A stretch of 64,000 nt of DNA from an uncultured Monoglobus sp. (GTDB lineage Bacteria; Bacillota; Clostridia; Monoglobales; Monoglobaceae), in NCBI GenBank assembly GCA_947624305.1, contig CANQKC010000008.1:1-64000 (forward strand). The letters run 5' to 3'. The translations under genes were made by a program, and so were the position numbers. This document shows, piece by piece, positions 1 through 64,000 of this stretch (its first letter is position 1; each line of letters opens with the position of its first letter). The notes under the pieces were generated by a model. It was given only the letters and a program-made list of their open reading frames with translations, had not been told where the DNA came from and made no database searches.

Positions 1-58
1 GCACGTTGCCTTCCTTGACGCGTCCCTCTTCCCGTATGCGTTCCTCCATAAAATTCAT
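1..58 (-). CDS. xpt: Xanthine phosphoribosyltransferase, N-terminal 19 codons (runs off the left edge)
   Basis: Reading leftwards from the ATG at 58 gives MNFMEERIREEGRVKEGNV. This fits the conserved start of Xpt (typically M-x-x-L-E-E-R-I then D/E-G-x-V-x-E-G-N-V), the purine-salvage enzyme that makes XMP from xanthine and PRPP. A GGGGAG ribosome-binding site lies just upstream and a consensus promoter sits at 91-119. An in-frame ATG at 49 is possible, but the start at 58 matches the family length. I found no purine riboswitch in the short leader. Only 19 residues are visible, so the name rests on the N-terminal pattern. Confidence 0.6.
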   Translation of the reverse strand, partial: MNFMEERIREEGRVKEGNV

Positions 59-90
59 GATCTCCCCGCCTTTCGACTTGTTATTCATAA

Positions 91-119
91 ATTATACACT
101 TAAAAATTTCCCGTGTCAA
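91..119 (-). promoter_or_regulatory. Consensus sigma-A promoter for xpt
   Basis: On the minus strand there is a perfect TTGACA (114-119), a 17-bp spacer and a perfect TATAAT (91-96). Transcription would start near 84, leaving a leader of about 25 nt before the xpt ATG at 58. Confidence 0.75.
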
Positions 120-208
120 TCGTTATATTGCCCGCGGAGTCAAAAAAATCGGGCCTTCGGCGAAAAAAATAAAACAGTAATATCAAAAAAATAAAATGTC
201 CAAAAAAG

Positions 209-237
209 ATGACTCATAGAGCAGTCTCAGGTATAAT
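209..237 (+). promoter_or_regulatory. Promoter of a small transcription unit
   Basis: ATGACT (209-214) and TATAAT (232-237) are separated by 17 bp. The -10 is a perfect consensus, the -35 matches at four of six positions. It drives a unit of about 110 nt that ends in the hairpin at 304-351. Confidence 0.5.
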
Positions 238-275
238 GCTAAGTGACAAAACCAAACAGAAATGGGGGCTGCACA

Positions 276-377
276 ATGAGTCACTTAGATTACACCGCAA
301 AGCAAACAACCGGGCAACCCTTTTTTGGGTCGCTCGGTTGTTTTTTGTTCACTTATTGCGACAGCCCATTTAAATGA
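276..377 (+). CDS. Possible 33-residue peptide overlapping a terminator
   Basis: A GGGGG ribosome-binding-site-like run precedes an ATG at 276 that opens a 33-codon frame beginning MSHLDYTAKQTTGQ and ending DSPFK. The middle of the frame lies inside the terminator hairpin at 304-351, so a transcript stopping there would not contain the whole frame. It may be a leader peptide, part of a small RNA, or non-coding. I do not recognise the peptide. Confidence 0.2.
   Translation: MSHLDYTAKQTTGQPFFGSLGCFLFTYCDSPFK
304..351. terminator. Terminator between the small unit and the giant SLH gene
   Basis: The arm AACAACCGGGCAACCC pairs, with two imperfect positions, with GGGTCGCTCGGTTGTT across a T-rich loop. 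On the plus strand it is followed by TTTTTTG, ending the small unit. It also lies 45 nt past the stop of the convergent giant gene and could serve both directions. Confidence 0.65.
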
Positions 378-395
378 TAAGGTGTCAAATATATT

Positions 396-3300
396 TTACT
401 TTTGCAGCGTCTTATCAAATCTTCCGAATATGGCTGCCGCTTCCGCACGGACGGCGTTGCCGAGCGGCGTTAATGTTCCATCGCCGTTTCCGCGCATAAG
501 TTCGGTTCCACATGCCCACTGTATAGCGGGAATTGCGTATTCACTTATGTCTTCCGCGTCCGTATAACTCAGAATATTCGTATCTTCTCCCACAGAGGTG
601 TCTATGCCCTTGTATGTGGCGTACCTGCATAGCATCGCCGCCATCTGTTCGCGAAGAATATCGTCATCCGGTCCGAATTCCGTGTCGGAGTAGCCGTTTA
701 CAATTCCGTTTGTGCTTGCCCATGCCACGGCGTCATGATAGTAGGCATCCGCCGGAACATCCGCAAAGCTGCTTGTTCCTGCCTCCGGTGAGCCGTCTAT
801 TCGATGCAGAACCGTTACGAACATTCCTCTGGTTATATTCGCATTCGGGTCAAATTCCGTATCGCTTACACCGTTCATCAGACCGTTTTCGTATGCGTAT
901 TTTACATCATCATAGAACCAGTCGGTGGGGCTCACGTCGGCAAACGGAAGTTCTTTTGCCGGCTCGGCAGTTGCCTGCGGCTCATCCTGCGGCTCGGCTG
1001 TGGCCGAAGGCGTGGGTGTGGCATTGCCCGTTCCGAACGTTCCGCCGCCTCCGCCTGATGGCGAGTGGCCTCCGGGTGACTGCCCTCCGGACGACTCTTT
1101 CACATTTACGGTCACGCTGTCAACCAGCTCGGTTCCGTCGATCGCAGCCGTTATGGTCGCGGTTCCGGATCCGATGCCGGTAACGTCGCCGTTGGAGCCT
1201 ACCTTAGCAATGTTCTCGTTGCTGCTGCTCCATGTCACATTGCTGTCTGCGGCCGCCGCAAGAGGAAGTATCCCGGCTTCAAGTGACAGTGTGCCGCCGA
1301 TACCGACCTCTGCCTGTTCTACATCATTGCCATCCTGCCTGATGTTTAGCGCAAGGGGAACGTCCTCTTCGGGGATCGTCCCGGTGAATGACTTAAAGGC
1401 GTTGACATTAAACGCGTCAAGGTTGTAGGTTCCTTCGCCGTTCACCTCACCTGCTTCGTCATAGAGAGGAGCGCGTTTCTCGCCGTCGTAAACTTCAAGC
1501 ATAAATCCCGCGGCTTTGTTCGCCGAGAACTTATCATCTGGTATCGGCATGGAATGGATCGTGACGGTCGTGGACTCTCCTGCCCCGATCGGTTCAATAT
1601 CGCCGTCTTCATCCATCCAGCCCACCTCGGTGTACGGAGTGAAGCCCGAGGAGTTTACTACGCTGGCATTCTGCGGCGCGTTTTCAAGATACTCTTGAAT
1701 TTCCTCAGCCGAAGCCGTATCCATATCGGGAGCATTCGGGTCGTCAAGAACATTCTGATTTTCAATTTCCATAACCAGTCTGGGATTGCTTGCCGCCACG
1801 TTGCCGCTGTTCGTGATTTCGGTATCTACCACAAATACTGAGCCGTTCACATCGCCTCTGATCAAGCTGCCGTTTTCATCTATGCCCTTTATTTCATGGC
1901 TTCTGCCGCTGATCACGTTAATATTGCCGATATCCAGTCTGGAGCCTACTCTTATTGGCGCTGCGGCCGAAGATGTTTCGCTGCGGCCCGGCTCGCTTAC
2001 CGTGAGCACCGCCTTATAGCTTGCGCCCGCAAGCGCCTTGTCGATCATATCCTGTGTCATGTCAAGGTACGCCGTAATTTCTGTCTTACCTCCCGCCAGC
2101 AGCATATCCTCGCTTGACGCGTCAACGGTCTGAACCACATTCTCGCTGCCGTCAGCCGCGGTTTCAACAATTTCAGCCTTGGCATTCACGCTCTTGCTTG
2201 CCAGCAGTCCGGTGTTCTCGACCTCAGTGGTCACGCTGAAGTCCTCGCCCGCCTTCGGATAGTCGTTTGAAAGCTCAATGCTGTCCTCCGTGAATTCAAG
2301 GGAGCCTATCGACGTAAAGTGCGCCGCGCACAGATCGTTGTTATCCCGCGTTTTGCCCGCCATGATCTCGTTGCCGTCCTCGTCGGTGGTTGTAACGTCA
2401 ACCATGTCAAAGTCGTTGTAGAGTATTACCATATTTCCGTTTTCATCTACGCCCGCGGCAGGATTGTCAACATACTCGCGTTCCTCGTCGTTTTCGCTCT
2501 GAAGCGAGAATTCTCTTGGTATGCGCCACAGCTCGTCATATGTGCCGTTTTCGTTGGGACGCAGAGTCAGCGTGGATATCATGAGCTTTTGCTCATCACC
2601 CGTGGACTGGGGCCACAATACATACACATTGCCGTCCTCGCCGTTCACAACAGTATAGCCGTTTCCGTAAGACATACCGACTTCTCCGGTTTCGGGATCG
2701 GGGTCGTTGTATATGGCAACGTTCGCGTGATACACATCCTTTAAGGTATAGCTCGGTATTTTGTTGCCGTTCGGCAGCGTTATCTCGGACTTTTCAAGCA
2801 TTATTTTCTCTTCATCCGGAATACTCTCGCTTTCATTGCCGAAATCATAATCGCCGAACATCTTGTCCAGATTGAGGTATCTCAGCTCGCCGTTCTGCGC
2901 CCATACTATCATGTTTACCTCGCCGAACTCGTCTGTCACGCTCTTGACAAACCGGGGATGTGATACATCTGCCATGCCGCTTAAGTTGATTGGCGCGGAT
3001 GTTAGCATACTGTTGTCGCTGCCCGGAGTCAGAACCGACATAAATACGGTTCTGTCGGTGGAAGTAGCAAGGTTGTTGTCGCCGTCGACCACATATGCGG
3101 CAAGTATCTTATCTTCACCCTCATAGTTGGCGGAGATCATATCAGTCTGTCCCGCGAGAGGATAATATGTCGTCTTTCCTTCGGGATCGCTGAGGTTCAC
3201 ATCCAGAATTCTCTGGCCGTACCACTCGTTGCCGTACTTCCCTTCTTCGGACTCGGAATAGGTCTCGGACCATGCTCCGTTTTCGTAGATCCTGTACATT

Positions 3301-6300
3301 GTAACACCGGGAACCGACAGCAGCTGCGACAGGGTGGTTATCTTATCGCCGCCGTATTCGTTATAGTCCACCGTCGTATAGAACAGGACTATCCTGCCGT
3401 CGGGGAGCTGTACCGCATGGGGGCTCTCATGGGCAAGGCCCCATTCAAACAGGTCTTCGGTTTCCGTGTTTTTGGTGACCTGCGTAATGCTCTGTTCGGG
3501 AATTCCGTTTGCAGCCGCGTTCTTGTCTATGACCACGCTGTAAACGTCCAGGGATGACAGCATCTTGAGCGAAGAGTCGTAGGGAATTTTAAATTCTTCA
3601 TCCTGAGACTCGATGTCAAGTTCCGTAAAATCATCCTCTGTGAAGGTTTTGTCCGCCGATGTCCAGCTGATCATTATCTTGTCACCGAAATCATCCACGT
3701 TAAGACCTGTGTCAATGGTGCCGTCGTTTTGCAGGATCGCGGGCGTTGACCAGTCGCTGCCGTTATATATGCTGTAATATACGGCGTTTCTGTTGTACTT
3801 ATCTCTTGAAGAGTCTATGCCTTCAAATGCCGTGAAATATTTGCCGCCGCCGAGAGGCACCACATTGGTGCGCATATTTACGCTGTCCGTAACCAGGTCG
3901 TAGCGATTTGTCTGTTCCGCGGCGGACACAGCCGTAACTTCCCCTGTTCCCGGAACATAGAACGAATTCTCATAATCCTTGGTATTTACCTCCATCTCGG
4001 AGAGCTTGGGATCAAAGCCCTGCATTGCCTCGTCCACGGCCGCCTGTACACTGCCCACATTATAGAGGGTGTAGTCCCACGATTGCTGCAGGAATTTCCA
4101 GTTGAAGTTGAGGAACACAAGATTTATTTCAAAGGCGCCATAGAAGGTGGAAGTTCCCGTTCCGGAGGTACCCGGCCCAAAGCCAAGATTGAACTGCTGC
4201 AAAAAGCCCAAGTCAAACTCCAGGGACAGCAGCTTTCGTATGCCCGCGCCCACAAAGCCTTCGATGCCTATCGATATCGGGATATTGCCCTTGTATACCA
4301 ACGATTTCGGGTCTATCTGAAGTTCGTTGAGCGTAGTGGTTTTCGTTGACTGTATTCCGTTATACAGACCGAGCGACGTCGAGAATCCGAAGCCTGCATA
4401 CATAGGTATCGGGAAGCCGGGTATCGTAATATAGAACACGCCGCTTATCGCAAATCCGACCTGACCGTAAACCATAGCATTGTCAAACAGCCACGTGCCC
4501 TCTTCGGGATTGTCGGGTGAAACACCCGCAACAAATTTGAACGTGATGCCGAAGGTCATGCCCAGATTCATGCCTATGGAACCCTTGCTCTTCACGACAG
4601 CGTCTCTTGCCGCGGCCGCCTGTCTTTTATCGGTATAACTGTCGGCTTGTGTAAGAGCATCCAGTAATTTGTCCAATGCGGCGGTGTCTTTGTCAAACGC
4701 CTTTGCCGAATTTTTCGCCGTGTTCAACACGTCCGACATTTGGTTTTTGTCCGGAGTTGTTATATTCTGCGCTTGATTACCGCCGGTGATAGGGTCTGTG
4801 TTTGCGGCTTCACTCCAAGCCGCATCGGCAGCATCATACTTCTCCTGCGCTTCATTAAGGTTTGCAACGGCGTTTGCCTGCTCTATTGGGTCATCCGAAT
4901 TCTTTGATACGTTATCTAAGTTCTTGGATGCTTCTTTTAACTCTTTTTTGGCGACCTCCCTTTCCGTATATGCGTCCATTTCCTTCTGTGTGGTGAGCTT
5001 TTCCGGGAATTGCTGTTTAAGAACCTTATTCAGCAAGCCCACGGAAAATCCGATATTGCACTCAAAGCTGGTGCCGGTTATGATGGCCTGCACTGTCAGA
5101 GGCCCGGCCGAAACCTTGGGGGTCATCTTGCCGATAACGTCCAGGGTAGGCAGGTCGGGGCTGGTCTCATCCGGCCCTATATTCGGGATCTGAATCTCTA
5201 TGTCCTGACCGGGCACCTCATGGAATGTAATTCCGGTGTCAAATTCGCCGTAGCTGACCTCCACCTCGCCGACTGTGCCGTCGGCGCCGGTTACGGTCTC
5301 GGCCCCTTTGAGGTCTACGAATACCCGGTCGCCGTCATGGAAGTTAAGCAGCGCGTTCAAGGGCATCTTCACGATCTCGCCCGTATCAAGTTCGGTGGGG
5401 ACCGAAGTAAGATCCACCGCGTAGTCGTATGAGTCGGGCTGTACATCGACCGTATATTCATTGCGCTTTGCCATTTCTTTATCGTATATTGTGAATACCA
5501 CGCTCTTAAGCTTTTTATACTGGTCGTGGACGTTTAATCTGAATCCGACGGAACTGTCGGACATATTGACCTGTCCCATCGCGGCGTTTTGGGTCTCGTC
5601 CTTTTCGTAGGACGGTATTTCGCCGCTCGGCCCTACAAGCACCGAAATGCCGACGGGCTGCGGCTCTTCCTCACTGGCGTAAAAGTCAACGACTACATCG
5701 CCGACCTTGCCTGTCTGCTTATCGGGCTTCAGCAGAGCAAGAGTATTGATATGATTGCTGTTTATAAGCGCGGTTATGTACTCGTTGCCGCTGTTTAGCA
5801 TCATCGGGTAGCTGATATTTTCCCCGGATGCTTCATCGCCTTCCGTCCAGTGGAGAGAATATGTTCCGTCAGACTTGGTAAGACCGTAGAAAGAGCCTGC
5901 CGAAACCGTGGCGCCTGCCGCGGGCTCATATCCGTTGAGCGGCTCTCCGGTGTTGAGCACCGGCGGATTGAGCAGACTTGCGCTGTACTTTAAGGCCTTG
6001 CCGTTTAACTCCGGAACCTCCGCCGCGTCCGCGTTCTCAAAGCTGAGCGTTATCTCGTTATCGCCGTTGTGTATCTCATAATACAGCGTCCAGCCGCCTA
6101 TGTTTAGTCCCTTCCACGGATGATTTTCGGTGTTGACCGTCCAGGTGGGTACATGCTTGGTCGATACGGAGTGATATATGTCGGGATCGAGGAACTTTCT
6201 CAAATCGATCGAAATGACGTCTCCCGCCTTCATGTTGTTATTCTTCATCATGTCGTCTATATCGGCTTGTATCTGCTCAAGCGGAATATTTATATCGGAA

Positions 6301-9032
6301 ACCGTTTTATCGAGACTCAGCCGCACAAATGTGCCTTCCGCCGAATACTTCGGATATATGATATAATCCTTGGGTTCCAGCTTGAGGGTACTCTTTTCAT
6401 CGGTCATGCTGAATGGGATCTGATACTGCGCGCCGGACTGTCCTATGGGCGAGGAGCTGCCGCCCCAGCCCGCAAAATTATAGCGTTCATCTTGGTCGTA
6501 CGGCTCGATGGTTATATTGTCCGCCGCATAGAGGGTGATTTTCTTATCCTTGTCGCCACTGTTCAGGCTCCAGGGGACGTGTGAAGATGTATTATCGGTC
6601 AGCTTCATGCCGCCGTTTTTGTCGGATTTAAGCGTGACCGAAACAGCCTTCTTCGAATAGATAGGCTTCAGCTTAATGGTGCCGTAATCGTTGTCTGCCG
6701 TTACGTTGTCACATTGAAAGCAATCGAAGCAGTAAGACCATAACTCCGACAAATCAAGGGTCAAGCCTTTCGGGTCAAACAAGGGGTCTGCTTTATTGTT
6801 TATATTGCTTGTTTTATTATTGATAATAAACTCCATTCCGGTCAGCTCATAGTTGTCGTCTTTGCTTGTTTCTACAAGGGATATCTTCTCTCTGCCGTAA
6901 AAGTTCATTTTCGTGCCCTGTGATTTATTGTCCCTGGACTTCATCTCCAGCGTGCCGGGGATCACGCCGTCAATGGGGTCGGGATTTACCATTTCAAAGG
7001 GTACTTCCATATAGTCGAAACGGACAGCTTTGATCTCGGTGTGCATACCGTTTACGCCGCCGCTGTTCTTGTAAACCTCCCATACGAAACAACGCGGTCT
7101 AATGGACGGCCATCTGTTAGGCGCTTTGCTACGCTTTATAAAATTACTTGGGCTGTAATCATGTCTGGCGCCGCCGGGGTCATCTACCTCTCCGGTTTGC
7201 ATATTTATGGTTGTTTTCTGTCCGGACGTGTGATCTCCCACAAAAGTGATGTTTGACGGTCCGTGGAATGTGCCGTTGTCATCCTTCATCGGAGTACATT
7301 CTTCAAAGGACAAAAAGTTATAGTTCGCTCTGACGCCTTCATAATCATTCGCGTACCAATCTATGGAGACCGATTGAATCGGGGGAATCGACTGATAATC
7401 GTCAAGCATCAAATCGAAGTCGCGCTCCTTGTATATATAAGCGCCGGTGCATCCGCACCCATGATCCGGAATATCTAAATAATAATATCCGTCTTTGTAT
7501 CCGGAACTTACGCCTTTGCAATTTCCGTTTTGCATACTCTGAAATGAGGAGGAAAGGCCCTCTATATCAAATTCAAAATGGTCATAAAACTCTTCTCCGT
7601 CAGTGTTAAACGGATTATTGCGATCGGATTTCGAGAGTTTCTTGCCCGTCGCTGCACTCGTGACAATACCGTCGCTTGAGTCATTTGAGGCGGGCAAAAT
7701 TTCCACCGGGGTATAGTTTTCGCTGACGTCACAGCCCACGGCATTGGCAAGGCTCAGGTATATGGTTTTCGCTCCGCTGCCCGCAACACCGGTCATAGGT
7801 ACTTCTATGGTCTGTGTGTCCATGCCGGGCATGAATACCACGTTGCCCTGGATCAGCACATTATTGGTGTCTGTAATGGCTGTGAACGTCACAGTGCTGA
7901 GCTGATACAGGGGGTCGTTACGGCGCAGCTCCGCCTTGAAGCTGTCGGAGTCCTCGCTGATGCCGCTAACCGTGCCGCTGTCCACATAAACATAGGGAGA
8001 AACATAGGCCTCGTCGTCCTTAATGGTGATCTGCGCGTTGTTTCTCACGTCAAGGGCATAGCCGTCGCCCGAGCCGTTTATGTATGCCACAAATACTCTG
8101 TCGCCGTTGCTCTCGTCGTCATTGTTGGGGTACACCGTGACTTTTTTCAGAGTCTCCCCGTCCTCAAACACGACCTCTGTTTCGGCACAGGGAAAAGCTT
8201 CGGCCATCAGCTCGTTGCTGATGCGGGCAGTCTCGGGATCGGGATCTTCCCCGGTTATAAAGTTGCCAAAGGTAAGATTGCTGTCGGAAAACTGACTGAC
8301 CTGATCGTTCAGGGCGTAAAGGGGGCTTTTTTCCTCCGCTTCGCCGGCGCTCTGATATATGGGCTCCTCCGCGGAAACGGACTCGCTTTGCGCCGGCGCG
8401 TCCGCATCCTCATTATCCTCGGCGGCAGGAACATCCTCGTCGGCGGTAACATCCTCATCGTCGGCAGCATTCTCGTCGGCGGCAACATCCTCGTCGTCGG
8501 CGGCAGCGTTTTCCTCATTCTTCGCTGTGGCCTCGATGTATTCACCGACCAGCTCCTCCATATGCTGCACGCTTTCCTCGCCGTATTGGGCCACCAGATC
8601 ATCATAGGTGGCGTCCTCGCCGGTCAGAGAGTTTTCCTGCGAGAACATATACATGATCGGAACCGCGTTCTCGTTTGGTTCGATCTTGTCCTTTGAGAAA
8701 ACAGACTTCTCCACCTCGGCGGTGTAGTCCTTGCCGTACTGCGCGGAATAGTCCTGGAACCTGAGACTGAGCTTCGCCTCGCCTTGGGTCCCGCCGTATC
8801 TGGCAATATAGAACGTCAGAGGTTCTCCCGCGTTCTCATCGACCTCGGCGGCGATCTGCGGTATCGCGAACAGACCGCCGGGATATTGCTTTTTCAGAAC
8901 AGGGTCCGCGTTTTCCAATGATTCCCGGATCGCACTGAGCTCATCCCTTGTGCCATCCTGTGCAAAAGCCAAAGTAGGCGCCGTTGCCAAAACCATGCTC
9001 AGCACAAGCATGAAAGAAATAATACGTTTCAT
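396..9032 (-). CDS. Giant secreted SLH-anchored surface protein (2878 aa)
   Basis: This is an exported multidomain surface protein with a signal peptide (residues 1-25, ending LAFAQ). Calx-beta-like segments fall around residues 50-100 and 340-450. A low-complexity acidic stretch rich in DDED/ADE (about 170-220) follows the first. A predicted coiled coil lies at about 1370-1460, and long beta-rich regions resemble sugar- or ligand-binding propellers (about 1650-2250). A BIG_2-like bacterial Ig domain (about 2540-2630), a Ser/Thr/Pro/Glu linker and three SLH repeats (about 2694-2878) complete it. SLH repeats bind secondary cell-wall polymers and hold a protein at the surface. The ATG is preceded by AAGGAAGTG. 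No catalytic motif is obvious, so adhesion or substrate display is likely but unproven. It is probably monocistronic. Confidence 0.85.
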   Translation of the reverse strand: MKRIISFMLVLSMVLATAPTLAFAQDGTRDELSAIRESLENADPVLKKQYPGGLFAIPQIAAEVDENAGEPLTFYIARYGGTQGEAKLSLRFQDYSAQYGKDYTAEVEKSVFSKDKIEPNENAVPIMYMFSQENSLTGEDATYDDLVAQYGEESVQHMEELVGEYIEATAKNEENAAADDEDVAADENAADDEDVTADEDVPAAEDNEDADAPAQSESVSAEEPIYQSAGEAEEKSPLYALNDQVSQFSDSNLTFGNFITGEDPDPETARISNELMAEAFPCAETEVVFEDGETLKKVTVYPNNDDESNGDRVFVAYINGSGDGYALDVRNNAQITIKDDEAYVSPYVYVDSGTVSGISEDSDSFKAELRRNDPLYQLSTVTFTAITDTNNVLIQGNVVFMPGMDTQTIEVPMTGVAGSGAKTIYLSLANAVGCDVSENYTPVEILPASNDSSDGIVTSAATGKKLSKSDRNNPFNTDGEEFYDHFEFDIEGLSSSFQSMQNGNCKGVSSGYKDGYYYLDIPDHGCGCTGAYIYKERDFDLMLDDYQSIPPIQSVSIDWYANDYEGVRANYNFLSFEECTPMKDDNGTFHGPSNITFVGDHTSGQKTTINMQTGEVDDPGGARHDYSPSNFIKRSKAPNRWPSIRPRCFVWEVYKNSGGVNGMHTEIKAVRFDYMEVPFEMVNPDPIDGVIPGTLEMKSRDNKSQGTKMNFYGREKISLVETSKDDNYELTGMEFIINNKTSNINNKADPLFDPKGLTLDLSELWSYCFDCFQCDNVTADNDYGTIKLKPIYSKKAVSVTLKSDKNGGMKLTDNTSSHVPWSLNSGDKDKKITLYAADNITIEPYDQDERYNFAGWGGSSSPIGQSGAQYQIPFSMTDEKSTLKLEPKDYIIYPKYSAEGTFVRLSLDKTVSDINIPLEQIQADIDDMMKNNNMKAGDVISIDLRKFLDPDIYHSVSTKHVPTWTVNTENHPWKGLNIGGWTLYYEIHNGDNEITLSFENADAAEVPELNGKALKYSASLLNPPVLNTGEPLNGYEPAAGATVSAGSFYGLTKSDGTYSLHWTEGDEASGENISYPMMLNSGNEYITALINSNHINTLALLKPDKQTGKVGDVVVDFYASEEEPQPVGISVLVGPSGEIPSYEKDETQNAAMGQVNMSDSSVGFRLNVHDQYKKLKSVVFTIYDKEMAKRNEYTVDVQPDSYDYAVDLTSVPTELDTGEIVKMPLNALLNFHDGDRVFVDLKGAETVTGADGTVGEVEVSYGEFDTGITFHEVPGQDIEIQIPNIGPDETSPDLPTLDVIGKMTPKVSAGPLTVQAIITGTSFECNIGFSVGLLNKVLKQQFPEKLTTQKEMDAYTEREVAKKELKEASKNLDNVSKNSDDPIEQANAVANLNEAQEKYDAADAAWSEAANTDPITGGNQAQNITTPDKNQMSDVLNTAKNSAKAFDKDTAALDKLLDALTQADSYTDKRQAAAARDAVVKSKGSIGMNLGMTFGITFKFVAGVSPDNPEEGTWLFDNAMVYGQVGFAISGVFYITIPGFPIPMYAGFGFSTSLGLYNGIQSTKTTTLNELQIDPKSLVYKGNIPISIGIEGFVGAGIRKLLSLEFDLGFLQQFNLGFGPGTSGTGTSTFYGAFEINLVFLNFNWKFLQQSWDYTLYNVGSVQAAVDEAMQGFDPKLSEMEVNTKDYENSFYVPGTGEVTAVSAAEQTNRYDLVTDSVNMRTNVVPLGGGKYFTAFEGIDSSRDKYNRNAVYYSIYNGSDWSTPAILQNDGTIDTGLNVDDFGDKIMISWTSADKTFTEDDFTELDIESQDEEFKIPYDSSLKMLSSLDVYSVVIDKNAAANGIPEQSITQVTKNTETEDLFEWGLAHESPHAVQLPDGRIVLFYTTVDYNEYGGDKITTLSQLLSVPGVTMYRIYENGAWSETYSESEEGKYGNEWYGQRILDVNLSDPEGKTTYYPLAGQTDMISANYEGEDKILAAYVVDGDNNLATSTDRTVFMSVLTPGSDNSMLTSAPINLSGMADVSHPRFVKSVTDEFGEVNMIVWAQNGELRYLNLDKMFGDYDFGNESESIPDEEKIMLEKSEITLPNGNKIPSYTLKDVYHANVAIYNDPDPETGEVGMSYGNGYTVVNGEDGNVYVLWPQSTGDEQKLMISTLTLRPNENGTYDELWRIPREFSLQSENDEEREYVDNPAAGVDENGNMVILYNDFDMVDVTTTDEDGNEIMAGKTRDNNDLCAAHFTSIGSLEFTEDSIELSNDYPKAGEDFSVTTEVENTGLLASKSVNAKAEIVETAADGSENVVQTVDASSEDMLLAGGKTEITAYLDMTQDMIDKALAGASYKAVLTVSEPGRSETSSAAAPIRVGSRLDIGNINVISGRSHEIKGIDENGSLIRGDVNGSVFVVDTEITNSGNVAASNPRLVMEIENQNVLDDPNAPDMDTASAEEIQEYLENAPQNASVVNSSGFTPYTEVGWMDEDGDIEPIGAGESTTVTIHSMPIPDDKFSANKAAGFMLEVYDGEKRAPLYDEAGEVNGEGTYNLDAFNVNAFKSFTGTIPEEDVPLALNIRQDGNDVEQAEVGIGGTLSLEAGILPLAAAADSNVTWSSSNENIAKVGSNGDVTGIGSGTATITAAIDGTELVDSVTVNVKESSGGQSPGGHSPSGGGGGTFGTGNATPTPSATAEPQDEPQATAEPAKELPFADVSPTDWFYDDVKYAYENGLMNGVSDTEFDPNANITRGMFVTVLHRIDGSPEAGTSSFADVPADAYYHDAVAWASTNGIVNGYSDTEFGPDDDILREQMAAMLCRYATYKGIDTSVGEDTNILSYTDAEDISEYAIPAIQWACGTELMRGNGDGTLTPLGNAVRAEAAAIFGRFDKTLQK

Positions 9033-9160
9033 TTAATTTCACTTCCTTTATATATTTTTTTATTTTTTGTTTTTACAAATTTAGTGAGCCGACTCGGCCC
9101 GCCGGAGAACCCGCGCAGACAAAGGCACACAGCCCGGCTTTCCACGGTTTAATATACCGC
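9033..9160 (-). other. GC-rich, possibly structured 5' leader of the giant SLH gene
   Basis: Within an AT-rich spacer lies an isolated GC-rich block at about 9083-9150 that would form the leader of the 9032 gene. It contains the palindrome GCCGACTCGGC and a longer GCCGG...CCGGC pairing on the minus strand. A weak TTGTAT-18 bp-TATATT promoter could sit just upstream (about 9145-9175). I compared it by eye with the c-di-GMP-I riboswitch and could not find the conserved core, so I leave the class open. Confidence 0.3.
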
Positions 9161-9418
9161 TTTGTATAATATCTATACAAAAGTGAAAAAAATTCTGCTA
9201 TATTGTCAATTGTACCCTCCCCCATATGTTTTTGTCAAGTATTTTTATGCTTTGTTTACAAATAATAATGTGATATTCTTTCTTTTTTGTAAATTTTTCT
9301 TAAAATTTCATTTATCCCTCGACTTCCATAGAGAATATTGCTATCACAAATAAGATTATATCATGTCCACCCATGAACGAGTCAATACTTTGGAGATGTT
9401 TTTTTGAAAAATTTTTGG
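9161..9418. other. AT-rich spacer with no recognisable gene
   Basis: No open frame with a ribosome-binding site and no repeat was recognised here. It lies between the giant gene's leader and a recombinase remnant and may be decayed mobile DNA. Confidence 0.4.
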
Positions 9419-9574
9419 ATGTATACTAAAAAAGTAGACAGTGTAAAGCGAGTTTATGTCCACGCTCCACAGAAAGACGAAAACGGCAAGCGCAAACAGA
9501 ACATAGACATACACTATGACTTAGTAGGCCTTCTCCCGCTGTCGTTATTCCAAAAAAACGAAGCAACAGCATAG
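9419..9574 (+). pseudogene. C-terminal remnant of a large serine recombinase (DUF4368-like)
   Basis: The frame reads VKRVYVHAPQKDENGKR followed by QNIDIHYDLVG and a stop. This matches the usual end of large resolvase-type recombinases of clostridial transposons (I-x-V-H-x-x-x-K-x-x-G-K-R then I-x-I-x-Y-x-x-I/V-G). Nothing upstream encodes the catalytic or zinc-ribbon parts, so this is the tail of a lost element. The ATG at 9419 is probably fortuitous. Confidence 0.6.
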
Positions 9575-9657
9575 CAAAAACTATGCCGTTGCCAAAAATC
9601 AAAACATTACTGTTTTTTACTGTTTTATTGAGCGCTACCATTTCGGCCCGATTTTTA

Positions 9658-10539
9658 TTAAATTCTGATCAGCTCGTATTCTTTGGTGCCGAAGCCCAAG
9701 TCCGCTGCGGCGTCGATCGTGTGGGAGCCGTGGAGCGACTCCACGCGCTCAATGAAATGATCACGGCCCGGGTCGTTTGATGCGTATATCAAATCCATGC
9801 AGGCCTTGTCAAGCGCCACCGGGTCGGTCGACGACAGGATGCCTATATCCGCCATGCACGGATCCTCCGCAACCGCGCAGCAGTCGCAGTCGACCGAGAG
9901 GTTGCACATCATGCTGACATAGGCGATATTTTCGCCGAACATCTCGGCAACGCTCATCGCCGCGTCCGCCATTGACTCGCAGAACACGTCCTGCTCGGCC
10001 ATATGGCCCCAGACAATGTTCTGATCTGTTATCGTGCCGCCCGAGTGGATAAGGCACTTGCCGACAGTCGAGGCGCAGCCTATCGAAAGCTGCTTGAGCG
10101 CGCCGCCGTAGCCGCCCGCCGGGTGGCCCTTAAAGTGCGACAGAACAAGCATCGAGTCATAATTTTTAATATTTTTGCCGACCAAATTCTCTTTAAGAAT
10201 TTTTCCGTTCGGTATTTCAAGCTTGAGGTCGGGGCCCTCGGCGTCCATAAGATCGACCTTAAAATGCTTTGACCAGCCGTGCTCGTCCATGAGCCTCATA
10301 TGCTTGTCTGTATAGTTGCGCTCGCCGTCATAGGCCGTGTTGCACTCAACCACGGTGCCGCCCACATATTCAACCATCGGCTTTACGAACTCGGGCCGCA
10401 GATAGTTCTGGTTCCCCTTCTCGCCCGAGTGCAGCTTCACCGCCACGTTTCCGCCAAGTGCGCGGCCAAGAACCTCATACATCTTGATCACAGCCTCGGG
10501 CGTGATCTCGGGTGTGAAATATACTTTTGCTTTTTCCAT
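9658..10539 (-). CDS. DUF362 domain protein
   Basis: A 293-residue cytoplasmic protein of the DUF362 family (hits often labelled Fe-S-cluster-binding). It contains the characteristic core YDSMLVLSHFKGHPAGGYGG and ALKQLSIGCAS (about 128-157) and a Cys-rich stretch CDCCAVAEDPC (about 217-227) that could bind a metal cluster. The separate C-terminal ferredoxin domain found in many relatives is absent. The biochemical role of the family is unknown. The start is supported by AGAGGTGG upstream and the promoter at 10572-10600. It is divergent from the topoisomerase operon. Confidence 0.8.
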   Translation of the reverse strand: MEKAKVYFTPEITPEAVIKMYEVLGRALGGNVAVKLHSGEKGNQNYLRPEFVKPMVEYVGGTVVECNTAYDGERNYTDKHMRLMDEHGWSKHFKVDLMDAEGPDLKLEIPNGKILKENLVGKNIKNYDSMLVLSHFKGHPAGGYGGALKQLSIGCASTVGKCLIHSGGTITDQNIVWGHMAEQDVFCESMADAAMSVAEMFGENIAYVSMMCNLSVDCDCCAVAEDPCMADIGILSSTDPVALDKACMDLIYASNDPGRDHFIERVESLHGSHTIDAAADLGFGTKEYELIRI

Positions 10540-10571
10540 TTAAGCCACCTCTTTCATGATTTTCTGTTATT

Positions 10572-10600
10572 ACTATACAATATTTCTTTAAAAAATGCAA
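10572..10600 (-). promoter_or_regulatory. Promoter of the DUF362 gene
   Basis: Minus-strand TTGCAT (10595-10600), a 17-bp spacer and TATAGT (10572-10577), followed by a leader of about 30 nt. Confidence 0.6.
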
Positions 10601-10646
10601 TAATAAATTGTAATATTATAGTAAGAATTTTTAAGACAAATTATTC

Positions 10647-10675
10647 TTTACATGTAATTTTTTTTATGTTATAAT
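10647..10675 (+). promoter_or_regulatory. Promoter of the topoisomerase pair
   Basis: TTTACA (10647-10652), a 17-bp spacer and a perfect TATAAT (10670-10675), 27 bp before the ATG at 10703. Confidence 0.65.
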
Positions 10676-10702
10676 GACTTGAATTGTTGGAGGAATTAAA
10701 AT

Positions 10703-12682
10703 ATGTGCGCGAGAAAATACGACAATCAAAGCATTACGGCGCTTAAAGGGGCCGACAGGGTGCGCAAGCGCCCCGCGGTAATATTCGGCTCGGACGGCAT
10801 TGACGGCTGCGAGCATTCGGTGTTCGAGATCCTGTCAAACTCGATCGACGAGGCGAGAGAGGGCTTCGGCAACGTTATCAGCATAACCCGTTTTCTTGAC
10901 AAGTCGATCGAGGTCGAGGACTACGGCCGCGGAATTCCGGTCGATTATAACGAGCGCGAGAAAAAATACAACTGGGAGCTGGTTTTCTGCGAGCTCTACG
11001 CGGGCGGAAAATACAAAAACAACACCGGCGGCAACTATGAGTTCAGCCTCGGCTTAAACGGCCTCGGCCTTTGCGCCACACAGTACAGCTCGGAATACAT
11101 GAGCGTTGTCATTCAGCGCGACGGATACAAATACGAGCTTGAGTTCAAAAAAGGCAAAAACGTCGGCGGCCTCAAAAAGACACAGTTCCGCCACAGGCAC
11201 ACTGGCTCTAAAATTCTCTGGCGGCCCGACCTTAAGGTTTTCACCGACATCGACATACCGCTTGAATATTACAAGGACACGCTGAAGCGGCAGGCGGTCG
11301 TGAACCCGGGCATACGCTTCGTGCTTAAAAACGAGGTCAGCCGCGGCAAGTTCGAGGAAACCGAGTTTTTATACGAGCATGGAATAGTTGACTATGTGAA
11401 GGAGCTCGCGGGCGGCAAGGCCTTTACCGAGCCGTACTTCGCCGAGGCGGAGCGCAGCGGACGCGACAGAGAGGATCTGCCCGAATATAAGCTTAAAATG
11501 AGCTTTGCGTTCTGCTTCTCAAACGAGATAAACACCACGCAGTATTACCACAACTCGAGCTTTCTGGAGCACGGCGGCTCGCCCGACAAGGCAGTGAGAA
11601 ACGCCTTTGTGTACTCGATCGACAAATACTTAAAGGCTGAGAACAAGTACAACAAAAACGAGGGCAAAATTCAGTACAGCGACATCCAGGACAGCCTTAT
11701 CCTTGTCTCGAACTCCTACTCCACCATGACGAGCTACGAGAACCAGACAAAAAAGGCGATAAACAACAAATTCATTCAGGACGCGATGACCGAGTTCCTG
11801 CGCAAGACTCTTGACATATACTTCATCGAAAACAAAATGGAGGCCGACAAGATCTGCGGCCAGGTCCTTGTCAACAAACGCAGCCGCGAGACGGCCGAAA
11901 AGACGCGCATAAACGTAAAGAAAAAGCTCGGCGGCAGCCTTGACGTTTCAAACAGGGTCAAAAAATTCGTTGACTGCCGAAGCAAGGACCCCGAAAAGCG
12001 CGAGGTCTATATCGTTGAGGGAGACTCGGCGCTGGGCGCCTGCAAGCTGGGCCGCGACAGCGAGTTTCAAGCAATAATCCCGCTTCGGGGCAAGATACTG
12101 AACTGCCTCAAGGCGGACTATGACAAGATATTTTCAAGCGACGTTATCGTTGATCTGCTCCGCGTTCTGGGCTGCGGAGTCGAGATCAAGTCAAAGCACA
12201 ACAAGGACCTGAGCTCATTCGACCTCGGCAATCTGCGCTGGAACAAAGTTATAATCTGCACCGATGCCGACGTTGACGGCTATCATATCCGCACTCAGGT
12301 GCTGACCATGATCTACCGTCTGGTTCCCACGCTTATCGAAAGGGGTTATGTCTATATCGCGGAATCGCCGCTCTATGAGATAAACACCAAAAAGGACACC
12401 TATTTCGCGTTCAGCGAGCAGGAAAAGGCCGACATACTCAAAAGGATCGACGGCCAGAGATACACCATACAGCGCAGCAAGGGCCTCGGTGAGAACCAGC
12501 CTGACATGATGTGGCGCACGACCATGAACCCAGAGACGCGGCGGCTCATCAAAATAATGCCCGACGACGTTATAAGGACACAAGAGGTGTTTGACCTTCT
12601 GCTGGGCGACAACCTTTCCGGCAGGAAGGAGCATATCGCCGAGGAGGGCCACAACTTCATCGACATGGCGGACGTGTCATAG
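10703..12682 (+). CDS. parE: Type IIA DNA topoisomerase, B subunit (ParE/GyrB-like)
   Basis: The ATPase subunit of a type IIA topoisomerase (659 aa). The GHKL ATPase starts near residue 15, with the Asn-containing EILSNSIDEA box and EDYGRGIPVD. The transducer domain is in the middle. The TOPRIM domain has EVYIVEGDSALGACKLGRD (about 432-450), PLRGKILN and the metal-binding DADVDGYHIRTQ (about 518-529). The motif EGDSAxG followed by SAK in standard GyrB/ParE reads EGDSALGACK here, so it is a diverged member, probably topoisomerase IV or an accessory pair rather than the main gyrase. GGAGG precedes the ATG. It forms an operon with the A subunit, 41 nt downstream. Confidence 0.85.
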   Translation: MCARKYDNQSITALKGADRVRKRPAVIFGSDGIDGCEHSVFEILSNSIDEAREGFGNVISITRFLDKSIEVEDYGRGIPVDYNEREKKYNWELVFCELYAGGKYKNNTGGNYEFSLGLNGLGLCATQYSSEYMSVVIQRDGYKYELEFKKGKNVGGLKKTQFRHRHTGSKILWRPDLKVFTDIDIPLEYYKDTLKRQAVVNPGIRFVLKNEVSRGKFEETEFLYEHGIVDYVKELAGGKAFTEPYFAEAERSGRDREDLPEYKLKMSFAFCFSNEINTTQYYHNSSFLEHGGSPDKAVRNAFVYSIDKYLKAENKYNKNEGKIQYSDIQDSLILVSNSYSTMTSYENQTKKAINNKFIQDAMTEFLRKTLDIYFIENKMEADKICGQVLVNKRSRETAEKTRINVKKKLGGSLDVSNRVKKFVDCRSKDPEKREVYIVEGDSALGACKLGRDSEFQAIIPLRGKILNCLKADYDKIFSSDVIVDLLRVLGCGVEIKSKHNKDLSSFDLGNLRWNKVIICTDADVDGYHIRTQVLTMIYRLVPTLIERGYVYIAESPLYEINTKKDTYFAFSEQEKADILKRIDGQRYTIQRSKGLGENQPDMMWRTTMNPETRRLIKIMPDDVIRTQEVFDLLLGDNLSGRKEHIAEEGHNFIDMADVS

Positions 12683-12723
12683 CGTAATCATCGGAAATAC
12701 AACTTACAGAACAGGAAATAAAT

Positions 12724-14910
12724 ATGAAAAAACCAATTATTCAGGAACAACAAATAACAGACACTCTGGAAAACAACTACATGCCCTACGCCATGAGCGT
12801 TATCATTTCCAGAGCCATACCGGAGATCGACGGTCTCAAGCCGTCGCACCGCAAGCTGCTTTATACCATGCACAAAATGGGCCTGCTTTCGGGCAGTCTC
12901 ACAAAGTCGGCCAACATCGTCGGCCAGACGATGCGCCTCAACCCCCACGGCGACGCGGCGATATACGAGACACTCGTCCGCCTCACCGACGGCAACGGCG
13001 CGCTGCTTCTGCCGCTTGTGAAGTCAAAGGGCAATTTCGGACGCGTCTATTCCCGCGACATGGCTTACGCGGCGGCGAGATACACCGAGGCGAAGCTCAG
13101 CCCGATCTGCTCCGAGCTGTTCGGGGAGATCGACAAAAACACGGTCGATTTCGTTGACAACTACGACGGAACAATGAAGGAGCCCACTCTGCTTCCCACC
13201 ACATTCCCTAACATTCTGGCAAATCCCAATCAGGGAATAGCCGTCGGAATGGCGTCGAACATCTGCTGCTTTAACCTGCGCGAGCTTTGTGAGGCGGCAA
13301 TCGCGGTTATGAAAGACCCCGAGGCGGATCTGTCGGATATAATGCCCGCCCCCGACTTCCCGACAGGCGGACAGCTTCTTTACAACAAACAGGAGATTGA
13401 CGAGATATACCGCACGGGCCGCGGTTCGATCAAGGTTCGCGCCAAATACAGATATGACAAAAAGCAAAACTGCATAGACATATACGAGATACCTTACAGC
13501 ACCACGGTCGAGGTCATAATCGACAAGATAGTTGATCTTGTCAAGTCGGGAAAGGCGAGAGAGATCTCCGACATCCGCGACGAGACCGATCTTAAGGGCC
13601 TCAAGATAACCATTGACTTAAAGCGCGGCACCGATCCCGATCGGCTCATGGCCAAGCTTTACAAAATGACCGCGCTTCAGGACAGCTTCGGCTGCAATTT
13701 TAACGTTCTTGTCGAGGGGTCGCCGATGGTGCTGGGCGTCAACGATATTCTCTGCGAGTGGCTGCGCTTCCGCAGAAGCTGCGTAAAGCGCGCGCTCACC
13801 TTTGACATTGAAAAAAGGAGCGAGAAGCTGCACCTGCTTGAGGGCCTCAGCCTTATCCTGCTCGATATTGACAAGGCGATTAAAATTGTCCGCGAGACCG
13901 AGGACGACTCAATGGTTATCCCCAATTTGATGCGCGGCTTTAACATAACCAAAGCTCAAGCGGAATACGTCGCGGAGATAAAGCTCCGCAACCTCAACAA
14001 GGATTATATTTTAAAGCGCACCGCCGAGATCGAGAGCTTGCGCGCGGAGCTTGACGACCTGCGCAAGACGGTCGAGAGCAAGCGGCGGATAAACAAGCTC
14101 ATCGAAAAGCAGCTCAAACAAATCGCGAAAAAATACGGCTCCGACCGCAGGACCGAGATAATTTCGGCGGACGAAGTCGTTGAGCCAGCGGTCGAGGAGA
14201 CGATCCCCGACTATAACGTCAAGCTTTTCAGAACGCGCGACGGATATATCAAAAAAATCTCGCTCGTGTCGCTCAGGACCAGCGGCGAGCAAAAGCTCAA
14301 GGAGGGCGACGAGCTCGTTCAGGAGGTCGAGGCACAGAACAGCAGCGAGGTCATATTCTTCGCCGAGGGTGGCTGCGCATACAAGCTCAAGGCCTATGAC
14401 ATACCCGACAGCAAGGCCAGCCTTTTGGGCGAGTTCATCCCGAACCTGCTCGGCCTCACCGACAAGGAGCGCATACTCGGCATGGCTGTGACCGACGATT
14501 TTAAGGGCGAGCTGATATTCTGCTTTGAAAACGGCAAGGCGGCCAAGGTTCCGCTCAACGCCTACCAAACCAAGACCAACCGCCGCAAGCTGACAGGAGC
14601 GTTTTCGGACAAGTCGCCCATGGCTGAAATGTTTTTTGTGCCGCAGGGCGAAAAGCTTGAGATCGTGCTGTTTTCGGACAGCGGCAGGGCGGTCGCGGTC
14701 AAGTCGGACAAAATACCGCTCAAGGCCACGCGCTCGACTCAGGGCGTGAACGTTATGACCCCGCGCAAGGGCAGCAAGGTGATCCGCGGCGCACTCGCCG
14801 AAAACTCCGGCATAATAAATATGAGCAGGTTCCGCACCAGAAATATCCCCGCTGTCGGCGCATTGGTAAGAGAGGCCGACATGGGGATAGAGCAAATAAG
14901 CATGGACTAA
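12724..14910 (+). CDS. parC: Type IIA DNA topoisomerase, A subunit (ParC/GyrA-like)
   Basis: The DNA-cleaving partner of the upstream B subunit (728 aa). The 5Y-CAP DNA-gate domain shows YAMSVIISRAIPEIDGLKPS (from residue 22), NPHGDAAIYE (73-82) and the catalytic tyrosine Y120 in AARYTEAKLSP. A long coiled-coil tower spans about 380-480. A C-terminal DNA-wrapping beta-pinwheel follows (about 495-728), lacking an obvious full-length GyrA box. At the positions of E. coli GyrA Ser83 and Asp87 it has Ala78 and Glu82. It is co-transcribed with parE and followed directly by a palindromic terminator. Confidence 0.85.
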   Translation: MKKPIIQEQQITDTLENNYMPYAMSVIISRAIPEIDGLKPSHRKLLYTMHKMGLLSGSLTKSANIVGQTMRLNPHGDAAIYETLVRLTDGNGALLLPLVKSKGNFGRVYSRDMAYAAARYTEAKLSPICSELFGEIDKNTVDFVDNYDGTMKEPTLLPTTFPNILANPNQGIAVGMASNICCFNLRELCEAAIAVMKDPEADLSDIMPAPDFPTGGQLLYNKQEIDEIYRTGRGSIKVRAKYRYDKKQNCIDIYEIPYSTTVEVIIDKIVDLVKSGKAREISDIRDETDLKGLKITIDLKRGTDPDRLMAKLYKMTALQDSFGCNFNVLVEGSPMVLGVNDILCEWLRFRRSCVKRALTFDIEKRSEKLHLLEGLSLILLDIDKAIKIVRETEDDSMVIPNLMRGFNITKAQAEYVAEIKLRNLNKDYILKRTAEIESLRAELDDLRKTVESKRRINKLIEKQLKQIAKKYGSDRRTEIISADEVVEPAVEETIPDYNVKLFRTRDGYIKKISLVSLRTSGEQKLKEGDELVQEVEAQNSSEVIFFAEGGCAYKLKAYDIPDSKASLLGEFIPNLLGLTDKERILGMAVTDDFKGELIFCFENGKAAKVPLNAYQTKTNRRKLTGAFSDKSPMAEMFFVPQGEKLEIVLFSDSGRAVAVKSDKIPLKATRSTQGVNVMTPRKGSKVIRGALAENSGIINMSRFRTRNIPAVGALVREADMGIEQISMD

Positions 14911-14936
14911 AAAAGAGCGGGCGCGCCCGCTCTTTT
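14911..14936. terminator. Palindromic terminator after parC
   Basis: The sequence AAAAGAGCGGGC followed by GCGCCCGCTCTTTT is a perfect inverted repeat with flanking A and T runs. It can terminate both parC and the convergent exported-protein gene that ends at 14950. Confidence 0.85.
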
Positions 14937-14949
14937 AAACTGTCTGAAA

Positions 14950-15834
14950 TTACTCGCTGTAGGGTGAGTATATTATAGCGTTTTCAATTCCGTCAAGCTC
15001 GGTGTCAAGCTCGTCTTTTGAAACGTCCGAGCCGTCGATGGTGTATACATTCTTACTTTCGTCCTCGGAATAGCTCAGCTTGTGCACCGAAACGAACTCG
15101 CCGTTCTTGCAGTCGAGAATTTTAATCTCGCCGGTTTTGTACTCGTTATTGCCGTCGATGGCCGCCTCAACCAGATATTCTCTGTCCTTATGGCTTATGA
15201 CGGAGTATCTGTAAGACGTGCGCGACGCCAGGCCTATCTTTGCGAGCAGCTTCGTGACGCTTCCGTTGTCGCCGCAATCCCATACCGAGATACATTTGTT
15301 CGAGTTCATTTCATAGTCGCCCTCGGGCGCGGCCTCGGAAAATATGACAAGCTCGTCATAGCCGTCGCCGTCGATGTCGGCGTAGCAGTTTGAGATCGTC
15401 TTGTTTTTGCAAGCGATCTGTGTGCCGTCCTCTGCGATCGACTTTGTCTGATCAACCTGAGTCACAACGGTCGCATTCTCAAAATCATTCTTTAAAAAGC
15501 TGTCAAGTGCGTCTTTGCGCTCAGTTTGGCCCATAACCGACGTTTCGGGGACCGAGGCTTCGGGAACCGTCGCGGCGGTCGGCGCGGGCGCGGCGCCTTC
15601 GGTGTTGATCAGGATCGTGTTATCTTTAAAATCAACCGAAAATCCGCCTACCGCGTCGGCAATGTCGCGCAGCTTAAAGTATGTTCTGTCGTCTATATTA
15701 TAGCCCTCTATGTTCTTTTTCTCGCCGTTGACCACAACCGGGAACGGATTGTCGACAATGGAATTCACGGCAAATCCGCCGATCGCCGTGCCCAGAACCG
15801 CGCCGATAATTATTCCGCTGATTAATTTTTTCAT
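14950..15834 (-). CDS. Exported stalk-domain protein with a VCBS/FG-GAP-like repeat
   Basis: A 294-residue protein anchored or secreted by an N-terminal hydrophobic segment (about residues 3-27). Residues 33-77 (VVVNGEKKNIEGYNIDDRTY, then FKLRDIADAVGGF) match the copper-amine-oxidase N-terminal 'stalk' fold, common in clostridial surface proteins and not itself an oxidase. After a Pro/Ala/Val linker, residues 135-294 include CYADIDGDGYDELVIF, a calcium-binding FG-GAP-like motif. The function is unknown; a cell-surface or wall role is inferred. AAGGAGTG precedes the ATG. Confidence 0.75.
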   Translation of the reverse strand: MKKLISGIIIGAVLGTAIGGFAVNSIVDNPFPVVVNGEKKNIEGYNIDDRTYFKLRDIADAVGGFSVDFKDNTILINTEGAAPAPTAATVPEASVPETSVMGQTERKDALDSFLKNDFENATVVTQVDQTKSIAEDGTQIACKNKTISNCYADIDGDGYDELVIFSEAAPEGDYEMNSNKCISVWDCGDNGSVTKLLAKIGLASRTSYRYSVISHKDREYLVEAAIDGNNEYKTGEIKILDCKNGEFVSVHKLSYSEDESKNVYTIDGSDVSKDELDTELDGIENAIIYSPYSE

Positions 15835-15879
15835 TTAATTTCACTCCTTATCATAATTAATAATTAATTTTCTTAATAA

Positions 15880-15908
15880 ACTATAGCACAACTTAAAATA
15901 TATTGCAA
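15880..15908 (-). promoter_or_regulatory. Promoter of the stalk-domain protein gene
   Basis: Minus-strand TTGCAA (15903-15908), a 17-bp spacer and TATAGT (15880-15885). Confidence 0.55.
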
Positions 15909-15983
15909 GGAAAATTTTGCGGACTGTCTACATTAAATTTACAGCAATTCCGTGAAAATTAAAGAATTTTTGCCATCGCCGTA

Positions 15984-16012
15984 TTGACATTGTTTTTCGG
16001 TTGTGCTAAAAT
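15984..16012 (+). promoter_or_regulatory. Promoter of htpG
   Basis: A perfect TTGACA (15984-15989), a 17-bp spacer and TAAAAT (16007-16012), a vegetative-type promoter. I see no CIRCE or CtsR operator in the leader. Confidence 0.7.
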
Positions 16013-16034
16013 CTTATTTATGAATAAACGCGCA

Positions 16035-16057
16035 GGGCGGTGGCTCACCGCCCGTTT
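16035..16057 (+). promoter_or_regulatory. Stem-loop in the htpG leader
   Basis: GGGCGGTG (16035-16042) pairs perfectly with CACCGCCC (16046-16053) across a 3-nt loop, followed by GTTTTG. It lies in the untranslated leader between promoter and start and could act as a weak attenuator, an RNA thermosensor or a stability element. Confidence 0.4.
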
Positions 16058-16101
16058 TGATTTGAAACGCGCAAAATAACATAAGACAAGGAGACAGAAA
16101 A

Positions 16102-17997
16102 ATGGCAAAAAAGCAATTCAAGACAGAAAGTAAAAAACTGATGGACCTTATGATCAACTCGATCTACACCAACAAGGAAATTTTCCTGCGCGAGCTTATC
16201 AGCAACGCCAGCGACGCGATAGACAAGCTGTATTTCAAAAGTCTGACCGACAGCTCGGTCGGCCTTTCAAAAGACGACTTCGGCATTCTCGTTACTCTTG
16301 ACAAGGACGCGCGCACGATCAAGGTCAGCGACAACGGAATAGGCATGACGCGCGACGAGCTTGAAAACAATCTCGGCACGATCGCCAAAAGCGGCAGCCT
16401 TGACTTTAAGACCGAGAACAGCCTTGAGGATAAGGTCGACATAATCGGTCAGTTCGGAGTCGGCTTTTATTCCGCTTTCATGGTATCGTCAAAGGTCACG
16501 GTCGTGAGCCGCGCATTCGGCTCGGACGAGTCCTGGGTATGGGAAAGCTCGGGCGCTGACGGCTACACGATAAAAGAGACGCAAAAGGACAGCGCGGGAA
16601 CCGAGATCACAATGATCTTAAAGGATGACACCGACGACGAAAACTACGGCGAGTTTCTGGAGGAGTACAGAATTTCGGGCATAATCAAGAAATACAGCGA
16701 CTATGTGCGCTATCCCATAAAGATGTACCGCGAAAAGACGCGCGAGAAGGAGCGCCCCGCGGACGCAGGCGAGGACTACACTCCCGAGTATGAGACATAC
16801 ACCGAGCTTGAGACGGTCAACAGCATGATACCGCTTTGGAAGCGTCAAAAAAAGGACGTGACCGACGAGGAATACAACAATTTTTATAAAGAGAAATTCA
16901 TGGACTACACCGACCCGGCCCGGGTCATATACACAAACACCGAGGGCGCGATCTCGTACAGCGCGCTGATGTTCATTCCGTCAAGAACGCCCTATGACTA
17001 CTACACGAGAGAGTATGAAAAGGGACTTCAGCTCTACACCTCGGGCGTTATGATCATGGACAAATGCGCGGACCTTCTGCCCGACTGCTTCAGCTTTGTA
17101 AAGGGAGTTGTGGACAGTCAGGACCTGTCGCTCAACATCTCGCGCGAGATGCTTCAGCAGGACAGACAGCTCACGGTTATCCGCAGGAATCTTGAAAAGA
17201 AAATAAAGAATGAGCTCAAGTCGATGCTCACCACGGAGCGTGACAAGTATGAGGATTTCTGGAAGAACTTCGGCCGTCAGATCAAGTTCGGCTGCTACAA
17301 CTCATTCGGCCAGAACGCCGAACTGCTCAAAGACCTGCTCATGTTCTATTCGGCGAGAGAGAAAAAGATGATCACGCTTGACGAGTACACCACCGCCATG
17401 GGCAGCGAGCAGAAATACATTTACTACGCGGCGGGCGACTCGGTCGACCGATTGGCGAAGCTGCCCGCGGCGCAGACCGTGCTTTCAAAGGACTGCGATC
17501 TGCTGCTCCTTTCCGAGGACGTGGACGAATTCTGTCTGCAGGTGCTGCGCGAATACGGCGAAAAGGAATTTAAGAACATAAACAGCGGCGATCTTGAGCT
17601 TGAGACCGAGGAAGAGAAAAAGGCTGCCGACAAGGCCGGCGAGGAGAGCCGCGATCTGCTTGACGCGATCAAAAAGGCGCTTGACGGCAAGGTCAAGGAC
17701 GTTAAGATCTCGACCCGCCTGACCGAGCATCCGGTTTGCATAACCGCCGACGGCCCCGTCTCGATCGAAATGGAGAAGGTTCTGGCCTCGATGCCCGGAA
17801 ACGAGGGCGAGAAGCCCGTCAGCGACAAGGTGCTGGAGCTGAACGCGAACCACCCGGTATTTGAAAAACTGAAAGCCGCGGACGAGGCTTCCCTCAAAAA
17901 GTACGCCGAGATCCTCTACAACCAGGCCCGCCTTATCGAGGGCCTCCCCGTCGAGGACCCGATCGAATACACCAAACTTGTGTGTGAATTGTTTTAG
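16102..17997 (+). CDS. htpG: Chaperone HtpG (Hsp90)
   Basis: The bacterial Hsp90 ATP-dependent chaperone (631 aa, normal length), assisting late folding of client proteins in the cytoplasm. The N-terminal GHKL ATPase has IFLRELISNASDAIDKLYF (about 27-45), VSDNGIGMTRDEL (about 78-90), LGTIAKSGS and GQFGVGFYSAFMV. The middle domain carries the conserved DLSLNISREMLQQ (about 340-352), and the C-terminal dimerisation domain follows. AAGGAGACAG precedes the start. It appears to be a single-gene unit. The REP-like hairpins just downstream may end its transcript. Confidence 0.97.
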   Translation: MAKKQFKTESKKLMDLMINSIYTNKEIFLRELISNASDAIDKLYFKSLTDSSVGLSKDDFGILVTLDKDARTIKVSDNGIGMTRDELENNLGTIAKSGSLDFKTENSLEDKVDIIGQFGVGFYSAFMVSSKVTVVSRAFGSDESWVWESSGADGYTIKETQKDSAGTEITMILKDDTDDENYGEFLEEYRISGIIKKYSDYVRYPIKMYREKTREKERPADAGEDYTPEYETYTELETVNSMIPLWKRQKKDVTDEEYNNFYKEKFMDYTDPARVIYTNTEGAISYSALMFIPSRTPYDYYTREYEKGLQLYTSGVMIMDKCADLLPDCFSFVKGVVDSQDLSLNISREMLQQDRQLTVIRRNLEKKIKNELKSMLTTERDKYEDFWKNFGRQIKFGCYNSFGQNAELLKDLLMFYSAREKKMITLDEYTTAMGSEQKYIYYAAGDSVDRLAKLPAAQTVLSKDCDLLLLSEDVDEFCLQVLREYGEKEFKNINSGDLELETEEEKKAADKAGEESRDLLDAIKKALDGKVKDVKISTRLTEHPVCITADGPVSIEMEKVLASMPGNEGEKPVSDKVLELNANHPVFEKLKAADEASLKKYAEILYNQARLIEGLPVEDPIEYTKLVCELF

Positions 17998-18002
17998 CGA
18001 AA

Positions 18003-18079
18003 CGGGCGGCCGAGGTCGTCCGCCCCTACGGCGTTTTACATATTATGGTTGTAGGGGACGACGACCTCGGCGTCCCGCT
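18003..18079. repeat. REP-like element, paired inverted units (family A)
   Basis: Two inverted copies of a GGGCGG/GGGACG...CGACCTCGG unit separated by about 25 nt (left 18003-18030, right 18051-18079). Each half can fold into a hairpin. The same arrangement recurs at 22142-22215 and 44894-44968, with single units near 36506 and 41081. Confidence 0.7.
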
Positions 18080-18149
18080 TGACGGAGGTGGGAACTACCT
18101 CTTACGATAAAAAGATTTTCCACAACAAAAATATCAAAACGATAAACCT

Positions 18150-19274
18150 ATGAACATAAACAACCTCAAAACCCCGTGTTATATATTTGACGAGGGGAAA
18201 CTTATCCGAAATCTTGAAATACTCAGCGGTGTTGAGCGCGCGACGGGCGCGAAAATACTGCTGGCGCAAAAGGCGTTCTCAATGTACGCCTTTTATCCTC
18301 TTATCGGAAAATATATATCGGGCACCACGGCCAGCTCGCTCAACGAGGCGCGGCTCGGGCACGAGGAAATGCCGAACAGTGAGACCCACATCTACGCCCC
18401 GGCTTACAGTGACTCGGATTTTGACGAGATAGTTGAAATCTGCGGCCATGTGGTCTTTAACTCGTTTTCCCAATGGGAGAGGCACAAAGACAAATGCGCA
18501 GGGATTGAGTGCGGGATAAGGATAAATCCCGAATACTCCGAGATAGAGACCGACATGTATAATCCCTGCTTCCCCGGCTCGCGGATGGGAGCTAAAATTT
18601 CCGACTTTCCGGAAAAGCTTCCCGAAGGCATAAGCGGGCTCCACTTTCACACAATGTGCGAGCAGAACTCGGACGTGCTGTGGCGCACCGTGCTTGAAGT
18701 CGATAAAAAGTTCGGCAGAATTTTAAGCCTGCCGCAGATCAAATGGATCAACTTCGGCGGCGGCCACCATATCACCCGCGGCGATTATGATATCAAGACA
18801 CTGATAAAGTCGATCGAGTATATGCGCGGCAAATACGGCTTGACCGTTTATCTGGAACCCGGCGAGGCGGTCGCTCTTGACGCGGGCTGTCTTGTCACCG
18901 AAGTCATGGACATCATAAAAAACGGGATCGACATTGCGATAGTCGACGCGTCCGCCGCATGCCACATGCCGGACGTGCTTGAAATGCCTTACCGCCCTCC
19001 CCTTTTCGGCAGCGGTGAGCCGAATGAGAAAAAACACACATACCGCCTCGGCGGCCCCACCTGCCTTGCCGGAGACGTCATCGGCGACTATTCGTTCGAC
19101 AGGCCGCTCAAGCCCGGCGACAGACTTGTTTTCGGCGACATGGCGATCTACACAACGGTCAAAAACAACACGTTCAACGGAATAAATCTGCCGACGATCT
19201 ATATCAAACGTCAAAACGGCGAAATTGAGCTTTATAAACAATTCGGCTACGAGGACTTTAAAAGAAGAATATAA
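18150..19274 (+). CDS. nspC: Carboxynorspermidine/carboxyspermidine decarboxylase
   Basis: A PLP-dependent alanine-racemase-fold decarboxylase (374 aa) that removes CO2 from carboxyspermidine to give spermidine. The PLP lysine is K41 in LLAQKAFSMY. Family motifs are FHTMCEQ (about 168-174), WINFGGGHH (about 199-207), LEPGEA (about 236-241) and the C-terminal GPTCLAGD (about 308-315). The partner dehydrogenase is encoded 16 kb away at 35122-36339. No clear Shine-Dalgarno is seen; the start was chosen for family length. Confidence 0.93.
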   Translation: MNINNLKTPCYIFDEGKLIRNLEILSGVERATGAKILLAQKAFSMYAFYPLIGKYISGTTASSLNEARLGHEEMPNSETHIYAPAYSDSDFDEIVEICGHVVFNSFSQWERHKDKCAGIECGIRINPEYSEIETDMYNPCFPGSRMGAKISDFPEKLPEGISGLHFHTMCEQNSDVLWRTVLEVDKKFGRILSLPQIKWINFGGGHHITRGDYDIKTLIKSIEYMRGKYGLTVYLEPGEAVALDAGCLVTEVMDIIKNGIDIAIVDASAACHMPDVLEMPYRPPLFGSGEPNEKKHTYRLGGPTCLAGDVIGDYSFDRPLKPGDRLVFGDMAIYTTVKNNTFNGINLPTIYIKRQNGEIELYKQFGYEDFKRRI

Positions 19275-19284
19275 CCATTCAACA

Positions 19285-19341
19285 CAGGCTCGCCCCCTTG
19301 GGGAGAGCTGTCTGCGGCTTGTCCGCAGACTGAGAGGGGTA
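19285..19341. repeat. REP-like element (family B)
   Basis: A GGCTCGCCCCCTTGGGGAG unit, then AGCTGTC, an internal hairpin (TGCGGCTTGTCCGCA) and ACTGAGAGGGG. Similar units are at 20024-20070 (inverted) and 23888-23942. Its GAGAGGGG end may act as ribosome-binding site for the next gene. Confidence 0.6.
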
Positions 19342-19350
19342 ATAATACGC

Positions 19351-20019
19351 ATGACAAATATCCAAAACCAAATCACAAACTTCTTAATTGAAAACGGCGC
19401 GGGGCAGGTTGGTTTCTGCGAGCTCGGCGGCGATGAGTTCGGCGAAAACGAGTTCGGCATGACCCATGCCGTTTCTTATACAGTTCCGCTGTCCGACGCT
19501 ATCGTCGACGGCATCAAGGATGCGCCGACCCACACCTACTTTCACCATTACCGAACCGTGAACGCGCTGATCGACAGGAACTCGCTTATGGCGGGATTTA
19601 TCCTGCGGCGCGCGGGATATAAATACGTTCCGATCCCGGCGTCGCAGTCGGTGGACGGACTTAAAGGCGCGTTCTCGCACAAATACGCCGCGGTGCGCTC
19701 AGGGCTCGGATATGTCGGCAAAAGCGGCCTTTTTATCTCAAGCGAAAACGGGCCGCGGGTACGGCTCGGCACGATACTGACCGACTGCGCCGAATTTGAA
19801 GTGAACCAAAAAATCCTTGAGTGCGGGTGCGGAGAGTGCAATTTGTGCATGAAAGCCTGTCCGGCCATGGCTATCTCGGGCAATCTCTGGAAGGCAGGCG
19901 AGCCGAGGGAAAACATTGTTGACGCACTAGCGTGCAGCAGGCATATGAAAGCCGCGTACCAAAAGATCGGACGCGGCGCGGTATGCGGGATATGTATGCG
20001 GGTATGTCCTAAAAAATAA
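19351..20019 (+). CDS. QueG-like double [4Fe-4S] protein
   Basis: A 222-residue protein resembling the core of epoxyqueuosine reductase QueG. It has a central AVRSGLGYVGKSGLFIS segment (about 114-130), then the ferredoxin-like Cys sets CGCGECNLCMKACP (about 156-169) and CSRHMK...CGICMRVCP (from about 192). It is much shorter than QueG and lacks the C-terminal HEAT-like part, so it may be a related reductase or electron carrier. An ATG exists only after the repeat; a longer frame opening at 19225 runs through the repeat and overlaps nspC, so I rejected it. Confidence 0.75.
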   Translation: MTNIQNQITNFLIENGAGQVGFCELGGDEFGENEFGMTHAVSYTVPLSDAIVDGIKDAPTHTYFHHYRTVNALIDRNSLMAGFILRRAGYKYVPIPASQSVDGLKGAFSHKYAAVRSGLGYVGKSGLFISSENGPRVRLGTILTDCAEFEVNQKILECGCGECNLCMKACPAMAISGNLWKAGEPRENIVDALACSRHMKAAYQKIGRGAVCGICMRVCPKK

Positions 20020-20023
20020 CCCC

Positions 20024-20070
20024 TCTCAGTCACCTTCGGTGACAGCTCTCCCCAAAGGGAGAGCCTGAAT
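20024..20070. repeat. REP-like element (family B, inverted)
   Basis: CCCCTCTCAGTCACCTTCGG followed by TGACAGCTCTCCCCAAAGGG, the inverted counterpart of the unit at 19285-19341. Its internal hairpin can act as a terminator for the Fe-S protein gene. Confidence 0.6.
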
Positions 20071-20085
20071 TTGCCTCGCCCCTTT

Positions 20086-20161
20086 GGGGATAATCAGCAA
20101 GCTTGCTTGCGGGTTCAAAGCTATCTTTCAAAATTGCTTGCAATTTTGACTAAGAGCTTCC
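20086..20161. repeat. 76-bp repeat, copy 1
   Basis: Nearly identical (one mismatch) to 22235-22310. It contains CAAGCTTGCTTGC and the inverted repeat CAAAATTG/CAATTTTG. The two copies bracket the two-component system genes. Confidence 0.8.
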
Positions 20162-20219
20162 TAAGAGGTGGATTTTCGCCGTAGGCGGAAAGACAGAGAG
20201 GGGTTAAAACATCATTTCC

Positions 20220-20903
20220 CTACCTCGCGAACCTGTATCCCGCTCCCCAGACTGTTTCTATGAATTTTTCATCGGTGTATTTTTCAAGCTTGTCGCGGAC
20301 GCGCTGAACATGCACCGTCACGGTGGACGAGTCGCCTATCGCGTCCATGCCCCAAATGCGGTCGAACAGCCTTTCCTTGCTGAACACGATTCCGGGGTTT
20401 TCAATCAAAAACAGCAACAGATCATACTCCTTGACCGTGAGTATGATCTCGTTTTGTCCGACCAATACCCTGCGCGAGTCTTTGTCAATGCTGAGGCCCT
20501 TGACATTTATCACCTGCGGTTTGCGGGCGCCTCCGGATTTGAGCGCCTTGTACCTCGCGGTGTGTGCCCTGACCCGTGCCACCATCTCGGACGGCGAGAA
20601 AGGTTTTGCTATGTAATCGTCCGCGCCGAGGCCGAGGCCGCGTATCTTGTCAATATCCTCGGTCCTCGCCGACAGGAAGATCACGGGCATATCCTTTGTC
20701 TTGCGCAGCTCCTCGCAAACCGAAAACCCGTCGCGGCCGGGCAGCATAATGTCGATTATAACCAGATCATAGTCGTTCCTCAAAGCCTTGTCAAGGCCGC
20801 TCTCGCCGTCAAACGCGAGCTCGCACCCGAAACCCGCGGCGATAAGATAATCCCGCTCAAGCTCGGCTATGCTTTTGTCGTCCTCTATAATTAAAATTTT
20901 CAT
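20220..20903 (-). CDS. OmpR-family response regulator
   Basis: A 227-residue regulator with an N-terminal receiver (EDD at 7-9, phospho-acceptor D51 in LVIIDIMLPGRDG, Lys in DDYIAKPFSPSE) and a C-terminal winged-helix DNA-binding domain ending TVWGAGYRFAR. The ATG at 20903 is preceded by AAAGGAAAG and lies 1 nt after the kinase stop, so the pair is translationally coupled. A longer frame from 20933 adds ten residues inside the kinase end and is unlikely. The 11-bp direct repeats at 25105-25148 are of the kind such regulators bind, so the neighbouring exporter region is a likely target. Confidence 0.92.
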   Translation of the reverse strand: MKILIIEDDKSIAELERDYLIAAGFGCELAFDGESGLDKALRNDYDLVIIDIMLPGRDGFSVCEELRKTKDMPVIFLSARTEDIDKIRGLGLGADDYIAKPFSPSEMVARVRAHTARYKALKSGGARKPQVINVKGLSIDKDSRRVLVGQNEIILTVKEYDLLLFLIENPGIVFSKERLFDRIWGMDAIGDSSTVTVHVQRVRDKLEKYTDEKFIETVWGAGYRFAR

Positions 20904-20904
20904 A

Positions 20905-22038
20905 TTAATCTTTCCTTTCACCCTTATTTTCACCCGAAATTTTCAGCCTGATATACACGGTTGCGCCGGGGTTCTCGCCGTTGCCGCGCATCCACATTCT
21001 GCCGCCGTGCTCGCGCACTATTCTGTCGCATATCGAAAGGCCGAGTCCGTTGCCCGAGACGTTCATGTTTCTCGCTTTGTCGGCGCGGAAGAAGGTTTCA
21101 AACACCCGCTTCTCGTCGTCCTCGCTTATGCCTATCCCGGTATCCGCGAACGCGATCACCGCGAAATCCCCGTCGCGGCTCACCGTTATTCCGATGCTTC
21201 CGCCCGCGTCCGGGTCTTTATATTTTACCGCGTTTTCTATCACGTTTGAAAACACCCTTTTCATCTTCGCGCGGTCAAAGGCCGACGCAAGGCTTTCGCC
21301 CGCGAGCGCGGCGGTCATGCCCGCGTTTTTCAGATCTATCTCATACTCATCAAGCACTTCCGCCGCGAAGTCGAGAATGTTATATTCTTTTATGTCATAC
21401 TCCGAGCCCGCGTTCAGCTTCGAATACAGCGACAGGTTGTTCACCATGGTCTCAAGAGTGTCGGCCTTGGCGAGAATTGTGTCAAGGTACCGCTTTGTCA
21501 TGGCGGGATTTGCCGCAACGCCGTCGCGGAGGCCCTCAACGTAGCCCTTGATCGAGGTTATCGGCGTTTTCAGGTCATGCGAGATATTAGCGATGAGCAT
21601 GCGGTGCTCCTCCTCCCTCATTATCTCGTCGCTGACCGAGAGCTTGAGTCTGAGCCGCAGCCTCTCGATCGCGTCATATACCTCTCTTATCTCGCCGTCG
21701 CCCGAGCTTAATATCTCACAATCGAGGTCGCCGCTCGTCAGTCGCTCCATGGCGTCGGACATGCCCTTGAGCGGCGCGAGTATTGTCTTTGTCAGATAGG
21801 CGGTCACGCCCGCGCAGCAGCCCGCGACCACGATGATCAGCACGATTATCCAAAGCATGACATAGCGCCTGAGCAGCGGGTTATAAAGCGTCGGCGCGAG
21901 GCCCTTTATCTCAATCGCGACGCCCGGGAAATAGCCCGCGAGCAGCACCAAGATAAACGCCGAAATGAGCGCCATAAGAAAAACCGGCAGCACCAGCATT
22001 ATTATTGATGAGATAAAGAACTTAGTTTTGACTGACAT
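20905..22038 (-). CDS. Membrane sensor histidine kinase (HAMP-HisKA-HATPase)
   Basis: A 377-residue kinase with two membrane segments (about 7-36 and 60-83) around a short loop of about 24 residues, then HAMP (about 83-137) and HisKA with H154 in ANISHDLKTPITSIKG. The HATPase domain has an N box in NVIENAVKYKD and G boxes FADTGIGIS and GNGLGLS. The short external loop suggests sensing within or near the membrane, as in kinases that monitor cell-envelope antibiotics or an ABC exporter, which is encoded just upstream. It pairs with the OmpR-type regulator. Confidence 0.92.
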   Translation of the reverse strand: MSVKTKFFISSIIMLVLPVFLMALISAFILVLLAGYFPGVAIEIKGLAPTLYNPLLRRYVMLWIIVLIIVVAGCCAGVTAYLTKTILAPLKGMSDAMERLTSGDLDCEILSSGDGEIREVYDAIERLRLRLKLSVSDEIMREEEHRMLIANISHDLKTPITSIKGYVEGLRDGVAANPAMTKRYLDTILAKADTLETMVNNLSLYSKLNAGSEYDIKEYNILDFAAEVLDEYEIDLKNAGMTAALAGESLASAFDRAKMKRVFSNVIENAVKYKDPDAGGSIGITVSRDGDFAVIAFADTGIGISEDDEKRVFETFFRADKARNMNVSGNGLGLSICDRIVREHGGRMWMRGNGENPGATVYIRLKISGENKGERKD

Positions 22039-22059
22039 TTTTGATCCTTTCGATTATAT

Positions 22060-22345
22060 GGCCCACCTCCGTCTTTCCGCCTTCGGCGGAAATCCACCTC
22101 CTCCCGGGAGGATGCAAACGGGCGGATAATATCCGCCCTGCGGGACGCCGAGGTCGTCGTCCCCTACGACCGTGATTTGCAAAATGCCGTAGGGGCGGAC
22201 GACCTCGACCGCCCGTGGCTCTCATCCTTTTAAGGGGGATAATCAGCAAGCTTGCTTGCGGGTTCAAAGCTATCTTTCAAAATTGCTTGCAATTTTGACC
22301 AAGAGCTTCCTTAATGCTGTCTGCTAAGCTGACTGAGAGGGAGTT
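22060..22345. repeat. Cluster of REP-like elements including the second 76-bp repeat
   Basis: In order: a hairpin unit CCGCCTTCGGCGG with CACCTCC (about 22071-22106), the palindrome GGGCGGATAATATCCGCCC (about 22120-22138), a paired family-A REP (22142-22215), the 76-bp repeat copy 2 (22235-22310) and a family-B half ending GACTGAGAGGG. No gene fits here. Confidence 0.75.
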
Positions 22346-22347
22346 AA

Positions 22348-23094
22348 TTACCCCTCCTTAAACCTAAACGCGTAGTACCCTATCGCCATAAACGTCATTG
22401 CGTAGCCTATCAGCAGCAGGACCTTGAACGAGGCAGCCAGAAACGGCATGGAGCCTCCCAGAAATATCTTGTGCCACTGCATATAGCCCGTGAACACCAG
22501 TCCACCGAGGCTGCTGAAATGTATTCCCGCGATCTTGAGTCCCGCGTACACTATTATACACAAAAACATTGCCATTGTCGAGCTTTTTGTGAACTGATTT
22601 ATCATAACGGCCATAAGTATCAAAATCAGCATCGGAAAAGCATCGAGAATGTAAGCGCCCAGCGCGTAGCCGAGGCCCGCGATCCTGTGCGACACGATAA
22701 GATCGGCCGCACTCGACGCGACCAGAACCGCCGCCATGTTGACAACCGCCAGAACAAACACCGCGCCTACCTTGCCGACAAAGATCTTGTACCTTTGGCA
22801 CGGGCGGCACAGCACCGAGCGGATCGTCCTGTCGCGGAACTCGGCCGAAAACAGCTCGCATGCGGCCATGATCGAGATAAACGGGATTATGATCTCAAGG
22901 AAAAGGCTCATAAGGCTCATCGAGGTGTTGAGGCTGCTTAATGTAAACACGCCGTCCGACACGCGCGAGGAAAGCAGCTTGACCAACGCCGCGCCGACGC
23001 AGATAACAAGCTCGATAATCAGAAACACAATGTATTTTTTGCGGCTCAAAAGCTTATCCGTCTCGTTTTTCAAATTAGCGATCATTCCGTTCAT
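22348..23094 (-). CDS. ABC-2 type transporter permease
   Basis: A 248-residue polytopic membrane protein with about six hydrophobic segments (around 20-40, 60-82, 105-130, 142-165, 170-190, 215-240) and the ABC-2 permease pattern FSAEFRDRTIRSVLCRP (about 83-99). It has AAGGAGG before ATG and overlaps the ATPase gene by 20 nt, so the two form one exporter. The substrate is unknown; linkage to a short-loop kinase suggests an envelope stressor or a peptide. Confidence 0.85.
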   Translation of the reverse strand: MNGMIANLKNETDKLLSRKKYIVFLIIELVICVGAALVKLLSSRVSDGVFTLSSLNTSMSLMSLFLEIIIPFISIMAACELFSAEFRDRTIRSVLCRPCQRYKIFVGKVGAVFVLAVVNMAAVLVASSAADLIVSHRIAGLGYALGAYILDAFPMLILILMAVMINQFTKSSTMAMFLCIIVYAGLKIAGIHFSSLGGLVFTGYMQWHKIFLGGSMPFLAASFKVLLLIGYAMTFMAIGYYAFRFKEG

Positions 23095-23845
23095 AATATC
23101 CTCCTTCCCGGGCTCCGCCCGCGCCGGTCACGGACAGGAAATAATCCTCAAGCGACGGGTGATTCTCAAGTATGTCCTGCATGTCGGCGCGCGCCGGTAT
23201 CTGTCCGTCGTTGATAACAGCGGCCTTGCCGCACACCTTCTCAAGCTCCGCCGCGATGTGGCCCGCGATCAAAAACGCCGCGCCCTCACGTTCGGCCATG
23301 TCGCGGATCACGCCGCGCAGATGGACCACGCCCTCTATGTCAAGCCCGTTGGTGGGCTCGTCCAGAATAACGAGCTTCGGCCTTGACAAAAACGCCAGCG
23401 CGAGGCCCAGCCTTTGCTTCATTCCGAGGGAAAACCGCCCGGCCTTGTCGCCGCCGTACTCTCTCAGCTTCACAAGCTCCAGAACTTCGTCGATCCGCCG
23501 CTCTCCGGCCTTGCCCCTAAGCTCCGGATAAAACCTCGCCGCCAGACGCATATTTTTGCGGGCGCTCAGGTTCTCGTATATCGCGGGGGCCTCGATCAGC
23601 GCGCCGACGCCTTCCATCGCCGCCTCAAAATCGGTGTCGATATTGCGGCCGAAAACGCGTATTTCGCCCGCGTCGATGCCGCACATTCCGCATATCGCCT
23701 TCATAGTGGTGGTCTTGCCGGAGCCGTTCGGCCCCAGCAGACCCATTATCTCGCCTTCCTTAAGCTCAAGCGAAATATCCCTAACGCCCCTGCCGTTTCG
23801 GTAGAGCTTCCGCATGTTTCTGATTGATAAAACTGTTTTAGCCAT
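23075..23845 (-). CDS. ABC transporter ATP-binding protein
   Basis: A 256-residue ATPase of the exporter: Walker A GPNGSGKT (38-45), Q-loop region ALIEAPAIYENLSA, a degenerate signature FSLGMKQRLGLA (about 138-149), Walker B LVILDEPTNGLD (about 158-169) and the switch His in AGHIAAEL. Resembles the BcrA/CcmA-type subunits of antibiotic or lantibiotic resistance exporters. The start at 23845 has AAAGGGA upstream. An in-frame upstream extension runs into repeat sequence and is rejected. Confidence 0.92.
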   Translation of the reverse strand: MAKTVLSIRNMRKLYRNGRGVRDISLELKEGEIMGLLGPNGSGKTTTMKAICGMCGIDAGEIRVFGRNIDTDFEAAMEGVGALIEAPAIYENLSARKNMRLAARFYPELRGKAGERRIDEVLELVKLREYGGDKAGRFSLGMKQRLGLALAFLSRPKLVILDEPTNGLDIEGVVHLRGVIRDMAEREGAAFLIAGHIAAELEKVCGKAAVINDGQIPARADMQDILENHPSLEDYFLSVTGAGGAREGGYYERNDR

Positions 23846-23887
23846 TGATTTTTCCCTTTCTGCATCTTTTGATTTTTCGCATCTGTG

Positions 23888-24055
23888 GGCTCCCCTTCCA
23901 TTTATGGAGGGGGGAGCTGTCAGCAAAGCTGACTGAGAGGGAGGATTATCCTTACGTTAGTTCGCCTCCCTCTCCGTCTTTTCGCCTTTGGCGAAAATCC
24001 ACCTCTCCCTCCCCGGAGGGCGAGGCAGACGGGCGGATATTATCCGCCCGCTTTG
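23888..24055. repeat. REP-like element cluster
   Basis: Contains a family-B unit (GGGGGGAGCTGTCAGC followed by TGACTGAGAGGG, about 23918-23942), a TTTTCGCC/GGCGAAAA hairpin block (about 23977-23996) with CACCTCTCCCTCC, and the palindrome GGGCGGATATTATCCGCCC (about 24030-24050). It separates the ABC genes from the exported-protein gene. Confidence 0.7.
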
Positions 24056-24064
24056 TTTCAGCCG

Positions 24065-25024
24065 TTAATCTTCGACATCCTCAACATCTTCGCCGCTTAT
24101 CTCAACGCTTTCGGTGTTGACGTAATACGGCATTTCCCGCACGTCTTGATATTCCTCGGGGTTCACGGGGTCGATCTTGGTGGTGCCGTAGTCGCCCGCG
24201 GTAAGGTTTATGCTGAAGCACAGATCGTGGGCAGCATTGTTCTCGTCATAACCCGTGACCGTCACCTTGCCGTCGAAGGCGGTGATCCTGTCGCGGTCGT
24301 CAAGCGTCACATTGCCGCACACGTTGTTGATATACGGCTCGTTTTGGTTTATCATCATGTTGTTCATGATCGCGTCCAGATCGCCGCTCATATCAAGCGC
24401 TCCGCTGTGGCGGGAGCCCGCGCACATAAACGAGAACGCCGCGGTCATATATTTGGGGAGCTGGTCGCCCGACATATTGAGGCTGTATGTGCGGCTCGCG
24501 CCGTCTGTCTGCGCCAGCACGATGTTGTTCTTGATATCGCCAATCAGCACGTCGCTCAATGTCTCGACAAAATTCACGCCCTTGTTAAAAACCTCGTCAT
24601 CGACGTCAAAAAAAGTTCCGTCGCCGCTGTCAGGATACATAAATTTATTCACCTGTTTTTCGCCGGTCCCGTAAGCGACATAGTCGCTGTAAACATATCT
24701 GTCGCCGTTCTGCTCGATCGCCTCATACAAATTCCGATCGCCGTTTACGTCCAAGAAGCTCTCGCTTGAGTAAACCTGGGCCTCTCCGTTTTTGTCATGC
24801 TTGTATGTCATATCGGTTAATATGCCGACACTCGCTCCGTCAAGCGACACGTCCGCTTTGACGTTTAGCGTAAAGTTATCCTGATAGAGCAGGCCCTTTA
24901 CTCCGTTTTTGATCGCCGAATAGCCGCCCGCGTTGTCGTAGTTGGCGAAAACCGCCATGCTGAGTATCAGCAGCGCGGCGCAGATGCACAGAGCCGCCCG
25001 AAGCTTTCTGTTTTTCTTTTTCAT
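24065..25024 (-). CDS. Exported protein of unknown function next to the ABC exporter
   Basis: A 319-residue protein with a basic N-terminus and a hydrophobic segment (about 10-28), so membrane-anchored or secreted. The rest is mostly beta-rich, with an acidic C-terminus (SGEDVEDVED). I do not recognise the family. Its promoter carries four 11-bp repeats (25105-25148), suggesting control by the neighbouring OmpR-type regulator. With the exporter and two-component genes it probably forms a response module to an envelope signal. Confidence 0.7.
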   Translation of the reverse strand: MKKKNRKLRAALCICAALLILSMAVFANYDNAGGYSAIKNGVKGLLYQDNFTLNVKADVSLDGASVGILTDMTYKHDKNGEAQVYSSESFLDVNGDRNLYEAIEQNGDRYVYSDYVAYGTGEKQVNKFMYPDSGDGTFFDVDDEVFNKGVNFVETLSDVLIGDIKNNIVLAQTDGASRTYSLNMSGDQLPKYMTAAFSFMCAGSRHSGALDMSGDLDAIMNNMMINQNEPYINNVCGNVTLDDRDRITAFDGKVTVTGYDENNAAHDLCFSINLTAGDYGTTKIDPVNPEEYQDVREMPYYVNTESVEISGEDVEDVED

Positions 25025-25090
25025 AGTAATTCCTCACTTTCAGAATATATTTTGCCAAGATCCAAGCGCTTATCTTCAGCTTATAACCGT

Positions 25091-25148
25091 ATTATAAACC
25101 CCAATTCTAAACTTTTTCTAAACTATTCCTAAAATTTTTCTAAAATTT
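25091..25148 (-). promoter_or_regulatory. Promoter with four 11-bp direct repeats (OmpR/PhoB-type box)
   Basis: Plus-strand units TTCTAAACTTT (25105-25115), TTCTAAACTAT (25116-25126), TCCTAAAATTT (25127-25137) and TTCTAAAATTT (25138-25148) abut exactly. On the minus strand they precede a TATAAT (25091-25096) and cover the -35 position. An 11-bp period is the spacing on which dimers of OmpR/PhoB-type regulators bind head to tail. Confidence 0.65.
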
Positions 25149-25280
25149 TTGAAAGCCCCGAAAACACGCTGGTTTGAGCGATAAATTTATGAAGTAAATT
25201 AGTTTGACACCATTTTTACACCATTTTGACTGAAAGACATTTCTATCTATTCTTCCGTATAGTATAAAGTTATTAAATCA

Positions 25281-25308
25281 TAAAAAAGCCGCCCATAACA
25301 GACGGCTT
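25281..25308 (-). terminator. Terminator after the first YafQ-type toxin
   Basis: Minus-strand AAGCCG (25303-25308) pairs with CGGCTT (25286-25291) and is followed by a T-run (TTTTTTA at 25281-25287), 6 nt past the toxin stop. Confidence 0.7.
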
Positions 25309-25313
25309 AACTA

Positions 25314-25586
25314 TTAAAACAGATCGCTGTGAGAACCTGTTCTTGTAAGATATAAAATAAGATTGTCATTATCTATCTCATAAACCAGCAACCAGTCCGG
25401 TGTAATATGACACTCTCTCATACCATAGTAGACGCCGGAAAGCGGATGGTCTTTGTTTTTTTCAGGCAGCTTCTCAGCATTGGCAAGTTTTTTGATTACA
25501 TTGGTCAATAAGGAAATGTCAAACCCACGTTTCTTTACGCGTTTTAGATCCTTTTGAAATCTTGTGGTCGGCTTTATCTTATACAT
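25314..25586 (-). CDS. YafQ/RelE-family mRNA interferase toxin (module 1)
   Basis: A 90-residue RelE-superfamily toxin of the YafQ type, which cleaves mRNA in the ribosome. The pattern is FQKDLKRVKKRGFD (about 10-23), then DHPLSGVYYGMRECHITPDW and a terminal LTRTGSHSDLF, with the conserved His residues and final Phe. The ATG at 25586 lies inside the antitoxin stop (ATGTATAA), giving an 8-nt overlap. A TTG start six bases upstream is less likely. Paralogous to the toxin at 34467-34754. Confidence 0.88.
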   Translation of the reverse strand: MYKIKPTTRFQKDLKRVKKRGFDISLLTNVIKKLANAEKLPEKNKDHPLSGVYYGMRECHITPDWLLVYEIDNDNLILYLTRTGSHSDLF

Positions 25587-25860
25587 CAGCAAGCAGTTCC
25601 TCCATCATTTGTTCAACATTTGTATAAGTCTTGCCAAAATTTGGATTTTCTTTCATTCTTTTTACCTCGTTAATGGCTTCAAGAGTTTCCTCGTTTGGGA
25701 TAGGTGCGCCTACTCTGAACGGAATAGCCTGCTCGCGAACTGCCTGACGCAGAAAGATATTTACCGCCGCGCTGAGACTTAATCCAAAACTCTCAAATAA
25801 CTTTTGTGATTCTTGCTTTAAACCTGAATCAATTTTAATATTGGTGCTAACAGTTGCCAT
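25579..25860 (-). CDS. RelB/DinJ-family antitoxin (module 1)
   Basis: A 93-residue antitoxin with an N-terminal ribbon-helix-helix DNA-binding segment (STNIKIDSGLKQESQKLFES, then LSLSAAVNIFLRQAVRE) and a C-terminal toxin-wrapping tail. It neutralises the toxin encoded immediately downstream and should repress its own promoter, which carries two perfect 11-bp repeats. AAGGAGATGATATT precedes the ATG. Confidence 0.88.
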   Translation of the reverse strand: MATVSTNIKIDSGLKQESQKLFESFGLSLSAAVNIFLRQAVREQAIPFRVGAPIPNEETLEAINEVKRMKENPNFGKTYTNVEQMMEELLADV

Positions 25861-25879
25861 AATATCATCTCCTTATTAT

Positions 25880-25911
25880 CTATTATACACCTATTATACA
25901 CACTTTGTCAA
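25880..25911 (-). promoter_or_regulatory. Toxin-antitoxin promoter with operator repeats
   Basis: Minus-strand TTGACA (25906-25911), an 18-bp spacer and TATAAT (25882-25887). Two identical 11-bp units CTATTATACAC (25880-25890 and 25891-25901, plus strand) cover the -10, a likely operator for the ribbon-helix-helix antitoxin. Confidence 0.6.
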
Positions 25912-25956
25912 TACTTTAGACATTATTTTCTTTATTTTACGCCAAACAGCGATAAA

Positions 25957-25978
25957 TTACTAAATTTTTCTAAAATTT
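25957..25978 (+). promoter_or_regulatory. Two 11-bp direct repeats upstream of the DUF11 gene
   Basis: TTACTAAATTT (25957-25967) and TTCTAAAATTT (25968-25978), the latter identical to a unit at 25138-25148. They probably mark a second target of the same response regulator, 84 bp before the start at 26062. Confidence 0.45.
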
Positions 25979-26061
25979 TAAATTTGTCACTTTTTGTAAA
26001 ATTCCGGCATAGGATATATCGGGCGCGCCAAAGACACAAAAATGAAAAAGGAGAGAGAAAA

Positions 26062-26919
26062 ATGGCAACTATTCTTCCGAACAGAGCGCAGATCTCATAC
26101 AGTGACAACGGCCTCACGGCCACCGCGCTCTCCAATCAGACAAACACCTCGCTAATTGACCAGTACACCATGGAAGCGACAAAGACGGCGGTCACTCCCG
26201 CGATCGTTCCCGGCTCCGCCGGAGCCTATATCGTGCGCATTGACAATACCGGCTCGGGAGCGCTTTACAATCCGTCCGTGGTCGACGATCTCGGCGACGC
26301 CGTGAGCGGCGCGCAGCCCCTTATCTATGTGGGCGACTCGGCGAAGTTCTATTTAAACGGCGATCCGATAACCGGAACGGCGGCACCCGGCGGCACAAAC
26401 GTTACCTTCTCGGCGACAACCGTTCTGCAGCCCGGAGACAATCTTATTATCGTTTACGCCGCCACGCTTGACCCGTCACAGAGCGAATCCGTGACAAACA
26501 CGATCACAGCCACCGCAAACGGCGGCTCGGCAAGCGGCGCGGCAGTCACCGCGACAGCCGAGGCGACGATTACGCCCCAGCCCTACGCCAACGTCGCTAT
26601 CCTTAAGGCTGCCGGTCAGGACACCGTTGTATCGGGCGACAGCCTGACCTACACCTTCACGCTGCTCAATACCGGCACCGGCCCCGCGAACAGCGTCGTG
26701 CTCACCGACGTGCTGCCGAGCGAGTTCAGCGTGACGTCGATAACCTACGACACCGGCAGCGGCCCCGTTATCGCTTCGCAGGATGATTACGAGGTCGCCG
26801 CTCCGACCAACACTCTTACCTTCCCCAAGGGCGGAAGCGCGGTCACGCTCAATGCGCCCGCGGCCTCGGACAACGGCCCCGGAACTGTCACTATCGAAGT
26901 CACCGGAACTATCTCTTAA
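26062..26919 (+). CDS. DUF11-type repeat protein
   Basis: A 285-residue protein rich in Thr, Ala, Gly and Ser without a signal peptide. Two beta-sandwich repeats are visible: residues about 38-165 and about 190-285, the latter reading SGDSLTYTFTLLNTGTGPAN, typical of DUF11 ('conserved repeat') domains. Such proteins occur on cell or spore surfaces, but the location is not shown by this sequence. A strong AAAAAGGAGAG precedes the ATG at 26062. A longer frame from a TTG at 25984 crosses the regulatory repeats and is rejected. Confidence 0.75.
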   Translation: MATILPNRAQISYSDNGLTATALSNQTNTSLIDQYTMEATKTAVTPAIVPGSAGAYIVRIDNTGSGALYNPSVVDDLGDAVSGAQPLIYVGDSAKFYLNGDPITGTAAPGGTNVTFSATTVLQPGDNLIIVYAATLDPSQSESVTNTITATANGGSASGAAVTATAEATITPQPYANVAILKAAGQDTVVSGDSLTYTFTLLNTGTGPANSVVLTDVLPSEFSVTSITYDTGSGPVIASQDDYEVAAPTNTLTFPKGGSAVTLNAPAASDNGPGTVTIEVTGTIS

Positions 26920-26925
26920 GCCACA

Positions 26926-26959
26926 AAAAATCGGCTCCCATTTTCGGGAGCCGATTTTT
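26926..26959. terminator. Bidirectional terminator between the DUF11 and lyase genes
   Basis: AAAAATCGGCTCCC (26926-26939) and GGGAGCCGATTTTT (26946-26959) form a perfect 14-bp stem with a 6-nt loop. Both genes converge on it. Confidence 0.9.
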
Positions 26960-26962
26960 CTT

Positions 26963-29900
26963 TTATTTCATTGTATACGGGTCTGTTAGCGGCTTGATCT
27001 CGCTCAGACTGTTCCAAACATAGGCGATCACTATGTCGCTGTCGCCGTACGTGATCGAAATGTTTATATCGGTCGTCTCGCCGACCTCGGCGGAAATAGG
27101 CTCCATTCCCACAGCGGTCATTACTCCGTCCGCGTTATACGCCGCGGCGATCAGTTGATTTCCCTCGCCCGCGTCAAAGTTCTTTGTGATATTTACGTTG
27201 ACGCTTCTTGTCTGGCCTTCAACCGAGGGCGTCACGCTGTTTATCGTGTAGGCATATTCGAGCTTTGGATTTTCCGTCGGTTTCTCGGTAGCCGGCGCCT
27301 CGGTTTCGCCGGGCGTCTCGGTGGGCAGGCTTTCATCGGGCGTGGCAGTAGGTTCGGGCTCGCTTGACGCGTAACCTATATAAACATTGTCAATTCCCAG
27401 CATGTTAGCCGAACTGCCGCGGGTTGAGCATCCAAATCCGGTCGGAGCCAACGCGGGGATCTCGCCCTTCTTTGTTCCCGAGCCGAGAGTGAATGTGCCA
27501 TTTTTGGTATACGCACCGCCGTCGGGCTTGGTGTATATCGTAACGCTGTTATCCGCTTTGGCATATTCGACCTTAATGCCGTACCACTTATCCTTTTCAA
27601 AGGCAAAGCCCGAAACGTCCTGATCAAAACCTTTGGTGTCGCTGCTTCCCTTTGAGAAGTAATCGCTGAATTTCAGGCTACCCGCGCCGGTCTTTATCTC
27701 AAAGGCTCTGCCGTCTTTTGAAGTCGTGTATGTGTTATCGGGGCTCGCGCTGTTTGAGTCAAAGAACCTCAAAAGCACTGTGTCCTTATCGGCGTCGCCC
27801 ATCTTAAATTCTTCTTCAACCACGATAAGCTCGGAGTCGATCGGGCTTTCGGGCGTGTATGTCCAGCCGTCCTGACCGGCACCCTTGTCATCGATCGCGA
27901 AGTAATTATCACCGTCGGTCCTCTTTGCTATCGAGGGAGCGGTATTATTCGTGGCGTAGTTCACGGTCAGCGACGCTCCGTTTTCATTTGCTATCTTCGC
28001 GCCGTCTTCATATGTTGTCGCCTCGTCTATATTATTGAAGTTCCACGTCTCTCCCTTCATGGGGATCGGAGTAGGCGTGGGCGTCGGCGCAAGCGTTGGG
28101 GGCGGAGGCGCGGGCGTCGATTTGTTTACGCAGTCCGATTTATAAAGAACCTTGCTTACTCTCGGCGACCATGTGACATTGCCCGAGGCCGTCGAGCCGA
28201 TCTCAACTCTTGAGAACGTGGTAACGTCGATCGGGATATCACTGATTATATATCCGTTTTCGCCCGCCTCATCCATAAGGCGCAGCTCGGCGGTCTTGTT
28301 TTTAAGGTCTGCGTTCAACGTTATTGTCCAGGTCGAAGCGCTGCGAGCCGTGATGTTGGGGCCGCCGACAACTGTTCCGGTTTTAACAGCGGTTTTTGAC
28401 TTGGTTCCGGTATAATACTGAACCTCCTGCGCGCCTTTTTCGGTGTATTCCTGACTAATTCCGAGCAGCACCTTGCCGTAGTAATCAAGGAACTCGATAT
28501 GGTGGGTATACGCTCTTCCTGTCCAGCTCCAATTATTCGACGAGTCCTTAACGCCGCCCGTGCCGTAGGTCATCTCAAAGGTCATATTGCCGCCGTCCGA
28601 CATGTCAAGGTCACCGCCGAAGGCTCTGCCGCCGTCGGTACTGTTTTGTGTGAAGGTCCACTGTCCGCCGCTGAACGAAAGCGCAGCACCCTCGCCGCCG
28701 CTGTATACAAATTTTTCGCCGTTTGTGTCTTTGTCGCTGTCGTATACATAGTCAATGGCTTCCAATTCAATCGAAAGATCGGGCGAGCCGCTCTCGGCGA
28801 CCGTCAGTTTGCCTGTCTTTGTGTTATATTTGCGGCACTCGGCGGTGTAGTCATACTCGCCCGCGCTGAGCTTTATTGTTATTTTGCCGTCCGCTCCGCT
28901 CTTGACGGTCTTTTTGTCTATCGTCACCGACGCGCCCGCAACGGGGCTGCCGCCGCTTGTTACCGTGATAACGCTGTCGGGTATCTCGGAAAGCTTAACG
29001 GTCACGCTGTTCGTCTGCCCGGCAGCAACCGTTATCTCGCCGGAGGCAACGTTATAATTTTCGGACTCGGCGGTATAGGTATACGTTCCCGCGGGAATTC
29101 TGAGCGAGACAACGCCGTTTTTGTCCGTGACTTTGGACGCTCCTCCGACGCTCACGCTGACGCCCGCCGCGGGATTGCCCGCCTCGTCCGTCACGGTGAA
29201 CACAACCTCGGGATCAAGATCCTTGACATAGATATTCGGCTGAACGTAATCCGAAACATCCTTGTCATAGCCGATATAATAGCTCTGGTGCGGAGGCTGG
29301 TTATAGCCGGTGTTCTGCCACGCTATGGCGCAGCGATACTGGCTGTCGTGCATGAACGTTGTGAATTTATAATCGCTGGGCGTCAGTGATGTGAACACCC
29401 TCAGCGCAGTGTTGTCAACCGTTCTCAAAATCAGTTCCTCACGCCAGTCGCCGAACAGGTCAGCCTGCAAGCAGGGGTTCTTTTTGGAGTCATTGTTATA
29501 GTTTATTCCCGAAAGGGCCCACAATCTGCCGATGCTGCCCAGATTTCCGTCCGCGTCGGGAGTGTCGTAATCGTTCCACTTCTGGATCCTCTTGCCGTCG
29601 AAATGTTCTCTGTACAAGTCGCCGTCCCAATAAATGGGAGAGTTGGGCAAGGACCATTTGTTATCCTGATATACAGATTTATTGACAACAGTTCCGTCAA
29701 GAGTTCGGATATTATGTCCCGAATCCCAAGCGAGAACGCCGTATTTGGGGCTCATATAAGCCATAAGGCCTCTGCCGTCGTCACTCGTGCTGGTCTCGTG
29801 CCAGATAATCTTGCCGTCTTTTCCGTTTATGTAAACTCGTCCCCAGGTCGGGCTGTCCTCCAGAACTTTGAAAACTTCCTGCTCGCCGTCGTTGTCAAAG

Positions 29901-31228
29901 TCGGACACATGCAGCGCGTCGCCATGGCCAAGCTTTCTGCCGCTTGAGTTTTTTGCCGACCACAAAACTTCGCCGTTATCATCAAGCGCCGCGGAGCCGT
30001 AAATTATCTCGTCTTTGCCGTCGTTATCAAGGTCGGCGACCGAAAGATTATGGTTGCCCTGACCGTAGAAATCATTGTCAGAATTGGTTGTGCTGTCTAT
30101 TATCCAACTCTGCTTGAGGTCTTTTCCGTCCCAAGTATAAGCGGCGACAACGGATTTTCCGTAATATCCGCGGCACTCGATCAGACTGGGATGCACCCCG
30201 TCGAGATACGCGGTTCCCGCCAAAAATCTGTCAGAACGGTTATAATTTGAGTCTCCCCAATCGCGCACGGTTCCGACCGGTGCATGATAGTTTATCGTCT
30301 GCATTGCCGCTCCGCTCTCGCCGTTAAATATCGTGAGATACTCGGGGCCGCCCGTTATGTGGCCGTTTGAGCCTATATAGCTTGCCTCGTTGTCGGTGTT
30401 CCTTATCTCGTCGGTGTTTCCCGCGTCGGACACATAATTGCCCTTGCCGTCGATCGAGCCGGGCGCGGTCTTGACCGCCATTTCGGCCTTGCCGTCGCCG
30501 TCGTAATCAAAGACCTGGAACTGAGTATAGTGCGCGCCCGCCCTGATGTTTCTGCCCAGATCAATTCTCCAGAGCAACGTGCCGTCGTACTCATAACAGT
30601 CGATATACACATTTCCGGTAACTCCGCTGCCGGCACTGTCCTTGGCGTTGCTCGGGTTCCATTTGAGTATTACCTCATATTCTCCGTCTCCGTCAACATC
30701 TCCGACAGACGCGTCGTTCGGGCCGCCGGCAGCTCCATACGCGCCGCTGTCCTCTTGATTATAGGTATAATCAACGCCGTCCTCCGGTATTTGGAGCGGA
30801 ATGTCAAAATAGGCGTAGGGCGAATTTTTCCATTGACTGTCAACATGTCCCTCAAGCATCGGGAACTCTTCACTTTTCGCGCCCTCGGTTCCGTTTATTA
30901 CCGGGGCCACAGCGTATTTGTCACTCGCGGTTCCCGCGGCATCGGTGTAATTGGTGTTGTTTAATTGCGAGACCAGAACCGCGCCGTTTTTGTATACGTT
31001 AAACGTCGTGTCCATCGGCTCGGTGCCCAAAAGACGCCAGCTCAAATATACTCCGCCGCTCGGATGAGTCGAGGCAAATCCGCCGCGGTTTAAGTACTCC
31101 ATTTGCCTTGCCGCGAAATCGACCGCAGCCTCCGCCGAGCCTTCCTCCGCCTCGCCGACCGCGAAAACCGGCAGCGCAGTGATCACCATGCACAGCGCCA
31201 ACATAATACCGAATAATCTTTTTTTCAT
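26963..31228 (-). CDS. Secreted family-11 rhamnogalacturonan lyase, long form (1421 aa)
   Basis: A pectin-degrading enzyme cleaving rhamnogalacturonan I backbones by beta-elimination. Signal peptide (1-23). The PL11 eight-bladed propeller (about 40-640) shows YGQGNHNLSVADLDNDGKDE, GHGDALHVSDFDNDGEQEVF and NPCLQADLFGDWREELILR, with calcium-binding DxDxDG loops. Two carboxypeptidase-regulatory-like beta modules (about 665-830), concanavalin/LamG-like modules separated by Thr/Pro linkers (about 840-1310) and a C-terminal beta domain follow. No SLH is present, so it is secreted or held non-covalently. Probably transcribed with the paralogue upstream (59-nt gap). GGAGGT precedes the ATG. Confidence 0.92.
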   Translation of the reverse strand: MKKRLFGIMLALCMVITALPVFAVGEAEEGSAEAAVDFAARQMEYLNRGGFASTHPSGGVYLSWRLLGTEPMDTTFNVYKNGAVLVSQLNNTNYTDAAGTASDKYAVAPVINGTEGAKSEEFPMLEGHVDSQWKNSPYAYFDIPLQIPEDGVDYTYNQEDSGAYGAAGGPNDASVGDVDGDGEYEVILKWNPSNAKDSAGSGVTGNVYIDCYEYDGTLLWRIDLGRNIRAGAHYTQFQVFDYDGDGKAEMAVKTAPGSIDGKGNYVSDAGNTDEIRNTDNEASYIGSNGHITGGPEYLTIFNGESGAAMQTINYHAPVGTVRDWGDSNYNRSDRFLAGTAYLDGVHPSLIECRGYYGKSVVAAYTWDGKDLKQSWIIDSTTNSDNDFYGQGNHNLSVADLDNDGKDEIIYGSAALDDNGEVLWSAKNSSGRKLGHGDALHVSDFDNDGEQEVFKVLEDSPTWGRVYINGKDGKIIWHETSTSDDGRGLMAYMSPKYGVLAWDSGHNIRTLDGTVVNKSVYQDNKWSLPNSPIYWDGDLYREHFDGKRIQKWNDYDTPDADGNLGSIGRLWALSGINYNNDSKKNPCLQADLFGDWREELILRTVDNTALRVFTSLTPSDYKFTTFMHDSQYRCAIAWQNTGYNQPPHQSYYIGYDKDVSDYVQPNIYVKDLDPEVVFTVTDEAGNPAAGVSVSVGGASKVTDKNGVVSLRIPAGTYTYTAESENYNVASGEITVAAGQTNSVTVKLSEIPDSVITVTSGGSPVAGASVTIDKKTVKSGADGKITIKLSAGEYDYTAECRKYNTKTGKLTVAESGSPDLSIELEAIDYVYDSDKDTNGEKFVYSGGEGAALSFSGGQWTFTQNSTDGGRAFGGDLDMSDGGNMTFEMTYGTGGVKDSSNNWSWTGRAYTHHIEFLDYYGKVLLGISQEYTEKGAQEVQYYTGTKSKTAVKTGTVVGGPNITARSASTWTITLNADLKNKTAELRLMDEAGENGYIISDIPIDVTTFSRVEIGSTASGNVTWSPRVSKVLYKSDCVNKSTPAPPPPTLAPTPTPTPIPMKGETWNFNNIDEATTYEDGAKIANENGASLTVNYATNNTAPSIAKRTDGDNYFAIDDKGAGQDGWTYTPESPIDSELIVVEEEFKMGDADKDTVLLRFFDSNSASPDNTYTTSKDGRAFEIKTGAGSLKFSDYFSKGSSDTKGFDQDVSGFAFEKDKWYGIKVEYAKADNSVTIYTKPDGGAYTKNGTFTLGSGTKKGEIPALAPTGFGCSTRGSSANMLGIDNVYIGYASSEPEPTATPDESLPTETPGETEAPATEKPTENPKLEYAYTINSVTPSVEGQTRSVNVNITKNFDAGEGNQLIAAAYNADGVMTAVGMEPISAEVGETTDINISITYGDSDIVIAYVWNSLSEIKPLTDPYTMK

Positions 31229-31287
31229 AAAAATACCTCCTAACGTAGTTATTAGTGATTAGTGAATAGCGAATAGAATTATATACA
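31229..31287. repeat. Short heptamer-like tandem repeat (TTAGTGA) in a leader
   Basis: GTAGTTATTAGTGATTAGTG then AATAGCGAATAG. Related runs occur at 36355-36402, around 40979-41002 and about 41110-41125, each in the spacer next to a gene. Confidence 0.45.
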
Positions 31288-34200
31288 TTAATTTTGCGTA
31301 ATTTTATTCGCGGCAGGCTTTATTTCGTCAAGGCCGTTCCAGATATAAACCGAGACCTCGTCGGTTTCCGCGGGGCTGATGTCAACCGCAATGTCCTTTG
31401 TCTCGCCGTCATTCATAACGAGCTCCGCCGAGTTCCAGCCCGTGAGCGCTCCGCTCTCTTTGTCATAAGCCGCGGCTATAAGCGTGTCACTTTCATTTCC
31501 CGAGGAATAATTTTTTGTGACATTGACCGTCACGCCGCCCGACACCGAAACATTGTTAACGTTGTAAGGATAATCGGCCTTGGGCGGAACGTCCGTCACG
31601 GTTCCGATAAATATATTGTCAATGCTTAAATTTGTCTTGTCGCTGCCTCGGGTGTTGGTTAAAACGCTTGTGGGCGAAAGCTTTGGAACCGCGCTTTTGG
31701 GCGAGGTCGAGCCAAGCGTGAAGGTGCCGCACAGGTCATATTCATCAGCCGCCGCGTCCTTGGCGTATACCTTGACCTTGTCGTCCGATCTTGTATATAC
31801 GGCTCTCAAACTGTACCACTTATTCGCCGAAATTGTAATGCCCGATATACCGCTTTCCTTGGCAGCAGTATCACTTGCACCCTTTGAAAGGTAGTCGGTG
31901 AACTTGAGCGAACCGTTATCGCCGGTCATAATGTCAAAGGCTCTGCCGTCTTTGCCGCTGTAAGCCAGCGATTCGGGAACGTTGTTTGCGTCAAGCACTC
32001 TAAGAAGCTGCGCGCCCTTTGTTGTCTCACCGAGCATAAAGTCAAACTCGAAAATCTGTTTGTCAAAGTCTATCGGAGCTTCGGGAGAATAAGCCCAGCC
32101 GTCCTGTCCGTTTCCAACGTCGGTCAGCTTCAGATAATTATCGCTATTGCCCCGGCTTGCTATCGACGGCGCCGACGCGCCCGAAAGCGCCGCGGTTCCG
32201 TACTTCACCTTGATCTCGGCTCCGTTCTCGTTTTTAACGCTGTCGCCGTCGGCAAAGGCCGTTCCGTCGCTCAAGTCATTAAAGTTCCAGTTCTCGCCGG
32301 TGTCGTACTCCGGAGCCAAAACGATCTCCGCCGCCGCTCCGACAGTCTCGTCCGTGACGGTTATCTTTCCGTGACCCGTGAAATAACCGTTCTTTTCGGC
32401 TGTCACATCGTATTCCCCGGCGGAAAGCTTGAGTTTCGCTTCGCCGTTTTGATCCGTGACCGCGGATTTGTTTCCGGCTGTCACCGCCGCGCCCTTGACC
32501 GGGCTGCCGTCCGCCGCCTTGACCGTGACCGTGGAATACGCCAAATTCATATCATAGCCTATGTAATAGCTCTGGTGAGGCGGCTGGTTGTAGCCCGTGT
32601 TCTGCCACGCGACCGCCATTCTGTACTGGTGATCCTGAAGGAAGGTTGTAAACATATAGTCGGAGGGAGCGAGCGACATAAACACTCTGAGCGCCGCGTT
32701 GTCCGCGCGCCGCAGGATCAGTTCCTCGCGCCAGTCGCCGAACAGATCGGCCTGCAGGCAGGGGTTCCTCTTGGTGGTGTTGTTAAACGCGACGTTATTG
32801 AATGTGAGCAGGCGCTCAAACGCAATCTTATCATCATTAAATTTTTGAATACGGTCGCCGTCAAAATGCTCGGCGCACAGGTCGCCGTCCCAGTAAATAT
32901 TGAAATTGGCGGATGTGAGACTGTCGGGATCGTCCTGCTTTGGAACGTTTGATATCAATGTTCCGTCGATCGTGCGAATACCCATAAGGCCGTCCCACGC
33001 GAGCACGCCGTATTTTTTGCTGAAATACGCCATAACGCCGCGTCCGTCGTCCTTGCTTGAGGTATAGTGCCAGATCTCGGCGCCGCTGCCCTCGCGGAAG
33101 CCTATTCCCCAGTTTGGGGTTTCCTCAAGCGGCGCGAATATCTCCTGCTCTCCGTCGTTGTCAAAATCCGAAACATGCAGCGCGTCGCCGTGGCCCCAGC
33201 CCATTGAGTGCGCGACCGTGCCGTCGTCATCGACCGCGCACGAGCCGTAGACGATCTCGTCCTTGCCGTCGTTGTCTATATCGGCCACAGAAAGATTGTG
33301 GTTGCCCTGACCGTAGAACGGATTTTTTGAATCCATTCCGCTGTCTAGCAGCCAACGCTTTTTAAGGTTCTTGCCGTCCCAGTCGTAAGCGACCATTGAC
33401 GAGCGCTGATAGTAGCCTCTGGCAAAGATCATGCTCGGGTGAACGCCGTCAAGGTAGGCGGTTCCCGCCAGAAAACGCTCCGAGCGACCGCCGTAGCTGT
33501 CCTTTCCCCACGCGCTCGCCGAGCCGCGCTTCGGCTCGTACTCAATAGTCTGCATCGCCTTTCCGGTTTCGCCGCTGAATATTGTCAGATACTCGGGGTT
33601 CGTTATTATCTGACCCTTTTTGTCTATGTATGTTTTCGTGTTGTCAGCATTTTTTATCGTGTCATTCACGCCGACCTCGGTGACATACGCTCCGCTGCTG
33701 TCTTTCGAGCCGGGCGCGGTTCGCATCGCGATTTCGGCTTTGCCGTCGCCGTCATAGTCGTATACCTGAAACTGTGTATAGTGCGCGCCCGCGCGTATGT
33801 TGCGGCCCAGATCAATACGCCAGAGCTGCGTACCGTCGTATTCATAACAGTCGATATACACGTTTCCGGTCACACCGTCCTGAGAGTTGTCTCTCGAGTT
33901 TGAAGGGTCCCACTTGAGGATTATCTCATATATCCCGTCGCCGTCAACATCGCCGACCGAAACGTCATTCGGGCCTCCGCTCTGTCCGCCGCTTGTGTCG
34001 GGCGCGTTGTAGGTCGCTCCGTTTCCGTCTGGCGGAATATTGACGGGAATGTCAAAATAGGCGTATGGCGCGTTTTCCTGTCCCGGGTTCGCGTATCCGT
34101 CAAGGATCGCGATGTCGGGCGACTTCTCGCCTTCGACACCGCCGACCACAGCCGAAACATTATATACATCGGTCTTTGCACCGTTTGCGTCAGTGTAATT

Positions 34201-34449
34201 GGTATTCTTAACGTTCGTGAGCAGCGCGCCGTTTTTGTAGACGTTAAAACTCACGCTGTCTGCGGGCTCGTTTTCAAGCAGGCGCCACGAAAGATACACG
34301 CCGCCGCTCGGGCTCACCGCGCCGATCGCGCCGCGCCCGATAATTTCCGCCTGCGGCTCCGCTGCCGTTTCACCGTCAGCCATAACCGAAGGCGCCGCCG
34401 AAAACGCAACACAAAACGCAAGCGCAAAAGCAAACAATCTTTTTTTCAT
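31288..34449 (-). CDS. Secreted family-11 rhamnogalacturonan lyase, short form (1053 aa)
   Basis: Paralogue of the downstream lyase. Signal peptide (1-24), PL11 propeller (about 30-640, with GQGNHNLSVADIDNDGKDE, GHGDALHVSDFDNDGEQEIF and NPCLQADLFGDWREE), one carboxypeptidase-regulatory-like module (about 645-720), a concanavalin/LamG-like module and a C-terminal beta domain similar to the other protein's. It starts only 17 nt after the YafQ toxin stop with GGGAGG as ribosome-binding site and no promoter in the gap, so it is probably transcribed from the toxin-antitoxin promoter at 35066-35094. Confidence 0.92.
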   Translation of the reverse strand: MKKRLFAFALAFCVAFSAAPSVMADGETAAEPQAEIIGRGAIGAVSPSGGVYLSWRLLENEPADSVSFNVYKNGALLTNVKNTNYTDANGAKTDVYNVSAVVGGVEGEKSPDIAILDGYANPGQENAPYAYFDIPVNIPPDGNGATYNAPDTSGGQSGGPNDVSVGDVDGDGIYEIILKWDPSNSRDNSQDGVTGNVYIDCYEYDGTQLWRIDLGRNIRAGAHYTQFQVYDYDGDGKAEIAMRTAPGSKDSSGAYVTEVGVNDTIKNADNTKTYIDKKGQIITNPEYLTIFSGETGKAMQTIEYEPKRGSASAWGKDSYGGRSERFLAGTAYLDGVHPSMIFARGYYQRSSMVAYDWDGKNLKKRWLLDSGMDSKNPFYGQGNHNLSVADIDNDGKDEIVYGSCAVDDDGTVAHSMGWGHGDALHVSDFDNDGEQEIFAPLEETPNWGIGFREGSGAEIWHYTSSKDDGRGVMAYFSKKYGVLAWDGLMGIRTIDGTLISNVPKQDDPDSLTSANFNIYWDGDLCAEHFDGDRIQKFNDDKIAFERLLTFNNVAFNNTTKRNPCLQADLFGDWREELILRRADNAALRVFMSLAPSDYMFTTFLQDHQYRMAVAWQNTGYNQPPHQSYYIGYDMNLAYSTVTVKAADGSPVKGAAVTAGNKSAVTDQNGEAKLKLSAGEYDVTAEKNGYFTGHGKITVTDETVGAAAEIVLAPEYDTGENWNFNDLSDGTAFADGDSVKNENGAEIKVKYGTAALSGASAPSIASRGNSDNYLKLTDVGNGQDGWAYSPEAPIDFDKQIFEFDFMLGETTKGAQLLRVLDANNVPESLAYSGKDGRAFDIMTGDNGSLKFTDYLSKGASDTAAKESGISGITISANKWYSLRAVYTRSDDKVKVYAKDAAADEYDLCGTFTLGSTSPKSAVPKLSPTSVLTNTRGSDKTNLSIDNIFIGTVTDVPPKADYPYNVNNVSVSGGVTVNVTKNYSSGNESDTLIAAAYDKESGALTGWNSAELVMNDGETKDIAVDISPAETDEVSVYIWNGLDEIKPAANKITQN

Positions 34450-34466
34450 AAATAAGAGCCTCCCTT

Positions 34467-34754
34467 TTAAAACAAATCACTGTGGCTGCCCGTACGGGAC
34501 AAGGTCAGCACCAGAATATTATTTTCAATCCTATAAATCAGCAGCCAATCGGGCGCTACATGACATTCTCTATGTCCGGACCATCTGCCTGAAAGACTGT
34601 GATCTCTGTATGCCTCGGGCAGCGTTTCGCCCGAGGCTATAATTCTAACGGTATTTTCCAACAGTTCTATATCAAAACCGCGTTTGATCGCGCGTTTATA
34701 ATCCTTTTTAAACTGTGAAGTCAGTTTTACTCTGTATTTCGGATTGTTGCTCAT
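34467..34754 (-). CDS. YafQ/RelE-family mRNA interferase toxin (module 2)
   Basis: A 95-residue toxin with FKKDYKRAIKRGFD, RDHSLSGRWSGHRECHVAPD and a terminal SRTGSHSDLF, the same family as module 1. It overlaps the antitoxin by 4 nt (ATGA). The lyase gene follows 17 nt downstream. Confidence 0.9.
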   Translation of the reverse strand: MSNNPKYRVKLTSQFKKDYKRAIKRGFDIELLENTVRIIASGETLPEAYRDHSLSGRWSGHRECHVAPDWLLIYRIENNILVLTLSRTGSHSDLF

Positions 34755-35029
34755 CTCTTCAATTCCTCAAACATTTTGTCCAAATCGGTATACCCTTTTA
34801 TTGACGGGTCATTTGCTATCCTCTCGGCTTCAAGCATGGCTTCAACAGTTTCACGATTGGGGTTTCCGAGAGTTATTTCAAAAGGAATTCTTCCCTCTCG
34901 AATTGCTTGTCTGACAAAAATGTTAAACGCTGTTGAAATGTTCATTCCAAGCTCACCGAACAATTCGTCGGCCTGAGCCTTGAGACCGGCATCCATGCGA
35001 ATACTTATATTTGTTGTCGCTCCCGGCAT
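34751..35029 (-). CDS. RelB/DinJ-family antitoxin (module 2)
   Basis: A 92-residue ribbon-helix-helix antitoxin: TTNISIRMDAGLKAQADELF, then MNISTAFNIFVRQAIREGRI, with a C-terminal tail that wraps the toxin. AAAGGAG precedes the ATG and the promoter at 35066-35094 drives the unit. It may co-regulate the lyases downstream. Confidence 0.9.
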   Translation of the reverse strand: MPGATTNISIRMDAGLKAQADELFGELGMNISTAFNIFVRQAIREGRIPFEITLGNPNRETVEAMLEAERIANDPSIKGYTDLDKMFEELKR

Positions 35030-35065
35030 AAGAAGCAGCTCCTTTCTGTTTTACATTTTAAATAT

Positions 35066-35094
35066 ATTATACCCTGTTTGCACGAAAAATTCAA
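35066..35094 (-). promoter_or_regulatory. Promoter of toxin-antitoxin module 2 and probably the lyase operon
   Basis: Minus-strand TTGAAT (35089-35094), a 17-bp spacer and TATAAT (35066-35071), ending 37 bp before the antitoxin ATG. Confidence 0.6.
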
Positions 35095-35121
35095 TATATT
35101 TTCAATACATAATACTGAAAT

Positions 35122-36339
35122 TTATTCTACCAAAGCCGGATCATGATCCTCCTTCCATGGGAGGCCGAATTTATTGATGCCGTCCATGAACGGGTCGGGA
35201 TCCATTTCCTCAACGTTGTAAACGCCCGGCTTCTTCCACTTTCCGTTCAGGACCATCGCCGCGCCTATCATCGCGGGCACTCCGGTTGTATATGAAACCG
35301 CCTGAGAACCGACTTCCTTGTAGCATTCCTGATGATCGCAGATATTATATAAATAATAATTCTTGTCCCTGCCGTCCTTTTTGCCGCGGAAGATGCAGCC
35401 GATATTTGTCTTGCCCACGGTCCTCGGGCCAAGCGACGCGGGATCGGGCAGCACGGCCTTTAAAAACTGCAACGGAACTATCTCCTTCCCCTCATACATG
35501 ATCGGTTCGATCGAGGTCATGCCCACGTTCTCGAGACATTTAAGGTGCGTCAGATAGCTTTGGCCGAAGGTCATGAAGAACCGTATGCGCTTTATGCCTT
35601 TTATGTTAAGGCCGAGCGATTCAAGCTCTTCATGGTGAAGCAGGTACATGTCCCTTTTGCCCACGCCCTCAAAATCATACTCGCGCTTGATTTCCATGGG
35701 CTTGGTCTCTATCCACTTTCCGTTCTCCCAATAGCTGCCGTTGGCCGAAACCTCGCGGATATTTATTTCGGGATTGAAATTTGTGGCGAAAGGATAGCCG
35801 TGGTCGCCTCCGTTGCAGTCAAGTATATCTATATAATTTATCTCGTCAAACTCATGCTTCATAGCGTAGGCCGAGAAAACCCCGGTCACGCCCGGGTCAA
35901 AGCCGCTGCCCAAAATCGCGGTCAGCCCCGCATTCTCGAATCTTTCGCGGTACGCCCACTGCCACTTATATTCAAACTTCGCCGTGTCGGGCGGCTCGTA
36001 GTTGGCGGTGTCAAGGTAGTGGACGCCGGTTTTGAGACACGCGTCCATGATCGACAGGTCCTGATACGGCAGCGCCAGATTTATTACTATCTCGGGGCGG
36101 TACATGCCGATAAGCTCAGCAAGCTCATCAACATTATCGGCGTCGACCCGCGCGGTCTCTATATTGGTTTTGCTTCCGACCTTCTTTTTGTATTCCTCGC
36201 AGCTCAACCTGAGCTTGTCGCACTTTGACTTGGTGCGGCTCGCGATCATAATGTCGGTGAACACCTCATGATTTTGGCAGCACTTATGCGCCGCCACGCC
36301 GGCGACTCCTCCCGCGCCGATAATTAAAGCTCTGCTCAT
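35122..36339 (-). CDS. Carboxynorspermidine/carboxyspermidine dehydrogenase (saccharopine dehydrogenase family)
   Basis: A 405-residue NAD(P)-dependent enzyme that condenses aspartate semialdehyde with putrescine to carboxyspermidine. The Rossmann motif is GAGGVAGVAAHK (8-19), followed by MIASRTKSKC, NLALPYQD and the family block TAILGSGFDPGVTGVFSAYA (about 154-173). Its product is the substrate of NspC. Neighbouring agmatinase and spermidine synthase genes place it in a polyamine cluster. AGGAGG precedes the ATG. Confidence 0.92.
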   Translation of the reverse strand: MSRALIIGAGGVAGVAAHKCCQNHEVFTDIMIASRTKSKCDKLRLSCEEYKKKVGSKTNIETARVDADNVDELAELIGMYRPEIVINLALPYQDLSIMDACLKTGVHYLDTANYEPPDTAKFEYKWQWAYRERFENAGLTAILGSGFDPGVTGVFSAYAMKHEFDEINYIDILDCNGGDHGYPFATNFNPEINIREVSANGSYWENGKWIETKPMEIKREYDFEGVGKRDMYLLHHEELESLGLNIKGIKRIRFFMTFGQSYLTHLKCLENVGMTSIEPIMYEGKEIVPLQFLKAVLPDPASLGPRTVGKTNIGCIFRGKKDGRDKNYYLYNICDHQECYKEVGSQAVSYTTGVPAMIGAAMVLNGKWKKPGVYNVEEMDPDPFMDGINKFGLPWKEDHDPALVE

Positions 36340-36354
36340 TTGATTTCCTCCTAA

Positions 36355-36545
36355 CGTAGTGATTAGTGAACATAGTGATTAGTGATTAGTAAATAGCGAA
36401 TAGTAACAGCGGAGGCGAGGATGCTTTGCCTCTCCCTCGGGAGAGGTGGATTTTCGCCGTGAGGCGAAAAGACGGAGAGGGGTTCTTATGTCAATTTCCC
36501 TCTCAGGCGCCCTCGACGTCCCGCAGGGCGGATATTATCCGCCCG
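36355..36545. repeat. TTAGTGA-type tandem repeat plus REP-like elements
   Basis: GTAGTGATTAGTGAACATAG and more copies of the heptamer (36355-36402), then an AGAGGTGGATTTTCGCCG block with its GGCGAAAAGACGGAGAGGGG partner (about 36440-36482), a family-A half unit (GGCGCCCTCGACGTCCCG, 36507-36524) and the palindrome GGGCGGATATTATCCGCCC (about 36525-36543). Confidence 0.65.
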
Positions 36546-37421
36546 TCACAGCGCTATCAGCATTTCTCTTAATATTTTGCATGCCGCGGCGGTGCTTGCT
36601 CCGCTTTGGTCAAGCCCGGGCGCGAGCTCCACAATATCGCAGCCGACTATGTTAAGCTCGCCGCAAATTTTTATAACCGCCCTTTGAAGCTCCGCATAAC
36701 TCACGCCGCCCGGCTCCGGCGTTCCCGTGCCGGGGAATACCGACGGGTCAAGCGCGTCAAGGTCGAGGGTGAAATATACGGGATAGCCCCGCAGCCGCTC
36801 GACGGTCTTTTCAAGTCCCTCAAGATCAAATTTATGGAGGGTCGTGTGCTCCTCGGCCCACTCGAACTCCTGTTTTTCGCCGCTTCGTATTCCGAACTGA
36901 TATACCTTCTTGTCGCCAAGCATCTCGGCGCACCGTCTTATCACGGTAGCGTGGCTGAGCTTCACGCCGAAGAGCTCGTCTCTCAAATCGGTGTGCGCGT
37001 CAATATGTATCAGTCTCAGGTTCACGCCGAATTTCTCATAACACGCCTCCAGCGCGCCGTAGGTCACAAGATGCTCGCCGCCTATCATAAACGGGATTTT
37101 TCCCGCATCGCACACGGCGGCGGCCTGCTCTTTTATCTTCGCGAGCGCCGCCTCGGTCTCGCCGAGCGGAAGCTCCAGATCTCCGCAGTCGCAAACCTTT
37201 TTGTTTTCAAGATCGTCGTCCTGATAAGGACTGTATGTCTCAAGCGCCCACGAATCCTGCCTCATGGCCTGAGGCGCGAACCTCGAGCCCGGGCGGAACG
37301 AGGCCGTCGAGTCAAACGGCGCGCCGAAAAGACAGACGTCGGCCTCCTCAAGCGGCTTCTCGCAGCCGATAAACTTGAGCGCGCTTTGATTAATTATACC
37401 TTGCTCATTTATTTCAGACAT
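36546..37421 (-). CDS. speB: Agmatinase
   Basis: A ureohydrolase (291 aa) converting agmatine to putrescine and urea. The binuclear Mn ligands are in IGGEHLVTYG, IHIDAHTDLR and TLDLDALDPS. The substrate region FRPGSRFAPQAMR matches agmatinase rather than arginase. It overlaps the upstream speE by 8 nt, showing an operon. Putrescine from this step feeds either spermidine synthase or the carboxyspermidine route. Confidence 0.94.
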   Translation of the reverse strand: MSEINEQGIINQSALKFIGCEKPLEEADVCLFGAPFDSTASFRPGSRFAPQAMRQDSWALETYSPYQDDDLENKKVCDCGDLELPLGETEAALAKIKEQAAAVCDAGKIPFMIGGEHLVTYGALEACYEKFGVNLRLIHIDAHTDLRDELFGVKLSHATVIRRCAEMLGDKKVYQFGIRSGEKQEFEWAEEHTTLHKFDLEGLEKTVERLRGYPVYFTLDLDALDPSVFPGTGTPEPGGVSYAELQRAVIKICGELNIVGCDIVELAPGLDQSGASTAAACKILREMLIAL

Positions 37422-38262
37422 TGTTCAGCAGCTCCTTTACATAATTCGGAAGGGCGAAACAGCCCTTGTGAAGTTCCGTGTTGTAATATTTCGTCTCAAG
37501 GCCGAGAGCGTTCCATTTGTCCGCGTCAAGATCCGCGATCGGGTCAAATTTGTTTGACGCGAACCCGAACAGCCAGTGCCCCGATGGATATGTGGGAATG
37601 TGCGCCTGATAAAGACGGTGCACCTTAAACACTCCCTTTATCCGTTTGTGCGCGCGCATGAGCGACTTGGAATACTCGTCGTAATACGGGCTTTCGTGTT
37701 GATTTACCAGAATGCCGTCCGGGTTCAGCGCCCTGAGGCAGTTGCCGTAAAACTCGCGGGTGAACAGGCCCTCGCCCGGGCCGAACGGGTCGGTCGAGTC
37801 AACGATTATCAAGTCATACTCGTTCCGCTTTGAGCGGATAAACTTAAGGCCGTCCTCAAAATAGAGACTGACGCGGCTGTCGTCAAGGCCCGCGGTGAGC
37901 TTCGGGAAAAACTTTCGGCACACGCGGGTGACTTCGCTATCTATCTCAACAAGGTCGATCTGCTCGATCGTCTTGTATCTGACCAGTTGGTTGACGGTTC
38001 CGCCGTCGCCGCCGCCTATCACCAAGACCTTTTTGATGTCGGGGTTTACAGCCATTGGAACATGCACTATCATCTCGTGATATATGAACTCGTCCTTCTC
38101 GGCCACCATCATCAGGCCGTCAAGCGTCAAAAAAGTTCCGAACTCCTCGGACGTCATCACGTCAATCCGCTGAAACTCGGTCTCAGCGCTGAAAAGCTGC
38201 TTATCGACCCTGACCGAGAATTTCACGTCGCGGCTGTGGTTCTCGGAATACCATAATTCCAT
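37414..38262 (-). CDS. speE: Spermidine synthase (aminopropyltransferase)
   Basis: A 282-residue aminopropyltransferase joining putrescine and decarboxylated SAM. Motifs: EKDEFIYHEMIVHVP (about 54-68), VLVIGGGDGGTVNQLVRY (about 79-96), VEIDSEV and IIVDSTDPFGPGEGLF (about 151-166). First gene of the speE-speB unit with the promoter at 38383-38411. No SpeD (SAM decarboxylase) is in the window. Confidence 0.94.
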   Translation of the reverse strand: MELWYSENHSRDVKFSVRVDKQLFSAETEFQRIDVMTSEEFGTFLTLDGLMMVAEKDEFIYHEMIVHVPMAVNPDIKKVLVIGGGDGGTVNQLVRYKTIEQIDLVEIDSEVTRVCRKFFPKLTAGLDDSRVSLYFEDGLKFIRSKRNEYDLIIVDSTDPFGPGEGLFTREFYGNCLRALNPDGILVNQHESPYYDEYSKSLMRAHKRIKGVFKVHRLYQAHIPTYPSGHWLFGFASNKFDPIADLDADKWNALGLETKYYNTELHKGCFALPNYVKELLNNV

Positions 38263-38382
38263 AATATATTTCCTTTCAAAATTCTTTCAAAACATCTTAT
38301 CTTTTCAAGCGGAAAGCCCGACCTAAACTCCTTATCCGCGTTCAGGCCAAACGCTTTCGCGGATACGCACATATCCTTGTAT
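38263..38382 (-). promoter_or_regulatory. speE leader with inverted repeat and possible uORF
   Basis: The leader of about 115 nt contains TATCCGCG...CGCGGATA (8-bp arms). An out-of-frame open frame starting MCVSAKAFGLNAD overlaps the speE start. Either may be a translation-control element; no known riboswitch class was recognised. Confidence 0.3.
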
Positions 38383-38411
38383 ATTATAACATAAGCGCCT
38401 ATGTAAATCAA
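38383..38411 (-). promoter_or_regulatory. Promoter of speE-speB
   Basis: Minus-strand TTGATT (38406-38411), a 17-bp spacer and TATAAT (38383-38388). Confidence 0.65.
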
Positions 38412-38552
38412 GTAAAATTATGCTCCGCACCCATAAATCCCCGAGAGTTTACAAAAATTTCAAAATCCGCGAAAAACGGCGGTATCACGCAGGTTTCCGC
38501 TTATTATCAAAAGAGTTTTCCGCCAGCGCGAAAAATTTATTCACAATAACTA

Positions 38553-38580
38553 TTGAATTTATTTAAAATTATGGTAAAAT
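38553..38580 (+). promoter_or_regulatory. Promoter of ddl-murI
   Basis: TTGAAT (38553-38558), a 16-bp spacer and TAAAAT (38575-38580). The rest of the 38412-38552 spacer shows nothing recognisable. Confidence 0.5.
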
Positions 38581-38636
38581 AGTATGTTAGTGCAGTATAA
38601 TTAAAAGTATGATCTGATTGAAAGAAGGAGTTTAAC

Positions 38637-39692
38637 ATGGCTAAGCAAAGCGTGTGCGTTGTGTTCGGCGGCGTTTCAAGCGAACACGACATAAGCAAAA
38701 TTTCAGCCGCGACGGTCATTGACCTGCTTGACAAGGATAAGTATGATATACATAAAATTTTTATAGACAGATCCGGCCGCTGGACGTATTTCACCGGAGA
38801 CATCGCCGCGGACGCGAACGACGGCGCGAAGGATAAATTCGACAAGGCGATCATCTCGCCCTCGCGGAGCGACGGCGGAATTTTGCGTTTCGGCAAAGGC
38901 GGCGCGGCGGAGCTGATCAAAATCGACGTCGCGGTACCCGTGCTCCACGGAAAAAACGGCGAGGACGGCACTATCCAAGGCCTGTTCGAGATCGCCGGAA
39001 TTCCGTATGTCGGCTCGGGAGTTTTGGGCAGCTCGGTCTGCATGGATAAATGCATGGCGAAGATCCTGTTCAAGGAGGCCGGAATTCCTCAGGCCGACTG
39101 GGTGACGGTCAAGCTCGGCGAGGAGCTTGACGTCCGCGAGGTTGAGGAAAAGCTCGGCTATCCCTGCTTTATCAAGCCGTCAAACGCGGGCTCGTCGGTC
39201 GGCATAAGCAAGGCCCACAACCGCGAGGAGCTTATCGAGGGGGTTAAGCTGGCGTTTGAACACGACTACAAGGTGCTTATCGAGGAATTTATCTCGGCTG
39301 CGGAGGTTGAGAGCGCGGTCCTCGGCAACTTTGACCCGCAAATCGCCGAAAACATCGGTGAGATCGCTCCCGCCAACGAGTTTTATGACTTTGACGCCAA
39401 ATACAACAGCAGCGACTCGGTGCTGACGATCCCGGCGGACATAGACAAGGCTCTTGAGAAAAAGCTCAAGGAATACGCGCTCTCGGCGTATAAGATTTGC
39501 GAGTGCCGCGGCCTTTCAAGAGTTGACTTTTTCGTGGATAAAAACAACGGCAGGGTCATTCTCAACGAGATCAACACACTGCCCGGCTTCACGTCGATCA
39601 GCATGTATCCCAAGCTGTGGGAAAAGAGCGGGCTCGGCGGCACGGAGCTGCTTGACAGCCTGATAGATCTGGCGATAAAGCGCCGCGGATAA
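38637..39692 (+). CDS. ddl: D-alanine--D-alanine ligase
   Basis: An ATP-grasp enzyme (351 aa) making the D-Ala-D-Ala end of peptidoglycan precursors. Motifs: VFGGVSSEHDISKISAATV (about 9-27), PVLHGKNGEDGTIQGLFEIA (about 100-119), CFIKPSNAGSSVGISKA (about 178-194) and the metal-binding NEINTLPGFTSISMYP (about 306-321). AAGGAG precedes the ATG. murI follows 32 nt later, so the two D-amino-acid wall-precursor enzymes are probably co-transcribed. Confidence 0.95.
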   Translation: MAKQSVCVVFGGVSSEHDISKISAATVIDLLDKDKYDIHKIFIDRSGRWTYFTGDIAADANDGAKDKFDKAIISPSRSDGGILRFGKGGAAELIKIDVAVPVLHGKNGEDGTIQGLFEIAGIPYVGSGVLGSSVCMDKCMAKILFKEAGIPQADWVTVKLGEELDVREVEEKLGYPCFIKPSNAGSSVGISKAHNREELIEGVKLAFEHDYKVLIEEFISAAEVESAVLGNFDPQIAENIGEIAPANEFYDFDAKYNSSDSVLTIPADIDKALEKKLKEYALSAYKICECRGLSRVDFFVDKNNGRVILNEINTLPGFTSISMYPKLWEKSGLGGTELLDSLIDLAIKRRG

Positions 39693-39724
39693 AATCCGCG
39701 ACGTTCCGCGAAAGGATAATAAAT

Positions 39725-40534
39725 ATGGACAACAGACCAATCGGAATATTCGACTCGGGCCTCGGCGGACTCACCTGTGTGCGCGAGGTCATGAGCATAA
39801 TGCCGAATGAGGACATAATATATTTCGGCGACACGGGCCGCGTGCCGTACGGTACGCGCAGCTCCTCGACCATAGTTAAATATGTCCGTCAGGACATCAA
39901 CTTTCTGAGGAGCTTTGACATAAAATTTATCATAATCGCCTGCGGCACCGCCAGCAGCGCGGCTTTGCCGCACATCACCACCGAGTATGACACCGACATA
40001 ATCGGCGTTGTTGACGCGGCTTCAAAGCAGGCGGCAGCGGCCACCCAAAACGGCGTGATAGGCGTTCTGGGAACGCGCGGCACTATAAACAGCGGCAAGT
40101 ACGCGGAGAGGCTCGGGAAAATCGACCCCGATTTCAAGGTGATCTCAACCGCCTGCCCGATGTTTGTGCCGGTGGTCGAAAACGGCTACGCCGACAGCAA
40201 GATCGCCGAGATGCTCGCCGAGGAATATCTTGAAAGTATCGTAAAAGGCGGGGCGGACACCATAATATTAGGCTGCACCCACTATCCGCTGCTTAAAAAC
40301 ACAATACGCAAAATCGTTGGCGATGAGGTCAATCTGATCGACTCGGGCGCTGCCGCGGCGGACGACGCCAAACGCATCATGGCGGAGCACGATCTGCTGA
40401 CCGATAAAACCAGTAGGGGCCGCGCGAAATATTATGTGAGCGACACGGTTCACGGATTTGAGGAACTGGGCAGCCTGTTCCTGTCCAAAAAAATTGACGG
40501 CGATGTCGCCAAGATCGACATTGAGAGATACTGA
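39725..40534 (+). CDS. murI: Glutamate racemase
   Basis: A cofactor-independent racemase (269 aa) supplying D-glutamate for peptidoglycan. The start IGIFDSGLGGLTCVR, FGDTGRVPYG and the two active-site cysteines (C73 in IIACGTASSAAL and C185 or so in LGCTHYPLL) are present. At C73 the usual CNTA reads CGTA, so the conserved Asn of the first motif is Gly. Follows ddl. Confidence 0.93.
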   Translation: MDNRPIGIFDSGLGGLTCVREVMSIMPNEDIIYFGDTGRVPYGTRSSSTIVKYVRQDINFLRSFDIKFIIIACGTASSAALPHITTEYDTDIIGVVDAASKQAAAATQNGVIGVLGTRGTINSGKYAERLGKIDPDFKVISTACPMFVPVVENGYADSKIAEMLAEEYLESIVKGGADTIILGCTHYPLLKNTIRKIVGDEVNLIDSGAAAADDAKRIMAEHDLLTDKTSRGRAKYYVSDTVHGFEELGSLFLSKKIDGDVAKIDIERY

Positions 40535-40568
40535 CGACCCAAGCTTAAATAAGGAGAAATTCGGCACT

Positions 40569-40991
40569 ATGAAAGAAAACGCTTTTATCACCATCCGCAC
40601 CGACCAGGAGATCGACGGCGAGAAGGAGACGATCTCGCTTGACACCCGCGGCAGGTACGCGGTTCGGAACAACAAGATATACATAATCTACGACGAGAGT
40701 GCGATGACCGGCTATGAGAACACGACCACCACTATCAAGGTCAGCGGCTCGGGAGTCAGCGTTTCCCGAAAGGGGCGCTTCGCGTCAAAAATGGATTACA
40801 TAAGCGGCGAGAAAAGCCTGTGCTATGTCAACACGCCCTACGGGCAGGTCGGCGCCGCGGTAACGACCGAGAAGATCGACTATGATTTCGGCGAGCGCGG
40901 CGGCACGCTTAACATGGACTATCTGCTTGACGCCGACAACCGGAACTTCATAAAAAACAACATGACGGTCAACGTAGAGATTAGGGATTAG
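40569..40991 (+). CDS. DUF1934 protein (YwiB-like)
   Basis: A 140-residue beta-barrel protein of the DUF1934/YwiB family (lipocalin-like fold), of unknown function. The usual core YNGEKNTIS-type pattern is seen as DGEKETISLDTRGRYAV and IYDESAMTGYENTTTTIKV. In Bacillus the family gene lies directly before argS, as here, with 171 nt of repeats in between. AGGAG lies about 12 nt upstream of the ATG. A longer in-frame start inside murI is rejected. Confidence 0.8.
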   Translation: MKENAFITIRTDQEIDGEKETISLDTRGRYAVRNNKIYIIYDESAMTGYENTTTTIKVSGSGVSVSRKGRFASKMDYISGEKSLCYVNTPYGQVGAAVTTEKIDYDFGERGGTLNMDYLLDADNRNFIKNNMTVNVEIRD

Positions 40992-41125
40992 GGACTAGGT
41001 ACTACGCGGGAAAACGGAGTGCAAAACGCAGCATATATCCCCGCGACCGTATGTCTAATCACAATGAAATGATCATTTTTCGTAGGGGACGGCGCCCTCG
41101 ACGTCCCAATTTATGAATTAGCGAA
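40979..41125. repeat. Heptamer repeat and REP-like half unit before argS
   Basis: GAGATTAGGGATTAGGGACT (about 40978-41000), then a single family-A unit (CGTAGGGGACGGCGCCCTCG, 41081-41107). No T-box or other aminoacyl-tRNA leader is visible. Confidence 0.5.
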
Positions 41126-41162
41126 CAGCAAATATAAACCGCAGAAAGGAAAACAACTTAGC

Positions 41163-42869
41163 ATGAGCATTACCGACAAGATAAAACAGGAGATCACGGA
41201 CAAAATAAAACAGGCGCTTTCCGCCGCAATGGACGACGGTGCTTTGAGCGCTGCGGACATTGATGCGCTGAGCGATCGGATAAAGCTTGAGGTGCCCAAG
41301 GACAAAGCCCACGGCGACTTCGCTTGCAGCGCGGCTATGGCGCTCGCGAAGGAATTCCGCTGCGCGCCGAGAAAAATCGCCGATGAGATCGTGAGCCGCC
41401 TTGAAAACAACAAGGGCAAAAACATTGAAAAGATCGATGTGGCCGGCGCGGGCTTTATCAATTTTTACTTAAATCCCGCGTGGCTGCACGAGACAATGCG
41501 CGCCATTGAGGAGCAGGGCAAAGACTACGGCAAAATTGACATCGGCAAAGGCAAAAAGGTCATGGTCGAATTCGTCAGCGCGAACCCCACGGGCCCGATG
41601 CACATGGGAAACGCCCGCGGCGGCGCTCTGGGCGACTGTCTGGCCTCGGTGCTCGAGTACGCCGGATATGATGTCACTCGCGAGTTTTATATCAACGACG
41701 CGGGCAACCAGATCGACAAGTTTGGCCGCTCGCTGAGCGCGAGGTATATCCAGCAGCTCCGCGGCGAGGACGCGGCGGAATTCCCCGAGGACGGTTATCA
41801 GGGACAGGACATAATCGACCGCGCGAAGGAGTTTATCGCGCTAAACGGCGATAAGTATCTTGACGCCGACGAAAGCGAGCGGGCGCAGGCGCTTATTGAC
41901 TACGCTCTTGAGAAAAACATAGCCGCTCTTAAAACCGATCTTGAAAAATACAGAATTCATTATGACGTTTGGTTCCGCGAGAGCGAGCTGCACAAAAGCG
42001 GCGCGGTCATGGCGGCGATCGACCGCCTGACAGAGCGCGGCTACACCTATGAGGAGGACGGGGCGCTGTGGCTCAACTGCGAAAAGATGGGGCTTGAGAA
42101 AAATGAGGTCCTTATCCGTCAGAACGGAATTCCGACCTACTTCGCGGCCGACATCGCGTATCATATAAACAAGCTTGAGACCCGCGGCTTCGACCGCGCA
42201 ATCAACGTCTGGGGCGCGGACCACCACGGACATGTGGCGAGAATGAAAGAGGCGCTTGAGGCTGTCGGCATCGACTCAAAACGGCTCGACATAGTGCTTA
42301 TGCAGCTTGTGCATTTGATGCAGGACGGCGAGGTCGTCCGCATGTCAAAGCGCACAGGAAAGGCGATAAGCCTGACCGATCTGCTTGAGGAGGTCAGCAT
42401 TGACGCGGCGCGCTTCTTCTTCAACATGCGCGGCGCGGGCAGCCACCTTGACTTTGACCTGGGGCTCGCCAAGGAGCAGAGCAACGACAATCCCGTGTTT
42501 TATGTGCAGTACGCCCACGCGAGAATTTGCGGCATATTGAGGATATTGAAAGGAGACGGCGTTTCGCCCAAGCCTTACGCGGAGATCGACCCGTCGCTGC
42601 TGGTTCACGAGAGCGAGCTGTCACTGCTGAAAAAGCTCGCGGACATGCCCGAGGAGATAAGAATTTCCGCCGAGACATTGGAGCCCGCCCGCATGACGCG
42701 GTATGTGACCGAGCTCGCCGGCGAGTTCCACGGCTTTTACAACAACTGCCGCGTGAACGTTGAGGACGAAAAGCTGCGCGACGCCCGCGTCAAGCTTATT
42801 GACTGCGCGCGGCAGGTCATCGCGGGAGTGCTCGGCATGCTGAAAATAACCGCTCCCGAACACATGTAA
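41163..42869 (+). CDS. argS: Arginyl-tRNA synthetase
   Basis: A class I synthetase (568 aa) charging tRNA-Arg. The N-terminal additional domain (about 40-100) precedes the HIGH-like motif SANPTGPMHMGNARG (about 140-154), the catalytic Rossmann domain and a KMSKS-equivalent VVRMSKRTGKAISL, then the all-alpha anticodon-binding (DALR) domain with FHGFYNNCRV and the terminal LGMLKITAPEHM. Expected length and intact motifs. The ATG at 41163 follows GAAAGGAAAAC. Confidence 0.96.
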   Translation: MSITDKIKQEITDKIKQALSAAMDDGALSAADIDALSDRIKLEVPKDKAHGDFACSAAMALAKEFRCAPRKIADEIVSRLENNKGKNIEKIDVAGAGFINFYLNPAWLHETMRAIEEQGKDYGKIDIGKGKKVMVEFVSANPTGPMHMGNARGGALGDCLASVLEYAGYDVTREFYINDAGNQIDKFGRSLSARYIQQLRGEDAAEFPEDGYQGQDIIDRAKEFIALNGDKYLDADESERAQALIDYALEKNIAALKTDLEKYRIHYDVWFRESELHKSGAVMAAIDRLTERGYTYEEDGALWLNCEKMGLEKNEVLIRQNGIPTYFAADIAYHINKLETRGFDRAINVWGADHHGHVARMKEALEAVGIDSKRLDIVLMQLVHLMQDGEVVRMSKRTGKAISLTDLLEEVSIDAARFFFNMRGAGSHLDFDLGLAKEQSNDNPVFYVQYAHARICGILRILKGDGVSPKPYAEIDPSLLVHESELSLLKKLADMPEEIRISAETLEPARMTRYVTELAGEFHGFYNNCRVNVEDEKLRDARVKLIDCARQVIAGVLGMLKITAPEHM

Positions 42870-42902
42870 AGCGCATGCAGCAAAGTGATTTGGAGAAAAC
42901 AT

Positions 42903-43289
42903 ATGAAAATTTTTAAACGACTTATAATACTGACATTGATCGCGGCCTTGGCCTCGGCGCCGCTGTCGGCCTTCGCGGTCGACGAGGGCAAAATCGTCAC
43001 CGAGGTCTCGATGCTGAACGCCACCCTCTACCTTTCGGACTGGAACGAGGGCGAGATAATTCTGAAAGACATTTCGCCTGTTTTAAGCGGCGACAGCGCG
43101 GCGGCGTCCGCCGCGGCGGCTCTTGAATACACCGCAGTTCCGGCTTTTGACGGCAACATGGTCTACGCCAAAGACGGTTCCGTGCTTGACACGAAGTCGC
43201 TCGCGTGGTTCCTGGACATGAAGGTGCGCGCGACCATCGCCAAACTGGCCGACGGCACATACCGCGTTATAGGGATTTTGGTAAAATAA
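42903..43289 (+). CDS. Small exported protein of unknown function
   Basis: A 128-residue protein with a clear signal peptide (1-25, ending SAFA) and a mature part starting VDEGKIVTEVSMLNATLYL. No recognised domain. It lies 33 nt after argS and 59 nt before the S41 protease, so it may be linked to the protease. Confidence 0.65.
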   Translation: MKIFKRLIILTLIAALASAPLSAFAVDEGKIVTEVSMLNATLYLSDWNEGEIILKDISPVLSGDSAAASAAAALEYTAVPAFDGNMVYAKDGSVLDTKSLAWFLDMKVRATIAKLADGTYRVIGILVK

Positions 43290-43348
43290 CGCAATTAATA
43301 AAATGGGGATAATGTGGAGTTAAATTTATTTTTCACGGAGATGATAAA

Positions 43349-44869
43349 ATGATTAGGAAACTTAGGAAGATCATAGCCGCCGCGCTGGCGGTGAGCTGTC
43401 TCGCGCTGTGCGCCGTCCCCACGGCCTTTGCCGACGAGGAGGCGATCGCCACGGCGACCGATGATACCAACACACACAGCGGCGAGTTTATCTCGGAATA
43501 TGTGAATGAAATTGTTGAGTTTCTTGCGGTTTTCGCCAAGGACGGAGTCACGTCGAACTCCCTCTATAAGGCGGCGCTGACCGATGTGCTCAAAGCGCAT
43601 CCCGAGCTTTACGAGCAGGTGATGACCGCCATGCTCTCGTCGATCGACGACTACTCGGTTTTCTATCCCGGTTCTCAGGAGTATGACGAATTCATATCCC
43701 AGCTTGAGGGAGTGGTCGGCGGCATCGGCATAACCATGAACGAGGTCGGCGGCAAGCTTGTGGTCGGCTCGGTCTATAACGAGTCTCCGGCGGCCAAAGC
43801 GGGAATACTGCCCGGCGACGTGCTATACAGCGCTGACGGCGTGAGCCTTTTCGGCGCGGACATCACCGCGGCGCAGCGGCTGATCCGCGGTGAGATAGGA
43901 ACCACCGTAGTTATCGGCGTGATACGCGACGGCTCCGAAAATCCTCTTTTCTATACCATAACCCGCGAGGAGATCGCCGAGCGGCTCTCTGTCTCGTACA
44001 ATCTGATAGAAGGCAAAGACGACATTGACTCAAGCCCCCGAAAAGCCATGTACATAAGGATATACAGCTTTATGGACAACGCGGCGGAGCAGTTCGCCGA
44101 GGCAATGCAGGTCGTTAATGAAAACGAGATAACCGACCTGATAATCGACGTGCGCGACAACGGCGGCGGCTACCTCAGCGAGGCCGTTGAGATCGCCGGC
44201 AATTTTGTGCCGAACGGCAAGCCCATTGTCACCGAGGACCACAAGGCGGACATGTTTGACGTGACATACACCTCAAGCAACACATCTGACAAGAAATACG
44301 ATCTGGTGGTTCTGGTCAACGAGAACACCGCGAGCGCCTCCGAGATACTCGCGGCAGCCGTGCAGGAAAACGAGGCCGGAATTCTGATCGGCACGACGAC
44401 CTACGGCAAGGGCACGGTGCAGAACACCATGCCGCTCAAGGACGGCGAGGCGATGAAATACACTTCGGCGTATTACCTTACGCCGACCGGACGGAACATA
44501 GACCAAGTCGGCATTGTTCCCGATTCAGCCGTTGAGAACACATTCGTTCCGTTTGACCACAGCGGCTACAGCGACTTCGACTATGCCGCGGTTTACGAAA
44601 ACGGAATGAGCGACCCCAACGTTGCGAAGGCCAAGAAAATTTTCGCTGTCTGGGGCCTCTATACAGGCAATATAGACGACCCGTATTTTGACGACGAACT
44701 CGCGGCGGCTATAACGTATTTTCAGGCGAACCGCGGCCTCTTCCCTTACGGAGTGCTCGACCTCACCACACAGCGCGAGGTATACAAAGCCCTGCTTGAG
44801 ACCAGACAGGAGATCGACGATCAGCTCGACGCGGCAATGCGCCACTTCGGCATAGCGCCGAATGAATAA
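43349..44869 (+). CDS. Carboxy-terminal processing protease (S41, PDZ)
   Basis: A 506-residue secreted serine protease with signal peptide (1-27), PDZ domain (about 115-205, GGIGITMNEVGGKLVVGSVY) and S41 catalytic domain (DVRDNGGGYLSEAVEIA, then the Ser in ENTASASEILAAAVQ and the Lys in TTYGKGTVQ). The C-terminus resembles a peptidoglycan-binding segment (about 430-500). It probably trims secreted or envelope proteins. GGAGAT precedes the ATG. Confidence 0.9.
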   Translation: MIRKLRKIIAAALAVSCLALCAVPTAFADEEAIATATDDTNTHSGEFISEYVNEIVEFLAVFAKDGVTSNSLYKAALTDVLKAHPELYEQVMTAMLSSIDDYSVFYPGSQEYDEFISQLEGVVGGIGITMNEVGGKLVVGSVYNESPAAKAGILPGDVLYSADGVSLFGADITAAQRLIRGEIGTTVVIGVIRDGSENPLFYTITREEIAERLSVSYNLIEGKDDIDSSPRKAMYIRIYSFMDNAAEQFAEAMQVVNENEITDLIIDVRDNGGGYLSEAVEIAGNFVPNGKPIVTEDHKADMFDVTYTSSNTSDKKYDLVVLVNENTASASEILAAAVQENEAGILIGTTTYGKGTVQNTMPLKDGEAMKYTSAYYLTPTGRNIDQVGIVPDSAVENTFVPFDHSGYSDFDYAAVYENGMSDPNVAKAKKIFAVWGLYTGNIDDPYFDDELAAAITYFQANRGLFPYGVLDLTTQREVYKALLETRQEIDDQLDAAMRHFGIAPNE

Positions 44870-44893
44870 GAACAAAAAATCGAATATGAAAAA

Positions 44894-44975
44894 CGGGACG
44901 TCGAGGGCGCCGTCCCCTACGGCAAAGCACGCAAAGCGTTGTAGGGGCGGACGACCTCGGCCGCCCGTTTTTTAA
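44894..44975. repeat. Paired family-A REP element with terminator
   Basis: GGGACG...CGTCCCCTAC and GTAGGGGCGG...CCGCCC are inverted copies. The second ends in GTTTTTT, so this copy can also terminate the protease transcript. Confidence 0.75.
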
Positions 44976-44999
44976 CTAATGAATATGACCAAACAAAAT

Positions 45000-45644
45000 C
45001 TACGGTACTATGTATTGGTTCTCTTGTTCAAGTTTTATTCCCGCGCGCTCGGCGGCGGATCTGGTCACCGCTCCGCCGTCAATTAAGGTATTGATAAGCA
45101 TTTTCCCTTCGGGATTTTTTACGTTTAATGCCTTATATGAAACATGGACCATTTTGTCCCTCGTGAAATCGCCCGAAAGCAATTCGCGTATTTCTTTGCT
45201 TGAGCCGAGATACAACTCGGGCGCGGCGAGGCTCACGCTTTCGGGCTCAATATTCGGATAGCCTATCGAGCGCAGCACGAGCGTCATATATTCCGCGCCG
45301 CTCATTTTATCATCCGGCGAAAACTTGCTTTCGCTCGTGCCGTTGGTGATCCCGCGGCCCGCGCAGTAGGCGACATACGGCTTTGACCAATGATCGCTGA
45401 CGTCCGTGAACTTCACGCTCCCGCTCGAAGCGAGCGCTTCTTTTTCTTTTCCCAAAAGTCGGACTATCATTGCCGCTCCCTCGGCTCTGGTGAACGTTTT
45501 GTCAAGCTCATAACCCTTTTCGGTTCCCTTAAACAAGCCGACGGCGTTAAGCGCGTCCGCTTCGTTGGTATACTCGGCGGCAAACGCGCTCACGCCGCCG
45601 AATATCATTAATCCGCTCAAAATTAAAGCAATAAGTTTTTTCAT
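45000..45644 (-). CDS. Exported SLH-domain protein
   Basis: A 214-residue protein with signal peptide (1-22) and SLH repeats: about 24-65 (ADALNAVGLFKG...TRAEGAAMIVRLLG) and about 78-130 (FTDVSDHWSKPYVAYCAGRG, then TNGTSESKFSPDDKMSGAEY), with a more degenerate third part. It may attach the preceding gene product to the wall. The ATG at 45644 lies 1 nt after the upstream stop, so the two are translationally coupled. Confidence 0.85.
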   Translation of the reverse strand: MKKLIALILSGLMIFGGVSAFAAEYTNEADALNAVGLFKGTEKGYELDKTFTRAEGAAMIVRLLGKEKEALASSGSVKFTDVSDHWSKPYVAYCAGRGITNGTSESKFSPDDKMSGAEYMTLVLRSIGYPNIEPESVSLAAPELYLGSSKEIRELLSGDFTRDKMVHVSYKALNVKNPEGKMLINTLIDGGAVTRSAAERAGIKLEQENQYIVP

Positions 45645-45645
45645 A

Positions 45646-46611
45646 TCACAGCCCCATTTCACTTAAAATCTCATCGGAGTTGTCAAACACGTCTCCGAAG
45701 AATGTTGACATAAACTTTCCGGTATAGTCTATGTCATTGTATTGAACTTCCGCTCGGCTGCCGTCAACCTCAAACGTCAGCGACTTTAAAAACGTCCGCG
45801 CGTCGCTGCTGTAATTATAGGTTATGCCCACGTTGGTCGTCGTTCTGTCCGCAGGCTTGTATTTCGTGCCGTCAAAACCGCCTATTGCGGCAAATCCCTC
45901 GTAGATCTGCGCGTCGTTTGAAACCTTGTTATATTCGCCGTGGATCACCGCGCCTTCGATCTTAAGGTCGGGATACTCGATCGCGCTCACCTCGTACCAC
46001 CGCTCAAGCATGTTGCCTTTAAGCCGCAGCAGCTTAATGTTCCTGCCGACCTTGGGCGTGCCGTCCTTGCCCTTGCAGCTCACGCTTATTCCGTAATATG
46101 TGGCGGTGATATTGCCGTCGTTTGACAGCTGCGACACAGTCTGCGAGTTTTTGATATTCGCCGTGAACTCGGCGGTATATTCCACGTTGTAGTCATAAAC
46201 ATCGTCATAGTCCTCTCCTCGTATCAACCGCGTGTTGTCTTTGGCGCGAGCTTCCATATTTTCTGTCGTAAATCCCGGGCCCGGCGTCCAATTTCCGCCT
46301 TTGTTTTCGTCCTCGTCTTTGTCATTATCCGCGCCGCTGTCTTTGTCCGTCTCCGCTTCGGTTCCGCTCTCCGGCTCATTTTCGTTTTGCAATTCGGAAT
46401 TGTCGAAAGTATCGCCGCCGGTTTTATCGTCAGAATTTTCAGTCGCCTCATCTTCGCCGCCTATTTGAGCATCGACCGTATCCGGCTCCGCATTTTCACT
46501 CAAAGCCGGGTTATCAACATTCGTCGCCTGCTCATCGCTCTCGTCCGCAAGAACACTAAGCGAGCAGAGCGCAAGCGCCAGAGTTAAAATTATGCAAATA
46601 AACTTTTTCAT
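45646..46611 (-). CDS. Exported acidic protein of unknown function
   Basis: A 321-residue protein with signal peptide (1-22), a Glu/Asp-rich disordered region (about 24-107), and a beta-rich C-terminal domain (about 130-321). No family recognised. Coupled by 1 nt to the SLH gene downstream, suggesting a two-protein surface unit. A weak TATAAT lies at 46713-46718 on the minus strand. Confidence 0.65.
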   Translation of the reverse strand: MKKFICIILTLALALCSLSVLADESDEQATNVDNPALSENAEPDTVDAQIGGEDEATENSDDKTGGDTFDNSELQNENEPESGTEAETDKDSGADNDKDEDENKGGNWTPGPGFTTENMEARAKDNTRLIRGEDYDDVYDYNVEYTAEFTANIKNSQTVSQLSNDGNITATYYGISVSCKGKDGTPKVGRNIKLLRLKGNMLERWYEVSAIEYPDLKIEGAVIHGEYNKVSNDAQIYEGFAAIGGFDGTKYKPADRTTTNVGITYNYSSDARTFLKSLTFEVDGSRAEVQYNDIDYTGKFMSTFFGDVFDNSDEILSEMGL

Positions 46612-46940
46612 AAAATCATCCTTTCCTTTTAGCTACCAACATATTTATAAAGCTTAATAAGCCGCGACACCGCCTCCTTTGCTGTTTTTACAGGTGTTGA
46701 TTTCTTGCTTTAATTATATCTGATTAATATGTCTTTATTTATTTGACGACAAAATTACGGATTTTGTTCCCAAATGTTACACATTTTTATCATATTGTTT
46801 GATTTTTGTTATAAAATCAGACGCTTTAATCCGCTTATATGATTTTGCGATTATTTTTCTACATCATGTAGCATATATACTATACATAATATAGCAATAT
46901 TTGTCAATAGGTTTTAAAAAAATTTTTTGCCGGAAAATAA
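46612..46940. other. AT-rich spacer with no gene
   Basis: Between two divergently organised surface-protein regions. Apart from the weak -10 at 46713-46718 I see no gene, repeat or RNA here. Confidence 0.5.
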
Positions 46941-46980
46941 AAAAATGCCCGTTATGCGCAGGGCAGAGCGGGCATTATTT
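46941..46980 (-). terminator. Terminator after the SLH gene at 47061-48017
   Basis: Minus-strand AATGCCCG...CGGGCATT (8-bp stem, loop 17 nt) followed by a T-run (TTTTTTT region at 46938-46945). It ends the transcript of the gene that stops at 47061. Confidence 0.6.
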
Positions 46981-46987
46981 ACGATTT

Positions 46988-47041
46988 TAAAGGAGCGCCG
47001 AGGCGCTCCTAAAGTTGTCCAGTCAAGGTTCCTTGACGACA
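46988..47041. repeat. Hairpin plus 25-nt block shared with the rnj 3' end
   Basis: AGGAGCGCCGAGGCGCTCCT (46991-47010) resembles the rnj terminator (50263-50286). It is followed by GTCCAGTCAAGGTTCCTTGA and CGACA (47017-47041), 24 of 25 positions identical to coding sequence of RNase J at 50390-50414. Confidence 0.6.
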
Positions 47042-47060
47042 AATTGATTAGTCTTTCATT

Positions 47061-48017
47061 TTACTCGCCGAAAATATCTGTTCTCAGCGTGTGATACGGA
47101 ACGCCGTTTGTGCCGTCCATAATAACATAGCTTGGATTTTCACCGTAAGATGTTTGTGACATAAGAGGGATGTCAAACGCATTGCTGCACATTATCATTA
47201 CATCGCTTCGCAGGCAAAAATCTGTGCCGGTATAAATAATACCGTCAGTCAAGTTGATCTCATCTGCCGTTTTTTCAAATCCTACCGGATATCCGCCCAT
47301 GTCGCGCGCTTTTGGTTCATAGCCGATAAGCGATGTGAGCATTTTTATCGCCTCGTCATATGTGACCTTATCCTCCGGGCGGAACGTGCCGTCTCCGTTT
47401 CCGTTTATTATATTTGCATTACGGGCCGAATCAATATATGCCGATGCCCAATGTCCGACGGGAACATCTGTGAATACCTGTTCCGAACCTTCGGGCACAT
47501 CTTTCATTCCAAGAAGTCTGCATACAATCGCGGCCATCTCGGCTCTTGTCACCGAGTCTTCATACCTTAAATTTCCTGTTAGATCGCCTATAATAATACC
47601 TAAATCAATCAAATTTGAGGCGGCATTTGTTTCGGGTGTGAAATTTACAATGCCCTTTGCTAAGGAATTAATCGCGGCCACATGGACAGTCTCGCCTTTT
47701 TCGGTTTCCGATTTAAGAGCATAAAAATCAATAAACGTATATTCTTCACTTGTCAAAAATTTATCCTCATAAGCCGCGTATGTCGAGTTTTCATATATAT
47801 TCGTGTCATCGTCAATAATGTAAGTTGTTTTTTTATCTTCCCTATTGAACGTTACGCTTCCGTCAGAGTTTTTCTTAATATTATTCGCGTTTACCATGAC
47901 TTCAGTATAATCTTGGTCATCACCGTATTGCGTCAGCATCATGTTGTTTTTGGCGAACGCCGCCGTGCAGCTGAATATAAGCGCAGCTGTTAAAACAAAA
48001 CATATAAATTTTTTCAT
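47061..48017 (-). CDS. Exported SLH-domain protein (stand-alone gene)
   Basis: A 318-residue protein with signal peptide (1-22) and a beta-rich N-terminal segment. SLH-like repeats lie at about 135-175 (LIDLGIIIGDLTGNLRYEDS with TRAEMAAIVCRLLG) and about 185-235 (FTDVPVGHWASAYIDSARNA, then IINGNGDGTFRPEDKVTYDE). Function of the non-SLH part is unknown. A GAAAGGAAA site precedes an alternative ATG, but the 48017 frame carries the signal peptide and is chosen. Confidence 0.8.
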   Translation of the reverse strand: MKKFICFVLTAALIFSCTAAFAKNNMMLTQYGDDQDYTEVMVNANNIKKNSDGSVTFNREDKKTTYIIDDDTNIYENSTYAAYEDKFLTSEEYTFIDFYALKSETEKGETVHVAAINSLAKGIVNFTPETNAASNLIDLGIIIGDLTGNLRYEDSVTRAEMAAIVCRLLGMKDVPEGSEQVFTDVPVGHWASAYIDSARNANIINGNGDGTFRPEDKVTYDEAIKMLTSLIGYEPKARDMGGYPVGFEKTADEINLTDGIIYTGTDFCLRSDVMIMCSNAFDIPLMSQTSYGENPSYVIMDGTNGVPYHTLRTDIFGE

Positions 48018-48087
48018 AATATTTCATAATAATTTTCCTTTCTCGAATAATAAATTTATATATTGCAATATATTTGCATAATAATAC

Positions 48088-48121
48088 AAGCTGCAAACAG
48101 TGTCAACCCGGTTTGCAGCTT
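48088..48121. terminator. Hairpin terminator between SLH and histidine-kinase genes
   Basis: AAGCTGCAAAC (48088-48098) pairs perfectly with GTTTGCAGCTT (48111-48121) across a 12-nt loop. It can end the minus-strand two-component transcript, though the following T-run is weak. Confidence 0.5.
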
Positions 48122-48144
48122 TGGTCGTATATTTGCAATATTGG

Positions 48145-49464
48145 TCACATATTATTTTTAATTGCTTGATAATTTATGATTATTGTCGTGTTGAAAACTT
48201 TTTTATCACCGTCATAGCTCCACCTGATTTTTCCGTCATAGTTTTTAAGCGCCTGTTTTATGCTGAGTACGCCTATTCCGTGGGCGGCTTTGTCTTTTTT
48301 CCGAGTGATAAGCTTCCCGTCCGCGACTGTCGGCTCAACGTCGGCACTGTTGTCGACCTTTATCACAACGAAAGCGCTGTTCATATCATATATGCTTAAA
48401 AATATTCTTTTGTTATCGGAGAGCTTACAGCTCTCTATCGCGTTGTCCAAAAGATTGGCGAAGATCGCGACGATATCCGCCTCGCTTATAAATGATATGT
48501 CGATATCCTGAATGTATATCTGAAATTCAATTCCCTCGGTGCCGCACTCCTTCATTTTTTGTGACAGAAGTATATTCAGCGCCTTGTTGTTGGTATACTC
48601 GACCAAAAGGAACTCTTTGTTTTTATCCTCGATCTTATGTATAAGCGACAGCGCCTCGGTTTGGTCGGTGCTCAGCATAGCCTCTATATTGGCGCAGTAT
48701 TTGTTAAAATCATGCACCATTATTTTAAGCTCATCATACTTGTCTTTGATCAGTTGATAGCTTTCAAAATCGGTTTTATTCTTATTCTCGATCTCCGTAA
48801 GTCTTTTGATCTGTATATTTTTATCAATAATTCTGTCACATACCAAATATACTACAAAATTCGCTATTATCAGTATAAAGCATAGCGCCATGAAAGCAAT
48901 GTCCGTTTCAAAGTTCAAATCTTTTCTGATACGGCTGAATAACAAGAAAAAAGCACAAGTAAATATCGGCAGCGGCAAAAGCCAGAATGTCTCATAAGAT
49001 TTATGGTCGCCGTTTCTTCTGACGCTATATTGTTTCAGCATAACAACAGAAATAAAATATAAAGTTTTGGACACAAATGTAAAAAGAAGGTCTTGGCTGA
49101 CATCAAAATAATTATGGTATTCACGTTCAAAATCTAAATTAATAACTAATGATGCCGCTAATTCGGTAAACATCATAAATACTGTAATAATAATTACTTT
49201 TAATGTAATGCTTCCTATATTTTCGACAAATCCGATATATAATACCAAAAAATTAACCGCAATAAATCCCAGAATATTCAAAAGCGGATGATTAAGAAAA
49301 CACAAACAACAATATACCGCATAACCGATTATTATGCAGATATTACTCTCAATTCTCGAATGCCTGTAATTCATAACCGAATTTGTATAATAGATCAATA
49401 TAAAGCACTCGATTATATTGACAATTATAGTTAAAACACAATCAATTATATTTATATTCATCAT
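48145..49464 (-). CDS. AgrC-like sensor histidine kinase (GHKL)
   Basis: A 439-residue membrane kinase with an N-terminal multi-span region (about six segments within 1-205), a central coiled stretch (about 215-260) and a GHKL ATPase with IMVHDFNKYCANIEAML as the phosphorylation segment, NLLDNAIESCKL (N box) and GIGVLSIKQALKNYDGKI. This architecture is that of the Agr/Fsr peptide-sensing kinases. The gene overlaps its regulator by 4 nt. No AgrB or AgrD homologue lies in the window, so the signal is unknown. Confidence 0.88.
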   Translation of the reverse strand: MMNINIIDCVLTIIVNIIECFILIYYTNSVMNYRHSRIESNICIIIGYAVYCCLCFLNHPLLNILGFIAVNFLVLYIGFVENIGSITLKVIIITVFMMFTELAASLVINLDFEREYHNYFDVSQDLLFTFVSKTLYFISVVMLKQYSVRRNGDHKSYETFWLLPLPIFTCAFFLLFSRIRKDLNFETDIAFMALCFILIIANFVVYLVCDRIIDKNIQIKRLTEIENKNKTDFESYQLIKDKYDELKIMVHDFNKYCANIEAMLSTDQTEALSLIHKIEDKNKEFLLVEYTNNKALNILLSQKMKECGTEGIEFQIYIQDIDISFISEADIVAIFANLLDNAIESCKLSDNKRIFLSIYDMNSAFVVIKVDNSADVEPTVADGKLITRKKDKAAHGIGVLSIKQALKNYDGKIRWSYDGDKKVFNTTIIINYQAIKNNM

Positions 49465-50186
49465 ATTCCTTTTGCCATTTCAAAAAACTTAATGTCAAAT
49501 TCCTTGTATCTCCTTCTGGTCATAAGAATATTATATGTATTTCCGCCATATGACATTTGAACATCGGTTTTTGTATACCTCGTCACATATTTCAGATTTA
49601 CATAGTAGCTCTGATGAGGCGTGGCAAAATAATTCACCTCTTTTTCTATCATTTGTTTCACGGTCGAAAATATTTCTTCGGTTTCAAATTCATATTGCTT
49701 GGTTACGATTTTAGCATGCCGTCCGCTGTTGGAAATATATATTATATCGGCTATTTCTATTTCAACAGTCAGCTTGTTTTTAAAATTTGTCACCGAAATT
49801 TTTTTAGACGCGGACGCAATGCTTCCAAGCACAAAATCAATTCCCGCGCTCAATCTGTCGAGATCGACCGGTTTTGTGAGATACCTTATCGCTCTGACAT
49901 CAAAGGCTTTGTCGAGATACACCGAGTAATTCGTTATAAAAAACACAAAACAATTTTGGTTTTTTTCACGGATCTTTTCGGCGAGCTCAATTCCGTTCAT
50001 CCCATCCATCTCAATATCGAGAAAAACCATATCATATGTTTTGCCCGAATTCAGCAGATCCGAGGGAGAATTATATGTATTAAGCTCAATATTCGCGTTC
50101 TTTTCATATAATATCTTCGATATAAGATCGGTCTCATATTCTAAAGCGGCTTTTTCATCATCGCACACAGCTATATGCAGTTTCAT
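49461..50186 (-). CDS. LytTR-family response regulator (AgrA-like)
   Basis: A 241-residue regulator: receiver domain with DDE at 9-11 and D57 in YDMVFLDIEMDGMNG, and a C-terminal LytTR DNA-binding domain (about 140-241, ISNSGRHAKIVTK and FATPHQSYYVNLKYV). It should activate genes from LytTR direct repeats, none of which I recognised with confidence. First gene of the two-component operon; promoter at 50224-50252. Confidence 0.9.
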   Translation of the reverse strand: MKLHIAVCDDEKAALEYETDLISKILYEKNANIELNTYNSPSDLLNSGKTYDMVFLDIEMDGMNGIELAEKIREKNQNCFVFFITNYSVYLDKAFDVRAIRYLTKPVDLDRLSAGIDFVLGSIASASKKISVTNFKNKLTVEIEIADIIYISNSGRHAKIVTKQYEFETEEIFSTVKQMIEKEVNYFATPHQSYYVNLKYVTRYTKTDVQMSYGGNTYNILMTRRRYKEFDIKFFEMAKGI

Positions 50187-50223
50187 ATTATCATCTCGCT
50201 TTTAAAAACGTTAATATAATCAT

Positions 50224-50252
50224 ATTATAGCAATAAATTATTTTACTGTCAA
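50224..50252 (-). promoter_or_regulatory. Consensus promoter of the LytTR two-component operon
   Basis: Minus-strand TTGACA (50247-50252), a 17-bp spacer and TATAAT (50224-50229), both perfect. Confidence 0.7.
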
Positions 50253-50262
50253 ATTGCGCGAA

Positions 50263-50286
50263 AAAGGAGCGCCGCGGCGCTCCTTT
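50263..50286. terminator. rnj terminator (palindrome)
   Basis: AAAGGAGCGCCG then CGGCGCTCCTTT, 7 nt past the rnj stop, a perfect inverted repeat. It lies between rnj and the promoter of the divergent-looking but same-strand two-component operon. Confidence 0.75.
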
Positions 50287-50292
50287 GGCTTA

Positions 50293-52236
50293 TTAAACTT
50301 CCATTATTATCGGCAGTATCATGGGGTTGCGCTTGGTTTTTACGTACAAGCGGTTGCCGACCTCGTTTTTGACTCTTGTTTTCAGAGTAGTCCAGTCAAG
50401 GCTCCTTGACGACAGACAGCGGTCGATTACCTCCTCGGCGCAGGTCTTTATCTCGTCCATAAGATCCTCGGACTCACGGACATACACAAAGCCGCGGGAT
50501 ATAACATCGGGGCCTGAAACGCACTCGCCGCTCTCCTTGTCGATCGACATGACGATTATGATTATGCCGTCCTCCGCAAGATGCTTCCGGTCGCGCAGAA
50601 CAATGTTGCCCACGTCGCCGACTCCCAAGCCGTCAACCAGAACTTTGCCCGCGGGCACGGTTCCAACGACCTTGGCGGACATGGGCGTGATCTCAAGCAC
50701 ATGGCCTATGTCAAGCACAAAGATATTTTTTCTCGAAATTCCGGTCTCCATAGCCAGCTCTCTGTGCTTGCACAAGTGGCGGTACTCGCCGTGAACCGGT
50801 ATGAAAAACTTCGGCTTCACCATTGACAGTATCATCTTGAGCTCTTCCTGACAGGCGTGGCCCGAAACGTGGACGTCGGCCTGCTTTTCGTAAACGACCT
50901 CCGCGCCGTGCTTTAAAAGCTCGTTGACCACGTTCGCCACCGATTTCTCGTTTCCGGGTATCGGGCTCGCCGAGATGATGACCAAATCGTCGGGCTCGAC
51001 GTTGATCATCTTATGGCTCGTGAAGGCCATTCTTGTCAGCGCGGCCATAGACTCGCCCTGACTGCCCGTGGTTATGACCACAAGCTGCTCCTTGGGGTAT
51101 CTGTCGATCTCCTCAAGCGCGATCAGTGTCTTGTCCGGAACGTGCATGTATTTAAGCTCGATCGCGGCCTCGATGACGTTCTCCATGCTTCTGCCGGAGA
51201 CCGCCACCTTGCGTCCGTATTTCACGGCCGCGTCGATTATCTGCTGGACCCTGTGAACATTTGACGCGAACGTCGCAACGATTATGCGCTGCTTGTTCGA
51301 GTCGGCCTTTTCAAAGAGGCTGTCAAACGTTCTTCCGATCGTCTTTTCGCTGTATGCGATGCCGGGCCTGTCGGCGTTGGTGCTGTCGGACATGAGCGCC
51401 AAAACGCCCTCGCGGCCCAACTGGCCTATCCTCGCCAGATCAATCATGTCGCTGTCTATCGGCGTTGAGTCTATCTTAAAATCGCCGGTGTGCAGGATCA
51501 CGCCCGAAGGCGTGTGCAGAGCGATCGCGACCGCGTCCGCTATCGAGTGGTTGGTGTGGATGAACTCGGCGGTGAAGATGCCGAGCTTCACTTTATCGCC
51601 CGCGTTCACGGTATGCAGCTTCGCCTCATCGATCAGACCGTGCTCTCTCAGCTTATTCTTGAGTATTCCCAGCGTGAGGCGCGTTCCGTAGACCGGAAGA
51701 GGGAACTCCCTGATCACATATGGTATCGCGCCGATGTGGTCCTCATGACCGTGGGTCAGCACAATTCCCCTGAGCTTTTCCGCGATTTTGTGCAGATAAG
51801 TTATATCCGGTATAACTATGTCAACGCCGGGCATATCCTCGTCCGGGAACGCCATTCCGCAGTCAAGGATAAGCGCGTCCTCGCCGTATTCAAACACGGT
51901 AAGGTTTTTTCCTATTTCATTAAGGCCGCCGAGGGGCACTATGCGTATCGGCTTTAAGACATTCGCCTTAACCTTCGGCTTCGCCTTTTCCGCCTTAGTC
52001 TTTTCATTTTTTGTCTTTTCGCTCTTTGTCTTGTCAAGCTTTTTAGCCGCGCTCGGCTTTTTCGCCTCGCTCGCTTTCTTGTCCCGGGACTTTTGGTTTC
52101 CGCTCGTTTTTCCGCCGGATTTTGTTCCGCCGGCGCCCAGTTTGGCAATCTTTCCCACGACCTTGTGAGCCATTTTATTGGCTGTTTTCTGCGGCTGCTT
52201 TTCGCCGCTCTGCCGTGTGTTGTTGTTATTCTTCAA
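50293..52236 (-). CDS. rnj: Ribonuclease J
   Basis: A metallo-beta-lactamase/beta-CASP 5'-3' exoribonuclease and endonuclease (647 aa) of mRNA turnover and RNA maturation. The zinc-site motif THGHEDHIGAIPYV is at about 161-174, with HTGDFKID, SDSTNADRPG, HVSGHACQEE and FIPVHGEYRH further on. It carries an unusual Lys/Ala/Ser-rich N-terminal extension of about 92 residues (KKASEAKKPSAAKKLDKTKS), longer than the usual 555-residue enzyme. The phosphohexomutase-like gene lies upstream. Confidence 0.94.
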   Translation of the reverse strand: MKNNNNTRQSGEKQPQKTANKMAHKVVGKIAKLGAGGTKSGGKTSGNQKSRDKKASEAKKPSAAKKLDKTKSEKTKNEKTKAEKAKPKVKANVLKPIRIVPLGGLNEIGKNLTVFEYGEDALILDCGMAFPDEDMPGVDIVIPDITYLHKIAEKLRGIVLTHGHEDHIGAIPYVIREFPLPVYGTRLTLGILKNKLREHGLIDEAKLHTVNAGDKVKLGIFTAEFIHTNHSIADAVAIALHTPSGVILHTGDFKIDSTPIDSDMIDLARIGQLGREGVLALMSDSTNADRPGIAYSEKTIGRTFDSLFEKADSNKQRIIVATFASNVHRVQQIIDAAVKYGRKVAVSGRSMENVIEAAIELKYMHVPDKTLIALEEIDRYPKEQLVVITTGSQGESMAALTRMAFTSHKMINVEPDDLVIISASPIPGNEKSVANVVNELLKHGAEVVYEKQADVHVSGHACQEELKMILSMVKPKFFIPVHGEYRHLCKHRELAMETGISRKNIFVLDIGHVLEITPMSAKVVGTVPAGKVLVDGLGVGDVGNIVLRDRKHLAEDGIIIIVMSIDKESGECVSGPDVISRGFVYVRESEDLMDEIKTCAEEVIDRCLSSRSLDWTTLKTRVKNEVGNRLYVKTKRNPMILPIIMEV

Positions 52237-52524
52237 ATTGATCCTCCTGATAAATTTATTGGATTTCGGCGCGGATTAACCTCAAAATAACACAGTCATT
52301 GCGCAATTTTGCTTTTTCCCCGTACGCGGCGCGTATTAACGGCCCCGCCCGCGTCCGGCTATACGAAAGCAGCAAGCGCAAAACAAAACCGGCAGCCCCG
52401 GAGGCGCATCAACATCGACCCATGCGCCGCCCGTGCCTGTTCTGTCATATATTAAATTCGCGGGCGCAAACGCCCAAAATCCGCACATCGGAGCGTGCCG
52501 CTCCTCAAAATCCCATATATTATA
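52237..52524. other. Intergenic spacer before rnj
   Basis: A moderately GC-rich spacer; no gene, repeat or structured RNA recognised. It must contain the rnj promoter, but I cannot place it with confidence. Confidence 0.4.
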
Positions 52525-53724
52525 TCATAACGGTTCGCCTTTTGCAAGAGTTTTTATTTTATTTTTAAATAAAGTTGATATCTTCTCCGCCGCCTCGATC
52601 GACGTTGACTCGGAAATTATTCTGATCGTGCCGTCTTTGAGCGGAATGATCAGCACCGCTCCTCCTCCGCTTTTGACCCTCACTCCGTTTTCCGGGTCGC
52701 CCGCCGCGTTGTATTGCTCCCTCAGCGAGTCCAGGAGCGAGCGCTCTCTGCCCGCGCCGCACTCGACCTTTGCCTCGGATTTGAATATCCGCGGCAGATG
52801 ATCGCACAGGCTGTCAAACGAAATGCCGAAACGGTTCAGAAAATCAAGAATTTTTACCGCGCAGTACACGCCGTCATACTGCATCATCATCTGCTCGCCG
52901 CCGCCGAACTCGAGCATTTTTCCCATCATCTCGCTCTCGTCGTCGCCCACTCTGACGACGCTGCCTCCCAGACGCAGGATCGCCGCCTCAGTGTCTTTTG
53001 AAACGTAGTCGGGCAGCACAAATGTCCTAACCTCGCTGTCTCTGAGCAGCACATACACCATGACCGAAAACGCCTGCTCCCGCGTGAGCCGCCGCCCGTC
53101 GGCGCGCTCGAGGCTAAGTCTCTCGCCGTCGGCTCCGATAAAGCCGCGGAACGCGTAGTTGTTACGCGCCTCGGGTTTAAGCCGCGGATAAAGCTCTTTA
53201 AGCGCTGTTTCGATTATTTCCGAAACGGTCTTTGACTTGGTCGAAAGACACATGTTGATATTAAAGCTCTCGCTTTTCACCCTGCCCGAAAGCTCTCTTA
53301 AATAATGCTCTTTAAACGAGGTACAGTCCTTTATTTCCGGTCCCGGCTTCAGCTTAAACCCCGCGAAATCGCGGCTCATGACCTCCGCCGCGCTGCTCAA
53401 AAGTTTTTCCGGCGCCGCCTGAATTCCCCTGCCGTCAAGCAGGGTTATTTTGAGGCTCCCCGGGCCGTCGGGCATCGCGGCGTAGGCGGTTGCACCCGCC
53501 TTGTAAAATCTGGCCGCGCTGCGGGTTATCGGCAGGTTTTGAATTCCCAGATCGTATATCTCGCAGCCCGCGCACTCCGCTCCCGCCTTGATCGCGTCCG
53601 CAGCGATCCGCGACATTTCCTCGCTGTCGCGGCAGATGCCTATTCTTTTATCTGACACGCCCATAGCGTAACCGAGCTTGAGCCAGAACACCGGCGCTGT
53701 TTTTTCCGTGTTGTGCGTTTCCAT
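52525..53724 (-). CDS. Degenerate phosphohexomutase-like protein
   Basis: A 399-residue protein with alpha-D-phosphohexomutase (phosphoglucomutase/phosphomannomutase) features. The start GICRDSEEMSRIAADAIKAG (about 29-48) and YDLGIQNLPITRSAARFYKA match domain I. The usual active-site loop TASHNP is replaced by YAAMPDGPG (about 81-89), and the metal loop DGDADR appears as GADGERLSLE (about 198-207). It probably has lost mutase activity and may act as a sugar-phosphate-binding or regulatory partner, as is known for diverged copies in clostridial nucleotidyltransferase fusions. Confidence 0.6.
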   Translation of the reverse strand: METHNTEKTAPVFWLKLGYAMGVSDKRIGICRDSEEMSRIAADAIKAGAECAGCEIYDLGIQNLPITRSAARFYKAGATAYAAMPDGPGSLKITLLDGRGIQAAPEKLLSSAAEVMSRDFAGFKLKPGPEIKDCTSFKEHYLRELSGRVKSESFNINMCLSTKSKTVSEIIETALKELYPRLKPEARNNYAFRGFIGADGERLSLERADGRRLTREQAFSVMVYVLLRDSEVRTFVLPDYVSKDTEAAILRLGGSVVRVGDDESEMMGKMLEFGGGEQMMMQYDGVYCAVKILDFLNRFGISFDSLCDHLPRIFKSEAKVECGAGRERSLLDSLREQYNAAGDPENGVRVKSGGGAVLIIPLKDGTIRIISESTSIEAAEKISTLFKNKIKTLAKGEPL

Positions 53725-53814
53725 TCCGCAATCTCCTCCAGTATAGTATTATATATGCTTATTATTGATAAGAACGGTGTTTTCTATTCCACTTTGTATT
53801 TTAAAACAAATATC

Positions 53815-53843
53815 TTGATTAATCATGCAATATATGATATAAT
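53815..53843 (+). promoter_or_regulatory. Promoter of the radical SAM operon
   Basis: TTGATT (53815-53820), a 17-bp spacer and a perfect TATAAT (53838-53843), 69 bp before the maturase ATG. Confidence 0.7.
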
Positions 53844-53912
53844 GTAAAACAGAAAGAAAAATATTTGAATATATTCTATATATTTATATAAAAAACATTT
53901 GGAAGTGATCAC

Positions 53913-55250
53913 ATGGAAGAAGAAAAGGAATTAGAATTGTCGTTGGATAAAGTTTATGTTTTTCCAAAAATTGATTTTGTAGAATATAATAATTACTATC
54001 TTGCCATACTGCCTGAAACAGCTAAATGGATAGTATTAAAAACGCCGGAACAAGTTGCTATACTAAAAATGTTAATTAACGGGACATGCATCGATGATGT
54101 AATCAAAAAACACGTTGGCTCTCAAGATGACCTAATCAGCGTTCTCACACAAATAGAAGCAAAACAACTTGAATGCACAAAAACCAAATCTGTATTTTCT
54201 AATACAAGATTGCATCTCCATATCACTAATAAATGTAATTTGCGTTGTCCACATTGTTATATGATGTCAGGGACAGCATATAATAACGAGCTGACAACAG
54301 AAGAAATTAAGGACCTCTGTAAAAACTTTCAACGTCACGGCGGTACAGATGTGTCACTTACAGGCGGTGAACCGACAGTGCGTAAAGATTTTTTTGACAT
54401 TGCAGAATATATTTCTTCATTGCAAATGAAAATATCTGTTTTTACTAACGGATATTTTTGGAACGAAGAAAATGTGAAACGTATTTCAGAGCTTAATATC
54501 GAAGGAGTACAAATAAGCATTGATGGATATAATGAAAATTCCAATGCTATTATAAGGGGAAGCGGTATTTTTGAACGCGCATTAAAGTCAATTGATTTGT
54601 TTATTAAACATCATATATATGTAAAAGTTGCCGTTACAGCGCCATATGAAATTATTAAGAAGCATCAATCGGAATACATTAAGTTTTCAAGATCATTAAT
54701 TGAAAAATACGGTGAAGATGCCATTGAATTCAACTATTCCTATTTCTTTATGCCGGGCAGAGATCTTTCACATAATAAGATAGAGTCCATAAAAGATGAA
54801 TATTATAATATTGTTGATAATGTTGTAACATCTATTTACGGAAATATTGAGGAGGACTCGTTTGTTTCAAATTTAACTGATTGCATATATGACAGCTGCG
54901 GTTATGGAGGTTTGAATGTTATGGCGAATGGTGATTTTTATTTTTGTGATAGAATTGCCGACGTCAATAAATCCGGCAACATACGAGATATGTCATTTAA
55001 TGATATTTTTAGTATGATGAAGGCCGCAGAAGAAGCGGGAAGAATTGATAATTTTAAACCTTGTGGAACTTGTGAACTTAAATATATATGCGGTGGTGGT
55101 TGTCGTGCCGAATATTTCAGAGATTTCACAAAGATTACAAATATTAAAACAATTAATTTTGATAATATTCCCCCGAGAATATGTGATAAAAAGAAAAAGG
55201 AAAAACTCTATAGATTAATGATAAATACAAATGAAAGGTTTTTTTGTTAA
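53913..55250 (+). CDS. Radical SAM/SPASM peptide maturase with PqqD-like N-terminus
   Basis: A 445-residue enzyme. Residues about 8-90 form a PqqD-like recognition region (AILPETAKWIVLKTPEQVAI). The radical SAM [4Fe-4S] motif is C108-x3-C112-x2-C115 in NKCNLRCPHCY, followed by SLTGGEPTVRKDFFDIAEYI. A SPASM domain with two extra clusters follows: C324 and C329, FYFCDRI (about 345), CGTCELKYICGGGCRAEYF (about 380-398) and a last Cys near 430. Such enzymes install carbon-sulfur, carbon-carbon or carbon-oxygen bonds in precursor peptides. The codons are AT-rich unlike its neighbours. GGAAGTGA precedes the ATG. The likely substrates are the peptides at 58742-58962. Confidence 0.9.
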   Translation: MEEEKELELSLDKVYVFPKIDFVEYNNYYLAILPETAKWIVLKTPEQVAILKMLINGTCIDDVIKKHVGSQDDLISVLTQIEAKQLECTKTKSVFSNTRLHLHITNKCNLRCPHCYMMSGTAYNNELTTEEIKDLCKNFQRHGGTDVSLTGGEPTVRKDFFDIAEYISSLQMKISVFTNGYFWNEENVKRISELNIEGVQISIDGYNENSNAIIRGSGIFERALKSIDLFIKHHIYVKVAVTAPYEIIKKHQSEYIKFSRSLIEKYGEDAIEFNYSYFFMPGRDLSHNKIESIKDEYYNIVDNVVTSIYGNIEEDSFVSNLTDCIYDSCGYGGLNVMANGDFYFCDRIADVNKSGNIRDMSFNDIFSMMKAAEEAGRIDNFKPCGTCELKYICGGGCRAEYFRDFTKITNIKTINFDNIPPRICDKKKKEKLYRLMINTNERFFC

Positions 55251-55252
55251 GT

Positions 55253-57691
55253 ATGAGTGATTTAATAATTACAATCAATATAACAGCATCAAAGCGAAAC
55301 GGCTTCATGATCCTTAAAACTTTCTATACAAAAAAAGTTGATTTAAACAAGTCAGGAAAATTTAAAGGCGGAAGCATTTCACCGGCTGATATATATAACA
55401 GCATTCCGATAAATAACTGTAATCAGGAATATATTGGCAAACTTTTCAAAGAAACATGCTATAGGGTATCATCAAACGCATATTATATTACCCTTCCTAA
55501 ACTTAACTATATTATTAATGAGTTAAGCAGCTACAGAATGTTATTTTTGGACAATCAGGATAAATCTCTGGTTTTGGTAAATAATTGCCTCTCACAGAGA
55601 CCCATAAGAAAACCAAAATATGCTTATTTAATTAATGAGAATATAATTAATTGGTATTCTGATTGCTCAGTATATCTTGAAAGCGCCAAATCTTTGCCAG
55701 CGCAAGTAAAGGTCATAATTCCCATTCCTCATTTACTGTATTCCAGTGATGAGCAAGTATACTCGTTATATTTTAAATATAACGAGGAAAAAATCCCGTT
55801 CCTTGATAAAAGACTCTCGGTTAGAACAGAAGATATAATTTATCTTAGGAACCATAATTTTGAAAGTAAGGTCAGCGAAATACTCCTTAATGACAGCTTT
55901 ACTAAACTGGCCGGATGCCGTTTTATGTATTCAGGACATAAAAATAAAAAAGATTTAATCAGCGACTTGTCATCAAAGCATATTATAGTTGATGATGATG
56001 AAAATACCATTATCCCTAACATAAGAATAACCAAAAGCGAATCAGGCTGGTTTGATATAGACTTGTCATATAATATTGACGACAAGATATTTGATCTGGC
56101 ATCAAAAATTCAGCTTTTTTCAGAAAACAACGTAATAGACTCAAATAATAAAAAGATAATGTTGCCCGATTCACTGATTCAGGCAAAAAAATATCTTTCA
56201 ATAGTAGAAAACAAATTCAGAATAAACCAAACCCATATTTTTCAGTTGCTTCGGATCGTTTATGACAGCGATTCTAAGATTACTGATTTCTTTTCATATA
56301 GAAATGTAAAAACGAATTTGCCTGATTCAATTATCGAAACAGCATTTCCATATCAATTGGAAGGAATAAAATGGTTAAAATTTCTTTTTTTAAACCATTT
56401 TGGCGGATGCCTGGCTGACGATATGGGTTTAGGAAAAACATTTCAGGTCATTTCTTTTCTTGAGGATGCTGATATTAAGAGTAGCATTGGAAAAATACTT
56501 ATTATTGTTCCCAAATCACTGCTTACCAACTGGCAAAAAGAATTCACCAAATTCAAATCCAGCTATTGTGTCGGTATATATCATGGAGACAAAAGAACAA
56601 ATTTTGATTTTAAAAACACAGATGTTATCATTACAACATATAATACAGCCTATATTGATTTAAAAAAAATAAACGAAATAAAATATTCAATTTTGATTTA
56701 TGATGAAATTCAGACCGTAAAAAATTATAAAAGCATTACCTCTGAGGCAATGAAACAAATTGTTGCTAATATGAAAATCGGGTTATCCGGAACGCCCATG
56801 GAAAACAGCATTTCCGAACTGTGGAACATTATGGATATATTAAATCCAAATATATTCTATAATCACTCTGATTTTATGCGAAGATATAATGGAAAGAACT
56901 TTGATGAACTTAAAAACATACTCAATCTTTTTATTCTTCGCAGAATGAAAAAAGATGTTCTCAAAGAACTGCCACCAAAATGTGAACAAATTATTTATTG
57001 CGATATGGATCAAAAACAAAAAACTCTTTATACCGGTATCAATCTTGCTGTAAAAGAAGCAATTTTGAATATGAAAGCATTCGTGGCTCCGGCAGTTCTC
57101 AAGGGTTTAACACTGTTGCGTGAATGTTGCTGTCATCCATTGTTGCTTAATGATGAAACAAATGTAAAAAAGATCGACGAATCCTGCAAATTTGAAGCCC
57201 TTAATATCCTTGTGGATAATTTAGTTGAGTCAGGACATAAAATATTAATTTTTAGCAACTATACATCAATGCTAAGACTGATTGAAAACGAATTAAAAAA
57301 ATCGAAAAAATACAAAGATATTATATATTATCTTGACGGTAAAACTAAAAATAGAATTGAACTTGTAAATCAATTTGAAACCGCTGCTAAAGGAATATTT
57401 CTTATCAGTATCAAAGCCGGAGGTGTCGGACTGAATCTTGTATCAGCTCAAGATGTGATTATTTATGACCCTTGGTGGAATCCATTTGTTGAACAGCAAG
57501 CAATTGACAGAGCCTATCGTATCGGACAAAATAATCCTGTAACCGTATATAAACTTGTGGTGGCAAACACAATTGAAGAAAAAATCGTTGAGATGCAGAA
57601 TGAAAAAAAACAAGATTTTGAAGAATTGATTAACGGAGTTTCTGAAAATAAGAATTTTGACATTAAAGATATTCTTAAACTCCTGCAATGA
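55253..57691 (+). CDS. SNF2-family DEAD/DEAH helicase in a peptide-modification operon
   Basis: An 812-residue protein starting 2 nt after the maturase stop. The N-terminal half (about 1-370) contains the pattern ESGWFDIDLSYN (about 263-274) seen upstream of many bacterial SNF2 ATPases. The helicase core shows Walker A in LADDMGLGKTFQVI (about 386-399), IYDEIQTVKNYKS (about 481-493), LSGTPMENSISELW and the second lobe GVGLNLVSAQDVIIYDP, then QQAIDRAYRIGQ (motif VI). All core motifs are intact, so it is probably an active ATPase. No nuclease domain is visible. Such helicases are not standard partners of SPASM enzymes. Confidence 0.88.
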   Translation: MSDLIITINITASKRNGFMILKTFYTKKVDLNKSGKFKGGSISPADIYNSIPINNCNQEYIGKLFKETCYRVSSNAYYITLPKLNYIINELSSYRMLFLDNQDKSLVLVNNCLSQRPIRKPKYAYLINENIINWYSDCSVYLESAKSLPAQVKVIIPIPHLLYSSDEQVYSLYFKYNEEKIPFLDKRLSVRTEDIIYLRNHNFESKVSEILLNDSFTKLAGCRFMYSGHKNKKDLISDLSSKHIIVDDDENTIIPNIRITKSESGWFDIDLSYNIDDKIFDLASKIQLFSENNVIDSNNKKIMLPDSLIQAKKYLSIVENKFRINQTHIFQLLRIVYDSDSKITDFFSYRNVKTNLPDSIIETAFPYQLEGIKWLKFLFLNHFGGCLADDMGLGKTFQVISFLEDADIKSSIGKILIIVPKSLLTNWQKEFTKFKSSYCVGIYHGDKRTNFDFKNTDVIITTYNTAYIDLKKINEIKYSILIYDEIQTVKNYKSITSEAMKQIVANMKIGLSGTPMENSISELWNIMDILNPNIFYNHSDFMRRYNGKNFDELKNILNLFILRRMKKDVLKELPPKCEQIIYCDMDQKQKTLYTGINLAVKEAILNMKAFVAPAVLKGLTLLRECCCHPLLLNDETNVKKIDESCKFEALNILVDNLVESGHKILIFSNYTSMLRLIENELKKSKKYKDIIYYLDGKTKNRIELVNQFETAAKGIFLISIKAGGVGLNLVSAQDVIIYDPWWNPFVEQQAIDRAYRIGQNNPVTVYKLVVANTIEEKIVEMQNEKKQDFEELINGVSENKNFDIKDILKLLQ

Positions 57692-57699
57692 GGTGTATA

Positions 57700-58284
57700 A
57701 TGATTAAATTTTCAGATGTATTAATGTATGTACGTTACTATAAAAAAGTAATATATCTTAACTGCTTAAAAAATTTTAAACAACTTGACTATATAGGAAG
57801 AATGGAGGACAGTAATCCCCTATTCAGAGGATATGAAGGATGCTATCCTATCAAAAAACTGTTAAAAATGCTTAATATCACATCGCAAGACAGAGTTATT
57901 GACATTGGTTGTGGAAAAGGGTTGTTTCTTTATTATGCTTCTATGTTTAATTTTAACACAATAGACGGTATAGAGCGTTCTTATAGTTTAACCAAGGTTG
58001 CCAAACATAATGCTAAATTACTTAAAGATGAACGAATTCATATATATCATAAAGATGCAAGAGAATTTGATAATTATAAAAATTATAATTATTTCTTCAT
58101 TAACAATCCGTTTTCGGCTGAAATTATGGAGAATGTTATGCTTAAGATCATAGACAGTTATGCTCTAAAAAAAAGAAAAATAATTATTTTATATCAATTT
58201 CCATTTAATATTGAAACATTTACAAAAAATAATTTTAAAATAATGTATGATAAATTTCCAAATTGTATATTGACATTTGGTTAG
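57700..58284 (+). CDS. Class I SAM-dependent methyltransferase (small, DOT1-like)
   Basis: A 194-residue methyltransferase with the SAM-binding motif VIDIGCGKGLFLYYAS (about 65-80), an acidic residue near IDGIERS and YFFINNPFSAEIME (about 128-141), an NPF motif resembling the NPPF/NPPY active sites of amide or adenine methylases. The ATG at 57700 has AGGTG upstream. An alternative ATG at 57688 overlaps the helicase stop (ATGA) but lacks a binding site. It completes the operon and could methylate the peptide product or a nucleic acid. Confidence 0.8.
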   Translation: MIKFSDVLMYVRYYKKVIYLNCLKNFKQLDYIGRMEDSNPLFRGYEGCYPIKKLLKMLNITSQDRVIDIGCGKGLFLYYASMFNFNTIDGIERSYSLTKVAKHNAKLLKDERIHIYHKDAREFDNYKNYNYFFINNPFSAEIMENVMLKIIDSYALKKRKIIILYQFPFNIETFTKNNFKIMYDKFPNCILTFG

Positions 58285-58307
58285 AACTATAATATAATTT
58301 TTGTAAT

Positions 58308-58568
58308 TTAATTATATATTTTAAACATTGGCAAAACGCAAAAATTAAAGTTGTTATTTAGATAATCAAGAAGCTCGACAACCATAGAAAAACCTTCAAT
58401 TTTCTTGACGATTAAGGCACAGATCATGGTATGTTTTGAAAAGCTCTTGCGCCCCGTTTTTGTGTATTCCGGCACAGAGGAAAGATCAAAAAAATTTATA
58501 TAATTTAATGATGGGGAGAGAGGTAAACATATGAATGTCTTAGATAATTTCTTGGCGATATATAACAA
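58308..58568 (-). pseudogene. N-terminal fragment of an IS transposase
   Basis: The minus-strand frame encodes about 85 residues with KTGRKSFSKHTMICALIVKK followed by IEGFSMVVELLDYLNNNFNF. This matches the N-terminal helical domain (G-R-K-x-Y-S then A-x-x-x-K) of transposases related to IS1182/IS4-type elements. The catalytic part is missing and the frame runs out at 58308. It lies between the operon and the micropeptides, evidence of mobile-DNA activity at the island. Confidence 0.65.
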
Positions 58569-58713
58569 TCGCCCTCTTTGTGGATAGTTTTCTGGTTGGT
58601 CTAATTATATCATAAAAGGCTGATTGTTTCTACATAAATATGGAGTGGTAAGAAAAATAACTAACATGAGGAAACACCCGTAAAAACGTACTTTTCGGAG
58701 TTTTGCTCATGGC

Positions 58714-58719
58714 TATAAT
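58714..58719 (+). promoter_or_regulatory. Possible -10 box for the micropeptide pair
   Basis: TATAAT at 58714-58719 is perfect but the -35 (CTTTTC at 58691-58696, 17-bp spacer) is poor, so an activator may be needed. The leader would be only about 20 nt, ending in the AGAGGTGAT binding site at 58730. Confidence 0.4.
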
Positions 58720-58741
58720 ATAGTAAAAAAGAGGTGATATC

Positions 58742-58834
58742 GTGAAAATTAAATGGAAAGTTAAAGAAAAGCCAAAGAAAACAGTTAATTCTTTCGGTTG
58801 CTTTAAAAGTTGTGAAACAATGAGAAATAGCTAA
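58742..58834 (+). CDS. Micropeptide 1, candidate RiPP precursor (30 aa)
   Basis: A GTG start preceded by AGAGGTGAT opens a 30-codon frame: MKIKWKVKEKPKKTVNSF, then GCFKSCETMRNS. It has a Lys-rich N-terminal half with KWKV and KPKK, and a C-terminal CFKSC (C-x3-C at C20 and C24). It resembles micropeptide 2 at both ends. It is too short for ordinary gene finding. It fits a leader plus small core that a SPASM maturase could crosslink through Cys or aromatic residues. The processing site and product are inferred. Confidence 0.6.
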   Translation: MKIKWKVKEKPKKTVNSFGCFKSCETMRNS

Positions 58835-58851
58835 TAAAGGAGTGATTTTAT

Positions 58852-58962
58852 ATGAAGAATATTATTCTTAAGTGGAAAGTGGCAAAAAAACCTAATAAAG
58901 TTATACAGAAAACTGCTAGTCACTATACATTCAGGACATGTACTGAAAAATGCGGCAGTTAA
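58852..58962 (+). CDS. Micropeptide 2, candidate RiPP precursor (36 aa)
   Basis: ATG preceded by AAAGGAGTGATTTTAT. The frame reads MKNIILKWKVAKKPNKVIQK, then TASHYTFRTCTEKCGS. The N-terminal LKWKVAKKPNK matches IKWKVKEKPKK of micropeptide 1, and CTEKC (C30 and C34) matches its C-x3-C. The 17-nt gap and the shared terminator show the two are transcribed together. Two related precursors behind one promoter are common in RiPP and two-peptide bacteriocin systems. Confidence 0.6.
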   Translation: MKNIILKWKVAKKPNKVIQKTASHYTFRTCTEKCGS

Positions 58963-59036
58963 ACTAACACAATATCGTTCAAAGTTTTCTATAAGCTTAA
59001 TATGCAATCTTTGTGAGATATTGCTCTAAGATTAAT

Positions 59037-59083
59037 AAAGTAAAACAGCTGTGTCAATGTAAGACACACAGCTGTTTTACTTT
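59037..59083 (+). terminator. 18-bp-stem terminator after the micropeptides
   Basis: AAAGTAAAACAGCTGTGT (59037-59054) pairs perfectly with ACACAGCTGTTTTACTTT (59066-59083) across an 11-nt loop. It closes the micropeptide unit and the island. Confidence 0.9.
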
Positions 59084-59159
59084 TACAATAATATGCTATT
59101 AAATATAAAGTCATCATATTTAAAGCAATCAGAAATAATTATTGTTAACAATTCCGCAC

Positions 59160-59188
59160 TTGAAAGCGCGCGGCGTTTGTGTTATAAT
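59160..59188 (+). promoter_or_regulatory. Promoter of the phosphodiester glycosidase gene
   Basis: TTGAAA (59160-59165), a 17-bp spacer and TATAAT (59183-59188). Confidence 0.7.
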
Positions 59189-59221
59189 TAGTCGGTATGA
59201 AATTTTTAAGGACAGGTGAAT

Positions 59222-61813
59222 ATGAAAAATATTTTTAAAATTGCTTTATCGAAAAAAATCCTAACAAAAATAACGGCTGCGGCGCTGGCGGCGTCAATGC
59301 TGTGCGTTCCGGTCTCGGCGGCCTCTATCTTAGGCGAGCAGACCTCGCATTCCGAGGTCGAGTACGCGCAGGGAACGGTGTATAACAAAAACACATTTTT
59401 AAGCGACAGCGTGGGACAGCAGACCGAGAACTTTTTCTCGTATCTTCCAAATCCCGACGTGCTTCCCATAATCTCAAACGGAAGCTCGGTTTTCGGCAAA
59501 CGGACGGTTCTTGAAACGAACCAATACTTAAACAGTCAGGGAATTTTTGCCGCCATGGGCATGAACGCGGACTTTTTCTCATTCACGACGGGAGTTCCGA
59601 TGAGCAACACGATAATCGACGGAAAGGTTCTGACCTGCGACGCCGACAAGCTTATCGCCCTCGGCTTCAATCCCGACGGCACGGCCTTTGTGAGCCCGAT
59701 GCAGATCGAGCTAAGGGTCAGCCGCGAAAACGGCGAAAGCTTCGGGATCGAGGCGCTCAACAAGTTCCGCCAGCCGTATATCATGTATCTCTACACCGAC
59801 GATTTCGGCGATAACACCGAATGCAGCGGAGCCGGCACAAATATTGTGCTGAGCAATGTTTCGGGCGGCTTTAAATTTAACTCTCCCGTGACCGCCACGG
59901 TCGAGTCGGTTTTTGAAGCCGACGGCTCAGTTGAAATTCCCGACGGCAAGCTGCTGCTCAGCGTTGACAACGCCGTTGCCGATGAGGTCAAAGCGCGCAT
60001 AAGCGGAATTGCCCCCGGTGAGAAGCTGACGATAACCGCGGTCGAGACCACGGGCGACGAGCGTTGGCTGAACGCAGCTTACGGCACGGGCTGTCTTGGC
60101 GGCTCGCTCATCAGAAACGGACAGCTCGACTTTGAGGACGACATAGCGGCGCCACGAAGCGCGGTCGGCATACGGGCCGACGGCTCGATAATATTCTACA
60201 CGATCGACGGCAGACAGCAGGGTTACAGCTACGGTGTGCGCAAGGAAACTCTGGCGAACCGCCTGCTTGAGCTCGGCTGCGTTGACGCGGTTAACCTTGA
60301 CGGCGGCGGCAGCACGCAGCTCGCGGGAACACTGCCCGAAACCACGGATTTCACCGTGCTTAACAGCCCTTCGGAGTCCCTGCGCCGATGCGCGAATTTT
60401 ATATTTCTGAAAAAAACAAACGCCCCCACAGGCGTTCCTTATAAGCTGCTGGTATATCCCTACGGCGAGTACATTCTCTCGGGCGGTTCGACCTCGGTAT
60501 GGGCGTCGGCGATCGACAGCTCTTACGGAAAGGCAACTATAACCGAGCCGCTGACATACGCGGTCGAGAGCGGCGACGGCGAAGTCGGCTCCGACGGCCG
60601 CGCCACGGTCCGCGGCAGCGGAGACGTGTATATCAGCGCCGCCTCGGGCGAGGCGCGCGGCTCGACCATGCTGCACTCGGTCGAAACTCCCGACAACATA
60701 ACCATTAAAAACGAAGCCACGGGCGAGGCCGTGGCAAGCCTTGATCTGATGCCCGGCGAGAAAATAAGCCTCACGGCGGACAGCGAGTTCCAAGGCGCCG
60801 CACTCACCGACTCAGATGAGCTTTACACATGGGCGCTCAGCAGCGCGGCTTTGGGAAGCGTCTCGGCCGACGGCACGTTTACCGCCGCGGATGTTCCCGC
60901 GAGCGGATCGATCACGGTCTCCGCGGGCGGAAGCTCGGCCTCGGTGAATATCAATGTTTCGTATGACAACGCGCCTCCGCCGCAGGAGGGCGACTATCCG
61001 AAAATAAACACCTCGGTCTCTGGCGGAGTGTTTACTGCCTCGTTCAGCAATTACCACGGCGCGCTCAAAGCGGGCAATATCACTTTAAAATATGACGGAA
61101 AAGCCGCGGACTTTGATTTTGACGCGGTGGGCTCCTCAATAGAATACGCGCTGCCGGAGGGTTATAACGACGCGCCGCATGTCATCGCTGTTTCCGTGAC
61201 CGACGACGCGGGCTTTGCCGCGTATAAGACGGCGGAGGTCGGCGCGGAGCTTTCATCTGCCGAAAACATTTACGCCGACACAAGCTCGCACTGGGCGAGG
61301 GATTATATTTCATACATGACCTCAAGGGGCGCGGTTTCGGGTTACAAGGAGGACAGAAAAACTCTGTTCAGGCCCGACAACAGCATGACACGCGCCGAGT
61401 TCGCCTGCATGATCTCGGGATATCTTAACATTAACCCCTACAACTACCGCGGCGTCGAGCTGCCCTACAGCGACATTTCAAACATTCCCGACTGGGCGAT
61501 CATGCAGGTTCAGGCCCTGTATTCGCTCGGCATTATGAAGGGTCAGCAAAACGGCGATAAGATCGAGTTTTCGCCCTCGGGCAGCATAAAGCGCAGCGAA
61601 TTTTCCGCTGCCGCCGCGAGGCTCCTGCCCGCCGGGCTCTGGCACGGCGCGATAAATGCCGCTGACGCGGCAGACGTGCCCGACTGGGCGAGGGACGAGA
61701 CCGCGCTGCTGCTGACGCTCGGCATAATGAACGGCTACACCGACGGAACGCTTAAGCCCGGCAACAACGTGACCCGGGCCGAGGCAATCAAAATTCTCTA
61801 TAACATAGGATAA
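59222..61813 (+). CDS. Secreted SLH protein with phosphodiester glycosidase (NAGPA-like) domain
   Basis: An 863-residue surface protein with long signal peptide (1-33, ending SAAS). The phosphodiester glycosidase/NAGPA domain (about 60-400) has FAAMGMNADFFSFTTGVPMS, RSAVGIRADGSIIFYTIDGR and VNLDGGGSTQLAG, motifs of the DUF2233 family that acts on phosphodiester sugar linkages. Bacterial Ig-like segments (about 420-590) and three SLH repeats (about 685-860) follow. It is probably a wall-anchored exo-enzyme processing wall or teichoic-type polymers. The ATG at 59222 is preferred over an in-frame GTG at 59216. Confidence 0.87.
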   Translation: MKNIFKIALSKKILTKITAAALAASMLCVPVSAASILGEQTSHSEVEYAQGTVYNKNTFLSDSVGQQTENFFSYLPNPDVLPIISNGSSVFGKRTVLETNQYLNSQGIFAAMGMNADFFSFTTGVPMSNTIIDGKVLTCDADKLIALGFNPDGTAFVSPMQIELRVSRENGESFGIEALNKFRQPYIMYLYTDDFGDNTECSGAGTNIVLSNVSGGFKFNSPVTATVESVFEADGSVEIPDGKLLLSVDNAVADEVKARISGIAPGEKLTITAVETTGDERWLNAAYGTGCLGGSLIRNGQLDFEDDIAAPRSAVGIRADGSIIFYTIDGRQQGYSYGVRKETLANRLLELGCVDAVNLDGGGSTQLAGTLPETTDFTVLNSPSESLRRCANFIFLKKTNAPTGVPYKLLVYPYGEYILSGGSTSVWASAIDSSYGKATITEPLTYAVESGDGEVGSDGRATVRGSGDVYISAASGEARGSTMLHSVETPDNITIKNEATGEAVASLDLMPGEKISLTADSEFQGAALTDSDELYTWALSSAALGSVSADGTFTAADVPASGSITVSAGGSSASVNINVSYDNAPPPQEGDYPKINTSVSGGVFTASFSNYHGALKAGNITLKYDGKAADFDFDAVGSSIEYALPEGYNDAPHVIAVSVTDDAGFAAYKTAEVGAELSSAENIYADTSSHWARDYISYMTSRGAVSGYKEDRKTLFRPDNSMTRAEFACMISGYLNINPYNYRGVELPYSDISNIPDWAIMQVQALYSLGIMKGQQNGDKIEFSPSGSIKRSEFSAAAARLLPAGLWHGAINAADAADVPDWARDETALLLTLGIMNGYTDGTLKPGNNVTRAEAIKILYNIG

Positions 61814-61833
61814 AATAATTACGGAGTGATTTT

Positions 61834-63276
61834 ATGAAATTCCAGAAAATTGTGTGTCCGCTTTTCGCGGCTCTGATTTTGGCGTTCGCCGCGCCGTCAT
61901 TCGCCGAGCCGATGGACGGCGACGGGATCGTGACCATTCCCGATGAGGAGCTGGTTTTTTCGGAGTATCCCGATTTGCCGACGCCCATTCAGGCCGCCGA
62001 GGACGGGATATTCCCGAACGACCCCGATTATTCAAAGCAGTGGAACACTCTTATGGTGCGGCCCGAAAAGATTTACTCAAAACGCCTTTACGGAAAAAGC
62101 GTGAAAATCGCCGTGGTCGACAGCGGCAGCCCGTCCAAGCATCCCGACATCGGCGACAACATAGTCGCGGAGGCAGATTTCACGAGAAACAAGGTCGGGC
62201 TGTATGACAGCTACGGCCACTGCACGTTTATCTCGGGAATTATAGGCGCTGACACAAATAACGGAATAGGAATAGCGGGTGTGCTGCCGAGCGTTTCGAT
62301 ATACTCCCTGCGCGGCCTCGAGGGGCGCACGGGCTACATATCCGACATCGCGAACGCGATAAAAGCGGCGGTTGACACATATGACTGCGACGTTATAAAC
62401 CTGAGCCTTACGACTCCATCGGATTTCAGTGATTTGCGCAGCGCGATCAACCACGCGCTGGACAGCGGCGCGATAGTCGTCGCCGCCAGCGGCAACAAAT
62501 CCGGAGCCAGCAAAGGCACCGAGCTTCTCTATCCCGCCGCGTATGACGGAGTAATCGGAGTCGGGGCGATCGACAAAAACAAGGCCCGCGGCTCGTTCAG
62601 CCATTATAACTCGTCGGTTGACGCCTGCGCGCCGGGAGTTGACGTTTACAGCACGGTGATCTCCGGAGGTTACGGCACAGGTCGCGGAACCTCTTACGCC
62701 GCTCCGTACGTTTCGGCGGCAGCGGCAGTGGCGAAGTATTTCGAGCCCGAAATCGACAGCGCCGGATTTATGCAGCTCCTCGCGAAAACCTGCGAGCCGC
62801 TGGGCGGCGCGGCGCAGGGCGAGCGGAACGACGAGTACGGCTATGGCATGGTCGACTTTCAAAACATCGTTGAATATTACGAGACGGCGGGCATACCGCC
62901 GGCATACACGCCGGAGCCCGAGCCCACCGAAACTCCGTCGCCCTCTCCCACCAATGAGCCGACAGCCGCTCCCGAGCCGGAGCTGCCGGCGGCAATAGAA
63001 AATATCAGCTTCTACAAATCAGCGGATCATATTGATTTGTCGTTCACCGTGACGAACGACAGCGCGAACGCTGTCTCGGGCGACGTTTATATATGCGCGT
63101 ACAGAGACGATATGACGCTGACCGCGACCGAAATAATCGAAAACGTCAGCCTGAATGGATCGGACGGCAAGACTTTTTCAAGAAGCATCAAAATTCCGAG
63201 CGGCGCCGCGGAACTGAAAATTTTCTACTGGACAGATAATTTAACGCCGCTTGCCGCGGCCCAAACCGCGGAATAG
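61834..63276 (+). CDS. Secreted subtilisin-like serine protease (S8)
   Basis: A 480-residue extracellular protease with signal peptide (1-24) and the catalytic triad: Asp in VKIAVVDSGSPSKHPD (about 89-104), His in SYGHCTFISGIIGA (about 128-141) and Ser in GRGTSYAAPYVSAAAAV (about 285-301), with the oxyanion Asn in VVAASGNKSGAS. A Pro/Thr/Glu/Ser linker (about 360-385) joins a C-terminal beta domain. It may process surface proteins encoded nearby. GGAGTG precedes the ATG. Follows the SLH glycosidase by 20 nt, so probably co-transcribed. Confidence 0.93.
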   Translation: MKFQKIVCPLFAALILAFAAPSFAEPMDGDGIVTIPDEELVFSEYPDLPTPIQAAEDGIFPNDPDYSKQWNTLMVRPEKIYSKRLYGKSVKIAVVDSGSPSKHPDIGDNIVAEADFTRNKVGLYDSYGHCTFISGIIGADTNNGIGIAGVLPSVSIYSLRGLEGRTGYISDIANAIKAAVDTYDCDVINLSLTTPSDFSDLRSAINHALDSGAIVVAASGNKSGASKGTELLYPAAYDGVIGVGAIDKNKARGSFSHYNSSVDACAPGVDVYSTVISGGYGTGRGTSYAAPYVSAAAAVAKYFEPEIDSAGFMQLLAKTCEPLGGAAQGERNDEYGYGMVDFQNIVEYYETAGIPPAYTPEPEPTETPSPSPTNEPTAAPEPELPAAIENISFYKSADHIDLSFTVTNDSANAVSGDVYICAYRDDMTLTATEIIENVSLNGSDGKTFSRSIKIPSGAAELKIFYWTDNLTPLAAAQTAE

Positions 63277-63308
63277 TATAAATTAAGCACGAAAGGAGAA
63301 ATAAGTAA

Positions 63309-64000
63309 ATGAAATTCAATATTCCCGATGACAAAAAGGTAAGAGTTATTTTAGACACGGATCTGAAAAACGAGGTTGACGATCAGTTCGCCCTCGCGCA
63401 CGCCATGCTCACCGAGTCGTTTGACATCAGGGCGATAATTCCCGCTCATTTCGGAACGTCCAAATCAAAAACAAGTCAAAAGGACAGCTATGACGAGACC
63501 GTTGTTGTTCTCGGCAAAATGGGAATGCTGACAGGCGCGCCGCTTTATAACGGAGCCGAACGCGCCGTTCCCGACGAGAAAACTCCCGTGCCCTCTCCGG
63601 GCGCGGATATTATAATCAAAGAGGCGATGAAGGACGACAAACGCCCGCTTTATATTTCTTTTCTGGGGCCGCTCACCGATATGGCGTCCGCGCTGCTGAT
63701 TGAGCCGAAAATCGCGAAAAGGGATATTACGCTCATATGGATCGGCGGAGGCGATTATCCCGACGGCGGCCGCGAATATAATCTCAAAAACGATATTTGC
63801 GCCGCGAACGTCGTGTTTAAGTCAAACGTCAAATTGTGGCAGGTTCCGCGGAACGTTTACCGAATGATGCCTGTGTCGTTCGCGGAGCTTTATGACAAAG
63901 TGTATCCCTGCGGCGAAATCGGAAAATATCTTGCCGAGAATGTTGTAAACTTCAACAACGCCGCTGCATCGCGCCCCGCGGAATACCGCATACTCGGCGA
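63309..64000 (+). CDS. Nucleoside hydrolase family protein, N-terminal part (cut by the window end)
   Basis: The open frame has an AAAGGAG site and encodes VRVILDTDLKNEVDDQFALA (residues 11-30), the Ca-binding DTDxxxxxDDxxA signature of nucleoside hydrolases (inosine-uridine type). It continues with SFLGPLTDMASALL (about 118-131), IWIGGGDYPDGG and the NDICAANVVF motif. It hydrolyses N-glycosidic bonds of nucleosides, releasing ribose and base. At least 230 residues are visible and the frame continues beyond 64000. Confidence 0.88.
   Translation, partial: MKFNIPDDKKVRVILDTDLKNEVDDQFALAHAMLTESFDIRAIIPAHFGTSKSKTSQKDSYDETVVVLGKMGMLTGAPLYNGAERAVPDEKTPVPSPGADIIIKEAMKDDKRPLYISFLGPLTDMASALLIEPKIAKRDITLIWIGGGDYPDGGREYNLKNDICAANVVFKSNVKLWQVPRNVYRMMPVSFAELYDKVYPCGEIGKYLAENVVNFNNAAASRPAEYRILG

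Follow-up and report, generated by a model that had tools for sequence, protein, structure and literature searches.

Paired micropeptides beside a radical SAM/SPASM maturase and an SNF2-family ATPase in an acquired island of an uncultured Monoglobus sp.: probable RiPP precursors

Two adjacent small open reading frames (ORFs) in a 64,000-nucleotide stretch of DNA from an uncultured Monoglobus sp. (contig CANQKC010000008.1, positions 1 to 64,000; hereafter, the window) raise the question of whether they encode real peptides and, if so, what those peptides do. Peptide A (58742 to 58834, forward strand) starts at a GTG and comprises 30 amino acids, MKIKWKVKEKPKKTVNSFGCFKSCETMRNS, with the core GCFKSC; peptide B (58852 to 58962, forward strand) starts at an ATG and comprises 36 amino acids, MKNIILKWKVAKKPNKVIQKTASHYTFRTCTEKCGS, with the core YTFRTC and the tail CTEKC. 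An earlier note on this DNA had proposed both ORFs, each with a good ribosome-binding site, and both were found as described, preceded by AAAGAGGTGATATC (A) and AAAGGAGTGATTTTAT (B); the common motif (I/L)KWKV(K/A)xKP(K/N)K is likewise seen in both. The note had also described the pair as twins that end in C-x3-C. The two peptides are indeed related, as paralogous types A and B rather than as two copies of one peptide. Both C-x3-C motifs exist (CFKSC in A, CTEKC in B), but they do not occupy equivalent positions in an alignment of 22 precursors, and CFKSC stands six residues before the C-terminus of A rather than at it. CFKSC of A aligns with TFRTC of B, which gives [C/T/S]-[F/Y]-x-x-C as the core common to both and sets CTEKC apart as an additional tail of B.

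Comparison with homologues addresses the first part of the question. Between the peptides of the window and those of Ruminococcus flavefaciens (start codons excluded), 9, 10, and 38 differences fall at codon positions 1, 2, and 3, respectively (38 of 57 at the third position; p = 2.8e-7), with pS of 0.98 and pN of 0.14. Forty-nine of 64 residues are identical between them, a value reached in 0 of 5,000 random placements of the same substitutions. Precursors from a Lachnospiraceae genome and from a further Bacillota genome (G482) differ at 1, 1, and 16 sites (16 of 18 at the third position). The claim that spacer DNA would not keep this order of motifs by chance is therefore borne out, as homologues hold the reading frame and substitutions are mostly at third positions; loss of the frame, with substitutions spread evenly over codon positions, had been named as the refuting outcome, and when this was checked, the claim was not refuted. 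Sixteen related maturases form one clade, supported in a tree against the outgroups used, and 15 of them have a motif-matching ORF alongside, on the maturase strand and either within its operon or immediately 5′ of it. The same motif pattern elsewhere gave about 12 unrelated matches in 490 kb, compared to 7 to 13 in shuffled copies. Unrelated motif ORFs thus occur at the shuffled rate, and the motif ORFs at 15 of 16 clade loci indicate a pairing beyond chance. At the level of sequence evolution, A and B are confirmed as real coding genes; searches of both peptides against NCBIfam and Pfam gave no usable match.

Of the identities first proposed for these peptides, that of RiPP precursors is strongly supported, both because the island also encodes a cognate radical SAM/SPASM maturase and because leader and core are kept in three phyla. 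The maturase, SNF2 ATPase, methyltransferase, and island are context absent from the earlier note. The maturase (53913 to 55250, forward strand; 445 amino acids; Pfam Radical_SAM and SPASM) has the CX3CX2C motif at C108/C112/C115 and SPASM residues C329, G340, C345, C384, C387, C393, C397, and C424, all invariant in 14 sequences, which together make up the signature of a SPASM radical SAM peptide maturase, CX3CX2C plus the seven-cysteine SPASM pattern CX9-15GX4C-CX2CX5CX3C-C. In a structural model (pLDDT 86), three strands and three helices precede the barrel with high confidence, and fold comparison placed SkfB, CteB, and SuiB closest. In the comparison with the whole model, CteB and TigE aligned from residues 18 and 8, respectively. 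As modeled, the N-terminus appears to have the layout of an RRE and is here called RRE-like. The best NCBIfam match was to StsB (NF045574) at 134 bits, below the cut-off of 625, and the enzyme is therefore a relative of StsB rather than a member of its family.

Across 15 loci in Bacillota, Spirochaetota, and Bacteroidota, one to five micropeptides lie beside a homologous maturase, and the 22 precursors in these loci share a leader and a core in alignment. The leader is strand-like, with I/L-x-W/Y-x-V in the family (for the most part I/L-x-W-x-V among Bacillota and Spirochaetota and I-S/T-Y-x-V/I among Bacteroidota), and the core lies near the C-terminus. Two general marks of RiPP systems are present: a short ribosomal precursor with a conserved leader and a separate or variable core (22 aligned), and a cognate modifying enzyme nearby (a radical SAM/SPASM enzyme in 15 loci). 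The core lacks any single motif of the characterized sacti- or ranthipeptides. All four loci with a methyltransferase encode both precursor types, A (..FGCFxxC..) and B (..[YF][TS]Fx[NT]C.. plus one further Cys), and one of these, in Spirochaetales, encodes three peptides of type A and two of type B. A single peptide with the nearly fixed ending MYCF[KR][SN]CxxN[QK]N is encoded in five further loci, next to maturases only ~32 to 40% identical to that of the window. We consider A and B to be RiPP precursors with a probability of about 0.85. Other small ORFs occur in the clade as well. A second one (MKSVKNIKVNQDKVQKGGTILIAAG...) directly follows a Bacteroidota maturase (L018:1761-1892) and is also found in L015, shortened by a stop. 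In L012 (7218-11067), a clade maturase is accompanied by a second radical SAM protein and by a small ORF of another sort, rich in Cys (MTANKDNAKKMFGTNTSCSRTIGGRCVGNCRKTGTR); no motif ORF lies beside this maturase, which may have another precursor type instead.

The whole cassette occupies an AT-rich island (53798 to 59141). Two congeneric genomes, which encode the flanking phosphomutase-like protein at 98% identity, match the window up to ~53797 or 53724 and again from 59142, with the island missing, and GC content is ~0.30 inside the island compared to 0.52 to 0.64 outside. Sister genomes without the insert, together with the drop in GC, indicate a clean 5.3-kb acquisition; within the island there was no recognized integrase and no gene beyond the cassette. 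A promoter-like TTGATT-17-TATAAT lies 5′ of the maturase (53815 to 53843, forward strand; 10 of 12 consensus matches, and a consensus match only), and a perfect sigma-70-type promoter, TTGACA-17-TATAAT, lies at the end of the methyltransferase gene (58270 to 58298, forward strand; 12 of 12). The same boxes stand ~40 bp before the first peptide in R. flavefaciens. In the window, alignment with locus L008 identified an extra ~415 bp between promoter and peptide A (58300 to 58715), missing in R. flavefaciens and bordered by copies of CTATAATATA; its largest ORF has no Pfam match, and the genome has no second full copy of the segment. This segment is possibly a small mobile element or transposon relic that could weaken expression, and because it parts the promoter from the peptides, their expression in the window is uncertain. 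A terminator-like hairpin (59037 to 59083, forward strand; inverted repeat with 18-bp perfect arms) closes the operon.

Relatives of the cassette are scattered. A protein search of plasmids yielded one near relative of the maturase, encoded by Treponema saccharophilum pTS1 (53% identity), and the gene order of maturase, helicase/SNF2, and methyltransferase is identical in Treponema, R. flavefaciens, and the window. Behind these genes on the complete plasmid, two precursor genes (L007:13438-13722) stand unannotated, encoding MVLTWNVAENELQNIKCFGCFNCCC... and MKTLTLTWNV...GGCYYTFKNCNECEKTVHKNS. With a two-row maturase alignment as the query, a scan across 84,980 genomes recovered R. flavefaciens Y1, an uncultured Spirochaetales, Heliophilum, Pelotomaculum, Lachnospiraceae, and several Bacteroidota and Spirochaetaceae; whole-genome sampling added one further Bacillota genome (G482, above), and IMG/VR one contig with the cassette (L060). 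Single-sequence maturase scans of genome contigs and viral contigs gave no match, nor did the methyltransferase alignment or the exact core pattern against viral contigs. No other cassette member was found in the family of the window or in class, order, and further samples, and the cassette was present in 1 of 391 genomes of the class, a patchy, island-borne distribution.

What the peptides do may be linked to the genes that follow the maturase. The SNF2-family ATPase (55253 to 57691, forward strand; Pfam SNF2-rel_dom 206 bits, Helicase_C 76 bits) has an ORF that opens at TTG 55244, with ATG 55253 the likelier start judging by homologues, and its motifs DDMGLGKT, DEIQ, and RAYRIGQ are intact. 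A fold search recovered no more than the ATPase core common to such proteins; the N-terminal region of the model was poor. The class I SAM-dependent methyltransferase (57700 to 58284, forward strand; Pfam RrnaAD/MTS/Methyltransf_31) has an ORF that opens at ATG 57688, with ATG 57700 likelier. In three loci (L019 and L060 by Pfam, L059 by sequence likeness), an M42 aminopeptidase gene 5′ of the precursor takes the place of the methyltransferase. No dedicated exporter was recognized in the cassette ORF maps by inspection, which was not exhaustive; the Treponema plasmid has MATE and MFS genes farther from the cassette.

In RiPP biosynthesis, the leader strand binds an RRE and a SPASM enzyme cross-links the core. 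In the window, the IKWKV or LKWKV strand of the precursors would dock on the RRE-like domain of the maturase, which would then cross-link the C-terminal core around its invariant [C/T/S]-[F/Y]-x-x-C. The cross-links would, somewhat more probably than not, be Cys thioethers of the sacti- or ranthipeptide kind. The methyltransferase may tailor either the peptide or DNA, and the M42 aminopeptidase may trim the leader in sister systems.

Neighboring genes offer a suggestive association of the cassette with defense. In five loci, cassette neighbors scored at least 100 bits against PADLOC models: MkoA-like, type IV restriction, and PDC-M62A/B (192/191 bits) in R. flavefaciens; PDC-S15 (159 bits) in T. 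saccharophilum; PDC-S01 (208 bits) in Spirochaetales; RdrB (102 bits) in L060; and TmtA (487 bits) in a Bacteroidaceae locus. The best PADLOC score among ten control proteins from the window was 72 bits, a comparison to be read with the lenient candidate families of PADLOC, a small control set (n = 10), and no formal enrichment in mind. The neighbors of the window cassette itself are not defense genes. Proximity to defense systems has been reported for RiPP clusters in general (PMC11118758, PMC12715929). On the IMG/VR contig (L060:4689-12153), M42 peptidase, precursor, maturase, and SNF2 genes adjoin the RdrB-like deaminase gene.

The lack of a recognized exporter, the conserved core, the SNF2 gene fixed beside the maturase in part of the family, and the defense neighbors all point toward action inside the cell with the SNF2 protein. 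We therefore commit to a reading in which A and B form an intracellular two-component RiPP, for which defense is the likeliest role, though at below even odds. We tentatively propose that the product cooperates there with the SNF2 DNA motor and that protection from foreign DNA, such as that of phages, is the most plausible purpose. More speculatively still, the cassette could be a RiPP-armed defense against phages or mobile elements, with the modified micropeptide (or pair) as sensor, cofactor, or effector of the SNF2 translocase.

An alternative hypothesis is that the radical SAM enzyme and peptides form a RiPP system, and that SNF2 and methyltransferase are independent defense cargo alongside. 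Maturase loci of the Bacteroidota branch lack SNF2, which is thus not needed for maturation, and such SNF2 proteins commonly occur without the maturase; relatives in viral contigs had neither maturase nor peptides. Against this, nine loci spread over several branches of the maturase tree have SNF2 directly after the maturase and in the same orientation, gene order is held between phyla, and the island carries nothing else. We put independent cargo at well short of even odds. A secreted bacteriocin with two components, like thuricin CD, in which A and B would be cross-linked, exported, and kill neighbors jointly, is unlikely. Thuricin CD is a sactipeptide made of two components (PMC12093266), the paralogous precursors A and B persist as a pair, and the maturase fold is nearest to sactisynthases, but no dedicated exporter, leader peptidase, or immunity gene was recognized in the island or in other cassettes, single-precursor loci have a near-fixed core unlike that of diversifying bacteriocins, and the DNA motor would have no obvious part. 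The suggestion in the earlier note of cationic bacteriocins or signals likewise found no support, as the cassettes have no recognized dedicated exporter, C39 peptidase, immunity gene, or sensor.

We regard as improbable a redox- or cofactor-like peptide used by an intracellular enzyme in the manner of PQQ or mycofactocin. The conserved core, the SPASM maturase with its RRE-like domain, and the absence of a dedicated exporter would suit it, and the M42 peptidase of three loci could release the core; however, no partner oxidoreductase is common to the loci, and the patchy spread within the class fits accessory conflict genes better than metabolism. That A and B are chance ORFs in spacer DNA, as their lengths below the usual gene-calling limits might suggest, is refuted by codon-position statistics, homologues, and motif-ORF counts.

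An intracellular two-component RiPP remains our preferred reading. The precursor family was overlooked by gene callers, spans three phyla, and connects RiPP chemistry with an SNF2 DNA motor. Should that link prove functional, a DNA-acting machine would include a modified micropeptide, and a role for RiPPs in bacterial immunity would be testable with one five-gene cassette.

Among known systems, SkfB and CteB, the best structural matches, resemble the window maturase as radical SAM/SPASM enzymes with an RRE-like domain acting on short Cys-containing precursors. The window system differs from them in sequence (~20 to 28% identity), in its SNF2 and methyltransferase partners, in having no recognized exporter, and in its leader and core. 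Streptosactin (GggB/StsB family) has short, unnested Cys(i)-(i+3) links (PMC8172795) that would fit the short spacing of the window core; in contrast to streptosactin, no quorum-sensing regulators were seen here. Two different precursors are also kept together in thuricin CD (PMC12093266), which relies on two radical SAM enzymes; the window has one maturase, which would act on both of its precursors. DISARM DrmD, Zorya ZorD, and DpdE are SNF2-family ATPases of accessory islands that gave profile and fold matches to the window SNF2; identity with DISARM, Zorya, or Dpd was rejected, as the partner genes are absent from the island and SNF2 scores fall far under NCBIfam cut-offs. Kaur et al. (2020; PMC7159879) described conflict systems in which a peptide effector is the predicted modification target of radical SAM/SPASM enzymes. 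Those modules occur with vWA-MoxR/VMAP-type NTPases and metallopeptidases, none of which is in the island, and not with SNF2. Our literature search found no description of a system combining a radical SAM enzyme, SNF2, and a micropeptide. Both the precursor family and its fixed SNF2 partnership look new; the chemistry appears to be of a known kind.
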